Virus record (IMG/VR): IMGVR_UViG_3300035183_001148 | Span: 1 to 43,072 of that record | Origin: a virus | Strand: one strand, 5' to 3' | DNA length: 43,072 bases | Part shown: piece after piece, positions 1 through 43,072 of the stretch | Numbering within the stretch: position 1 is the stretch's first letter | Layout: each line of letters starts with the position of its first letter | Translations under genes and position numbers: made by a program | The notes under the pieces: model-generated | What the model was told of the DNA's origin: nothing | Seen by the model: only the letters and a program-made list of their open reading frames with translations | Database searches by the model: none

Positions 1-740
1 AGGAAATGCGGGCCAATGGGTTGAGACCTCTCCCAGTCCTGCACTCCGGTGAAGGCAAGGAATGGCTGTATAGGTATTTAGATCACACTGACCACATAGG
101 TGTGGGAGGAGTGGCTCAACAGGGCACCACGCTGCAATGGACGGAATCCCTATTTAAGGCCATTCCGAAGTTAAAGTCCGGGGCCCCCAAATGCAAGGTT
201 CATGGATTTGGAATGACCGCATTGGGATTGCTGTCCATGTTTCCCTGGACTTCCGTTGACAGTACCACAGCCTTCCAGTGCGCGCGATGGGGCGGGGTAG
301 TGATCCCCTCCATGCAGAGGAGCGGGAATAGGTGGAGGTACGACTACCTTAAACGCTTTCTCCACCTCTCCATTTCCCCGCGATCTGGACACGACCCCTG
401 GCATTTCAATAACCAACCTTCCTCAATTAGAGAAGGCATTGAAAACCTCTTTCAGGAGATCGGGGTGACTTATGAGGATTTGTCCCGGTACTACATGGCA
501 AGGGACTATTTCAACCTTTGCATTTTCAACCGGTTCTTCGAGGAATTGTCAGCACGAAGGGGATTCAAATGCATCTATTACGCCAGCGGTAACCCATCGG
601 CCGGGCCCTCCACAGCCGTCAGCACCCTGAACATCCTTAAGGAAGCGAATGAATTGTCCTATTTAGGATACCTAGGGACGTTTTTCCAATTGTCATCCAC
701 AATGAGGCTACTAGAAAATGAAGGCATCCAATCTGATTGA
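1..740 (+). CDS. dpdA: DpdA-like DNA 7-deazaguanine transglycosylase, 5' truncated by window edge
   Basis: This resembles the phage branch of the tRNA-guanine transglycosylase superfamily (DpdA), which exchanges guanine in DNA for a 7-deazaguanine such as preQ0. Seen: the stretch GLRPLPVLHSGE followed by YLDHTDHIGVGG, then KVHGFGMTAL and FPWTSVDSTTAF. The HGFG and SVDST blocks are where the family places its barrel strand and its candidate catalytic Asp. The first ATG in view is at base 6, but family members have about 100 more N-terminal residues, including an early SGAF-type motif, so the true start most likely lies outside the window. It overlaps the clamp gene by 23 bases. No preQ0 synthesis genes (folE, queD, queE, queC) are visible here; they could lie beyond the left edge or be supplied by the host. 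A TGT-like protein of other function is the alternative. Confidence 0.68.
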   Translation, partial: EMRANGLRPLPVLHSGEGKEWLYRYLDHTDHIGVGGVAQQGTTLQWTESLFKAIPKLKSGAPKCKVHGFGMTALGLLSMFPWTSVDSTTAFQCARWGGVVIPSMQRSGNRWRYDYLKRFLHLSISPRSGHDPWHFNNQPSSIREGIENLFQEIGVTYEDLSRYYMARDYFNLCIFNRFFEELSARRGFKCIYYASGNPSAGPSTAVSTLNILKEANELSYLGYLGTFFQLSSTMRLLENEGIQSD

Positions 741-1773
741 GGCTCTCCAATTGTGCAGGCCGAGCCTGTTGTCCCTGGACTTCGTTCCTGTGCTAACGCA
801 TTTCTGCTTCACAGGGAAGACCGTGTACGCCTACAATGATTCGACCGCGGTGGTAGTGGATTTCCCCTCGGGACTAAATTTTCTGGTTCACGGGGAAACG
901 TTGCTCAAGTTGGTGTCCACCTTTGACCCGGATAAAGAGGTGGGATTCGAGCCCAAAGCAGAATCGGTCCTGATAAAGTGTGGGAAGGCCAAAATTGAAT
1001 TGGCCAAGATGAACCTTTCCGACCGGAAGGACTTCGCTTTTTCCTCACCCGATATAGCCCCCGCGCACGAATTCGAGATTGAGGACACTTTTTCAATTGC
1101 CCTGACCAAGGCATTGGAAACTGTGCTTAACGATGCGCATAGGAGGGCATTGATGGGAGCGTTACTGGATGTTACCTCGGGAAAGGTCAACATTTACACC
1201 TCCGACAACGTTTGCATTACCTGGACAGAGGTGAAAACTGAGGTCAAGGGGAAAGGAAGGTACTTGATATCCAAACTGTTTTGCGACCAATTGCTGGCCC
1301 TACAGGGAAAATTGGGAAATGGGAAGCTTGCACTATCGGATTCCTGGGCAATAGCCTATTTCGATGGGGTCACACTGTATGGAAAAAACATACCCGAAAC
1401 CCCGATGCGATTGGATTTGATTATAGGTGACCTACTCCAGAAGTGCGACGAAAGGTCATGGGCAACAAACTCCTCCAAGCTTTCCTCCATACTGCAACGC
1501 GCCTCGATCATTTCCGGGGAAAGCAAATCCTGCACCTTCAGCAGGACGGGGAAGGTTCTCAAAGTGACTGCGAAGGGGGACAAGGGGGAATTGGAGGAAA
1601 CGCTGGAATTGAAAACTGAAGGATCTCAGGAAATCGAGGTTTTGATTGACCCGGATGTGCTCAAGAAGGCGCTGGATCATGCGGAATTTTTTGGGATAAC
1701 CGAAAAGGGATTGCTCGCGTTTGGCAATAGTTATGTTCGTGGAGTGGCAACGCTTGGAACGAGGTCGGAGTAA
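718..1773 (+). CDS. dnaN: DNA polymerase III beta-type sliding clamp
   Basis: A 351-residue protein of about the length of bacterial DnaN (about 370). It reads like a three-domain clamp: an N-terminal MKASNLIEALQ helix, repeated beta-strand blocks with spaced acidic and basic residues, and a C-terminal strand set ending GVATLGTRSE. The call rests on overall pattern, length and position immediately before a DNA polymerase and a DnaX-like loader; no single catalytic motif defines this family. The clamp would encircle DNA and tether the phage polymerase. It starts inside the end of the dpdA-like gene and its stop is two bases before the polymerase ATG, which indicates co-transcription and probable coupling. 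A phage-encoded bacterial-style clamp is less common than reliance on the host clamp. The alternative is an unrelated structural protein, which I think unlikely. Confidence 0.68.
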   Translation: MKASNLIEALQLCRPSLLSLDFVPVLTHFCFTGKTVYAYNDSTAVVVDFPSGLNFLVHGETLLKLVSTFDPDKEVGFEPKAESVLIKCGKAKIELAKMNLSDRKDFAFSSPDIAPAHEFEIEDTFSIALTKALETVLNDAHRRALMGALLDVTSGKVNIYTSDNVCITWTEVKTEVKGKGRYLISKLFCDQLLALQGKLGNGKLALSDSWAIAYFDGVTLYGKNIPETPMRLDLIIGDLLQKCDERSWATNSSKLSSILQRASIISGESKSCTFSRTGKVLKVTAKGDKGELEETLELKTEGSQEIEVLIDPDVLKKALDHAEFFGITEKGLLAFGNSYVRGVATLGTRSE

Positions 1774-1775
1774 CC

Positions 1776-4361
1776 ATGGGGTTTTTCTACGATGAAAAGG
1801 CTAGGAGGGAGAAGGAAACCAGAACCAGAACCATTCCTTTGATCCCTGTGGCAACGGAATCCCTTTCATGCTCAACCTGCCCTCTGGATAAGGAGGAGAA
1901 ACGGCTGGCGCATCCAAAAATGAAGCCTACCGGATCTGATGATCCGGTGATATACATCCTGGGAGAAGCGCCTGGGCAGAATGAGGATGAATTCGGGAAA
2001 CAATTCGTAGGGAAGGCTGGAGATACCTTAAGGAAGTTTCTGTCCAGGTTCTATGGGTGGAAGGACTTCGAGGACTTCAGGTGGAATAACGTGGTTAGGT
2101 GTCGGCCTCCGAATAATCGCACTCCAACCAAACTCGAGGTATCCTGCTGCTCCCGATTGCAGATTGAGGACATTGAGAGGACAAAGCCCGTTGCCATATT
2201 CGGGTTCGGACTTGTTCCACTCCAATGGGCAATTCCTGAGGCGGAGGAAATAGGGAAATGGCATGGATTGAGAATCCCGGTCCGTATCGGAAAGCATGAA
2301 TGTTGGTTTTTCCCCATGTTCCATCCTTCATACATCAACCGGATGGAGTACAGCAAGGAATTAGGTGGGGCTATCGTCAAGGAATTCGAAAGGGATCTAC
2401 AACGGGCCTTCACATTCCTCATGCAGGACGAAGTTCCTCAGCCCAACATCCCAAAACAGGTTAGGGATGGCATCGTAATCCAATCCAAATGGGGCACTGA
2501 GGGAGTGCTATGGATTGGTAGGGAATTGGAGGAGATGCTGGGCAAAAAGGATGTGAGTATCGATATTGAGACCAAAGGGCTGCAGCCTTATCAAAAGGAC
2601 GCCAAGATCCTGTCGGTCGCAATTGGAACATGGGAAAAATCCATCGCCTTCTGCCTAGACCACAGTGAGGCGCAATGGAACAAGATGGAGCGCACTAACG
2701 TCCTCAATACGTTGCGAGACTTCCTTTTCCAGTACAAGGGGGAATTGTGGGCGCATAATTCCAAATTTGAAATGGCTTGGCTTTATTGGCTGTTTGGAAA
2801 TGACCCGGACATCCTATTCAAGCCTAACTGGAATGATTCCATTGCCCAGGTGTATTGTCTGAATGAGCAATGGAGCAAAAGCCTGGAGGCCAGATCCATT
2901 GCACTCCTGGGGGTCAACGTAAAAGCCTTGTCCCCGATCGGAGTGGACAAACTGGACACCCACGATCTGAAGGAGGTCCTTTCCTACAACGCCCTGGACG
3001 TGAAGTATACCTCCAGAATTGCCGGCATCCAGAGGGCGATGCTCGCGGAGGAGGGATTGCTTTCAGTTTACGAGGATCAAAACAAGAGGGTCCCGGCTCT
3101 GGTCTGGATGCAGGCAAAAGGCCTGGTTCCTGACTTCGAAAAGGTTACGGAGATCCAACGAAATTTGGAAAAGGAGCGGGATGCTCTATTGGTCTCCATT
3201 GCTAAAAATAAGGATGTCAAGGAATTCGAGAGGGCGACAGGAGAGATTTTCAACCCTGCCAGTCCCGCTCAAGTAGGACGCTTTTTTTGGAATCACCTGA
3301 AACGGGAGGAAGGGTGGAGAAGGGTTGATGGGAAGGATAGGTATAGCACTGATGAAAAAGTCCTGTCCCAGATAAAACACCCAGTGGCAAAGGCCATTTT
3401 GGAATATCGTCAGGTTTCCAAAATGTTGAATACCTACGTCCTGCCTTTGCTACCTACAGGAAAGCATGTTTATCCTGATGGGCTGATCCATTCGAACGTG
3501 AACGCCTACATTGCCCGAACCCGCAGAACATCATCCGATGAACCCAATACACAAAATTTCCCGAAGCATGGAGGGTATAGGTACATTAGGAATTGCATCG
3601 GTACCCCTAAAGGCCACCTATTCGTTTCCGCAGACTTTGGGCAGATAGAGTATCGGGTCATTGGAATGGCATCACAAGATAAAACCATTTGTGAGGGGCT
3701 TTGGAGTGGCTATGATATCCACATGGATTGGGCCAAAAGAATTGGGGCAGGAAGGAATTCCTACGTCCTGGAGCGTTACGAGAAGGAGGCTCAGGGGGAC
3801 AAGGAAAAGGTGATGAAGCTTTTTAGGCAGGACGTCAAAAATCAGTGGGTCTTTCCATTGTTCTTCGGCTCACAATTGGAACCTATTGCTAAGGCATTGA
3901 ATATGCCCGCAAGCGACCTGCTTCCACATTACAAGGAATTCTGGAGAATTTTTTCCGGGGTGCGAGAATGGCAAAAGAAAATGATCGCCTTCTACGAATC
4001 CCATGGTTATGTAAGCCTACTAACGGGCTGGCGTAGGCACGGACCATTGGATTCGAACCAGATAATCAACACCCCAATTCAAGGAACGGCAGCAGATATA
4101 AAAGCGGATGCATTGGTACGATTATCAAAAAGGGCTCACGATGAAAAGCGTCCGCAATTGCAACCAATCCTGGATGTGCATGATGACCTGTCATTTTACA
4201 TTCCGGCAAGTTCCCTGGAACAGGACATTGAGGACATTGCGCGCACCATGGTTTCCTGTTCCTTTTCGTTTGTCAACGTACCTATAACGGTAGAAATAAG
4301 TGTGGGAACGCATTGGGGCAACTTGGAGGAAATCATGACCTTCAGCAGCCAGGACCTGTAA
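1776..4361 (+). CDS. Uracil-DNA glycosylase / family-A DNA polymerase fusion
   Basis: An 861-residue replicative polymerase with an N-terminal glycosylase. Residues about 20-215 look like a family-4 UDG: Cys32 and Cys35 (CSTC), Cys109 and Cys124/125 match the four ligands of a [4Fe-4S] cluster, GEAPGQNEDEFG matches motif 1, and FHPSYINR (about 182-189) matches motif 2. Residues about 255-430 are a 3'-5' exonuclease with Exo I DIETKG (about 262), Exo II NSKFE (Glu where Asp is usual) and Exo III YNALD. The polymerase domain has motif A ADFGQIEYR (Asp about 620), motif B RQDVK...FPLFFGS (Arg about 684) and motif C VHDD (about 801-804). UDG-polymerase fusions are known in some phages such as SPO1. 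Both parts appear to keep their key residues, so the fusion may scan the template for uracil or remove it. No helicase or primase accompanies it here. Confidence 0.92.
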   Translation: MGFFYDEKARREKETRTRTIPLIPVATESLSCSTCPLDKEEKRLAHPKMKPTGSDDPVIYILGEAPGQNEDEFGKQFVGKAGDTLRKFLSRFYGWKDFEDFRWNNVVRCRPPNNRTPTKLEVSCCSRLQIEDIERTKPVAIFGFGLVPLQWAIPEAEEIGKWHGLRIPVRIGKHECWFFPMFHPSYINRMEYSKELGGAIVKEFERDLQRAFTFLMQDEVPQPNIPKQVRDGIVIQSKWGTEGVLWIGRELEEMLGKKDVSIDIETKGLQPYQKDAKILSVAIGTWEKSIAFCLDHSEAQWNKMERTNVLNTLRDFLFQYKGELWAHNSKFEMAWLYWLFGNDPDILFKPNWNDSIAQVYCLNEQWSKSLEARSIALLGVNVKALSPIGVDKLDTHDLKEVLSYNALDVKYTSRIAGIQRAMLAEEGLLSVYEDQNKRVPALVWMQAKGLVPDFEKVTEIQRNLEKERDALLVSIAKNKDVKEFERATGEIFNPASPAQVGRFFWNHLKREEGWRRVDGKDRYSTDEKVLSQIKHPVAKAILEYRQVSKMLNTYVLPLLPTGKHVYPDGLIHSNVNAYIARTRRTSSDEPNTQNFPKHGGYRYIRNCIGTPKGHLFVSADFGQIEYRVIGMASQDKTICEGLWSGYDIHMDWAKRIGAGRNSYVLERYEKEAQGDKEKVMKLFRQDVKNQWVFPLFFGSQLEPIAKALNMPASDLLPHYKEFWRIFSGVREWQKKMIAFYESHGYVSLLTGWRRHGPLDSNQIINTPIQGTAADIKADALVRLSKRAHDEKRPQLQPILDVHDDLSFYIPASSLEQDIEDIARTMVSCSFSFVNVPITVEISVGTHWGNLEEIMTFSSQDL

Positions 4362-4374
4362 AAGGAGAAATGGA

Positions 4375-5346
4375 ATGGGACTCATTCGTAACAAGTCGGA
4401 AAGCCAGCTATCCCCCACCAGTCTAGCGTTGAAATACCGACCGAAGGATTGGAAGGATGTCATTGGACAGGATGCGGTGGTGCATAGCATACTCAATGCG
4501 TTCCAATCAAAAACCCTACCTCACGCCTTTCTGTTCACAGGCCCGAGCGGGACTGGGAAAACGACCTTGGCACGTCTAGTGGCCAGCCAATTCGGGGTTA
4601 ATGAGTCCGGAATCATTGAGGTGGATGCTGCATCCTATTCAGGAGTTGAATCGGTCAGGGATTTGACTGCATCAATGCTTTACCAAACATTGGGCAGCAA
4701 CCCTACCAAATTCATCATCATCGATGAATGCCATGCCCTATCGAAATCCGCCTGGCAGGCGCTGTTGAAGTCAATCGAGGAGCCTCCAGACCACGTCTAT
4801 TGGGCGTTGTGTACTACAGAGGCAGACAAGGTGCCTGTTACTATTCGCACCCGATGCTATGCCTACAACCTCAAACGGGTTGAGACCGCCACTATCGAGG
4901 AATGGCTTGAAAGGATTGCTAAAAAGGAGAAAATTAAAATCCCCTCCGAATTCATTGGTATCATTGCTAGAAAATCAGAGGGGTCCCCTAGGCAGGCTCT
5001 CACCTTTCTGGGAACCTGTGCTGGAGCTACCACAAGAAAGGAGGTATTGGAACTCATCGCCATCGCCGAAACTCCCACCCCTGCAATAGAATTGGCCAGG
5101 ATATTGTGTAAGGGGCAAGGAGTTTCGTGGGGAGCGTTGGTGCAAATTGTATCCAACATGGAGGAGTCTAACATTGAAGGAGTTAGGCTAGGGATTTGCA
5201 ACTATGTGGCAAAGGCATTGATGGACACACGTACGGAAAAGGAGGCAGCACGATTGGCAAACATTCTGGATGCTTTTTCAGGCGCATACCCAAGCAATGA
5301 GGGGAAAGGACCTTTGTTGCTTTCCATTGCTAGGGTCCTATTTTAG
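4375..5346 (+). CDS. dnaX: DnaX-like AAA+ clamp loader ATPase
   Basis: A 323-residue homologue of DNA polymerase III gamma/tau and RFC small subunits, expected to load the neighbouring clamp onto primer ends using ATP. Seen: LALKYRPKDWKDVIGQDAVV (the standard N-terminal box), Walker A GPSGTGKT (residues 56-63), Walker B FIIIDECHAL (DECH at 117-120), LLKSIEEPP, and sensor 1 ALCTTEADKVPVTIRTRC. The usual SRC arginine-finger motif reads TRC, and the DnaX zinc-binding cysteines are missing, as is the tau C-terminal extension. It is preceded by AAGGAG 8 bases before the ATG, just after the polymerase stop. Only one loader gene is visible, so it may act as a homo-oligomer or with host delta subunits; that part is inference. 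Confidence 0.9.
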   Translation: MGLIRNKSESQLSPTSLALKYRPKDWKDVIGQDAVVHSILNAFQSKTLPHAFLFTGPSGTGKTTLARLVASQFGVNESGIIEVDAASYSGVESVRDLTASMLYQTLGSNPTKFIIIDECHALSKSAWQALLKSIEEPPDHVYWALCTTEADKVPVTIRTRCYAYNLKRVETATIEEWLERIAKKEKIKIPSEFIGIIARKSEGSPRQALTFLGTCAGATTRKEVLELIAIAETPTPAIELARILCKGQGVSWGALVQIVSNMEESNIEGVRLGICNYVAKALMDTRTEKEAARLANILDAFSGAYPSNEGKGPLLLSIARVLF

Positions 5347-5355
5347 GAGATTGGA

Positions 5356-5886
5356 ATGGGCATAAAGTTTTCCCCAACCAAAACGGTTTATCCGACCGTT
5401 TCCTCAATCCTCAACGAATTGCGGGAGAAATTGCAGATTGACCGAGGGACGCTGGATGAGGACATGCTCCAGCAACCCTTCCTGTACATGCAAGTGGCTG
5501 AGGCACTTGTGGAAGCCATGTCCATTCGTGATGCGAAAAAGGAGGAATTGGCACGGGTTGACGCTGAATTGGCAGAGGAGTATCGGCAAAACGCCCCCAA
5601 GGACGAGCGCCCGAGTGATAAGAAGGTGACGGATCGGGTGCTGCGCGATCCTAGGCATATTGCAGCCTTCTCCGACTATGCAAAGGCGGTCAAGGAAGCA
5701 CAATTGATTGCCGCACTGAAGGAGGCTTTCGATCAAAGGGGCAAAATGCTTCGGGAATTGGGCAACCTTTTTGTGGCAGGGTATTTCGACAAGGTCATCG
5801 TTAAAGGAGGTGAGCATGCGGTAAAAGGAGCCACAGCAGCAATGGTTCGAGAGGCTCAAAGCAAACAAAGGCTTAAACGGAAATAG
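5356..5886 (+). CDS. Candidate UvsY-like recombination mediator (unrecognised helical protein)
   Basis: A 176-residue, almost wholly helical, charged protein with no motif I can assign firmly. The central pattern, LQIDRGTLDEDMLQQPFLYM then alternating Lys/Glu helices (AKKEELARVDAELAEEYRQ), resembles in outline the opening of T4 UvsY, in which a short acidic lead and a 'neighbours/positions' helix precede a long charged helix. It sits directly before a gp32-like SSB and a RecA/UvsX recombinase, where a mediator that loads recombinase on SSB-coated ssDNA would be expected. The C terminus is basic (SKQRLKRK). The ATG is preceded by TAGGAGA. The functional label is mainly inference from context; a polymerase accessory or DNA-binding protein is equally compatible. 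Confidence 0.4.
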   Translation: MGIKFSPTKTVYPTVSSILNELREKLQIDRGTLDEDMLQQPFLYMQVAEALVEAMSIRDAKKEELARVDAELAEEYRQNAPKDERPSDKKVTDRVLRDPRHIAAFSDYAKAVKEAQLIAALKEAFDQRGKMLRELGNLFVAGYFDKVIVKGGEHAVKGATAAMVREAQSKQRLKRK

Positions 5887-5902
5887 GATCCTTGGAGGGT
5901 AC

Positions 5903-7279
5903 ATGAAATTCGGAAACAAATCCAAAGGAAGCCGGCAGCGGTTTGAATACAAGCCTCGAACCGTTTCCGATATCGACAGGCGAATCAATCAGCAAGGAGG
6001 TGCAAGGGAAGGGTTCATTCGTTCGGACATCAAGGTTTGGACTCCTAAGGAGGAGAACGTAATCCGTATCCTCCCCCCTGCCAAATCGTGGCAGGATAAG
6101 GGGCACTATGGGTACGAGGTCTTCGTCCATTACGGTATTGGAGCGGACAACAGTGCCTTCCTATGCCTCGAGCAAATGAAAGGCGAAAATTGTCCCATTT
6201 GTGATGAACGAATTAGGGCGGATCAAGCCGGAGAGGAGGAGATTGCAAAGGAACTTCGACCTGCCAAGCGGGTGGCAATGTACATCATTGACCGCAAGTC
6301 TGAAAAGTCAGGGCCTCAAATTTGGGTTGCCCCATGGACTGTGGACAGGGATATTTCCGCGCTTTGCAAGGACCCTAAAACGGGAGGGATCCTCAACATT
6401 GACGATCCTAACCCGGATGGCGGGTATGATGTTTCCTTCAACCGAGGGAAAAACTCAGGAGGGTTTTTTGAGTACACTGGAATCCAAATTGATCGGAGAC
6501 CATCGCCTTTAAGCGATGATGATGACCAGGCGCAGGCATGGTTGGAGTACATCGAAAGGAATCCCATTCCTGAGGTGCTGGTCTTCGCAGACAAACGGCA
6601 TATCGCCAAAGTTTTCAGCGGAGAATTTAAGGCCGACTCCGCTGAAAAGTCCACCACGGCCAAATCTTCCAAGGAAGGAAATACCATGGGACTGATTAAG
6701 AAAGGCAAGAAAGTGGCAACGAAAAAGCAAAAGGAACTCACCTGGGATGACATTCATTCGATGAGTGAGGAGGAGCTGGAAGCCCTTATCGAGGAAAAGG
6801 AGCTGGATGCCAGCGACGAGGAGTTTGACAGCCTCGAACAGGCCCAGGATTGGGTCTGTGAACAATTGAGCATCGAAAAACCTGAGGAAGAGGACGAAGA
6901 GGAAGAAAAGGACGAAGAGGACGAAGAGGAAGAAAAGCCTGCTAAAAAGGGTCTCAAGGTGAAGGGGAAGGGTGGGAGCAAAAAGGCTCTGACCTGGGAG
7001 GATGTTCACTCGATGAGTGAGGAGGAGCTGGAGGCTCTGATGGAAGAAAAGGAGCTGGATGCCAGCGACGAGGAATTCGATGACATTGAGCAGGCCCAGG
7101 ATTGGGTCTGTGAACAATTGAACATCGAAAAGCCTGAGGACGAAGAAGAGGAAGAAGAGGACGAAGAGGAAGAAAAGCCTGCTAAAAAGGGCCTCAAGGT
7201 GAAGGGCAAGGAAAAGCCGGATGACAAAAAGTCGGCATGGAAGGCTAAACTGGCCAAACTGAAAGCCAAGGCCAAGTAA
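5903..7279 (+). CDS. gp32-like single-stranded DNA-binding protein with duplicated acidic tail
   Basis: A 458-residue protein whose first 250 residues look like a T4 gp32-type SSB. The ENVIRILPP strand is followed by a zinc set H-x11-C-x8-C-x2-C (VHYGIG...FLC...NCPIC), close to the His-Cys3 site of gp32. The N terminus is basic (KFGNKSKGSRQRFEYK), as in the cooperative-binding arm. From residue 279 two near-identical units of about 80 residues follow (279-356 and 363-438), each with TW-D/E-D, HSMSEEELEAL, ELDASDEEF, QAQDWVCEQL, then a Glu/Asp run and EKPAKKGLKVKGK. An acidic tail normally recruits replication proteins, but here it ends in a basic helix (SAWKAKLAKLKAKAK), which is unusual. An in-frame ATG at 6686 with a good Shine-Dalgarno could start a separate tail product. 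A terminator follows the gene. Confidence 0.8.
   Translation: MKFGNKSKGSRQRFEYKPRTVSDIDRRINQQGGAREGFIRSDIKVWTPKEENVIRILPPAKSWQDKGHYGYEVFVHYGIGADNSAFLCLEQMKGENCPICDERIRADQAGEEEIAKELRPAKRVAMYIIDRKSEKSGPQIWVAPWTVDRDISALCKDPKTGGILNIDDPNPDGGYDVSFNRGKNSGGFFEYTGIQIDRRPSPLSDDDDQAQAWLEYIERNPIPEVLVFADKRHIAKVFSGEFKADSAEKSTTAKSSKEGNTMGLIKKGKKVATKKQKELTWDDIHSMSEEELEALIEEKELDASDEEFDSLEQAQDWVCEQLSIEKPEEEDEEEEKDEEDEEEEKPAKKGLKVKGKGGSKKALTWEDVHSMSEEELEALMEEKELDASDEEFDDIEQAQDWVCEQLNIEKPEDEEEEEEDEEEEKPAKKGLKVKGKEKPDDKKSAWKAKLAKLKAKAK
6671..6688 (+). promoter_or_regulatory. Internal ribosome-binding site and ATG inside the SSB gene
   Basis: AAGGAAGG at 6671-6678 lies 7 bases before an in-frame ATG at 6686-6688. 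Translation from here would give the last 197 residues (MGLIKKGKKVATKK...), that is the acidic repeat tail without the DNA-binding core. The start looks like a natural N terminus, so this may be an internal initiation site or the scar of a gene fusion. Confidence 0.4.
6737..7213 (+). repeat. Tandem direct repeat of about 250 bp encoding the SSB acidic tail
   Basis: Two units start at 6737 and 6989 (offset 252 bases, 84 codons), each about 225-250 bp. They share long identical runs, for example around GATGAGTGAGGAGGAGCTGGA and GGCCCAGGATTGGGTCTGTG. The main length difference is in the Glu/Asp run. The reading frame is kept, so the duplication lengthens the tail without breaking the gene. Confidence 0.85.
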
Positions 7280-7286
7280 CCTTTGG

Positions 7287-7328
7287 AAGGCCCGGGGCAG
7301 TTTCATTACGCCCCCGGGCCTTTTCTTC
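7287..7328 (+). terminator. Rho-independent terminator between SSB and recA-like genes
   Basis: An 11-bp inverted repeat, AAGGCCCGGGG at 7287-7297 and CCCCGGGCCTT at 7312-7322, encloses a loop of about 14 bases and is followed by a T-rich stretch (TTTTCTTCTT counted from 7321). It starts 8 bases after the SSB stop. It would cut transcription partly or fully between a highly needed SSB and the recombinase, giving different dosage. Confidence 0.88.
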
Positions 7329-7334
7329 TTCCAC

Positions 7335-7348
7335 GGAGGTTAAAAGTG
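7335..7348 (+). promoter_or_regulatory. Ribosome-binding site fixing a GTG start for the recA-like gene
   Basis: GGAGG at 7335-7339 lies 6 bases before GTG at 7346-7348. It is the only good Shine-Dalgarno sequence for the recombinase and lies just after the terminator. The longer open frame from ATG 7283 would translate the terminator stem, so the GTG is preferred. Confidence 0.8.
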
Positions 7349-8275
7349 TTGAAGTTGCGAAGGACTCAAAAGGTAGGACTTTATTTTGCCTCCGAAAAAA
7401 AGTCCTTGGATTTCGTTCATTCAGGGTGTACCTTGTTGGATTGCGTATTGGGGGGCGGATGGCCATTAGGTAGAATGGTGAACATCGTTGGAGATAAAAG
7501 CACTGGAAAAACTCTCCTGGCAATCGAGGCTATTGCCAACTTCCGTAGGCAACACCCAAACGGGGTAATAGCCTACAATGAGTCCGAGGCTGCCTTCGAT
7601 GATGAATACGCCCGGGCTCTGGGCATTGATATGGAGGAGGTAATACGCCCAGAATCCGTCACGGTGGAGGACTTGTTTGAAAGTCTGATCCAGTTTATTT
7701 CCACATGCAACACCAGAAAAAAGCCTGGCCTGTATATCGTGGACAGTTTGGACGCCTTGTCTGACAAGGCAGAACAGGAACGGAAAATAAGCGATAGCAC
7801 CTATGGAGCCTCTAAGCCAAAACAATTGGGCCAATTGTTTCGTCGCCTAATAAAGCCTCTGGAACGAAGCCAGGTTCTGGTGATGATAATTTCCCAGGTT
7901 CGGGATAACATTGGGGTCACTTTCGGGGAAAAGTATACCCGAAGTGGAGGGCATGCGATGGACTTTTATGCCTCTCAAATCCTGTGGCTAGCCAATGCAG
8001 GGCAGGTAAAGAAGACCATCAATGGGATTACCCGAACGATAGGGGTGGACATCAAGGCGAAGTGCAAAAAGAACAAGGTAGGTCTTCCTTTCAGGGAGTG
8101 CCAATTCCGAATCCTGTTTGGGTATGGGATTGATGATGAGGCCGCGAGCAGGGAATTCCTGAAGGTAGCGAAGGTCAATGCTCCAAAAGACCCGGAGGAA
8201 CTGCGTGAGGCAGTGAAAAGGACATGGTTCGACATTGAACAGAAATTCCTTCCTGCGAAGAGGAAATATTCATGA
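7346..8275 (+). CDS. recA: RecA/UvsX-family recombinase
   Basis: A 309-residue strand-exchange ATPase, shorter than bacterial RecA (about 350) and near UvsX size. Counting from the GTG start, Walker A GDKSTGKT is at about 49-56, the region YNESEAAFDDEY stands where RecA has its catalytic Glu, Walker B LYIVDSLDAL is at about 129-138, and SQVRDNIG with the following GEKYTRSGGHAMDFYAS corresponds to loop L2 and the conserved GG-ALKFYAS block. It would coat ssDNA and drive strand invasion for recombination-dependent replication, together with the SSB upstream and the SbcCD pair downstream. The large C-terminal domain of RecA is reduced. The stop overlaps the next ATG (ATGA). Confidence 0.92.
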   Translation: MLKLRRTQKVGLYFASEKKSLDFVHSGCTLLDCVLGGGWPLGRMVNIVGDKSTGKTLLAIEAIANFRRQHPNGVIAYNESEAAFDDEYARALGIDMEEVIRPESVTVEDLFESLIQFISTCNTRKKPGLYIVDSLDALSDKAEQERKISDSTYGASKPKQLGQLFRRLIKPLERSQVLVMIISQVRDNIGVTFGEKYTRSGGHAMDFYASQILWLANAGQVKKTINGITRTIGVDIKAKCKKNKVGLPFRECQFRILFGYGIDDEAASREFLKVAKVNAPKDPEELREAVKRTWFDIEQKFLPAKRKYS

Positions 8276-8514
8276 GCATTTGGGATGTTTACTCGCCTAC
8301 CAATCCGGACTTCAAGTTGGGGCAGGTGCAGTGTGGGACGGCAGCGGAGGCGTTGCAAAAGGCCAAGGAAAAGTTTGGAGGTACGGGGCATGGAGTCATT
8401 CGAGCAGATATTGACCACCATGAGTATGCCTGGGTGGAATCAAAAACGACCGGCCTTTGGGTGTATAAGAGGATGGGTTGGAGGGCATCAAGAAAGAGGA
8501 TGGAAATAGGATGA
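8272..8514 (+). CDS. Small protein of unknown function
   Basis: An 80-residue protein I do not recognise. It starts MSIWDVYSPTNPDFKLGQVQCGTAAEALQKAKEKFG and ends with a basic stretch (KRMGWRASRKRMEIG). The pattern of a short beta strand, a helix with AAEALQKAKEKF and further strands (GVIRADIDHHEYAWVES) suggests a compact alpha/beta fold. Its ATG overlaps the recombinase stop and its own stop overlaps the next ATG at 8511, so it is translated as part of a chain of coupled genes. GAGGAA upstream of the start supports it. Confidence 0.7.
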   Translation: MSIWDVYSPTNPDFKLGQVQCGTAAEALQKAKEKFGGTGHGVIRADIDHHEYAWVESKTTGLWVYKRMGWRASRKRMEIG

Positions 8515-9053
8515 AAGGGAAAAGGATGAACAGCAAGCAAAAAGGGAATGCCTTTGAAAGGGAAATTTGCCGGAGGCTCAGCCTATGGTACTCTAAAGGA
8601 AAGCGGTCCGACATATTTTGGAGAACGGCTACAAGTGGAGGCAGGGCTACTTCAGGATTGAAGGCAGGGAAGCTTTATAGGTCTCAGGTTGGGGATGTCG
8701 GGGCAGTGGACGAGGTGGGAGCTGAATTCCTTTCCAAATACATTTTGGAACTAAAGCATTACAGGAATTTGGGGCTGGAAACTTTCGTCACCCGTGGAGA
8801 AGGTCTTTTGATGCGGTTTTGGGAAAAACTGTGCAAGGAATCGGTAGTGTATGGTAAAACTCCAATCCTGATCGCCAAACAAAACAACCGGCCCATTGTC
8901 GTTCTAATAGCCGACCCGCCTGCTTCGATGGGAACTCCTAGGGCTGTGATATTTCCTAGGGCGAGCGGAGCAATGAAGGCTAGCCTATTCCTATTCGAGG
9001 ACATTTTCAATGAAAGGAAGCGCATTAGTATCCGACCTGCACCTAACCGATAG
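8511..9053 (+). CDS. PD-(D/E)XK nuclease, probable Holliday-junction resolvase
   Basis: A protein of about 180 residues. Seen: KQKGNAFEREICRRLS (an N-terminal helix with a conserved Glu), then after a variable part VGDVGAVDE and ILELKHYRN, which fit the Asp and E-x-K of the PD-(D/E)XK fold. KGNAFERE openings are typical of archaeal Hjc-type and phage resolvases. It would cut branched DNA made by the recombinase just upstream. ATG 8511 is chosen because it overlaps the previous stop (ATGA); ATG 8526, with GGGAAAAGG before it, is a good alternative, giving 175 residues. Its last 44 bases overlap the SbcD-like gene. A general recombination endonuclease such as a VRR-NUC-like enzyme is the main alternative. 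Confidence 0.62.
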   Translation: MKGKRMNSKQKGNAFEREICRRLSLWYSKGKRSDIFWRTATSGGRATSGLKAGKLYRSQVGDVGAVDEVGAEFLSKYILELKHYRNLGLETFVTRGEGLLMRFWEKLCKESVVYGKTPILIAKQNNRPIVVLIADPPASMGTPRAVIFPRASGAMKASLFLFEDIFNERKRISIRPAPNR

Positions 9054-10017
9054 GTCTGTGGATGAATATCGATGGAAACTTTTTGAACATCTGGAGCAGG
9101 TGTTTGCGAACGGAATGTTGGATTCGCTTTGGGTCCTAGGGGATCTGACCGAATTTAAGGACTATCACAGTAGCAGATTGGTCAACCGGATCATAGATTC
9201 CTTTTGGAGACTGCGCACAAAAACCAAATTGAACGAAATCCATATCGTCAAGGGGAACCATGATGGCGTAGATCCAAACACTCCCTATTTCCTTTTCCTA
9301 AATCGAATCCCCTGGATCAGGTTCTACCATAAACCAACCGTCATTGACTTCAAGGGGGAAAAAATTGCGGTCCTACCACATTCGACAAAGCCGGAGGAAG
9401 ATTGGGGGGAAATTGAATTAGGAAACCCTTCCTTCATCCTGACCCACGCTACCTTCAGCGGAGCGGAGGGGGAGAATGGAGTGAGACTGAGCGGGCTTCC
9501 ACCGGATCTATTCGATGGGATTCGAGCCAAGGTATTTTCTGGCGATATCCACGTCCCTCAGAAGGTGGGCAGGGTTGAATACATTGGAAGTCCTTACCCA
9601 ATTCGATTTGGAGACTCATTTGAAGGAAGGACGATTACCTTTCCTTTGGGGAAAAGGAAGGACATTCCTTTGCCTAATATACGCAAAGCCAAAGCCAGAA
9701 TCAGGAGCGTTGAGGACTTGAAGGCAGTTTCACTTTCCAAAGGCGATATGTTGAAAGTGGAATTGGAATTGCGCGAATCGGAAATAGGCCGGTGGCACAA
9801 GGAAAAGCGGGACATATTGAATTGGTGCAAACGGAAGGGCATCATTCTGGCAGGAATCGAATTGAAACGTTCCAAACTGAAAAGGATGAGGGTCGGGGTA
9901 AAGTTTCAGGCCGAGACTCCTGGGAAAATCGTGGAACGGTATTGCAGGGCAAGGGATGTTGATGCTAGCCTAACCCAAATAGGAGTGGACTTGGTGGATG
10001 ACGATGGAACTCAATAG
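9010..10017 (+). CDS. sbcD: SbcD/Mre11/gp47-like metallophosphoesterase nuclease
   Basis: A 335-residue nuclease subunit. The metal-binding motifs of calcineurin-type phosphoesterases are in order: SDLHLTD (residues 8-14), LGDLTEF (GDL rather than the usual GDLFD), VKGNHD, LTHATF, and FSGDIHVPQ (GDIH for the usual GHxH). Together with its neighbour it would process double-strand ends into 3' tails for the recombinase, as T4 gp47/gp46 do. The start lies inside the resolvase gene with GAGGA 7 bases upstream, and its end overlaps the SbcC-like gene by 20 bases, which is typical for co-translated partners. The C-terminal half (about 225-335) is charged and likely forms the capping and ATPase-binding parts. 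Confidence 0.85.
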   Translation: MKGSALVSDLHLTDRSVDEYRWKLFEHLEQVFANGMLDSLWVLGDLTEFKDYHSSRLVNRIIDSFWRLRTKTKLNEIHIVKGNHDGVDPNTPYFLFLNRIPWIRFYHKPTVIDFKGEKIAVLPHSTKPEEDWGEIELGNPSFILTHATFSGAEGENGVRLSGLPPDLFDGIRAKVFSGDIHVPQKVGRVEYIGSPYPIRFGDSFEGRTITFPLGKRKDIPLPNIRKAKARIRSVEDLKAVSLSKGDMLKVELELRESEIGRWHKEKRDILNWCKRKGIILAGIELKRSKLKRMRVGVKFQAETPGKIVERYCRARDVDASLTQIGVDLVDDDGTQ

Positions 10018-11824
10018 GATCGAGGTGGAGGGGTTCAAAAGTTTCCAAAAACCTCAAGTGCTCGAATTATCCTCACTCCCGGCCGGGCTCTATTACGTTT
10101 CCGGAGTGAACGAAGTAGAGGAGGTTTTGGAAGGGAATGGAGCAGGAAAGTCCTCACTCTATGAATCGGTCTTTTGGGCGTTGTATGGGAAGACCTCTAG
10201 GAATGTTAGGGGAGGGAACATCCATTCCTGGAATTACAAAGGCCCATGCCGAGTGGTATTGGAAACCAACATCGGCACTGTACGAAGGGAGAGGACGGGG
10301 AAAGGGATCGTTCTGGAACTGAATGGAGAGGTCATTGACCAGAGGACACTAGAAACCAGACTGCGGCTTACCCCGGACGCATTCCTGCATTCCTTATACC
10401 TTGCCCAATTTTCTCCGTGCTTCATCGACCTGAGTCCGTCGGCTAGGATGGAGCTCTATTCCGAAATTATGGAATTGGAATTTTGGGAGAACAAGTCTAG
10501 GTATGCAGGAGAAATCAAAGGGGAATTTGAGTCCACCTTATCCACGTTGGACAAAAAGTGTGAGAGGCTCCAAGGAGCTTTGTCGGAATTGAAAATTGCC
10601 TGCGCCAATTCAATCGAGGAGAAAAATAGGTGGGTAACGGAGCACCGCAAAAGAATGCGGGCAGTGGAAAGTGAGGTCCAGGAGGCAAAGGAAGCCCTAG
10701 AAAAAGCCCGAAAGGAAACTGCTCAGGCGGAGAAAAGGCTTGAGAAGGTGAAGGCGGAAGCCGTCACGTTCAACAATGAAGCGGAAAAGGTCAGGGTAAG
10801 AATAGAAGGGCTGAGGAAAAGGCTTGATGAGGCAAGGGAGGGATTGGCTGTAAGACTTGATAGGTTGAAACAATTGAAGGAGAGCCTCAAGGATTTCGAA
10901 GCCCTGGGTCCCATTTGTAGGCACTGTAAACAAAAGGTGGATAGCAGGCATAAAGCCAAGCATCTAGCAGGCCTGGCCGAGGAGATAGAAAATGCGGAGA
11001 AGGAAGTGGCTAGGGCTAAGGAGGAGGTAAGGAACAGGGAGAGGCTAATTGAGGAACAACAGAAGGCAGGGGCTGCCCGATTGACTCCTCCCAACGTAGA
11101 CCTGGCCTATTCCATGCTACGGGCGGCGAAGGATAAGGAGAGGCATTTGGAATCAATGCTTGAGCACAAGGTTAAGGAGCTGAATGAAAGGAGGGAAGAG
11201 CCCAATCCCTGGGATGCACGAGGAAAGGAGCTGGAGAGGAGAAGGGATGCGGCACGAATGGAGCTATCCAAATTGAAAACGGATCTACAGGAGGTTAGAT
11301 GGTTTGCCAATGCGTTTGATTTTTGGGCCAGGAGTTTCAAGGACATTCGGTTTTTCGTCATCAGGGAAAGCCTGGAACAATTGAATGCCGAGGTCAATGA
11401 GTCATTGATCCAATTGGGACTTAAGGATTGGAGGATCGAATTTGAATTGGAGAAGGAGACCAAATCAGGATCGGTGAAGCGAGGATTTGTCTGTTCGGTG
11501 TATTCCCCTCACACCGAAAAGCAGGTCGAGTGGGAGGCATGGAGTGGAGGGGAATCTCAACGTTTGCGGTTGGCTGCCCAATTGGGAATAGCCAACCTGA
11601 TACTGACCCGGTCCGGGGTTGGGTCTAACTTCGAGTTTCTGGACGAGCCGAGTAACTGGCTGAGTGAGGCAGGCATCAAGGATTTGTTGGAGGTGCTCGA
11701 GGAAAGGGCTTTGAGGTATGAAAGGCGAATTTTGATTGCGGACCACAGGACGTTGGATTATCCATTTGCTGGGGAAATCCGGATAACCAAATCGGCGGCT
11801 GGAAGTCAAATTGAGGTTGTCTAA
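9998..11824 (+). CDS. sbcC: SbcC/Rad50/gp46-like ATPase
   Basis: A 608-residue SMC-like ATPase, close in size to T4 gp46 and much shorter than bacterial SbcC. Seen: N-terminal IEVEGFKSFQ, Walker A GNGAGKSS (46-53), two long coiled-coil arms rich in Glu/Lys (about 170-300 and 320-430), a zinc hook ICRHCKQKVD (Cys307, Cys310), the ABC signature WSGGESQRLRLA, Walker B FEFLDEPSNWLS, and a C-terminal D-loop and switch region ending in DHRTL. It partners with the upstream nuclease. The start may be ATG 9998 or ATG 10004; GGTGG before 10004 makes the latter plausible. The next gene follows after a strong Shine-Dalgarno. Confidence 0.9.
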   Translation: MTMELNRIEVEGFKSFQKPQVLELSSLPAGLYYVSGVNEVEEVLEGNGAGKSSLYESVFWALYGKTSRNVRGGNIHSWNYKGPCRVVLETNIGTVRRERTGKGIVLELNGEVIDQRTLETRLRLTPDAFLHSLYLAQFSPCFIDLSPSARMELYSEIMELEFWENKSRYAGEIKGEFESTLSTLDKKCERLQGALSELKIACANSIEEKNRWVTEHRKRMRAVESEVQEAKEALEKARKETAQAEKRLEKVKAEAVTFNNEAEKVRVRIEGLRKRLDEAREGLAVRLDRLKQLKESLKDFEALGPICRHCKQKVDSRHKAKHLAGLAEEIENAEKEVARAKEEVRNRERLIEEQQKAGAARLTPPNVDLAYSMLRAAKDKERHLESMLEHKVKELNERREEPNPWDARGKELERRRDAARMELSKLKTDLQEVRWFANAFDFWARSFKDIRFFVIRESLEQLNAEVNESLIQLGLKDWRIEFELEKETKSGSVKRGFVCSVYSPHTEKQVEWEAWSGGESQRLRLAAQLGIANLILTRSGVGSNFEFLDEPSNWLSEAGIKDLLEVLEERALRYERRILIADHRTLDYPFAGEIRITKSAAGSQIEVV

Positions 11825-11836
11825 AGGAGGGTGTAT

Positions 11837-12493
11837 ATGTTTTTTCCTCATCAGTGCCCGACCATCGTCCTCGCTCCCCATCCTGATGATGAGGTGCTGG
11901 GTTGCGGTGGGTTGATTTACAGGTTAAGAAAAATGGACATCAAGGTCCAGGTTGTTCTGGCCACAGGAACAGAGGAGCGGGTAAAGGAGTCAATCAGTGC
12001 GGGGCAGGTGCTGGGACTGCAGGAAACCGACTACCTCCACCTGGGACTAGAGGAAGGTGGGATTCGAAACCGCGACCATTCCAGCTCCTCGATGTTGGCA
12101 TCGAAAGTCCAGCAGCTTCGAAATGAATTCCCCAAAGTCCAGATCCTTCTGCCGTTTAGGTGGGATGGACATAAGGATCATGAGGACTTGTACTGGATGG
12201 CTGCATTCGTTCTGGGACCAAGGTATCAGGAAAAGGATGGGGGGCAATTGCTGGTGTATGAATACCCCATTTGGGTACGCAATACGTTGGGCTGGAGAAG
12301 GTTGGGACCGGAGAAGTCATTCGACTTCACGAGGTCTATTCGCCTGACGCAGGAAGAAAAGGAGGCCAAGCAAAAGGCAACCATGCAGTTCCAATCCCAG
12401 CTACCTTCCCTTAGGCAGGTAGCGCGGGGGGAGTTTCTTGATGGGCTGATTGGAGGGGACTATGAATATTTCCGACCCACTAGAGTTTGGTGA
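11837..12493 (+). CDS. PIG-L/LmbE-family deacetylase
   Basis: A 218-residue protein of the PIG-L fold, a family of zinc enzymes that remove acetyl groups from N-acetylglucosamine-type sugars or related conjugates. Seen: VLAPHPDDEVLGCGG (residues 11-25) with the His and Asp metal ligands, a Rossmann-like strand (KVQVVLATGTEE), and RWDGHKDHEDLY carrying the downstream His ligands. AAGGAGG at 11824-11830 sits 6 bases before ATG 11837, so I prefer it to GTG 11831. Its substrate is unknown. Placement in the same operon as replication genes and a DpdA-like enzyme raises the possibility of a role in sugar or base modification of DNA, but that is inference; cell-envelope sugars or a thiol cofactor are alternatives. 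Confidence 0.85.
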   Translation: MFFPHQCPTIVLAPHPDDEVLGCGGLIYRLRKMDIKVQVVLATGTEERVKESISAGQVLGLQETDYLHLGLEEGGIRNRDHSSSSMLASKVQQLRNEFPKVQILLPFRWDGHKDHEDLYWMAAFVLGPRYQEKDGGQLLVYEYPIWVRNTLGWRRLGPEKSFDFTRSIRLTQEEKEAKQKATMQFQSQLPSLRQVARGEFLDGLIGGDYEYFRPTRVW

Positions 12494-12686
12494 CAAATCC
12501 ACCCCATTGAAGGCGCTGATTCAATACTCCCGATTCCGTGCGCGTTCGGCCTGGAGCACACGGGAAGCGGAGGAATGGGCAATTGCTGCCACAGTGATCG
12601 AAAACGCTACCAACCCCGGAAGATTCCTTCTGGTCAGGTTGCTCTGGTTTGTGGCAGGGGTTTGCGTAGGAATGTTGTTTTTGTGA
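12462..12686 (+). CDS. Small membrane protein of unknown function
   Basis: A 74-residue protein beginning MNISDPLEFGDKSTPLKALIQYSRF and ending in one clear membrane segment (LLVRLLWFVAGVCVGMLFL) at the very C terminus. The soluble part is helical and contains ARSAWSTREAEEWAIAATVIENA. GGAGGGG lies 4 bases before the ATG. It overlaps the end of the deacetylase gene by 32 bases in another frame. A tail-anchored topology is likely. I do not recognise the family. Confidence 0.6.
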   Translation: MNISDPLEFGDKSTPLKALIQYSRFRARSAWSTREAEEWAIAATVIENATNPGRFLLVRLLWFVAGVCVGMLFL

Positions 12687-12701
12687 TGGCAGGAGGAAGA
12701 T

Positions 12702-13126
<425 letters not shown>

Positions 13127-13130
<4 letters not shown>

Positions 13131-13393
13131 TGGAAAAAGGTGAGGAAAGGAGGCGGGAGAAGTGTGAGGAATGTGGACAGGAGATGGGGCAGCGGAGGAA
13201 AAATAAAAGGTTTTGCTCGGCGAAGTGTAGGTATGAGTTTTGGAAAAGGAAGAATAGGCCTGATGGAATGATGCTCATTTCCAAACAGGCCTATAGGGAC
13301 ATGCAGGAGGAATTGCGCGGGCTGAGGGAAAGGGTAATGGAACTGGAATCCCGCACCGCCGCGCATCCGAAGGCTGCTACTGGCAAGCCTTGA
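13127..13393 (+). CDS. Small zinc-finger protein
   Basis: An 88-residue basic protein with a four-cysteine zinc site, CEECG (Cys at 12 and 15 by my count) and RFCSAKCRYEFWKRK about 14 residues later, followed by a coiled helix (MQEELRGLRERVMELESR). The CxxC...FCSxxCR pattern is shared by small zinc-ribbon proteins that bind nucleic acid. ATG 13127 or 13130 are both possible after GGGGGGAAGG. It is the last + strand gene and its 3' end overlaps the convergent o-spanin gene by 17 bases. Confidence 0.6.
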
Positions 13394-13649
13394 TTGCAGC
13401 CATAGCCTTCAGCACAAAGGCTGACAGACTCTCCCGCTCCTCCGCTAACAACAAAACCAGATCCCGGTCATTCAACTTTAAGGCCTCCTTGTTCGGAGTA
13501 ATCTTGGGGGCCTCCAATGCCTCAATCTTGCAAGGCACTTCGACAGGAATCCGTACCTCATACGGAACTGGCCTTTCCACCACACGCTGTTCCAGCGAAG
13601 CACACCCCGCTGCCGATGCTGCTAACAGAACGATGCCTAGGAGTTTCAT
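13377..13649 (-). CDS. Outer-membrane spanin subunit (o-spanin, Rz1-like lipoprotein)
   Basis: A 90-residue lipoprotein. Seen: signal peptide MKLLGIVLLAASAAGC with a lipobox (SAAGC, Cys16), then a Pro-rich stretch (RPVPYEVRIPVEVPCKIE), as in Rz1-type proteins, and a C-terminal helix. It would be anchored in the outer membrane and join the i-spanin across the periplasm to fuse the membranes in the last step of lysis. Its ATG overlaps the i-spanin stop by four bases (ATGA), the usual close pairing. The 3' end overlaps the convergent zinc-finger gene. Confidence 0.82.
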   Translation of the reverse strand: MKLLGIVLLAASAAGCASLEQRVVERPVPYEVRIPVEVPCKIEALEAPKITPNKEALKLNDRDLVLLLAEERESLSAFVLKAMAAIKACQ

Positions 13650-14083
13650 TGTGAGAACCTCTGCCTGACAAGTTTCAACCCTTCGGAACAGGAATCGCCC
13701 TCGGAGGACACCCTCGACCTAACCTCTTTAAACCATCTGGCGTTTTCCTCATAGGACTGCGCCTCACGTTTAGCCTTTGCCACAGCCTGTTTGACCTGAA
13801 TTTCCCTTTCCTTTGCCCTCTCCTCCAAACGCAATATAGCCTCGTTTTGTTTTGCCAGGCTGGACTCCAATTGCGTTGCTCGCGTATCACATTCTGCCTT
13901 CCTGCTGACCAACTCCTCGATTCGGGGGAGAAGTCGTGCCTCGGCTGCCTTTTCTCCCCTCCTGACTCCAGTGTCGAAAACGATGACCATAACCAATACC
14001 GCTGCCAGGGCCACCATAAGGTATATCAAAAACGTGCCTCCTTTGCCCAACAGAAATTGCCTGATGATTGCCCATCCAATCAT
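13646..14083 (-). CDS. Inner-membrane spanin subunit (i-spanin, Rz-like)
   Basis: A 145-residue type II membrane protein: one N-terminal segment (GTFLIYLMVALAAVLVMVIVF, residues 16-36) then a periplasmic coiled coil rich in Glu, Arg and Lys (RIEELVSRKAECDTRATQLES and on). This is the standard i-spanin layout and it sits directly before the o-spanin gene. GAGGAGG lies 6 bases before the ATG. Cys residues in the periplasmic part may form the dimer disulfide seen in Rz of lambda; that is inference. The pair tells that the host has an outer membrane. Confidence 0.85.
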   Translation of the reverse strand: MIGWAIIRQFLLGKGGTFLIYLMVALAAVLVMVIVFDTGVRRGEKAAEARLLPRIEELVSRKAECDTRATQLESSLAKQNEAILRLEERAKEREIQVKQAVAKAKREAQSYEENARWFKEVRSRVSSEGDSCSEGLKLVRQRFSQ

Positions 14084-14112
14084 ATCGAACCTCCTCTACT
14101 GTGAAAGTTCCA

Positions 14113-14400
14113 TCAAGGTGTTCCCTCATTTTTTGGAACCTTATATTTATCCCTAACGAATTGCACCGCTCCTATCACTGCGAGATTGGAAGTGGCTACG
14201 AGAAGGTGTTCCCAAGGAAGAACAGGGGGAGCAGGAATCTGCATCCCGGTAAATGTGGATATCAAAGTGGTGGCCCAAAACAAAGGGCCCCAGATAACTA
14301 TTTGCCAGAGGTACCCATAAACCACAATCAATGCATAGGCCCTTTTCCAATCCAAAATATTCAACACCTTCAACAGCCTGATGCCTCCTTCTGATGGCAT
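14113..14400 (-). CDS. Candidate holin
   Basis: A 95-residue membrane protein directly before the spanin genes. Hydrophobic stretches at about 21-45 (YALIVVYGYLWQIVIWGPLFW and on) and about 65-80 (HLLVATSNLAVIGAVQFV) suggest two or three membrane passes, and the C terminus is charged (RDKYKVPKNEGTP). Size, topology and position fit a holin that would permeabilise the inner membrane at a set time. GGAGGG precedes the ATG by about 10 bases. The other small membrane protein at 14,849 could be the holin instead, with this one as its partner. Confidence 0.65.
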   Translation of the reverse strand: MPSEGGIRLLKVLNILDWKRAYALIVVYGYLWQIVIWGPLFWATTLISTFTGMQIPAPPVLPWEHLLVATSNLAVIGAVQFVRDKYKVPKNEGTP

Positions 14401-14422
14401 AGAACATTCCCTCCTACACGCC

Positions 14423-14848
14423 CTAGGTAGTTGGTGGGGCCTTAAGGATCAAAATTCTGATCTCCTCTCCTCTTTGGTTGGCCGCATCCAACAATGAAAA
14501 AAGCCTTTGAAATGCCTGAGCCGATTTATAAATTGCCTTCCTATCCGTTGCCAATTCATCCCCGACCAATATACATCCTTCAGTATCTAAGTGGGTGTTA
14601 CCTGGATGAATGCGAACCCCATCAAACCCTGGGACATCCAACAAAAGAGGCAATTGCCTTTTGAATTTTGGGGAATAGGTAATGACGACCTTATACTCCC
14701 CTTCAGGAATGGCTGTCCCGCCCGGCACCTTGATTCCATCTGGTCTAACTACATCCTCCAGAGTGTGACAAAACCAATCCATTCCCACAAACAAATCCCC
14801 TATGGTTTCGTCCTCCTGAGGAAATGAACGCAAAAGGTGTAATTTCAT
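14423..14848 (-). CDS. DUF5675-like protein in the lysis cassette
   Basis: A 141-residue protein that matches my memory of DUF5675: MKLHLLRSFPQEDETIGDLF, CHTLEDVVRPDGIKVPGGTAIPEGEYKV, then VPGFDGVRIHPGNTHLDTEGCILVGD. The conserved His in RIHPGN and Cys in DTEGCI are arranged like the His and Cys of YkuD-type L,D-transpeptidases (HG...SHGCIR), which suggests an enzyme acting on peptidoglycan, though the family's function is not established to my knowledge. It lies between two small membrane proteins in the lysis region, and no muramidase, amidase or peptidase endolysin is otherwise visible here. Its ATG follows the upstream stop directly (TGAATG). Confidence 0.72.
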   Translation of the reverse strand: MKLHLLRSFPQEDETIGDLFVGMDWFCHTLEDVVRPDGIKVPGGTAIPEGEYKVVITYSPKFKRQLPLLLDVPGFDGVRIHPGNTHLDTEGCILVGDELATDRKAIYKSAQAFQRLFSLLDAANQRGEEIRILILKAPPTT

Positions 14849-15106
14849 TCACGGTCTCCTGGTTATCAATGCCTTTATCCCCTCCCATAAAGCCAACAGC
14901 ATTGCACTGACGATTATGCCTAGAAATGAAATTGCCCCAGCACGTCTAAGGGAGGCGATGAAGTCCCTATGTTCCTGCACCCATCTAACAGTATCCACAA
15001 CGTCCTTAATTTCCAATCCGTACCTTTTTGTTAGGATCTCCAAAAAAATGTCCACCTCCAAGGCAGCCTTCAACTTTTCCTTTTCGTAGGTATCCTCTTC
15101 CATCAT
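14849..15106 (-). CDS. Small C-terminally anchored membrane protein, possible holin or antiholin
   Basis: An 85-residue protein with a charged helical N-terminal half (MMEEDTYEKEKLKAALEVDIFLEILTKRYG, given here in short) and one membrane segment near the C terminus (AGAISFLGIIVSAMLLALWEG) followed by a short basic tail. GGAG lies a few bases before the tandem ATGs. Position in the lysis cassette suggests a holin-type or regulatory role; I do not recognise the family. Confidence 0.55.
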   Translation of the reverse strand: MMEEDTYEKEKLKAALEVDIFLEILTKRYGLEIKDVVDTVRWVQEHRDFIASLRRAGAISFLGIIVSAMLLALWEGIKALITRRP

Positions 15107-15134
15107 TAAGCTCCAGTTTTAGATTGCTGCCTCG

Positions 15135-15677
15135 TCAAGTTGGCCAATTAACCACAACCGCATCGACCTCTGATTCCGTGGAGGCGGACCTTACCGCACT
15201 AATTGCAATCTTTCCGGCGTTGTAAACATCCTGAACATATTTGAGATCCGCGGTCAATTGGATAGCGGCTGGAGCAATGGACAGGAAAATCTGCCTGACC
15301 AGTTCCACATCATCGAACGAATTCAACGCCCCTAACCTTGCCTTGATTCTCCTTAACCCTTCCGTTTTTATCTTAACCACTTTTTGGAACTTGTAATCAT
15401 CAATAGAATAGGCTTTTTCCCATGTTTTGGTTTGCCTATTCCACTTGTAATCAAGGGAAGGTCGGTTGTTGTAGTTTTGAATATCCTGTTCCGTAGGCTC
15501 GATCAGGTTCAGGGTAACGGGGTCCACACGATACAAGTCCGGGTTCCAATGCCCTTCCATATAATTAAACCCGGGCCTGTATTGGCTAACTAAAACCTCC
15601 ATAGTGGCGCACTCTATTCTTACTCCCGTAAATTCGCCCGTGGAGGGATCGTACTCACTGACCTTAATTGATGACAT
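15135..15677 (-). CDS. Tail-fibre-associated protein of unknown function
   Basis: A 180-residue protein encoded right after the tip protein. The N-terminal third is rich in Asp, Tyr and Pro (VSEYDPSTGEFTGVRIECATME, WNPDLYRVDPVTLN), then a Trp-containing stretch (YKWNRQTKTWEKAY) and a helical C-terminal half. The YDPxTGxF and KWNxxTxxWE patterns resemble phage tail proteins and tail-fibre chaperones in which similar short beta motifs repeat. A fibre-assembly chaperone or minor tip component is likely by position, but this is inference. Confidence 0.5.
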   Translation of the reverse strand: MSSIKVSEYDPSTGEFTGVRIECATMEVLVSQYRPGFNYMEGHWNPDLYRVDPVTLNLIEPTEQDIQNYNNRPSLDYKWNRQTKTWEKAYSIDDYKFQKVVKIKTEGLRRIKARLGALNSFDDVELVRQIFLSIAPAAIQLTADLKYVQDVYNAGKIAISAVRSASTESEVDAVVVNWPT

Positions 15678-15682
15678 TTCCT

Positions 15683-18600
15683 TTACCTCTTAAAGATTTT
15701 TGCCTGGCACAAGTAGCTGGCAGCAACTAGGTTTAAGTACGGTACCTGAGTGTTGCCCCCGTACTCCCATCCATCGTAGGTAAAAATTGTTATTCTGGGT
15801 CTAACGTTTTTAGAGGCGAACGCAGTGACCTGAAAACTTCCTCCAACATGCCAAGGAATGCGAACACGCTTGGTGTTCCCATATATGCGGTCCCCGGTAA
15901 TTAGCTGCCATTCATTACGCCCTATTGGAACCGGGATAACCTGACTCGATACCGTATCGAACAGGTCTACGTACACGTAGACTTTAGTCCTTTCCTCCGA
16001 ACCGCCTGTATTCCCACCTAGCCTAAGCAATACATGCCCTTGGGCATTAAAGTGCACCGTGTAGGGGTAGGCTCCGTTGGTGGGCAAAAATATGGCGGGA
16101 ATAGTGCTGATGGTGTAATTGGACACCGAAGAGGAAGTTCCTCCATCATAGTAAGTAGCTTCCTCTCCCGAATTCAAAACATATTCAGTGATCGCATTTT
16201 GCAGGATGTTTAGGGTATTGATGATATCCACGCCATTTACACTAGTGGCCTGAACATCTCCACGAACCTTAACACTAGCAAACTCCGCCTGATGCGTCCC
16301 GTTAGCTCCGCCAGGGTCACTATGGATTTTCCACCCGGAAACTCCAGGATTCCAGTTGGCGCTTTGCAGATAGCGCCCTGCAACTAATGCTCCTGCCTTG
16401 ATACGGTCTACATCAACGGAGTTGGCAACAATATCCGCCCCCTCAGTCATTTCAACTAGGCGGATATTCCCCATTCGGTTGACTCCAGTCCCAAGGTAAC
16501 CCAGCAGTGCCCCTACCGATACGTAGGCAGCGGGACCTGGAATCTGCGGACCTTCATTTGGACCGAACCTGATCGTATATTTGGTATAACTTGTAGGCGG
16601 AACGGCGCCAATAAGTCCAAAGTAATGATAAGTACCAATCCCAGGCCAACCTGTTGGGTAGGAACTTCCGTTAAGAACGTTGCCAGAGGCATCATAGAAA
16701 ACAACGGTTAGGTAACAGGTTAGGGATCCACTAATCGACTTGGCATCCATTTCCAGTCGGTAGTTTTTGCTGGTACTGATGGGCACTCGCTTGGAAAACA
16801 CGTAGAAATTTCCGAACCCATTGGCTTCCCAAGCCTTGCCTCCAGTAACAGCCGGATCCGTAACAATTACTGGGCTTCCAGCAATGATATCCCACGCGGA
16901 GGAATCAGAACAGAACGGGTCCTGATTAATGACGTCCCCAATGGAGAGAATGCGCAAGGCCCGGGCCAGTACCGTACCATCAACCAACAGATTGCCATCT
17001 ACGGTTTGATTTACAACAGACCACACCGAGCCTGTCCAAAAACGGGTCTGGGAAAATCCGGTGCCATATTGGGTTACCAAATCATGTAGGATCGGGCCCC
17101 CGTCCTCCGCTGCCGCAGTGTTTGCAGCAGCATCACTCCAGGAAGTTTGCCCGGAAACGTAAAACCAACGTGACCCACGCTGCCCTGGGCTGCCGGTGGG
17201 CCCTTGCGGGCCTTGTGGCCCTTGTGGGCCTTGTGGCCCTTGTGGGCCGGTCGGGCCGGTCGGGCCTTGCGGGCCTGCCCGTGTTTTCGACAGGGTAAAC
17301 CGCAGGGTTTTTGAGGTGTAGCCTGATCTAGAGGCTGTTATGTCCACATACCCACTATCCTGGGACAGGGCAGTTACAGTGAGCACATTGCCATTGGTTC
17401 CGCCAAGCGAGGATGTTACGCCAGTCCCGTTAGTGCGAACATACGACCAGTTGGCACTTTGATCCACCTCGTCCTCAAGGATATTCATGGTGGTGGTAGC
17501 ATTTGTCCAGTCAGTCACTGTACCATCGACCAGCGCAGGCAACGTGACTGCATAAGCGGTTAGTTTAGCCACCACCGTTTTTAAGGCGGTTAATGATTGG
17601 TTCAACAATTGAGCGCCGGAGGTGCTCACATTGCCGGAACTATCGATGGATCTGACTTCGAACGAATAGGTTCCTGAGGATGCAGGGGTAACGGATTGGT
17701 ACTTCCTGGTAAAGGGAGGGCTGCCCGCAAAATTCCCAACCGGAACAGTAGCAATGGCAGAGGCTGAGTTCCAATTTATTGTGGCCCCCGAAGCCATCCT
17801 CAATTCAAAGGCAATTATGTCCCCAATCGGGTTAGGAACCACCCAGGAAAATTCCCTGGTTCCTGCTCCTATGATGGTCAATGCCAATGACGTTGGGGCG
17901 GAGGGCGGAACAGTTTTTCCTACAACCACATGGTCGAAGGAATAAACCCAATCCGATTTAACTCCCAATCCATTAATAGCCCTGACCCTTACGTCATACC
18001 TTTCCTTCTCCACCACAGGGGCGAGGTAGGTGAATGTGGAATCCCCTTGCAGCCTAGCCAATGGAATCCAATTCACTCGGGCCGAGACTGCATATTCCAC
18101 CTCAATCTGCCCGCCATTTGTCACATTGCTATCCGGATGGGCATTCCAGGAAATTCGCATACGCGGAATGATCGTTCCATCCGCAGTACGCAATCCATAG
18201 GCATCTCCACTGGCCAATGACAAACCTGTTATGGGTGCCACACTATAAGGATTTGGCAGTGTGGTGTTAGGGGATATGTCATAGGTACTTGGAGTGGTTG
18301 CGGTATAAACCCCAGAGGCTTCCTCCCTTAGTATCAACTTTGGACCAAGGTTCATCAAGGAAAATTCCCGCTCAACGATGCGGAAAACCTTGTTGGAAAA
18401 CCCATACCGTGTGCTATTGAGCATTACGGTTTCGCCAGGCCATAGCCGGTAGGCTTTCATATTGAACCCAGCCTGAACGACCATCGCCTGCCTTGCCTGC
18501 TCCAGCATAATCAGTGCGATGCGTTGGGCGGTCACCCCGTCCGAGGTGAAAGGCAAGGAAAGGTCGGCAAAAATGCGTTCCCCATCCTGGGATTCATAGA

Positions 18601-19990
18601 AGGAACTGGTTATTGGAGGGAAATCAACGGGCTGGTAGTTTTGGTTAGGATCAATGTATTGTCCTTTAACCGCGTTAAACAAACTATCCCGATCCGCCCT
18701 ACCCTGGATTACCACATTTGAATGATCCAGAAAATCGTTATCCGTCAACGTGACAGTGGGAACACGATACGCTCCTGCGTATACCCTCCATTTCCCTTGG
18801 GCAAAGGTTGCCATCCCAGCCATCGAGGATAGCAGCATGTCCAGGTTTTCACCTAGGTCAGCATCAGTGCTTAAGACTCCATCGCAGGTATAACGTTTGC
18901 GTGAGGTGGTTACCCAGGACGATCCGTTCCAATAAGGTTGATTGGCAACCAATTCATCGCATATATTGGCAGCCGCGATTATAAGGGCATCATCTATTTC
19001 CGAATTGGACGCATTGAACCCCATAGATGAGGTTAGGTAGTCCCGAATGCACAAGGCGGGGTTGTTACTGTATTGCCAAGTGGCTGGATTGTTGTACCTT
19101 TGCGGACCAGACCCCCCATTGGTGCTATCGAGCCTAGGATCGTAAACCTTTTTACCCTTTATTTTTGCCTTGAAGGCTGGGGTTCCATTCGGGAAAATGT
19201 CCTCGTTAAAGACGAGTTTAAGAGCCACATAAGGAACGCCTTGCCCTCTATCGGAGCTGGAAACCTCTCCCCCCGTCCCCGTCATCAGCATGGAGGAAGC
19301 TGATTCATTAGAGGTGCCCAAATGGAATTCAGCCGTTATAAAGGTATCATACCTGGCAACATCATAGGAAACGATCAGGCTATTGCCTGGGCCAATGGAG
19401 GAGGTGTCAACGGTAACAACATTTCCAGAAACACTGGTCGGAGTCAGCGTCCCCTGGGAAACGTAATCCCACGAATCCGTAGGCGACCCCCAGGAAATCG
19501 TGACCGATGCCGCTGAGGTCGGAGCAGAGGATAGGGTCAATTGTTGAGCGGAGGATCCGTTTGAAATAAACGCTTCGCGCAGTTTTATTGGATTGGATTT
19601 AACAAATGGGGCAGTGGTTACGTTGCCATTTACATCAAGGGCACATGGAATATCGTTTAGGTAAATGGTGTCAATCGAAGTTATTTCATGTCCAGGCCCC
19701 AGCAAAATGCCCAGGTACAGGATTTCCTTGTGCGTTCCAAATGACCCAATATACCATATTGGCCCAGAGACTACCGACTCCCCGTAGGCAATCGTTTTTG
19801 GCGCCTCTGTGGATCGCACAGTGACCGCACGATCCCTAAGACTCGCATTCCATGCATCCCGGAATCTCCTGTTCATCCGCCTGCGGTTGTAATCTCCAAA
19901 TCCAATGTTTACCGCAAGCAATGCCGCAAGTGTCCAGGACACAAAATGCCCTATGGCCAACAAGGCAACGGCTGCAAAAAATGCTGGCAT
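15683..19990 (-). CDS. J-like tail tip / host-specificity protein with FN3 and collagen segments
   Basis: A 1,435-residue protein and the largest in the window. The N terminus is hydrophobic ([27 protein letters not shown]), then residues about 50-570 resemble the tail-hub core of lambda gpJ. Two fibronectin type III-like domains follow (about 583-690 and 695-795), then an Ig-like segment, a collagen-like Gly-Pro-Gln/Thr run at about 904-935, a beta-rich domain that may bind sugars (about 990-1150), and a C-terminal part with [13 protein letters not shown] resembling the central-fibre end of J proteins. It would form the tail tip that contacts the receptor. It directly follows the peptidase and two minor tail genes, the lambda K-L-M order. 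The exact domain edges are estimates. Confidence 0.85.
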
Positions 19991-19993
19991 TTT

Positions 19994-20407
19994 CTAGACC
20001 TTCCAAATAGCAACTACCTTTGATTCCCGTAGGTAGGGGAATTCGAGTCCATTTTCGCCTACAGTAGCAAACTGTTCCCCTATGACCACTCCCAAACAAA
20101 CCCTGCCATTATTTTCCACTGCCACAATGTCCCCACGCTGCTCCATGCCCAAGGGCACCTTCTCCATCCTGCCCAGCCCATCCATCATTGCTTCAATGCT
20201 CCCACCAAGCTTGGACAGGACATTGGCCGCCCCTTTGGCGTCCTTATACTCGCCCCTCCACTCCGCGGCCAGATCCTCTCCAGTCATTGTTAACACTGCA
20301 TCGGCCGCAAATAGGCAACAATCATTTTGCCCCCAGGTAAAAGGAGCAAACCTGCGCTCCTCAATAAAGGAAACCAATTTATCTGTCCAATCGGGCAATC
20401 GTTCCAT
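19994..20407 (-). CDS. NlpC/P60-like tail-tip cysteine peptidase (DUF6950-type)
   Basis: A protein of 137 residues with FTWGQNDCCLFAADAVLTMTGED near the N terminus; the NDC-xxFAADA pattern is the catalytic-Cys region of NlpC/P60-like phage tail proteins (lambda K position). A later GDIVAVENNGRVCLGVVIGEQ stretch would carry the strand that normally bears the catalytic His, but no His is evident there, so activity is uncertain. I chose ATG 20407 because GAAGGTAGG lies just upstream and it follows the previous stop; a longer start at 20446 would overlap that gene. It probably helps the tail tip assemble or cross the cell wall. Confidence 0.68.
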   Translation of the reverse strand: MERLPDWTDKLVSFIEERRFAPFTWGQNDCCLFAADAVLTMTGEDLAAEWRGEYKDAKGAANVLSKLGGSIEAMMDGLGRMEKVPLGMEQRGDIVAVENNGRVCLGVVIGEQFATVGENGLEFPYLRESKVVAIWKV

Positions 20408-20411
20408 ATGC

Positions 20412-20996
20412 CTACCTTCTAAAGAAAGACGCAGCCGGCCAAACAATGTTGGCGTCCTGAAGTTTAGGCATGAACCGGTGAATAGTATCGGTAGGGTAGG
20501 TCAGCATGTGATCCTGTTGAGAGTGCCTAAGTGTTTTAGGTCTTCTGGATCCAATGAATTTGTTTTCCACCGTGACCGAAACTGTAGTAACAATGTCCCC
20601 GTCCTCTGAAGGTTCGTCCGTAATAACAGGCGCATTAAGCCTCCCGACAAACTCCAATGAAGGATCCGAAATGATCGACCCATTCTGCCACAGTGCAACC
20701 CGAATCCTGCATTCCCTATTTTGGGTGTTTTCTTGCAACGCCAAATTTACAAAGGAGCTGATTGCTCCAGAAAGGCTCAGCCTAACAGAAACTACCTCTC
20801 CAGTGGACGTTTCCCTCACGGACTCTATGCCCGCCAAGGCTCCTACCCCAATATAGGTATTCCCGTTCCAAACAACATCGTGCCCGGCATCAGTGACATA
20901 GGTAACTCCGCTAGCCAAATCTAATTCTACCAAATGGCATGCCTCAACGTGTTCTGAAACGGAAGCGGTTTCAAACGCGGAAGTTACTGTCCTCAT
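20412..20996 (-). CDS. Minor tail protein (DUF2163-like)
   Basis: A 194-residue beta-rich protein with HLVELDLASGVTYVTDAGHDVVWNGNTYIGVGALAGIESV and SVRLSLSGA motifs. Phage minor tail proteins of the DUF2163/DUF1833 type begin with such a 'L.D.. G.....T+...+..W.G..Y.' pattern and sit between the tape measure and J. It is equivalent in position to lambda L. Its ATG overlaps the upstream stop by four bases. Confidence 0.6.
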   Translation of the reverse strand: MRTVTSAFETASVSEHVEACHLVELDLASGVTYVTDAGHDVVWNGNTYIGVGALAGIESVRETSTGEVVSVRLSLSGAISSFVNLALQENTQNRECRIRVALWQNGSIISDPSLEFVGRLNAPVITDEPSEDGDIVTTVSVTVENKFIGSRRPKTLRHSQQDHMLTYPTDTIHRFMPKLQDANIVWPAASFFRR

Positions 20997-21601
20997 AGGA
21001 ATGCCTCCTCACCCTCAATCTCAATTGAGGTTGTGATAATGGTTTCATAAGTCCACCCAACAGTAGGCTGCCTCAACATAAACTTGGCCGTAGGGTTTGT
21101 TACCGTCAATGGGGCCCCATTAGCTGGAGAGGCACGTAGAACGGGCTCAAAAGTCAATGTGGTTTGACCCGAAGCATTGGTATTAGCAGGGGCTACTACC
21201 ATTTTCAATTCCCCATTTACCGAAAACTTGTCCCCGGGCAAAGCCCAATTGGTAACATTGGGAGTGCACCCGGAAATAGCCAGTGACCCTCCCGATTGAC
21301 CAGCACCATTAACTACCGGGGAACCCCCACCTGTTCCGCGAAAGGTGGGTTGGGCCAGGTCATAAATCAAAAGCCTATTAGCTCCGCCCCGCAATTGGAG
21401 AAGCAAGGCACGCAGGGCGTCCCCTCCCTGTGTCCTCCCCAACATATTCCATTGAGCCCTAAACCACCACCGCGCTCCAGGAATGCCTAATGTCCTGGTA
21501 GCTCCAGTATAGGGATTGCGACGGGAAAACACGTTCTGGATAATCCCAAAAGTCCATGTACTAGGATTAGGAATAGATGAATCCCAATTTATGTCCGCCA
21601 T
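20993..21601 (-). CDS. Minor tail protein
   Basis: A 202-residue beta-rich protein starting MADINWDSSIPNPSTWTFGIIQNVFSRR. Aromatic residues cluster in GARWWFRAQWNML, followed by ALRALLLQLRGGANRLLIYDLAQP, a pattern seen in phage distal tail or minor tail proteins encoded after the tape measure. It likely forms part of the distal tail ring. The stop overlaps the next gene's start. No enzymatic motif is visible. Confidence 0.55.
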   Translation of the reverse strand: MADINWDSSIPNPSTWTFGIIQNVFSRRNPYTGATRTLGIPGARWWFRAQWNMLGRTQGGDALRALLLQLRGGANRLLIYDLAQPTFRGTGGGSPVVNGAGQSGGSLAISGCTPNVTNWALPGDKFSVNGELKMVVAPANTNASGQTTLTFEPVLRASPANGAPLTVTNPTAKFMLRQPTVGWTYETIITTSIEIEGEEAFL

Positions 21602-21605
21602 CTAA

Positions 21606-23909
21606 TCACCCCGAAAAAACTGGAGACCTTCTGCGCATCATGTCCCCGATGGATGCAATGGTACGTTGACGATTTTCCTCCATAGCAGCAAGAATGACCG
21701 CCCGATCTGACCTAGAATCTATCTTGATGTTTTGGTTAATAACTACCGACGGACCTCCAGCCGTACCGATTCTTTCATTAGGGATGATTGATCCGTTTGC
21801 TGCAGGAACGAAAATCTCCGGGCCTTTTTCCCCCACCAGCACAGGCTGAAGGGCAGCCACAGTTCCTCCAAATTGTTTTCCTGCAACACCTAGTCCAAAG
21901 AATTCAAACACGTTGACAATCAGTTTCCTGATTTCTGCGCGAAGCAACATTGCGGCAATATCCTGGATAAACCTCATCATGTTAAGACGCCCGGTCTGGA
22001 TGAAGTCCATCAACAAATCCTCAAACCCTTTGGTCATCGTTCTAAAAGCTTCCTGTGCCTCCTTGGCCCCATTGGTAACGTCATCAACATATTCCCTCAT
22101 TGCCTGATCCCAACCTGCTGACCAGGTTCTCAATTCCTCCTCCTGTTCCCGTAGTGCCTTCAATGTAGAGGAGTGCCATTCATCAAGCATGGACAATGCA
22201 TTGTCCAAATCCTCACCTGTTAGCCCAGAGGACGCTATTACGGCACGCATTTCGGAGAATTCCTGATTTATCCTTGCCCGCCTACGCTCAAACTCCGTCA
22301 TCCTGGCAAACTCAGTTTCCTGTTTAATGCCTGCGAAAATTCCGGAGGCTCGCGTCAATGCCCCTCCAACAACTCCTCGAGCATTTTCCTGCGCCGTGAT
22401 GCGTTCCTCGATGGCTTCCAATTCCCTAAGAGTCCTGCGAACCCCTTCCAACTTTTGGTTCCAATCGTTCACCGCATCCAATACCGCCGAACGCCACTCA
22501 TCCACGCGATCCAACGCAGCCTGCAAATCCTCTCCCGTCAACCCAGATAGGGCGACCTCTGCGCGCATAGAGGAAAACTCCCGCTCTATCTCCGCGCGCT
22601 TCCTTTGGAGGTCAGAAAAATCAATCTCCTCCGCCTGAATTTTTAACCCTGCAAACAGGTCGGCTCCTCGCCCAATAGCCTTTTCCGACTGCTCACGGAC
22701 ACGTTCCTGAGCCGTGATGTTTTGCTCGAGGATTTCCAGCACGCGCAATTTTTGCTTGGCCTCCTCTAGCTTGCGAATCCAAGCCTCCGCCTCTCCTGTA
22801 ACGCCTTTTTCCGCTGCCTCAATGCGCAATACCTGTCCTTCACTCAATTCCAATTGCCTTACCTGTTTTTGCAAATTTTCCAGAAAGGCCTCTGCCTCCT
22901 TGTTCCTTTGCAATTGAGGAGCCCGTCGGTCAACTTCGATACCTCGAACAGCGGCAGTCCCGGAAATAAACCTATCAATGCCTGCGCGCGATAACAATTC
23001 CTCCAATTCTGCCCGAAGCTGCTTAACCCGTTCCTCAATCCTTTGTTTTCTAGTGGCAGGATCTCCAAAAATCCACCTCTCAATAAGACCTCCGCCCTCC
23101 ACATTTTTCAATTCCCGTTCCAATTTGGAAATTTGGAAACGCAAGGAATCGGCTATGTCCTCTGTGGTGGATTCCCTCCCGCCCAATACCGAAAACCATC
23201 TAATAACTTCCGCCGCAGCCCCTGCCAACGCAAACTTTACCTTAGTCCAAGCGATGGACAATTCATCTATAGAACGTTGCGCCTCCAAATTCTTCTTGAC
23301 CATTTCATCGGTCAGACCAACATTCCGCCTAAGGCCCTCTGACCCTTGGTTCAGGAAAGGGATCAATGTTTTGCCTAAACGATCCCCAAACAGAACCCCG
23401 GCCGCGGCAGTTTTTTCAGTGGAGTCCTTAAAGGTCCTAAACCTATCGGCAATTTGTGCCAACACTTCATCGGTTGCAAGAATATCCCCGGAGGCATCCT
23501 TAATGGAGACTCCTAATTGCTTGAAGGCAAATATTGCGTCCTTATTCCCTGATGCCGCGTCATCAATTCTTCCTGCCAATTTTGCCAAGGCTTGTTCCAA
23601 TTTGTTGGACTCAACCCCAGCCAATTGAGCCGAAGCCCGCAATTCTGCAAGAGCCACTGCCGTTGTTCCCACACCTTGCGCGGCCTCATCCAAATCGTCA
23701 ACCGTTTTAACCAATTCAACAAACCACTTAGAAATTTCCAAAAGGGAGGCTGCCCCAAAAGTAACCCCAATGACGCCCCCCAAGTTCCTAAAGGATCGTA
23801 TGGCGCTATCGGTAAAACTGGTTATTGCCCTCTTGCTTTCCGCCATATCCTTTTGCAAGCGGGCTATGTCCGCTTGCATTTCAATGAGGATACCGTAGGT
23901 CGTAGCCAT
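21606..23909 (-). CDS. Tail tape measure protein
   Basis: A 767-residue, mostly helical protein. N-terminal ADIARLQKDMAESKRAITSF and SFRNLGGVIGVTFGAASLLEISKWF, followed by ELRASAQLAGVESNKLEQALAKLA, are typical of tape measure proteins of the lambda H class. It sits after two chaperone-like genes and before the minor tail genes, the standard place. Two segments starting at about residues 395 and 500 repeat each other (ITAQE...SGLTGEDL..AL...DEW). The C terminus is glycine-rich with GKQFGGTVAALQPVLVGEKGPEIFVPAANGSIIP, the common tail-end motif. Its length sets tail length; 767 residues would correspond to a tail of roughly 115 nm by the usual 1.5 angstrom per residue rule. Confidence 0.92.
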   Translation of the reverse strand: MATTYGILIEMQADIARLQKDMAESKRAITSFTDSAIRSFRNLGGVIGVTFGAASLLEISKWFVELVKTVDDLDEAAQGVGTTAVALAELRASAQLAGVESNKLEQALAKLAGRIDDAASGNKDAIFAFKQLGVSIKDASGDILATDEVLAQIADRFRTFKDSTEKTAAAGVLFGDRLGKTLIPFLNQGSEGLRRNVGLTDEMVKKNLEAQRSIDELSIAWTKVKFALAGAAAEVIRWFSVLGGRESTTEDIADSLRFQISKLERELKNVEGGGLIERWIFGDPATRKQRIEERVKQLRAELEELLSRAGIDRFISGTAAVRGIEVDRRAPQLQRNKEAEAFLENLQKQVRQLELSEGQVLRIEAAEKGVTGEAEAWIRKLEEAKQKLRVLEILEQNITAQERVREQSEKAIGRGADLFAGLKIQAEEIDFSDLQRKRAEIEREFSSMRAEVALSGLTGEDLQAALDRVDEWRSAVLDAVNDWNQKLEGVRRTLRELEAIEERITAQENARGVVGGALTRASGIFAGIKQETEFARMTEFERRRARINQEFSEMRAVIASSGLTGEDLDNALSMLDEWHSSTLKALREQEEELRTWSAGWDQAMREYVDDVTNGAKEAQEAFRTMTKGFEDLLMDFIQTGRLNMMRFIQDIAAMLLRAEIRKLIVNVFEFFGLGVAGKQFGGTVAALQPVLVGEKGPEIFVPAANGSIIPNERIGTAGGPSVVINQNIKIDSRSDRAVILAAMEENRQRTIASIGDMMRRRSPVFSG

Positions 23910-23910
23910 T

Positions 23911-24255
23911 TCAGTCCTTCCTGGAAAGCCTTTCGTTCAATCTAGAAACAACCTTAGAATCCAACGCCAAAATAGTTTCCACCTCCCAAGGCGTTAATGT
24001 TATCCCCATCAACCTTTGGTATGACTCTATGTCCTCAAAGCACAAAGGCGAAACCCCAAAAAAGGCAGCCCGCCTTTTGCTATGTAAATCCAAAAACACG
24101 TTCCAAAGTTCCAAACAGGCCGGGGGGATTCTACCTTCATCCAGTTTGGTCTCCCTCTGCCCTGTTGCCTTCTCCCGCTGCACCAAAATGTCCCTTACCG
24201 TCCCATCCTTCCCCAAAGGTTGGGATAATTCAAGGGCAGACTCCGCAGCAGCCAT
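23911..24255 (-). CDS. Tail assembly chaperone, second subunit
   Basis: A 114-residue protein upstream of the tape measure gene. Its C terminus (SYQRLMGITLTPWEVETILALDSKVVSRL) resembles the short C-terminal part of lambda gpT-like and other chaperones, where an 'LTPWEV..I..LD' helix is common. The ATG shares one base with the stop of the first chaperone (TAATG). In many phages the second chaperone is made by frameshift from the first; here I see a clear own start but no convincing slippery sequence. Confidence 0.62.
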   Translation of the reverse strand: MAAAESALELSQPLGKDGTVRDILVQREKATGQRETKLDEGRIPPACLELWNVFLDLHSKRRAAFFGVSPLCFEDIESYQRLMGITLTPWEVETILALDSKVVSRLNERLSRKD

Positions 24256-24656
24256 TAGGTCACTGCGGAGCCCTTGATAAAACGTTCCCTATCCTCCATT
24301 GCCTCCTTAAGATACTTGCGTATCCATCCATGTCCCTCAAACGAATAGAAGGCACGCACATTCTCAGGAGTACAGGGCAGAGGATTGCCCTGCGCATCCT
24401 CCACCTCACGCCAGGCCAACGTGCTGGCAACCAGGGTGTCCAAATCCTCCTGTTCCATTTCTTCTGGATCTGTTAGTTCCAGTTTCCCTGTACGTTGCAG
24501 CACAGCCTGAAGCCGGCGTTGCTTGTTAAATGCCAAGGCTTTGCGTTTAGGATGTTCAGGCCCTGCTAAGGTAACATAGAACAGGACCTTGCCATCACGC
24601 TTTACCTCAATCTCAGCACTTTCCACATCAACCACAGAACCCATCCTATATCCCAT
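24255..24656 (-). CDS. Tail assembly chaperone, first subunit
   Basis: A 133-residue protein between the tail tube and tape measure genes, the G position of lambda. Seen: MGYRMGSVVDVESAEIEVKRDGKVLFYVTLAGPEHPKRKALAFNKQRR, a beta-rich opening, then helical ELTDPEEMEQEDLDTLVAST. AAGGAGG at about 24,662-24,668 lies 5-6 bases before ATG 24656, so I prefer it to a longer frame from 24692 that would overlap the tube gene. It would bind the tape measure during tail assembly. Confidence 0.62.
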   Translation of the reverse strand: MGYRMGSVVDVESAEIEVKRDGKVLFYVTLAGPEHPKRKALAFNKQRRLQAVLQRTGKLELTDPEEMEQEDLDTLVASTLAWREVEDAQGNPLPCTPENVRAFYSFEGHGWIRKYLKEAMEDRERFIKGSAVT

Positions 24657-24666
24657 ATTGCCCTCC

Positions 24667-25884
24667 TTAAGCCTGCGAGTCCTGAATAACAATGGTGGTT
24701 TGCTCGGAATCAGTTCCGGACCCGCCCGTGCTTTTCAACAAAGCCTGGAAGTTAAAGGTTTGAACAATGCCATCCGCCGCGTCATTTTTTGAGGCACTGC
24801 CCAATTTGATGCGCGGCAATGTGATAGAAACAAAATCGGCGTTGTCACTGTTGTCGGAAGTAAGTAGAACCGCCAACGATTGTTCGGTTTCATTCAGGAA
24901 CGCATCGCGCAATGTGGTCGAATCAAAGTAGGCGGTAAATTGTCCATCCACAACAATCCTACCCGGGAACTGGAATGGAATCTGGTTGGACCCAACCACA
25001 GGTTCGCCCGAATAGTTTCCATTAATGTTGATTGACAAATCCCTAACCACAGTCTGCTGCTGCCCACCTATCACAAGCAACCCATTGGCTGCTGCCGCAA
25101 CCCCAAAGGATGGAGCAGCGGTAGGGGAGGTGAATTGTTCTGTGGTGTAGGTTACAACATTTTGCCCCGCAAACTCGATTTCCACAGTAGCCATTCCAGT
25201 GGCAGGGAGTGCAAAGGAAACCCGGGTCGGTTTCATGCCGGTATACATTTCCGACCGTGACAAGTCGGAAAACCAGGACTCAATGGAAAAGGACTTATCG
25301 GTGTGCCCTGAAGTCGGCACCCATGCCCGTTTGCCCACCACTGTAAGTGTGGAGGAAGCAATGGGACCCTCTGCGGTCAACGTTTTATTGTTGGCAACGA
25401 TTACCGTTAGAACCGTGGAGGTCATTCCAACAACCAGCAGGTTGACATTGAGGTTTGCAGCATTCCACGTCCCTGCAGTCAATCGAACAACATCCCCGAC
25501 CTTGACTCCGCTAGTTAGGAAATCGCCGGAACCTCGGGTCAAGGTATAAACTGGATGAGTGCTGACCGCCAATGTTAGGGAGAGGCCAGTCAATGCAGCG
25601 GTGGCTACAAAGTCCTTCCTAAGGACGGCGGCAAGAAAGTCCGCATAGGCTTTAGGACTCACCTCGCCACGAAGTGTCCCCCCGGTCTTTCGGGCACCAT
25701 GTCGGAAATCGGCAATTTGTTGATCGGTGCGAAGCTCATTGGATTGGAAAGTGTCCTTGGTAAGGTCAGGAGAAAATTCGACCCGCCTAATCGCTTGAGA
25801 CCCAGACAATGCAGGAATGGTCCCGTAGGTCGTTTCTGCCTTATATTTGATGCGACGAAAAATGGCCGATGCTGGAGTGGGCAT
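24667..25884 (-). CDS. Major tail tube protein
   Basis: A 405-residue beta-rich protein starting MPTPASAIFRRIKYKAETTYGTIPA, a common N-terminal motif of siphophage tail tube proteins (the 'KxExTYGT' box). Residues about 40-90 carry TGGTLRGEVSPKAYADFLAAVL, also typical. It contains two beta-sandwich halves separated by threonine/valine-rich strands. AAGGAGG lies immediately upstream. Being the main tail component, it should be strongly expressed. Confidence 0.85.
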   Translation of the reverse strand: MPTPASAIFRRIKYKAETTYGTIPALSGSQAIRRVEFSPDLTKDTFQSNELRTDQQIADFRHGARKTGGTLRGEVSPKAYADFLAAVLRKDFVATAALTGLSLTLAVSTHPVYTLTRGSGDFLTSGVKVGDVVRLTAGTWNAANLNVNLLVVGMTSTVLTVIVANNKTLTAEGPIASSTLTVVGKRAWVPTSGHTDKSFSIESWFSDLSRSEMYTGMKPTRVSFALPATGMATVEIEFAGQNVVTYTTEQFTSPTAAPSFGVAAAANGLLVIGGQQQTVVRDLSININGNYSGEPVVGSNQIPFQFPGRIVVDGQFTAYFDSTTLRDAFLNETEQSLAVLLTSDNSDNADFVSITLPRIKLGSASKNDAADGIVQTFNFQALLKSTGGSGTDSEQTTIVIQDSQA

Positions 25885-25922
25885 TTCAATCCTCCTTTAG
25901 CTAAAGTTACCCGAAATTAGAC

Positions 25923-26441
25923 CTACTTGGAAATGGACAATTTGCCAAGTTCCTTTGGAAGCCTTTTCTGTAAATACTCCTTAAACGCCTCCACCGCCTT
26001 AGTTTCATTCCCCTCGAAAGCCCGTTTCATAAAGAACCTACCTTCAAACCCAGGATGTGTGACCTCCCGGATCCTTCTGGATCCAAAGAACAAAAATGGA
26101 CGCCCCTTGATTGTGTGCGGGGAAACTCCTTTTTCAATCAAGTGAGCATACCAAACTTTTCTGTTGCCAATTGTCAACCCGACCGAGGGTCTTCCCTCCT
26201 TGTTTATAGTCCTTAAACGCAGGGACTTCGCTAAATCACCCCCAAAAACGAATCGACCTGACCTATCCTTTCTAGGCTTCCCAATCGGTATATTAGGAGC
26301 AACAGCCTTAAGAAACGTGGACTGCACCGCATACCTCAAAGCTGCACGAACCACATTCCTCTCAATCCTTTCTGGCAGGGAATTCAATTGGGCTAACAAT
26401 TCGGAAAGCCCTTTAATTTTCACCGAAGTATTATCCATCAA
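25923..26441 (-). CDS. HK97 gp10-like head-tail joining protein
   Basis: A 172-residue protein of the HK97 gp10 type: IKGLSELLAQLNSLPERIERNVVRAALRYAVQ at the N terminus, then basic strands including GDLAKSLRLRTINKEGRPSVGLTIGNRKVWYAHLIEKGVSPHTIKGRPFLFFGS, and a helical end (AFEGNETKAVEAFKEYLQKRL). The YAHLIEKG and RPFLxFxS boxes are hallmarks. It would act at the neck or in tail completion. The first two codons are both ATG. The start overlaps the end of the upstream gene by 11 bases. Confidence 0.82.
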   Translation of the reverse strand: MMDNTSVKIKGLSELLAQLNSLPERIERNVVRAALRYAVQSTFLKAVAPNIPIGKPRKDRSGRFVFGGDLAKSLRLRTINKEGRPSVGLTIGNRKVWYAHLIEKGVSPHTIKGRPFLFFGSRRIREVTHPGFEGRFFMKRAFEGNETKAVEAFKEYLQKRLPKELGKLSISK

Positions 26442-26835
26442 AAAACCTTTCGTAAATGATGTCCACCACTACCATAAACCAACGTCCATCGCTGGACTCC
26501 TCTTGCAGTACCATAGGCACTCCCCGAACCATGATGCCTGAGGACTGCCAATTTCTGAAATATGCCCGGACCGCATCAGCATGATTAACAACCGCCGCAT
26601 CTCCTAATCCCGATAGTCCCAGCACCGCAACAAAACAATGCCCTTCCTCTTTCCACCCTGATGGACTTCCAATAGCCCTCCTTTCCTCTGAGGACATTTG
26701 GAATTGCATGGTAACCCATAGATTAGGCAAGGCACTGTTATCCACCTCCTTCGATACCGTGTCCACATAAGGCACTGAAGGAAACTGGGCAGTATAGGCG
26801 TTTCTGAACGCAGAACGAACGATGCCTGAGGACAT
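26431..26835 (-). CDS. Tail terminator-like protein
   Basis: A 134-residue alpha/beta protein: VRSAFRNAYTAQFPSVPYVDTV at the N terminus, a beta-sheet with LWVTMQFQMSSEERRAIGSPSGWKEEGHCFVAVLG, a helix AVVNHADAVRAYFRNW, and final strands WFMVVVDIIYERF. That order and the position between gp10-like and connector genes match the tail terminator family (lambda U, DUF4128-like). It would cap the tail tube at its head end. Confidence 0.62.
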   Translation of the reverse strand: MSSGIVRSAFRNAYTAQFPSVPYVDTVSKEVDNSALPNLWVTMQFQMSSEERRAIGSPSGWKEEGHCFVAVLGLSGLGDAAVVNHADAVRAYFRNWQSSGIMVRGVPMVLQEESSDGRWFMVVVDIIYERFFDG

Positions 26836-26836
26836 A

Positions 26837-27205
26837 TCAATTCGCCTTCAATTTGACCAACAACAGGGGCAACGTGTTGGCTGCAAAAATTGGGGATACG
26901 GATTCCACCACGTATATTCTATCCGTGCCTCCCATGTTTACCTTGAGTAAATCGAATTTTTTGGGCAAGGTATAAGGAGAGGAAAAATCATCCGGGTTCA
27001 GAATACCTGTGGCTTCCATGGAATTAACATCCCCGACCAATTGGGACACTCCACCCACTCCCCCTCCATCCCTGTAAATAACCGCCTTGACTGTCCTTCC
27101 AGAGGTTTGCCCATTCAGAATGAATACCACATCCGTTCCATAAGTAGAAAGAGCGGATTTGGCTGTGGCTGCAATGGTAACAAAATCAATGGATGGTAGA
27201 TTCAT
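26837..27205 (-). CDS. Head-tail joining protein, unrecognised family
   Basis: A 122-residue beta-rich protein (TYGTDVVFILNGQTSGRTVKAVIYRDGG, RIYVVESVSPIF) between the connector and tail terminator genes. In HK97-like phages this place holds the head-tail joining stopper or adaptor (gp7/FII-like), and the strand-rich pattern is consistent with a small beta-barrel stopper. No specific motif supports the call beyond position. ATG overlaps the preceding stop. Confidence 0.5.
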   Translation of the reverse strand: MNLPSIDFVTIAATAKSALSTYGTDVVFILNGQTSGRTVKAVIYRDGGGVGGVSQLVGDVNSMEATGILNPDDFSSPYTLPKKFDLLKVNMGGTDRIYVVESVSPIFAANTLPLLLVKLKAN

Positions 27206-27864
27206 AAAACGGTCCGCTTGTACTGATCCAAAACAGAGGCGTAAGGCTGAACATCAACCGGGGCCCTGCTTACATCGTAGGCACCTGTTATCCCCCCAGC
27301 CCGTGAGGCAGAGGAGGTTTCAAACGCAACCGAAAGTGCTCCGCCCCCCAATCCTATTGACTTGATAGGACTGCTAGAGGGGGACCCAGGAGGAGACAAC
27401 AATGTCCCGCCAACCTGCACTCCAACCCTAACGCCAACAGCGTTTGCATAGGCTGCGGCCAGATCATCTGGAACAGCAGAGGGCTGAAAGCCTGAATCAG
27501 TCACCACAACTACCTGCCCAGCATTAGCAAAAAGAAAAGGCGATTTTGGTTGAATCCAACCATGTTCCTTGCTTACAACAAAATTGGAAACATCATAGTT
27601 TGCTCCATCAACGCTTACCGATTTAAGCGTAACGATAGGAAACGACCACAAATATAACCTATCTGAGTGAAGGTCATTAAAAATCTCCTCACTCAGATCG
27701 GTTCTATAAGCCAATCCCCTCTGGCAGTAGTTTTCAAATTGCCTGGTCACCAATGACAATACCGAAGTGGTAACTACCTCGGCGTAGGAATCATCGTCCT
27801 GTTCCAAGCCCCAGTACACGCGCAGGGAGGTTTCAGGTAACAGAGGAACGCCGGGCAAATCCAT
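27202..27864 (-). CDS. Head-tail connector (gp6-like adaptor)
   Basis: A 220-residue protein. The N-terminal half shows LLPETSLRVYWGLEQDDDSYAEVVTTSVLSLVTRQFENYCQRGL, the helical pattern of adaptor proteins that dock under the portal, then IVTLKSVSVDGANYDVSNFVVSKEHGWI, a common connector strand motif ('P+.S+.SV..+G'). The C-terminal part is Gly/Ser-rich and disordered with a terminal YASVLDQYKR helix. It follows the collagen-like gene and precedes joining genes. Confidence 0.68.
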   Translation of the reverse strand: MDLPGVPLLPETSLRVYWGLEQDDDSYAEVVTTSVLSLVTRQFENYCQRGLAYRTDLSEEIFNDLHSDRLYLWSFPIVTLKSVSVDGANYDVSNFVVSKEHGWIQPKSPFLFANAGQVVVVTDSGFQPSAVPDDLAAAYANAVGVRVGVQVGGTLLSPPGSPSSSPIKSIGLGGGALSVAFETSSASRAGGITGAYDVSRAPVDVQPYASVLDQYKRTVL

Positions 27865-27865
27865 T

Positions 27866-29080
27866 TTATGCTCCTCCTTTAGCTGGAGCGGAGAGTATCA
27901 ATTCCCAATCCCCACCAACCGCATTAGGAATACTATGGGTGTCCTTCCTGGCGACCCACAGGCAGAAATTGTGCTCCACAACGGACCCTTTCCCATAGAA
28001 TGATCCGGACTTATATTTGCCTTGAAATTCTCCAATAACCCCTGCTGGCCCTTGCGGGCCTTGTGGGCCACGTTCGCCTTGTAGTCCACGCTCCCCTTGC
28101 GGGCCTTGAGGGCCTTGAGGGCCTTGTGCTCCGACAGGACCTGCAGGACCTGCTGGGCCACGTTCACCTTGTGGGCCTTGGGGACCACGCTCTCCTTGCT
28201 CGCCCTTTTTGCCTTGTTTCGCTACCAAAACCCAATGCTCACTTCTCCCTGGCTCCACGTTCTTATTCGGAATTACCGCACGCCAGGAAGCCCCAGACCA
28301 GGCTACCTCATCATTGAATTGGTATTCCACCTCTCCATCCCATTTGCCTTTATGGACTGGGATTTGAATAGTCAACTCCGATTCCAAAATCACTTCCCGC
28401 ACAGAGGTGTGGACACGAAGTGCAAACCTTCTAACGTCCTTTGGAACCACCTCAATGTCAAAAACTCCCAAGGAAACGCAACGCCAATCCCCAACGGATG
28501 ATTTAGGTTCCTCTTTCGTTCTGCACTTGGCTTGCCATACCCCTCCTCTATGGCAAACCAAAGCCCCTCGATCATAGGTAATGGGTTCCCAAAATGCCAA
28601 TTCAGAAATAAGCCCATCCTCGCCCTTATCTCCCTTTTCCCCTTTCGGACCTTGTGGACCTTGAAGTCCCTGCGGACCTTGAGGACCAGGATCTCCCTTT
28701 TCGCCCTTTTCCCCTTGTGGACCTTGAGGACCAGGATCACCCTTTTCTCCTTTAGGCCCTTGAGGCCCCTGCGGGCCTTGTGGCCCAGGATCTCCTTTTT
28801 CGCCCTTTTCGCCCTTTTCCCCTTGTGGACCTTGAGGGCCGCGCTCCCCGCGCTCCCCCTGCAAACCTTGGGGACCAGGATCACCCTTTTCTCCTTTAGG
28901 CCCTTGAGGCCCCTGCGGGCCTTGAGGGCCAGGAGGGCCAGGAGGGCCAGGAGTTTGGGATTTCAGGTCAATAGCGGATTTTGCTAAGGCCGCCACCTCA
29001 GAAATTCTGGCATCCATTGCCTCCCGTAGGAGACGCAAAGCCCCGACCACTGCCTCCATTGTAACCTGTTTATCCGTCAT
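27866..29080 (-). CDS. Collagen-like fibre protein, probable head fibre
   Basis: A 404-residue protein with two collagen-like runs of Gly-X-Y triplets: residues about 43-166 ([13 protein letters not shown] repeated many times) and about 290-350 ([10 protein letters not shown]). Between them lies a domain starting [24 protein letters not shown], and after the second run a similar one ([24 protein letters not shown]); both match the short Trp/Tyr pattern of carbohydrate-binding repeats (CBM5/12-like). The N terminus is helical and may anchor a trimer. It is encoded between portal and connector, away from the tail-fibre region, so a trimeric fibre on the head or neck is likely. Start overlaps the portal stop (ATGA). 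Confidence 0.85.
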
Positions 29081-30495
29081 TGCATCGCCCTTTCAAACAA
29101 TTCCCTAGCCAAAATGTCATGGGCAATATCCTTAGCATCCTCGCCCTCCTCGTTCTCCTGTGCAGAAGGCGAGGATTCGTTAGTCAATGATCCATCCTCC
29201 AAACTGGATTCTGAATTTTGTGTGGAGGTATCCATATTTGCTGCCTGCTCCTTAGCCAATAGCTCCTTAAGCATAGATACAGGAACCATCTGGCGCTGAA
29301 GGAATAGGTCGTCCCCGCCTTCCTTAGGCTCTAGTTGCTCCCTTCGTCGGGCTTCGTTAGGAGTGAATATCCCGCCTTGTACGGCTTTGGTAATCGCCGT
29401 AATCCTCTGTTCCAAATCTCCTCTAAGCAAGCCCGTTTCAAAATCGAATTCCAGGTATTCAGTTTCGCCGTCCAATTCAAATAGACGGTTCAAATGATTT
29501 TCCAAATGCTCCAACAGGAAACGTAGCGCCGAGGTATAAAACAACCTGTTCAACGTTTCCACATTCCTAAACGATGCCTTGGACAAATCCCCCAGCATGT
29601 AAAGAGGCACCCTGTATGCCATAGCAATATCGGCAACCGATAGATTGTAGGTCGCGATTACCTCGGCATCCGTGGCGTTCATCGTTATTTGTTGCCATTT
29701 TAGGTCATTGTGGAGGACTGGGGTTCCTCCAATATTTTCACCTTGGGTGACTGAATTCCATCGCGCTCTAATTTCCTCCGCCGCCTTTTTGTTCAGTGAT
29801 TGCGGGGTGGTGAGAATGCCACTGGGTCTCCCCATGTTCAGAAAAAACCTCGCGGTAGCCCGCTGAATAGCAGACCCCACGGCAGCAGAATTAACAAAGG
29901 CGGAAATCGGACTTTGCCCAATCAAAGGGTGCTGGAAACAATTAATCCTGGGGTTGAAAATGAATTCCCCAGGCACCACGTTGTCTACATCCACCAACCT
30001 ATCCCCAAAGTTCCCGACCGAGTAAAACACGTCCCCGGTATCAGGAACGACCATTGGCCAGCACCCTTTAGGAGGTAGAGGGTGCAATTCAAAAACCTCA
30101 TTCCTATTATTTCTGGGAGCATAGGCAAAGGCCGTCCCTCGCAAAAGCAAGGAGCGCATTATGTACAACCAAAAATCACTTCGGGTCTGATAAGAATTAG
30201 GATTGCGCAAAACCCTTTCTGGGTTACTACGAGGAACCCTCCTTGCCGTCCCTTGTGCATCCACCCTCCAGTGATAAATAGGCAAGCTGGAGACCTCCTG
30301 TGAAAGGATGTTTACACAGGTATAAACCGCCGTATTAGTATCGAGGTCAAAGGAAAACTTGAGGTCACTTGCCTTTTGAAACCAATTAGGTGACCATCTA
30401 AAAACATCCATCAGTTCCCAACCTTTTTCCACAGCATTTTCCTTAAATGCAGGATCTGGTTGTTTTCGCCTAAAGGAAAAAGGAAATAATCTCAT
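29077..30495 (-). CDS. HK97-family portal protein
   Basis: A 472-residue portal. Seen: N-terminal [36 protein letters not shown] (a well-conserved region of the family), [48 protein letters not shown], the [20 protein letters not shown] box, and a C-terminal acidic, disordered tail ([11 protein letters not shown] and on). The dodecameric portal forms the DNA entry channel, docks the terminase, and nucleates the head. It is downstream of a small protein at 30,492 and upstream of the collagen gene. Confidence 0.93.
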
Positions 30496-30725
30496 TTGGA
30501 ATTCCCCTTCCTATTCATTGACTGAGATTGGGAAGCCCTCATTTCCCTATGCCTGTACCCTTCATCCTGTTTTTTATCGGCGCTTGATTCATCATACCTA
30601 GCCCGCCCAATGCGAATCAAAAGATCCGCCTCTTCCTTGGTCGCATAACGTACCTGACCTACAGGAGCAAAATCAGGATGTAGGCTAATCAATCGTTCCG
30701 TTTCAATGGCTCTAGGTTTAGGCAT
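30492..30725 (-). CDS. Small protein of unknown function before the portal gene
   Basis: A 77-residue protein starting MPKPRAIETERLISLHPDFAPVGQVRYATKEEADLLIRIGRARYDESS. The DLLIRIGRAR part recalls small phage proteins with a helix ending in 'L.+IG+A+', found next to head genes, but I cannot name the family. AAGGAG lies about 8 bases before ATG 30725; a longer frame from 30884 overlaps the neighbouring gene entirely and is not preferred. Its stop overlaps the portal start (ATGA). Confidence 0.6.
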   Translation of the reverse strand: MPKPRAIETERLISLHPDFAPVGQVRYATKEEADLLIRIGRARYDESSADKKQDEGYRHREMRASQSQSMNRKGNSK

Positions 30726-30726
30726 A

Positions 30727-31050
30727 CTATCGCTCCTTAATCTTGAGGTAGACGGTTCTATCATCGACCCTACCTGCGGCGGTGGTAATTCTACACCGCA
30801 ATCCAATATTTTCTCCAACAAGTCCTCCCGAAACAAATGCCGTCGCTTTTTGAGCGTTAAAAGCCTGGGAAACAATAGTGGCATTTGAGGTTCCTAACAA
30901 TTGGAATTGGGCATTCGCAATCGTGTCCGGAGGGGTGGAGGCGGCCGCTAACCATTCTGTCCAATCGAATGAGTAATCCAAAATGGCATTGGGGTCCTTA
31001 ATTATGGATACCTTTCCATTTGCTCCTACAACAAAAGTTTCCACTGCCAT
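30727..31050 (-). CDS. Phage structural protein with KDPxAxLDYxxDW motif
   Basis: A 107-residue beta-rich protein with KVSIIKDPNAILDYSFDWTEWLAAASTPPDTIANAQF near the N terminus. That 'KDP.A.LDY..DW..WL...DTI' pattern is common in short phage proteins encoded near adhesin, decoration or tail genes; it resembles an Ig-like sandwich. It ends with AAGRVDDRTVYLKIKER, as many do. It probably forms part of a decoration or fibre complex with the repeat protein upstream; that is inference. Confidence 0.6.
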   Translation of the reverse strand: MAVETFVVGANGKVSIIKDPNAILDYSFDWTEWLAAASTPPDTIANAQFQLLGTSNATIVSQAFNAQKATAFVSGGLVGENIGLRCRITTAAGRVDDRTVYLKIKER

Positions 31051-31063
31051 TTTAACCTACCTT

Positions 31064-32389
31064 TCAATTGCCAGGAAGGATGTTATGTGTCCTTTGTTCC
31101 GCATTCAAAGCCAAACTGCGAAATTCCTTAGGCAAAACAGCCCTACGAAATTCCTTAGGCACTGAATATGTCCGTTCCCCATAAGCGGTCACCACACCAG
31201 AGGTAACGGTAGCATCGGAATCCTCGTTTACTCCAACCAAATCCGACAGGCCAACAAAAAATACCGAGTACGCTACAGTGCCATCCCCAACCCCCAACAC
31301 CTCAACAGTGCTTCCAACATACTGTGCCTGGGAATTGGATACCTCTGAAACTGAGATTATTTCCGAACCAAATGCAAGGGCATTTAATAGGGCAGATATT
31401 CCTTCTCCTACGGCAACACCTTCATTAACAGCGCCGAAGCGAAGGAGCGTTGTGGATTGAGTATCTCCAATCCCCAATGCATCGGAAACGGAAGCAATCA
31501 TTGTGGCAAAGCCCGATTGCGAGTCCGTACCTGAAAGCGTTTCATTTACAGAGGTGCCGGAACTCGAGGATCCGGTGCTAGCCTCCGTTACTCCCAGAGT
31601 CTCCGAACATGCACCCAATGCGGACAACAATGCGGAAACACTATCGGTGGCAGAAATTGTTTCGCCTACGTTTCCAACACCTATGTACCCAGAGGATTGT
31701 TGATCCGCAATGGAAAGCGATTCAGAAACGGGTCCTTCAAAAATGGCAGCAGCCGATTGGGAATCAACCACGCCAATGGAATCACTCACAGTCCCAACAA
31801 AAATTCCAGTCGCACTGGTCGAATCCGCACTGGACAGCGTCTCCTGAACCGAAACGTTAATTACGGTTCCATAGGAAGAGGAATCGGAAGCAGTAAGTGA
31901 TTCAGATACCGATCCAACTAATGTTCCTACCGCAGACCGGGAATCAGAGGCAGTGAGTGATTCAGATACCGATCCAACTAATGTTCCTACCGCAGACTGG
32001 GAATCAGAGGCGGTAAGTGATTCATTAACGCTACCCGACCCAGCCCCAGTCCCAACGGTAACAATAGGAGTTCCGCTGCTGTACGTATCGAGTGGAACTC
32101 CATTTACCGTAACACGAAACTTATATTGGGCACCATTAGCAACCCCAGGTCGAATCTTGACGCAAAACTCTACCTCAGTGTTGCCATCATTGCCCAGGTC
32201 AATGGATGGGAGCGGATTGGTATCATCCGATATGCGTCCTGCTGTAAACGTACCAGTAAGTCCAGTTAGACGCTGCGTGGTGCTGGTAGCCGCTCCTGAG
32301 GCTATATGCACTGAGTCCGAAAGAACAACATCGGGTAGGGTCCCGACGCTGGACTCAATAACTGGTAGTTGTTTTAGGACGATGCTCAT
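31064..32389 (-). CDS. Protein with fourteen 20-residue tandem repeats
   Basis: A 441-residue secreted-like structural protein. Residues 1-118 are a beta-rich head (including TEVEFCVKIRPGVANGAQYKFRVTVNG). Residues 119-398 form fourteen consecutive repeats of exactly 20 residues with a rough consensus G-x-V-S-E-x-L-x-x-x-D-S-x-S-A-x-x-x-x-x. No insertion or deletion breaks the register. Residues 399-441 contain VPKEFRRAVLPKEFRS, a motif often found in this phage structural module. A coil of 20 residues fits a beta-solenoid or a stack of beta-hairpins, so I expect a rod-like fibre or head decoration. Repeats 2 and 3 are near-identical in DNA (60-bp unit) and the others have diverged. Family unknown to me. 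Confidence 0.75.
   Translation of the reverse strand: MSIVLKQLPVIESSVGTLPDVVLSDSVHIASGAATSTTQRLTGLTGTFTAGRISDDTNPLPSIDLGNDGNTEVEFCVKIRPGVANGAQYKFRVTVNGVPLDTYSSGTPIVTVGTGAGSGSVNESLTASDSQSAVGTLVGSVSESLTASDSRSAVGTLVGSVSESLTASDSSSYGTVINVSVQETLSSADSTSATGIFVGTVSDSIGVVDSQSAAAIFEGPVSESLSIADQQSSGYIGVGNVGETISATDSVSALLSALGACSETLGVTEASTGSSSSGTSVNETLSGTDSQSGFATMIASVSDALGIGDTQSTTLLRFGAVNEGVAVGEGISALLNALAFGSEIISVSEVSNSQAQYVGSTVEVLGVGDGTVAYSVFFVGLSDLVGVNEDSDATVTSGVVTAYGERTYSVPKEFRRAVLPKEFRSLALNAEQRTHNILPGN
31881..32000 (-). repeat. Two 60-bp direct repeats within the 20-residue repeat gene
   Basis: Bases 31881-31940 and 31941-32000 differ at 4 of 60 positions by my count, whereas the other repeat units match only at the protein level. 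This points to a recent duplication or gene conversion of one 20-codon unit. The wider repeat block covers 31196-32035. Confidence 0.85.
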
Positions 32390-32406
32390 GGTGCAGCCTT
32401 AGGCAA

Positions 32407-33234
32407 TCAAGGCACCCATCCATGAATGGATACATCAAACGTTCGGTCCCCTGCCGTTACATCAGTACATTGCCCGCGCGCCGCCAAACGCGATCCGGAA
32501 GGGATGGATATCGGAAGGATCACTTCCCCGGTAAGAAATGGGCCATCAAGGGTGGTAGTCCAACGCAGGAACAGGTTGGGGATTATCACTGCCTCACTGC
32601 CAGAGGCACCAAGTCCAATATCCAAAAGCGCCGTAGCATTATTCGTCCTGTTTACATCCCCTGCCTGGCCAATCATTATGGAGATAGCGTCAACCTCTAC
32701 GGGGCTGGAGGCAATCAATTGTGTCCATGCCCCTTTTATGTTAGCCGTTCCTCCCGGGTCAATCGCAACTCCACGGGACAATGTTGGAGTAAATAAAGCC
32801 ACCGCCATCGAATATCCTTCACTTCCATTAATACCTCGAGTGCTGCCCGAGGCACTTACATTCAGGACATGACTTGCAGTGGAGGCAGCGCACCTTACTC
32901 CAACGAATGCTCCTAAGGGAACACGCAGTGGCAAGGAGTATATTCCAATTTGGTCAGCATTTTTCAATCCTTGGAATATCAGGTCGGGAACAACGATGCC
33001 AAAATTAGTACCATCAGTAGACAATCCAACATCGATTGCTTTATTGGAGGCCGCAGTTTGTGCCACACATAACAACATCGACCTCCACTCCATTGTTGTT
33101 TGACCAAGCGACGTCCAAGCACCTTTCGCATTCGCCGTTCCGGATGCGGTCACTGTGGCGGCAGTGGTTGTTGACTCAGTGACTCCCAATGTTTCGCAAC
33201 GCGCACCGGGATGGAAATTGGTAATGGTTGGCAT
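32407..33234 (-). CDS. Structural protein with two tandem similar beta domains
   Basis: A 275-residue protein. Two halves look alike: residues about 25-140 with ANAKGAWTSL...FGIVVPDLIF...LPLRVPLGAFVGVRC, and about 155-275 with ANIKGAWTQL...EAVIIPNLFL...LPISIPSGSRLAARG. Such paired beta domains suggest a jelly-roll-like adhesin or head decoration. The N terminus reads ARCETLGVTESTTTAATV, which matches one unit of the 20-residue repeats in the next gene, as if a repeat had been copied across. No enzymatic motif. I do not recognise the family beyond structural. Confidence 0.6.
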   Translation of the reverse strand: MPTITNFHPGARCETLGVTESTTTAATVTASGTANAKGAWTSLGQTTMEWRSMLLCVAQTAASNKAIDVGLSTDGTNFGIVVPDLIFQGLKNADQIGIYSLPLRVPLGAFVGVRCAASTASHVLNVSASGSTRGINGSEGYSMAVALFTPTLSRGVAIDPGGTANIKGAWTQLIASSPVEVDAISIMIGQAGDVNRTNNATALLDIGLGASGSEAVIIPNLFLRWTTTLDGPFLTGEVILPISIPSGSRLAARGQCTDVTAGDRTFDVSIHGWVP

Positions 33235-33573
33235 TTATTGCACCCCGTAGATAGCCCATGGAATTGTTCTACCAGTGCCCTGCGTTTGCGTAATGGTAAC
33301 CCTATAATGGTGGGGGGACCATACAGGAAGGGAGCGGAACAGCGCGCGGGCCTGAGCACCTACAATCGAAAAATCGTCCTCAAGGCGTTCGGTATCTGTG
33401 GATCGTGCCTTACCATAAATTCGCACACGCAAAATGTCCGGAGTGGATCCAGATGCCAATGCGCTTACATCCAAAACTAACTGGTAACTGCCCGCCGCTG
33501 TAACCGTTGCCAATTCATGTTCGGTATTAACAGTGCAAGCCTGTGAGCCCGATGTAATTACAGAAATGGCCAT
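33235..33573 (-). CDS. Small beta-rich structural protein
   Basis: A 112-residue protein with VNTEHELATVTAAGSYQLVLDVSALASGSTPDILRVRIYGKA and YRVTITQTQGTGRTIPWAIYGV. The pattern of short strands separated by Gly/Ser turns, with the 'Y.L.LD...L..G..P+.L.+.+' motif, is common in small phage capsid or decoration proteins. Its start abuts the stop of the upstream adhesin-like gene. Function not known. Confidence 0.6.
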   Translation of the reverse strand: MAISVITSGSQACTVNTEHELATVTAAGSYQLVLDVSALASGSTPDILRVRIYGKARSTDTERLEDDFSIVGAQARALFRSLPVWSPHHYRVTITQTQGTGRTIPWAIYGVQ

Positions 33574-34455
33574 TTAAGTTACCCCCTTCCAATTTGACCC
33601 AGATACCTCATCATACTCAAGCCTTATTTGAATTCCAGAAGGATCTCCGGTAGCCTGAATGCCAAAGCGAATCCTAAAATTAGTCCCCGCAGCCACATTC
33701 ACATTTGTGTTTTGTGCAGCCATCGGCGTGCTGCCACTCTCACTGCCGTCATCATTGAAATAACGGTAGGCTTTCTGGTCAAGCGTTGGGGCGGCCGGAG
33801 CGCCCTTCAACGAAATTACCTGAATAGGTGACGGTTGTCCGCCATTGTTGTTCGCCGAAAAACTGACCGTCCGCGCAGTTAGGTCCGTGGTGATGAGGTA
33901 TGCGCCTGCGCCATATTCACCGTTGATCGACGGCCCATCGTTGACGAAGATCGTTGTCGGTGTCGCGCCTGTCCATTGATCCGCAGTGATGTTGTGCGTC
34001 CCAAAGGATGAGGCAGCAAAGCTGAATGCCGCGATCAGAATTTCGTCCGTCTGCGCAGGCGAGGACAATGCAAGCGTCCACGGGCTGGTCGTGTCCGTAG
34101 TCTGCGACGAATCCAGGTCAACCGGGTTCGTGCTCACAACCCCGGAAATCTCGATGGCTCCGGCGGCAAACAGTCCGGATCCACAATTGACAGTAACCCC
34201 AAGATTCGCCTTCGTTCGGTCAAGCTTCGCGCGTGCTATCGAGGCGCTGTTTGAAAATGCATTGGCCGCTCTATGCGTGGTGTAGGAGTTGCTCCCGCCA
34301 GTTGCGTCATCGGTGCAGACGCATTGGGATGTGGAATATTCGGTGGTTGTTACCGCAACATAGTTGCCAATAGTAGGAGTGCCACTGAAAAATGTCGTGG
34401 CAATTGGTGTTGAGGAATCTACGTAGGTCGAGGTTCTTACAACGCTTACAGCCAT
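33574..34455 (-). CDS. Adhesin- or decoration-like protein, composite composition
   Basis: A 293-residue protein in two parts. Residues about 1-195 look like a beta-rich domain with Asn/Thr/Ser (TTRAANAFSNSASIARAKL, AGAIEISGVVSTNPVDLDSS and on) and are encoded by GC-richer DNA. The C-terminal part has APTLDQKAYRYFNDDGSESGSTPMAAQNTNVN and FRIRFGIQATGDPSGIQIRLEYDEV, a module common in phage structural proteins, and is encoded in the native style. It overlaps the start of the preceding gene by 10 bases. A host-binding or decoration role is inferred. Confidence 0.55.
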   Translation of the reverse strand: MAVSVVRTSTYVDSSTPIATTFFSGTPTIGNYVAVTTTEYSTSQCVCTDDATGGSNSYTTHRAANAFSNSASIARAKLDRTKANLGVTVNCGSGLFAAGAIEISGVVSTNPVDLDSSQTTDTTSPWTLALSSPAQTDEILIAAFSFAASSFGTHNITADQWTGATPTTIFVNDGPSINGEYGAGAYLITTDLTARTVSFSANNNGGQPSPIQVISLKGAPAAPTLDQKAYRYFNDDGSESGSTPMAAQNTNVNVAAGTNFRIRFGIQATGDPSGIQIRLEYDEVSGSNWKGVT

Positions 34456-34841
34456 GTCACACTCGCAGCCAGAGGCGTATTGACGGTCAGCGTGACGGTC
34501 GCCCGCACGGAATCTGGTCGTACCGGAGTAGGCACGCCATTAACAAGTTCCTTCGCCCAATAGACGGACAGGTAATCGTGCGTCTTGGTCGCGCTGAACC
34601 TGTCCTGCTGCTGACCTCCCGTAAACGTCGCCGCAGCGCCGGGCACCCACGATGAACCATACAGGAGCTCAATCAGCACGCTGCACACCGGGTCGGATGG
34701 TGTCAGAGGCCACGTACCATCGGTTCCACGCTGAATCTGTATGCGTGCACCGGCGTCGCCAAGCTGCCCACCGTCAATGACGTGCGGGCCGTATGTGCCG
34801 GCAGGGTAAGTGGCAAACGGGATACTTGCGTTGCGTGCCAT
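34446..34841 (-). CDS. Structural protein in the GC-rich block
   Basis: A 131-residue protein starting MARNASIPFATYPAGTYGPHVIDGGQLGDAGARIQIQRG and containing SDSVRATVTLTVNTPLAASVTWL at the end (see residues from about 105). It is beta-rich with many Gly, Pro and Thr residues. I chose ATG 34841, after the neighbouring stop, rather than a longer frame from 34874 that would overlap it. It resembles short phage structural or adhesin subunits; the family is not recognised. Confidence 0.5.
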   Translation of the reverse strand: MARNASIPFATYPAGTYGPHVIDGGQLGDAGARIQIQRGTDGTWPLTPSDPVCSVLIELLYGSSWVPGAAATFTGGQQQDRFSATKTHDYLSVYWAKELVNGVPTPVRPDSVRATVTLTVNTPLAASVTWL

Positions 34842-34845
34842 TGTT

Positions 34846-35037
34846 CTACCAGTCGGATATAACTCCAACACCAACGTTGTCGCCCGTGGAGTGCAGCATC
34901 AAGTTATCCCCTGTGGCGTACACCTCAGAGGACTTTCGGTCCGCCCCATTTACTTTGGACCGGTACATATTCAATTCCTGCTCAAGCCTCCTGATACGTT
35001 CAGCCGTACCCGCCGGATGGACCTCAAAGTCCTCCAT
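34846..35037 (-). CDS. Small protein of unknown function
   Basis: A 63-residue protein, MEDFEVHPAGTAERIRRLEQELNMYRSKV and on. The N-terminal helix is charged with heptad-like Leu spacing (IRRLEQELNMY), so a short coiled coil is likely, followed by a Gly-rich tail (STGDNVGVGVISDW). It is flanked closely by neighbours on the same strand. Likely real by spacing; function not known. Confidence 0.4.
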   Translation of the reverse strand: MEDFEVHPAGTAERIRRLEQELNMYRSKVNGADRKSSEVYATGDNLMLHSTGDNVGVGVISDW

Positions 35038-35040
35038 AAA

Positions 35041-35607
35041 TCATCCCCTTCGAATAGAAACAAAGCGGATTGCAACAAACGGGCCACGCTGCCAGTGCGC
35101 CTTCTCGTCCGCCCTGTGCGGCTTCCACCCGGCCTGAATTTGGATCGGACCTAACTTCTTCCACCACCGCCAAATGCCTTCACTCGCGTGCCAGGTGATC
35201 CCAGGATTCTGTGGTTTGTCAAAATAACCGTCGCTTGGTCTTGCACTGGTGACCCACGCGAGCCCATACATGCGGTTGCGGAACAACCACCAAACGCTGG
35301 TCAAGTAACGACCAATTTGCGGCCCAAAAACTCCTGTTGCCCAATCGAGCATCCGGCGGGTCTGCTGCATTCTCACATCCCCCGGCAGGCGCTCATCCGG
35401 AGTGCCCCAAATGTATGCCCACCGAGGCAGGTCACCACGAATAGCCGGGTGCTCCGGGTCGTCATCCCCACCTGTCCACGTTGTAGGCTTTTCGTCCCAT
35501 CGCGCGAACATCACCACAAGCGGAATGAATAGTGCAAGCGGCCACGAAACAACCTCTACAATGATTGCAAGGACTGTATCGCGCAACACTACCAACGTCT
35601 TTTTCAT
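35041..35607 (-). CDS. Membrane-anchored protein of unknown function (DUF7338-like)
   Basis: A 188-residue protein with one strong N-terminal membrane segment (VLAIIVEVVSWPLALFIPLVVMF) and a soluble Trp-rich domain (RWAYIWGTPDERLPGD, WWLFRNRMYGLAWVTSARPSDGYFD, GIWRWWKKLGPIQIQAGWKP). It resembles phage proteins I recall as DUF7338. I prefer ATG 35607 (GGAG 9 bases upstream); ATG 35640 overlaps the HNH gene stop as ATGA and is an alternative. A role at the host membrane, for example in superinfection exclusion, would be speculation. Confidence 0.5.
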   Translation of the reverse strand: MKKTLVVLRDTVLAIIVEVVSWPLALFIPLVVMFARWDEKPTTWTGGDDDPEHPAIRGDLPRWAYIWGTPDERLPGDVRMQQTRRMLDWATGVFGPQIGRYLTSVWWLFRNRMYGLAWVTSARPSDGYFDKPQNPGITWHASEGIWRWWKKLGPIQIQAGWKPHRADEKAHWQRGPFVAIRFVSIRRG

Positions 35608-35636
35608 GGTGCATTGCTCCACAGATTTAGACCCAT

Positions 35637-36059
35637 TCATTGCCTAGAACGAGCAGGGCAATAAACCTCCAATTCCCATCGGTCCTTGGCGTCCGGGTGG
35701 CCGCGGTCTTTTTTTATGGACTCTGGCAACCATTGCATATTCCAGACCGCATCACACCCTCCACATGCAAGCGGGATAACATGGTCAATTTGCCAGCCAT
35801 CACACGGGAACGCAGACAGGTGCGTTACTGGGCAAGGGTGCGCCTTAATAAAGGCATTCCTTGCAGTGTTGCTCCTCCTAATCGACCCATCCGCATTGCG
35901 AGGAATGGAGGCGAGGTCATGGAAACATACCCGCACCTCGGTGGTACGGGAAGGGGATACTGGCTGTGCAAATGCCGGCCAGAAAGCAAAAGCCCAAATG
36001 GAGAGGACAATTAGTAGAACCCAAAGGTGTAAATTAGACAAAAGCCTCCGCATCATCAT
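35637..36059 (-). CDS. Secreted HNH endonuclease-like protein
   Basis: A 140-residue protein with an N-terminal signal peptide (LLSNLHLWVLLIVLSIWAFAFWPAFA, likely cleaved after AFA) and an HNH motif in the mature part: IDHVIPLACGGCDAVWNMQWLPESIKKDR followed by DAKDRWE. The DH and N residues are present; the last His position is not clear. Four to six Cys in the mature part suggest disulfides or zinc binding. A DNase with an export signal in a phage could act on incoming DNA in the periplasm or on envelope DNA. The start may be any of three adjacent ATGs after AAAGGGG. It sits beside the Trp-rich membrane protein. Confidence 0.72.
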   Translation of the reverse strand: MMMRRLLSNLHLWVLLIVLSIWAFAFWPAFAQPVSPSRTTEVRVCFHDLASIPRNADGSIRRSNTARNAFIKAHPCPVTHLSAFPCDGWQIDHVIPLACGGCDAVWNMQWLPESIKKDRGHPDAKDRWELEVYCPARSRQ

Positions 36060-36101
36060 TCCCCTTTCCGTAGGTAATCACTCTAACAACGTTGGGACTT
36101 C

Positions 36102-36275
36102 CTATTCAGGCAATTCCTCCAAATCAGATTCCTTAAACCAGCGCTCCGACCCATCCGAAGAACGAACCAAATACCCCAATTCGTCCTCTACCATACCAAT
36201 ACGAACAACCTCACCTTGAATCGGAACAGGAAGAACCTGTTGTACCTTAGACCCCACCTTGAAATTAGCAGGCAT
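36102..36275 (-). CDS. 57-residue protein of unknown function
   Basis: A short gene read from ATG 36275 to a stop at 36102. The protein begins MPANFKVGSKVQQVLPVPIQ and ends with a Trp-Phe-Lys-Glu stretch (ERWFKESDLEELPE). GGAGG lies 6 bases before the ATG. Strand-rich with an SH3-like look (KVGSKV, GEVVRIG, LVRSSDG); a similar flavour is seen in the 81-residue protein at 37,420. It fills the otherwise empty stretch between the HNH gene and the next gene. Confidence 0.6.
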   Translation of the reverse strand: MPANFKVGSKVQQVLPVPIQGEVVRIGMVEDELGYLVRSSDGSERWFKESDLEELPE

Positions 36276-36292
36276 GTCGTCCTCCTAAAATA

Positions 36293-36973
36293 TTAGGTCA
36301 ACGTTACAGACCACGAAACATTCAAAACCTCTGAGGCAGCCACCGTTTTACTGCCTCCAGAAAAATCCCCCGCAGAAAAAAGGATTCCAGTTGTACTGTC
36401 CTTGGTAGCGGAGCCTCCAAGATTGATAAAACACCCTGCCACTGTTCCGCCGGAGGTAAAGGTAAAACTTACCGAAGCCGACGTTTGTTTTACCCCGCCG
36501 GAGGCAGCACTAAAGGAAGGAGTAGGACGATTGCCTGAATACGCCGGAGCATTAGCCCCTCCTACCTCTGACCACCCCGAGTGGGAAGCTTGAGTATCCC
36601 CAGCGGCCGCAGTGCCTGAGCCCTTTAGTCCCATCACAACCGATGCAGTATAGGCACTCCCGGCAAGGTATTTGTCCAACATATCGTTTTTCCCTACCGT
36701 GGTGACCAGGTTGTAAATGGAATCCTGCCACACCTCATACCTAGGCAAGGCTTGTAGGAGGGAAGTCAGATAGGAAGCCTGTTTATAGTCTCCGATACCC
36801 TCAGCCTCCTTAATCTTTCGCAGCAAAACATTGGCCGCGAATTCATACTCAGGCATTACCCGCAACAGTGATGCCTTGTACCACCCTTTGATTGCCGCGA
36901 CCTCTGTGGATCCAATAGATTTGGAAACAAAAGCCTGCGCCGCATCGTTCACAATTGCCATTTCCGTGTTCAT
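36293..36973 (-). CDS. Structural protein of unknown function
   Basis: A 226-residue protein in two parts: a helical N-terminal half (AAQAFVSKSIGSTEVAAIKGWYKASLLRVMPEYEFAANVLLRKIKEAEG) and a beta-rich, Gly/Ser/Thr-rich C-terminal half ending SGGSKTVAASEVLNVSWSVTLT. The end resembles the C-terminal domain of small phage structural or fibre-associated proteins. It may be a head or decoration protein, since it lies close to the capsid gene. AAAGGAG lies 10 bases before the ATG. No family recognised. Confidence 0.55.
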   Translation of the reverse strand: MNTEMAIVNDAAQAFVSKSIGSTEVAAIKGWYKASLLRVMPEYEFAANVLLRKIKEAEGIGDYKQASYLTSLLQALPRYEVWQDSIYNLVTTVGKNDMLDKYLAGSAYTASVVMGLKGSGTAAAGDTQASHSGWSEVGGANAPAYSGNRPTPSFSAASGGVKQTSASVSFTFTSGGTVAGCFINLGGSATKDSTTGILFSAGDFSGGSKTVAASEVLNVSWSVTLT

Positions 36974-36997
36974 TGGCCCTGCACTCCTTTCCTAATA

Positions 36998-37420
36998 TCA
37001 GGCAACAGGACCGACGGCAGCGGAATACCCAAACCGCGGGCCTGCCCCATTAATGCCCCTGACCACACACCTGATCTTGGCGCCCAATTGTTGGGAGGTC
37101 AACACAAAGGTGTTGGCCCCATTTCCACTAGGGATGGGCGACCAGGTTGCCCCGTTATCAAAACTTTGTTGCCAAATATACGTATAAACGCCATTGGAAC
37201 CCGTCCATGTCCCTTGCGTACTGGTAAGAGTTTGTCCAACAGAGGCTGTGCCAGTAACAGCCGGGGCAACCGTGTTATTCAATGGGGTAGGAGCGACCGC
37301 CTCCTTTGCCGCAATCAAAAAAACAGATTCCTCCGGAGTCAAACTGATGGCAGCTCCAGGAGCAGCCCCACTAAGTTTGGTAAAGGTGGATCGTGCGGTA
37401 CAAGGGAAACGCTGTGGCAT
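36998..37420 (-). CDS. Ig-like domain protein, possible capsid decoration
   Basis: A 140-residue protein whose C-terminal 90 residues are an immunoglobulin-like repeat: APAVTGTASVGQTLTSTQGTWTGS, YIWQQSFDNG, IPSGNGANTFVLTSQQLGAKIRCVVRGINGAG. This exact class of repeat occurs in bacterial and phage surface proteins. The N-terminal 45 residues carry SLTPEESVFLIAAKEA. It lies downstream of the capsid gene, so a capsid-surface role that weakly adheres to cells or carbohydrates is likely, as proposed for Hoc-type proteins. The ATG shares a base with the upstream stop (TAATG). Confidence 0.72.
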   Translation of the reverse strand: MPQRFPCTARSTFTKLSGAAPGAAISLTPEESVFLIAAKEAVAPTPLNNTVAPAVTGTASVGQTLTSTQGTWTGSNGVYTYIWQQSFDNGATWSPIPSGNGANTFVLTSQQLGAKIRCVVRGINGAGPRFGYSAAVGPVA

Positions 37421-37665
37421 TATTTATCTCCTTCACTCGAGGCATTATCATCAGGTTGGACAACCTCGCCTGCATAAAATAGGCCTTCGCTTTCCGAACC
37501 AAACCCTACGTTGTCCAAATCCACAAAGTATCTGGAGCCATCATCCCGGGTTCGGGATACAGTAACCCTGGCGATATCCTCAGTCCAGACCCTTGTTACA
37601 ACACCTTCCCATTTGGTTTCGGGATCACTGATGTGGTGTACCAAAACCTTATCCCCTTCTTTCAT
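37420..37665 (-). CDS. Small beta-barrel-like protein of unknown function
   Basis: An 81-residue protein starting MKEGDKVLVHHISDPETKWEGVVTRVW, followed by acidic residues to the end (QPDDNASSEGDK). The 'GDKVLV..........G.V..V' pattern recalls KOW/SH3-like modules. AAAGGGA precedes the ATG. It follows the terminator downstream of the capsid gene and probably depends on read-through. Confidence 0.55.
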   Translation of the reverse strand: MKEGDKVLVHHISDPETKWEGVVTRVWTEDIARVTVSRTRDDGSRYFVDLDNVGFGSESEGLFYAGEVVQPDDNASSEGDK

Positions 37666-37679
37666 GGCTATCCCTTTCT

Positions 37680-37736
37680 AAAAAGGAAAGGGAAAGGGGG
37701 AGTGTATGAGGAACATAGCTCCCACCTTTCCCTTTC
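37680..37736 (-). terminator. Terminator downstream of the major capsid gene
   Basis: On the - strand, GAAAGGGAAAGGTGGGAG (from 37736) pairs with the complementary arm read to 37686 with one mismatch; about 16 bases of loop. It is followed by CCTTTTTAG (T run, 37684-37680). It stands about 40 bases after the capsid stop. A second small hairpin, CCCAC-TAAAC-GTGGG at 37741-37755, lies between. Confidence 0.85.
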
Positions 37737-37775
37737 AAGCCCCACTAAACGTGGGGGACCGAGGAGAACACCACC

Positions 37776-39209
37776 TTACCAATTCACGTTGTTAATGTAC
37801 TGAACCGCAACCGTGTGCCGCATTCTCCAAGTGGTTTCCCACGTGAGGCGCAACGCAGTGGCGTCCGTCTGGAACAGGGACTTGCCCCCCGAGGTTGGCA
37901 CCAAAATATCGGAGTTAGGAGCATCGTCCATATGCAGCGTGGCGTCCGTTGACAGGGCAATGGTCGGGGCGAGGCCATTACCTTTGACCAGCATCGAGGC
38001 ATCCACAAGTGCAATGGTTTTAATGTTGGAGGTGCCTCCATCATTAAGCCCCTTGTCCAGGACGGAGCTATCAATCACCGGGATCCCCTGCAATGTCCCG
38101 TTGACCAATTCATCCCGGAAGTAAAAGGCACCTGTTGCCGAACGCAGCGCCATCAGGTCCAGTTTTTTCGAGGGATGCATCAGCCACACCAGATTCTGCA
38201 TGGGAACACTGGCAGCAAACATGGCGGACATCATTGCCTTAATATCGGCAATGGCATCGTCCGCCGCATTGGACGTATTGCTGGCAGTGATTGCGGCAGG
38301 CGCGTTGTCAGTGTGCAGCAGCCCGGAAGGGGCGGCGGAAGTGGCTGCCAGGGTACTGAAAAACCTGCGGTCCAGGGTAATCGCAGTGTCCCGCAACATC
38401 ATATCCCGCAAAAGCGTTTCCAGTGCAGGCGTCGAACGTGCAAGCACCTCTCGGGTTGCCACCGTGATAACACCCAATTTGCTAGGAGTCAGCGTGATGG
38501 ACGAGAAGGCGCCTTGCTTGACCGGGATCGCCCCACCTTCTGCAACGAACCCACCAGGCGTTCCCGTTGTAGCTTTCGGGATTCTGATGCTGTTGGTTGA
38601 ATCAAAGGTAATGGTCGTTCCTGCAGGGATGCGGCTAAAAACGCTGAGTGGACGCAGCAGGTCGATGAAGTCCTGGATCTCCTGCTGCACCAGAGTTCCT
38701 GCCCACGCGGAGGTAGCGGAATCGGCGCCGGACTGTGCTGCACGCAGCACCATCGCCATTTCCTTATCTCCAAAATCCCTTTCTGCAATATCGGCCGCAA
38801 CCCTAGGATTGCCTCCGGCCAGATAGAGCAGGTGGGCTTGGCGGGCAAAAAATGCCCCTTTGACCAGCTTCCGTTTCCCACGTTGGATCAGAGGACCGCG
38901 ACCCGCCGACGAATCATTTCCCTTCGAGGGCATTTGATCGGGGTCGCTTGCGGGGGGTGCGGTGTCATCCTCTTCCCGCGGGGTGACCGGAACCGCGCGT
39001 TCCCCAATAACGGCCTGGGCGCTTTCCAGTTGCTGAATGCGCGCATCCAGTTCCTGGATTTTCCCTTTGGTCTCGTCAAACGCCTTGGATTCGTCCTCTG
39101 TAAGTGAACGATCCTCTTCCTCAGCCTTGGAGACAATGTTCTCCAGGACTTTGATGAGGTCCGCTTTCTTTTTACGGGCGGCCTCCAATTGCTTGGCAAA
39201 AATTTTCAT
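37776..39209 (-). CDS. HK97-type major capsid protein with N-terminal delta domain
   Basis: A 477-residue capsid protein starting MKIFAKQLEAARKKKADLIKVLE. Residues 1 to about 100 form a charged coiled coil (the delta domain that acts as scaffold and is removed by the protease next door), followed by a Pro/Asp linker. The mature part shows ATSAWAGTLVQQEIQDFIDLLRPLSVFSRIPAGTTI, FVAEGGAIPVKQGAFSSITLTPSKLGVITVATREVLARS, DMMLRDTAITLDRRFFSTLA and a C-terminal GGKSLFQTDATALRLTWETTWRMRH, all standard HK97-fold boxes. I chose ATG 39209 (AAAGGAG upstream) over a longer frame from 39371, whose extra part does not resemble a capsid. Its DNA is clearly GC-richer than most neighbours. Confidence 0.94.
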   Translation of the reverse strand: MKIFAKQLEAARKKKADLIKVLENIVSKAEEEDRSLTEDESKAFDETKGKIQELDARIQQLESAQAVIGERAVPVTPREEDDTAPPASDPDQMPSKGNDSSAGRGPLIQRGKRKLVKGAFFARQAHLLYLAGGNPRVAADIAERDFGDKEMAMVLRAAQSGADSATSAWAGTLVQQEIQDFIDLLRPLSVFSRIPAGTTITFDSTNSIRIPKATTGTPGGFVAEGGAIPVKQGAFSSITLTPSKLGVITVATREVLARSTPALETLLRDMMLRDTAITLDRRFFSTLAATSAAPSGLLHTDNAPAAITASNTSNAADDAIADIKAMMSAMFAASVPMQNLVWLMHPSKKLDLMALRSATGAFYFRDELVNGTLQGIPVIDSSVLDKGLNDGGTSNIKTIALVDASMLVKGNGLAPTIALSTDATLHMDDAPNSDILVPTSGGKSLFQTDATALRLTWETTWRMRHTVAVQYINNVNW

Positions 39210-39255
39210 GCCTGAAACTCCTTTCCTTTCATCCACATCATGTTGGTTTATTGCC

Positions 39256-39855
39256 CTAACGCAGGCGAAGCAATTCGAGCCGTGCGCGGAACACTGAATA
39301 ACCCTTGGACGCAGGGACAAACAGTGTTCGGCACATGGCATCGGATAGATTAAGGTGCCGTGCAACAGCAAGCGCCTCCTGGTTTGCCGGAACAGCCACT
39401 AGGCTGATTTCCAGCAATTCTTGCTTGAGGAATTCAATACCGGTAATGGAATTGTCCTCCTCATTCCTGATCCAACGATCCTCAATAGGAAGAAACCCAA
39501 CACTGACCGCCTTCAAAATTTTCTGGGCCACCAGTGACCGAACAGAATCTACCAAAGGACTCGTGCCCTGTTCAGCCAGCAGGATTTCACTCATCAACCT
39601 TTTGCCCTCAACCCATACATTCAAGGTGCGTCCGACAATGTTGGTATGTTGGTGCCCAAACAATACCACCGGGTTTCTTTTGTAGCTGGCCAATTGCCAT
39701 CCATCGGCTCGAATGATATCCCCGTACCTATCAACCGCCTCAGTGCTGGCAACAAAACGAATCGGTTCATTCGGGTTAACCGCCGCCTTTTCCTCAAATT
39801 CGATCAGGGCAGATTTAAAAACCGGCTCTCCCTTTTTCCTGACCACCTTATCCAT
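39256..39855 (-). CDS. HK97-type prohead protease
   Basis: A serine protease of about 199 residues that cuts the capsid delta domain during maturation. Seen: FVASTEAVDRYGDIIRADGWQLASYKRNPVVLFGHQH, with the catalytic His in the FGH box, and QKILKAVSVGFLPIE with the catalytic Ser, then KQELLEISLVAVPANQEAL, the typical closing box. ATG 39855 is preceded by AAAGGAGGTG about 11 bases away; ATG 39882 overlaps the end of terL with no visible Shine-Dalgarno, so the former is preferred. It directly precedes the capsid gene. Confidence 0.9.
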   Translation of the reverse strand: MDKVVRKKGEPVFKSALIEFEEKAAVNPNEPIRFVASTEAVDRYGDIIRADGWQLASYKRNPVVLFGHQHTNIVGRTLNVWVEGKRLMSEILLAEQGTSPLVDSVRSLVAQKILKAVSVGFLPIEDRWIRNEEDNSITGIEFLKQELLEISLVAVPANQEALAVARHLNLSDAMCRTLFVPASKGYSVFRARLELLRLR

Positions 39856-39874
39856 TTTGCCGCCCACCTCCTTT

Positions 39875-41515
39875 CTAGCCATCCAAAATAATCAGGTGCT
39901 CATCAGCACTTGAGTAGGAATCATCATTGGATTTTGCAACCGTAATAGCCATTACCCCAGCAACCGCCCCATCGATCCTACCTCCACTTCGTTTTTTATC
40001 CAGCTTTCTATTTCCTGCCTCATCCTTGATGATCCTGCTATTCATCATGCACATGGTCAAAACAGGATGATTTCCATGGACGATAGTGCCCGAGGCAATT
40101 CTGGCCTCGAATTCATCTAATGCGGGGCTGAAGTCCCTAAACCCTTGCCCAAAAGGAACCAAATCAAGGGAAACATCCAACCTATCCAATTCCTTCTTGA
40201 AAATATCGATCCTCCAACGGTCGAAGGCTAGTTTGACAATGTTCACCCCGGCCGATAACAGGTCCGCGATGAATCTTGCCACGAATGCATAGTCCACCGA
40301 TCCTCCAGGTGTGGTGAACAAATAGCCTTGTTTCACCCAAAGGTCATAGGGAACCCGATCCCGTTTTGCGCGTTCTAGCAACCCAATTTCAGGCGTCCAA
40401 AAGAAAGGTTTGATATGCATCACGGCTGCGGGATCATCCTCGGATTCCTTAGCTACCAGTACCAAGGATGTCAAGTCCACCCTTCCCGATAGGTCCAGTC
40501 CTGCATACACCGGCACTTCCCTAAACAGTTCCTCATTGATCCCCGTTCCGCGCTCCTTCCAAATAGACCTATTGATGAACGGGGAGATAGCCTCCACCCT
40601 CTGGTTCAGGTAAAGGTTTCGAAACGTGGATTCCTGTGCAGGCATTCTGGCTGCGGTTTCTGCAAATTGCCTCAATTCGTTTTCATCCCTGAAAACTCCC
40701 AAGGCAGGATTGGCAGCTTTCCATGCCGCGTAGTCCATAACGTCACAATCCTCAGGCGCGCTGTGCAAATGGCAAATAACGTGAGGATCCTTACTGGTCA
40801 GGGCATCATCGATCCAAAGCGAAAGCAAATCCCCATCATTCGCCGCCTGCGTAGAAATTACCACAGTCAATGCGCCCTTATAGGCACCTTGTGCGGTAGT
40901 AATAGCATCCACAAACTCACTTTTTGGCCCACGCACCTGTCCTACCTCATCCAGCACGGCAAAGGCAGGAGAGTGCCCGTGGTTCCGTTTTGCATCAGCA
41001 CTCAACGCCTGATATTCCACATTCATTGGAATACCTATAAGTTTCTTGCTACTGGGGATTGGCTTGACAAGGAGGGACAGCCGCGGGGACATGCGGACCA
41101 TCTTGCTGGCGAATTTGTAGACCAAGGCGGCCTGATCCCGGGACATCGCTCCGCTAACTACCTGCGAATTCATCTTGGCCTCTGGCCCCACCAGATGAAC
41201 CAACACCAAACAGGCTATCAATGCCGTTTTCCCATTCTTGCGTGCCATGGACAGGATACTCATCCTTGTTCCGTGTGGATTATCATAGGTATCCAAAATC
41301 CATTGACGCTCAAATGGCAACAAACGCATGGGCTGCCCAATCAACATCCCCTCAGGCACCACGCAGTACCTTTCGATGAAAGCGCAAACCGCTTCCCCGC
41401 GGGTCAATTTCTTGACCGGAGCAGGAGCGGGTGGGGCAGTCGAAGCCACAACCTCAGGCACTTCCCTCGAGGAAGTGGGACGTTGTGGCTGCCGCTTTAT
41501 AATCCTTTTCATCAT
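39875..41515 (-). CDS. terL: Terminase large subunit
   Basis: A 546-residue packaging motor of the Terminase_1 type. Walker A ARKNGKT (residues 91-97), Walker B FAVLDEVGQ (Asp189, Glu190), VVISTQAAND as the coupling motif, and a nuclease domain from about residue 330 (VYAGLDLSGRVDLTSLVLV with the first metal-binding Asp, and GGRIDGAVAGVMAI near the end with a later one). It cuts the concatemer and pumps DNA through the portal. Its ATG overlaps the terS stop (ATGA). Confidence 0.95.
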   Translation of the reverse strand: MMKRIIKRQPQRPTSSREVPEVVASTAPPAPAPVKKLTRGEAVCAFIERYCVVPEGMLIGQPMRLLPFERQWILDTYDNPHGTRMSILSMARKNGKTALIACLVLVHLVGPEAKMNSQVVSGAMSRDQAALVYKFASKMVRMSPRLSLLVKPIPSSKKLIGIPMNVEYQALSADAKRNHGHSPAFAVLDEVGQVRGPKSEFVDAITTAQGAYKGALTVVISTQAANDGDLLSLWIDDALTSKDPHVICHLHSAPEDCDVMDYAAWKAANPALGVFRDENELRQFAETAARMPAQESTFRNLYLNQRVEAISPFINRSIWKERGTGINEELFREVPVYAGLDLSGRVDLTSLVLVAKESEDDPAAVMHIKPFFWTPEIGLLERAKRDRVPYDLWVKQGYLFTTPGGSVDYAFVARFIADLLSAGVNIVKLAFDRWRIDIFKKELDRLDVSLDLVPFGQGFRDFSPALDEFEARIASGTIVHGNHPVLTMCMMNSRIIKDEAGNRKLDKKRSGGRIDGAVAGVMAITVAKSNDDSYSSADEHLIILDG

Positions 41516-42015
41516 TGCAGCACTGTGCCCTGCGGGGGCAGGGCAATCAACCCATCCTGATCCTCGGCAGCGGAGGCGGCCTCATACATAGCCTCCTCTT
41601 TTGCGATGCGTTTGGCAGAATCCTTGCGGTTTTTATCTCCGTATCTGGACAGGGAATCAAGTTGGAGGAGTTTGGTTAGTTGGATTGCTCTACGCGACAA
41701 AGTCTCCAAAACCTGATGAAGGGGGTTGATGACTGGGGTCCCTCTTTCGGTGTAGCAGGTCGGCCCCTCCTTTTCCAATTGTTCTCCCAATTGCTCGATG
41801 TCCCGCAGGCATCGGGCTAAATTGGCCGCATGGTAAAGGTCAGTGGCATTCCATTCACTGTGCTTCCGCGATTCCAATACCTGTTTTATGTAAGGCAAGT
41901 CCTCCTTCCGCATTCTCACTCCAGAGGGCATTTTAGGAAGACCACGCAATGCCTTATTGAAGGCTGCGGTTTGTGCCTCAGTGCTATCTGACCTTAACCT
42001 ACGCAACCGTTTCAT
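41512..42015 (-). CDS. terS: Terminase small subunit
   Basis: A 167-residue, helical, charged protein directly before terL. Seen: MKRLRRLRSDSTEAQTAAFNKALRGLPKMPSGVRM, a basic N-terminal region that may bind DNA, then HSEWNATDLYHAANLARCLRDIEQLGEQLEKEGP and TPVINPLHQVLETLSRRAIQLTKLLQL, which match phage small terminases of the P27-like/Terminase_4 class ('G.P..NP.......L...+..L...LGL'). It should recognise the packaging site. Four-base overlaps on both sides. Confidence 0.82.
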   Translation of the reverse strand: MKRLRRLRSDSTEAQTAAFNKALRGLPKMPSGVRMRKEDLPYIKQVLESRKHSEWNATDLYHAANLARCLRDIEQLGEQLEKEGPTCYTERGTPVINPLHQVLETLSRRAIQLTKLLQLDSLSRYGDKNRKDSAKRIAKEEAMYEAASAAEDQDGLIALPPQGTVLQ

Positions 42016-42206
42016 GCCTTATCCCTATCATCGCCCAAAAAAGGAACAGAGGAATAGGATCCGTCCTCCTCTTGCTCAACCAAAAATTTACGCTCGCAAC
42101 AATCACAAACAACCACCGCTTCCCCAGCCCCATCGAATGAGATTTCCCACAAATTCAGGTGAATCTGCAAGCAGTATGGGCAAGTGGGAAACTCGGTGCA
42201 TTCCAT
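42012..42206 (-). CDS. Small zinc-ribbon protein
   Basis: A protein of about 64 residues with two Cys pairs, TCPYCLQIH and VCDCCERKF, that fit a zinc ribbon. Start is uncertain: ATG 42206 (MECTEF) needs only a small overlap with the upstream gene, but GAGGA is 12 bases away; ATG 42245 and GTG 42269 give longer versions overlapping the upstream gene. It sits at the head of the packaging genes and may be regulatory. Confidence 0.55.
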   Translation of the reverse strand: MECTEFPTCPYCLQIHLNLWEISFDGAGEAVVVCDCCERKFLVEQEEDGSYSSVPFLGDDRDKA

Positions 42207-42222
42207 TTTATCGTTTGGTCCT

Positions 42223-42561
42223 CTATTGGGAAACCCACCTTCCATCCTCAATAGCCCCCCGATCTCCACAGGCGCAACGCAGCGGAGTGGAAAGGGTCAG
42301 TGGATCCCAGGATTTCACTTGGTAAAGGTCCTCTTTACGCGGCAGAATGTAACGGGAAAGAATCTCCCTCGATTCCGGAGTATCAAAAATGATGAACATC
42401 GAACACCAATGCCCATCAGTCTTCCTGTGCTCGATCAATGCCCCATATCGTTCCACATCGCTTATGCCCTGGAACTTGATGCGAAGGGCAGGGATGCTTC
42501 GATCCACGCTCCAAGGGATGTAGGTGAGACTTCTTCCCTCCCCAATATCGATGGCATCCAT
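42223..42561 (-). CDS. Protein of unknown function at the start of the packaging operon
   Basis: A 112-residue alpha/beta protein starting MDAIDIGEGRSLTYIPWSVDRSIPALRIKF. It contains an aromatic strand (HWCSMFIIFDTPESREILSRYIL) and a C-terminal PLRCACGDRGAIEDGRW with a CxCG pair. AAAGGAG lies about 10 bases before the ATG. It is the first clear gene of the - strand. Function not known. Confidence 0.6.
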   Translation of the reverse strand: MDAIDIGEGRSLTYIPWSVDRSIPALRIKFQGISDVERYGALIEHRKTDGHWCSMFIIFDTPESREILSRYILPRKEDLYQVKSWDPLTLSTPLRCACGDRGAIEDGRWVSQ

Positions 42562-43072
42562 TGGACATTTGCTCCTTTTACATCAGATTAGGGACTTTTC
42601 GTGGCTCCTGGCGCGCTTGATTGGCTTTTAGGCATTCTTTTCGGACTCCCGCCCCCCAATCCATAATCCAAATGCCCCCAGACCCTTCATTGCGTCAAGC
42701 TTCCTATTCCATACCAACGCCAAATGTAAATGCCAATGCCAGTATCTATGCCAGTGTTCGATTGATCGCGGCGCGCTTTTCGGAATTCCAGACTCACGCA
42801 CACACGCTTTAGGGTTGCAGAATCGGAAGCCTTGGGATTCGACAAGTGGGAACGCGCCTTTCGCGGGGTCTTCCCTATCGCACACAAAAGCCACTGCCCC
42901 ATAGACCCTCCTTCCTCTTCCTATCCCTGCACTCCCCCTACCTATGCCACCATATCCTTCAACGCTCCGCGTCCCTGTTGCTGCCTCTGCCGCGGCGGGC
43001 TGTGTGGTGACTTGATGTGGTGGCGGAGCGGGTGGAGGAAGGGATTAGAGGTAGAATGAATTCGAGTGCACC
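42562..43072. other. 511-base right-edge region without a confident gene
   Basis: I see no recognisable gene here. It lies upstream of the whole - strand block, so it should contain its promoter, but I did not find a good TTGACA/TATAAT pair. A short - strand frame is listed separately. The composition is purine/pyrimidine-skewed at the right end (many CCT on the + strand). The DNA contains a short repetitive stretch, CAATGCCAGTATCTATGCCA, around 42,735-42,755. Confidence 0.6.
42687..42902 (-). CDS. Candidate short gene at the right edge
   Basis: A 71-residue frame starting MGQWLLCAIGKTPRKARSHL with AGGAGG four bases before the ATG, which is the only positive sign. The product is basic with a short hydrophobic end and matches no family I know. 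An overlapping frame at 42628-42894 with a GTG start is about as long. At most one of them is real and possibly neither. Confidence 0.25.
   Translation of the reverse strand: MGQWLLCAIGKTPRKARSHLSNPKASDSATLKRVCVSLEFRKARRDQSNTGIDTGIGIYIWRWYGIGSLTQ

Follow-up and report, generated by a model that had tools for sequence, protein, structure and literature searches.

What holds an array of fourteen repeats, each exactly 20 residues long, in phase while its sequence diverges, and what might such an array do for a virus? The question is raised by P0001, a protein encoded within the window analysed here, which is the whole 43,072-nucleotide stretch of IMG/VR virus record IMGVR_UViG_3300035183_001148. 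We consider it likely that P0001 is a virion appendage protein, namely a fibre shaft with a docking end and exchangeable, probably β-solenoid, repeats carrying two acidic ladders. The gene lies on the minus strand, a point on which the original prediction was silent, and the features that matter for the argument are as follows.

31064..32389, minus strand: coding sequence of P0001, 441 aa, lying 17 nt after the upstream gene and 13 nt before the adaptor gene.
32060..32335, minus strand: N-terminal domain of P0001 (residues about 19–110), with 77–82% identity to its counterparts in IMG/VR contigs whose repeats are of other types.
31196..32035, minus strand: 20-residue array (residues 119–398), 14 units, consensus xxV[ST]E[ST]LxxxDSxSAxxxLx.
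31892..32011, minus strand: recent tandem duplication (residues 127–166), with 58/60 nt identity; TRF reports 31880–32024, 60 bp x 2.4.
31091..31171, minus strand: C-terminal 9-residue module (residues 407–433), TYSVPKEFR / RAVLPKEFR / SLALNAEQR, with a 27-bp DNA repeat at 31106–31161.
30727..31050, minus strand: Gp77-type adaptor gene (PF23148, podophage GP4 fibre–tail adaptor, E 5.2e-22).
29077..30495, minus strand: portal protein (PF04860, 4.8e-78), used for finding the closest relative, L057.
33574..34455, minus strand: upstream virion-module gene with a C-terminal NDDGSE stretch, which in L001 likewise lies upstream of the corresponding gene.

The original prediction of fourteen 20-residue units without indels is borne out by autocorrelation. 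The array has a BLOSUM62 score of 1.285 at lag 20, the highest value reached by 2000 shuffles at any lag from 10 to 40 being 0.167, and units 7–14 alone, the most diverged part, score 0.614 (shuffle, 0.364). Chance low complexity is ruled out as the source of the array by this shuffle test. All 14 units carry an acid at position 5 (E or D) and another at position 11 (D or E), together with a hydrophobic residue at position 7. Hydrophobic residues favour odd unit positions in P0001 (p = 8e-3), in the longest related array, L020 (p = 1e-20), and in 12 other arrays (p = 1.5e-34), which is the alternation expected for β strands around a 20-residue coil. Two units had also been described as nearly identical in DNA. 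This does not hold in the unit frame, where units 1 and 2 share 83% and units 2 and 3 share 65%, but it does hold in a staggered 60-nt window that compares residues 127–146 with residues 147–166. Because the remaining neighbouring pairs are only about 33–52% identical in DNA, recent duplication is confined to the first part of the array, units 1–3, and the rest is old; the view that the array is still changing is supported.

Two observations concern the genes upstream. The N-terminus of the 32407–33234 (minus strand) product has CETLGVTESTTTAA, which is close to array unit 8 (SETLGVTEASTGSS) and could be a stray unit or a chance likeness. A NDDGSESGSTPM stretch stands at the C-terminus of both the 33574–34455 product and the product of L001 2961–3947, with two genes between it and the repeat gene in the window and one in L001. 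It is possible that this stretch and the N-terminal domain of P0001 are the first and second halves of one domain.

The pattern is not confined to this phage: when viral contigs were scanned with a degenerate DNA pattern covering two neighbouring units, more than 20 other contigs were found with an ORF that carries the P0001-type 20-residue unit in frame. Among the motif spacings of 60 aa or less in 25 array ORFs, 189/198 are multiples of 20, as are 165/174 once the single spacing that the search itself guarantees in each retrieved protein is removed. The longest array, that of L020, has 59 units, no two of them identical, with 243 acidic (D+E) and 0 basic (K+R) residues. Unit identities fall to 5–15% while the 20-residue phase is kept without indels, and acids occupy positions 5 and 11 in nearly all 260 aligned units of relatives, with few misses in a set whose selection favoured acids. 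A first array alignment, made from overlapping windows, was discarded because identical stretches displaced rows by whole units, and the sole strict-pattern match in genome contigs (L005) was an artefact, being the antisense frame of a Thr-Pro-rich repeat. Many arrays have in common an MFGYAAFAQxPFA start and a GWxKINDxQ end cap; in L004 (4185–6737), 20-mer arrays are broken by repeated FGGSAFGESAFAGEGF blocks.

The statement that no named repeat family shows this pattern also stands. P0001 has no credible match, and none above cut-off, in Pfam, PHROGs or NCBIfam, and a profile of its array retrieves nothing from PDB sequences even at an E of 10. Its array relatives have no consistent Pfam or NCBIfam match; one implausible Pfam hit, to Pilosulin, barely exceeds the cut-off in a single array, and the weak matches differ between arrays and were judged compositional. 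A tblastn search of cultured phages with P0001 and array fragments of L004, L020 and L035 returned MetMV (E 5e-3), whose array is periodic at 20, or nothing, an absence that is weak evidence because BLAST masks low complexity. Foldseek gave no match at E<0.001 in PDB and BFVD (best BFVD E 6e-3, to uncultured phage proteins), and a literature search found no described 20-residue phage repeat. Judged by sequence, the repeat is widespread yet without a family name.

Beyond the original prediction, we observe a 9-residue module at the C-terminus, an adjoining adaptor gene, and the exchange of the whole repeat type among relatives. The adaptor gene product (107 aa), encoded directly downstream of P0001, scores 78.6 bits against the PF23148 gathering cut-off of 27, matches PDB 8jou weakly (E 0.012), and has relatives in 79 cultured phage records. 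The C-terminal module is the second phased module of P0001, with a 9-mer consensus near xxxVPxEDR, and it also occurs near the adaptor, in what we call the slot gene, in DSL-LC06, the Microcystis phage Mae-JY22, Mae-JY28, the Sphingobium phage Lacusarx, the Gordonia phage Moosehead, GodonK, prophiT49-2, Bazzle, Tourach, Shagrat, REQ1 and L057. With a 9-mer position matrix from which the tested locus was left out of training wherever it had contributed, the nearby gene, no more than about 2 kb away, is the top-scoring sense-strand ORF in 13/13 loci. P0001 ranks first among the 136 sense-strand ORFs of the window (score 19.8); scores are weak in GodonK (3.4) and DSL-LC06 (8.5), and two additional loci reach 32.0 and 32.5, where the next-best ORFs have −0.9 and 4.0. 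The best match thus falls in a gene close by, most often one for a repeat protein, in 15/15 adaptor loci examined, whereas the module is missing from the array gene at six loci that have an array but no known adaptor, which indicates that the 9-mer goes with the adaptor and not with the array. The module can vary in its position along the chain, being N-terminal in 2/15 slot proteins (Moosehead and the 184-aa protein of GodonK). The clearest 9-mers are those of Lacusarx, yet no clear array period is seen there.

The repeats themselves differ from one slot gene to the next. In L057, the closest relative found (portal 63% identical), the slot gene has about 21 indel-free 14-residue units, while the P0001-like C-terminal module and the adaptor are kept. 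Among the other slot genes compared for period, the period is 22 in Mae-JY22, 20 in Mae-JY28 and Bazzle, 24 in Moosehead, 21 in L064, and 40 in DSL-LC06 and prophiT49-2, all above the shuffle maximum; REQ1 peaks at 18–19, Lacusarx has no clear period, and Shagrat has none above the shuffle limit. At the other end of the protein, the P0001-like N-terminal domain (77–82% identity) is joined to a 20-residue QVTETDTA type in L042, L043, L046 and L047, and to a roughly 21-residue TLSSxLDxATLSASG type in L001, L007 and L008. As the N-terminal domain is found on other repeat types, and the C-terminal module and adaptor with other arrays, the end parts are kept and the rod is replaced. Whether many tailed phages have a two-gene attachment slot, consisting of a Gp77-type adaptor and a 9-residue ExR protein, at which phase-locked rods (14, 20, 21, 22, 24 or 40 residues) are exchanged is, in our estimate, evenly balanced; if they do, fibre length and surface could be exchanged with the docking parts untouched. 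Separately, a 996-aa slot gene in L065 (1959–4946) has QASETDLAQ repeats, the type found behind the P0001-like N-terminal domain in L042, and the slot genes of the Rhodococcus phages Shagrat (L061, 1448–3028) and REQ1 (L062, 7255–8952) have an acid-x5-acid pattern at about 17–19 residue spacing that, by eye, resembles positions 5 and 11 of P0001.

In the fibre-shaft reading that we favour, the C-terminal ExR module of P0001 would most likely dock onto the adjoining Gp77-type adaptor, as their gene neighbourhood suggests. The 14 phase-locked units would form a rod, each unit probably making one β-solenoid coil with a core of V3, L7, V/A9, A15 and L/F19 and with S/T mostly in between. At the β-solenoid rise of about 0.48 nm per coil, unit number would set the reach, at about 7 nm for P0001 and about 28 nm for its 59-unit relative. 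The acids at positions 5 and 11 would form two ladders needing neutralisation, plausibly by Ca2+, and the distal end would be formed by the N-terminal domain. At the slot, rods of differing repeat type are exchanged, with the docking module and adaptor retained. The phased array, the 9-mer module, its company with the adaptor and this exchange are observed, and virion location, docking, the coil fold, Ca2+ and polarity are inferred.

Structure prediction, which had been proposed as a check, gave 20 aa per coil in two AF2 models of low to moderate confidence. The repeat-only run (ten units, from a nearly gapless 16-row alignment) produced ten near-identical coils, with a bridge at position 3 and strands at 7–10 and 14–19 (mean pLDDT 61, pTM 0.47), and in the full-length model units 1–10 are again coiled (pLDDT about 66–79), the rest being mostly <55. 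The best VIA-align match of the repeat-only model is 3p4g, an antifreeze β-helix that depends on Ca2+ (Z 22.7, 1.3 Å over 190 residues; next, 15.7), as it is for a second AF2 run (Z 25.2; next, 17.6). AF2 is known to invent β-solenoids for 20-residue repeats with acidic stacks, with 3p4g named as a possible source (PMC11795689), and a study of phage tails faced equal doubt about AF2 solenoids (PMC13243795). In the natural families where all methods concurred, the repeats were strongly diverged (PMC11795689), as most units are here. Given the modest confidence of the models and this bias, the fold is not settled by prediction, and the case for a regular rod comes from the sequence phase and alternation, the coil model being a hypothesis. 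The original suggestion of a regular solenoid or fibre is therefore still the best reading of a fixed unit length despite divergence, and a β-solenoid of 20 residues per coil is probable, although AF2 cannot decide the fold.

A refinement compatible with the fibre shaft is that the E5/D11 ladders coordinate Ca2+, as in the solenoids of RTX proteins or MpAFP, so that the rod would be rigid only with Ca2+; we entertain this tentatively. The idea draws on acids at positions 5 and 11 in every P0001 unit and in nearly all aligned units of relatives (chosen in a way that favoured acids), on the acid-x5-acid pattern of the two Rhodococcus phages, and on the clear lead of MpAFP 3p4g among fold matches. 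RTX repeats are Gly-rich and contain Asp (GGxGxDxUx, or the 19-residue MpAFP form). This Gly-rich motif was sought in the P0001 units and is absent (consensus xxV[ST]ExLxxxDSxSA), so RTX membership is not claimed; moreover, the unit has 20 rather than 18–19 residues, position 5 is Glu rather than Asp, and the acidic stacks were perhaps learned by AF2 from 3p4g itself (PMC11795689).

It is rather doubtful that the same rod is a head or neck fibre or a capsid decoration, attached to the capsid or connector and not to the tail. The P0001 gene lies between the major capsid and portal genes, which makes such a site possible, and the head fibres of phage 7-7-1 can mediate host contact (PMC12796354). 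However, the adaptor family is named after a fibre–tail adaptor, the slot genes of both Moosehead and prophiT49-2 have PHROG hits to 'minor tail protein' families, and tail clusters house the slot genes of Bazzle, Tourach and prophiT49-2. Finally, a flexible, charge-extended linker of S/T/G-rich, K/R-poor units, with the AF2 solenoid a hallucination, is improbable: it would suit the composition (60 S/280 residues, 31 D+E and 2 K+R in P0001; the wholly acidic charges of L020), an NCBIfam match to ClfA that is weak and compositional (E 0.0015), and the AF2 artefact (PMC11795689) together with the low to moderate pLDDT, but linkers would tolerate indels, whereas the phase here is strict even at the lowest unit identities, hydrophobic columns 3, 7, 9 and 19 are fixed with an odd/even alternation, and the charge–hydropathy (Uversky) plot puts the array on the folded side (H 0.537 vs boundary 0.450). 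Disorder, named at the outset as the outcome that would count against a regular structure, is thus indicated neither by charge and hydropathy nor by AF2.

Few parts of a phage change as fast as its fibre genes, which often go unannotated. If the docking module and adaptor are recognisable, annotators could call repeat fibres without similarity in the shaft sequence. The slot is also a natural test of how reach and contact surface are altered through unit duplication or shaft exchange, and the arrays offer a natural benchmark for whether AF2 β-solenoids with acidic ladders are real. Elsewhere in the window, a single-strand-binding-like protein (5903–7279, plus strand) has a duplicated acidic block, LTWDDIHSMSEEELEALxEEKELDASDEEFD, and in a small ORF (12702–13130, plus strand) a GCT triplet repeat (12906–12943) codes for a run of alanines.

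When compared to known systems, the predicted coil is closest in shape to region IV of MpAFP, the Ca2+-dependent RTX-like β-helix of PDB 3p4g. The two share acidic residue stacks and a short coil without indels; they differ in coil length (19 versus 20 residues), and P0001 has Glu at position 5 and no Gly-rich motif, in a comparison made with an uncertain AF2 model. In podophage GP4, Gp77 (PF23148; PDB 8jou) is the fibre–tail adaptor; the neighbouring gene in the window is above the Pfam cut-off for this family, and P0001 occupies the place expected of its fibre partner, with no sequence match of its own to 8jou or any other PDB chain. Actinophage minor tail proteins (PHROG 7114 and 9784) resemble P0001 in their slot near the adaptor, their 9-residue module and their phased repeats (24 or 40), whereas their unit sequence and length differ and P0001 has no PHROG match. 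The window also encodes collagen-like GxY proteins on the minus strand, one (27866–29080) adjoining the portal gene, with a matching collagen gene at the equivalent place in L057, and one a large tail protein (15683–19990). Like P0001, these collagen-like phage fibres place a repeat shaft in the virion module, but theirs is a GxY triple helix, whereas that of P0001 is built from a 20-residue amphipathic unit.
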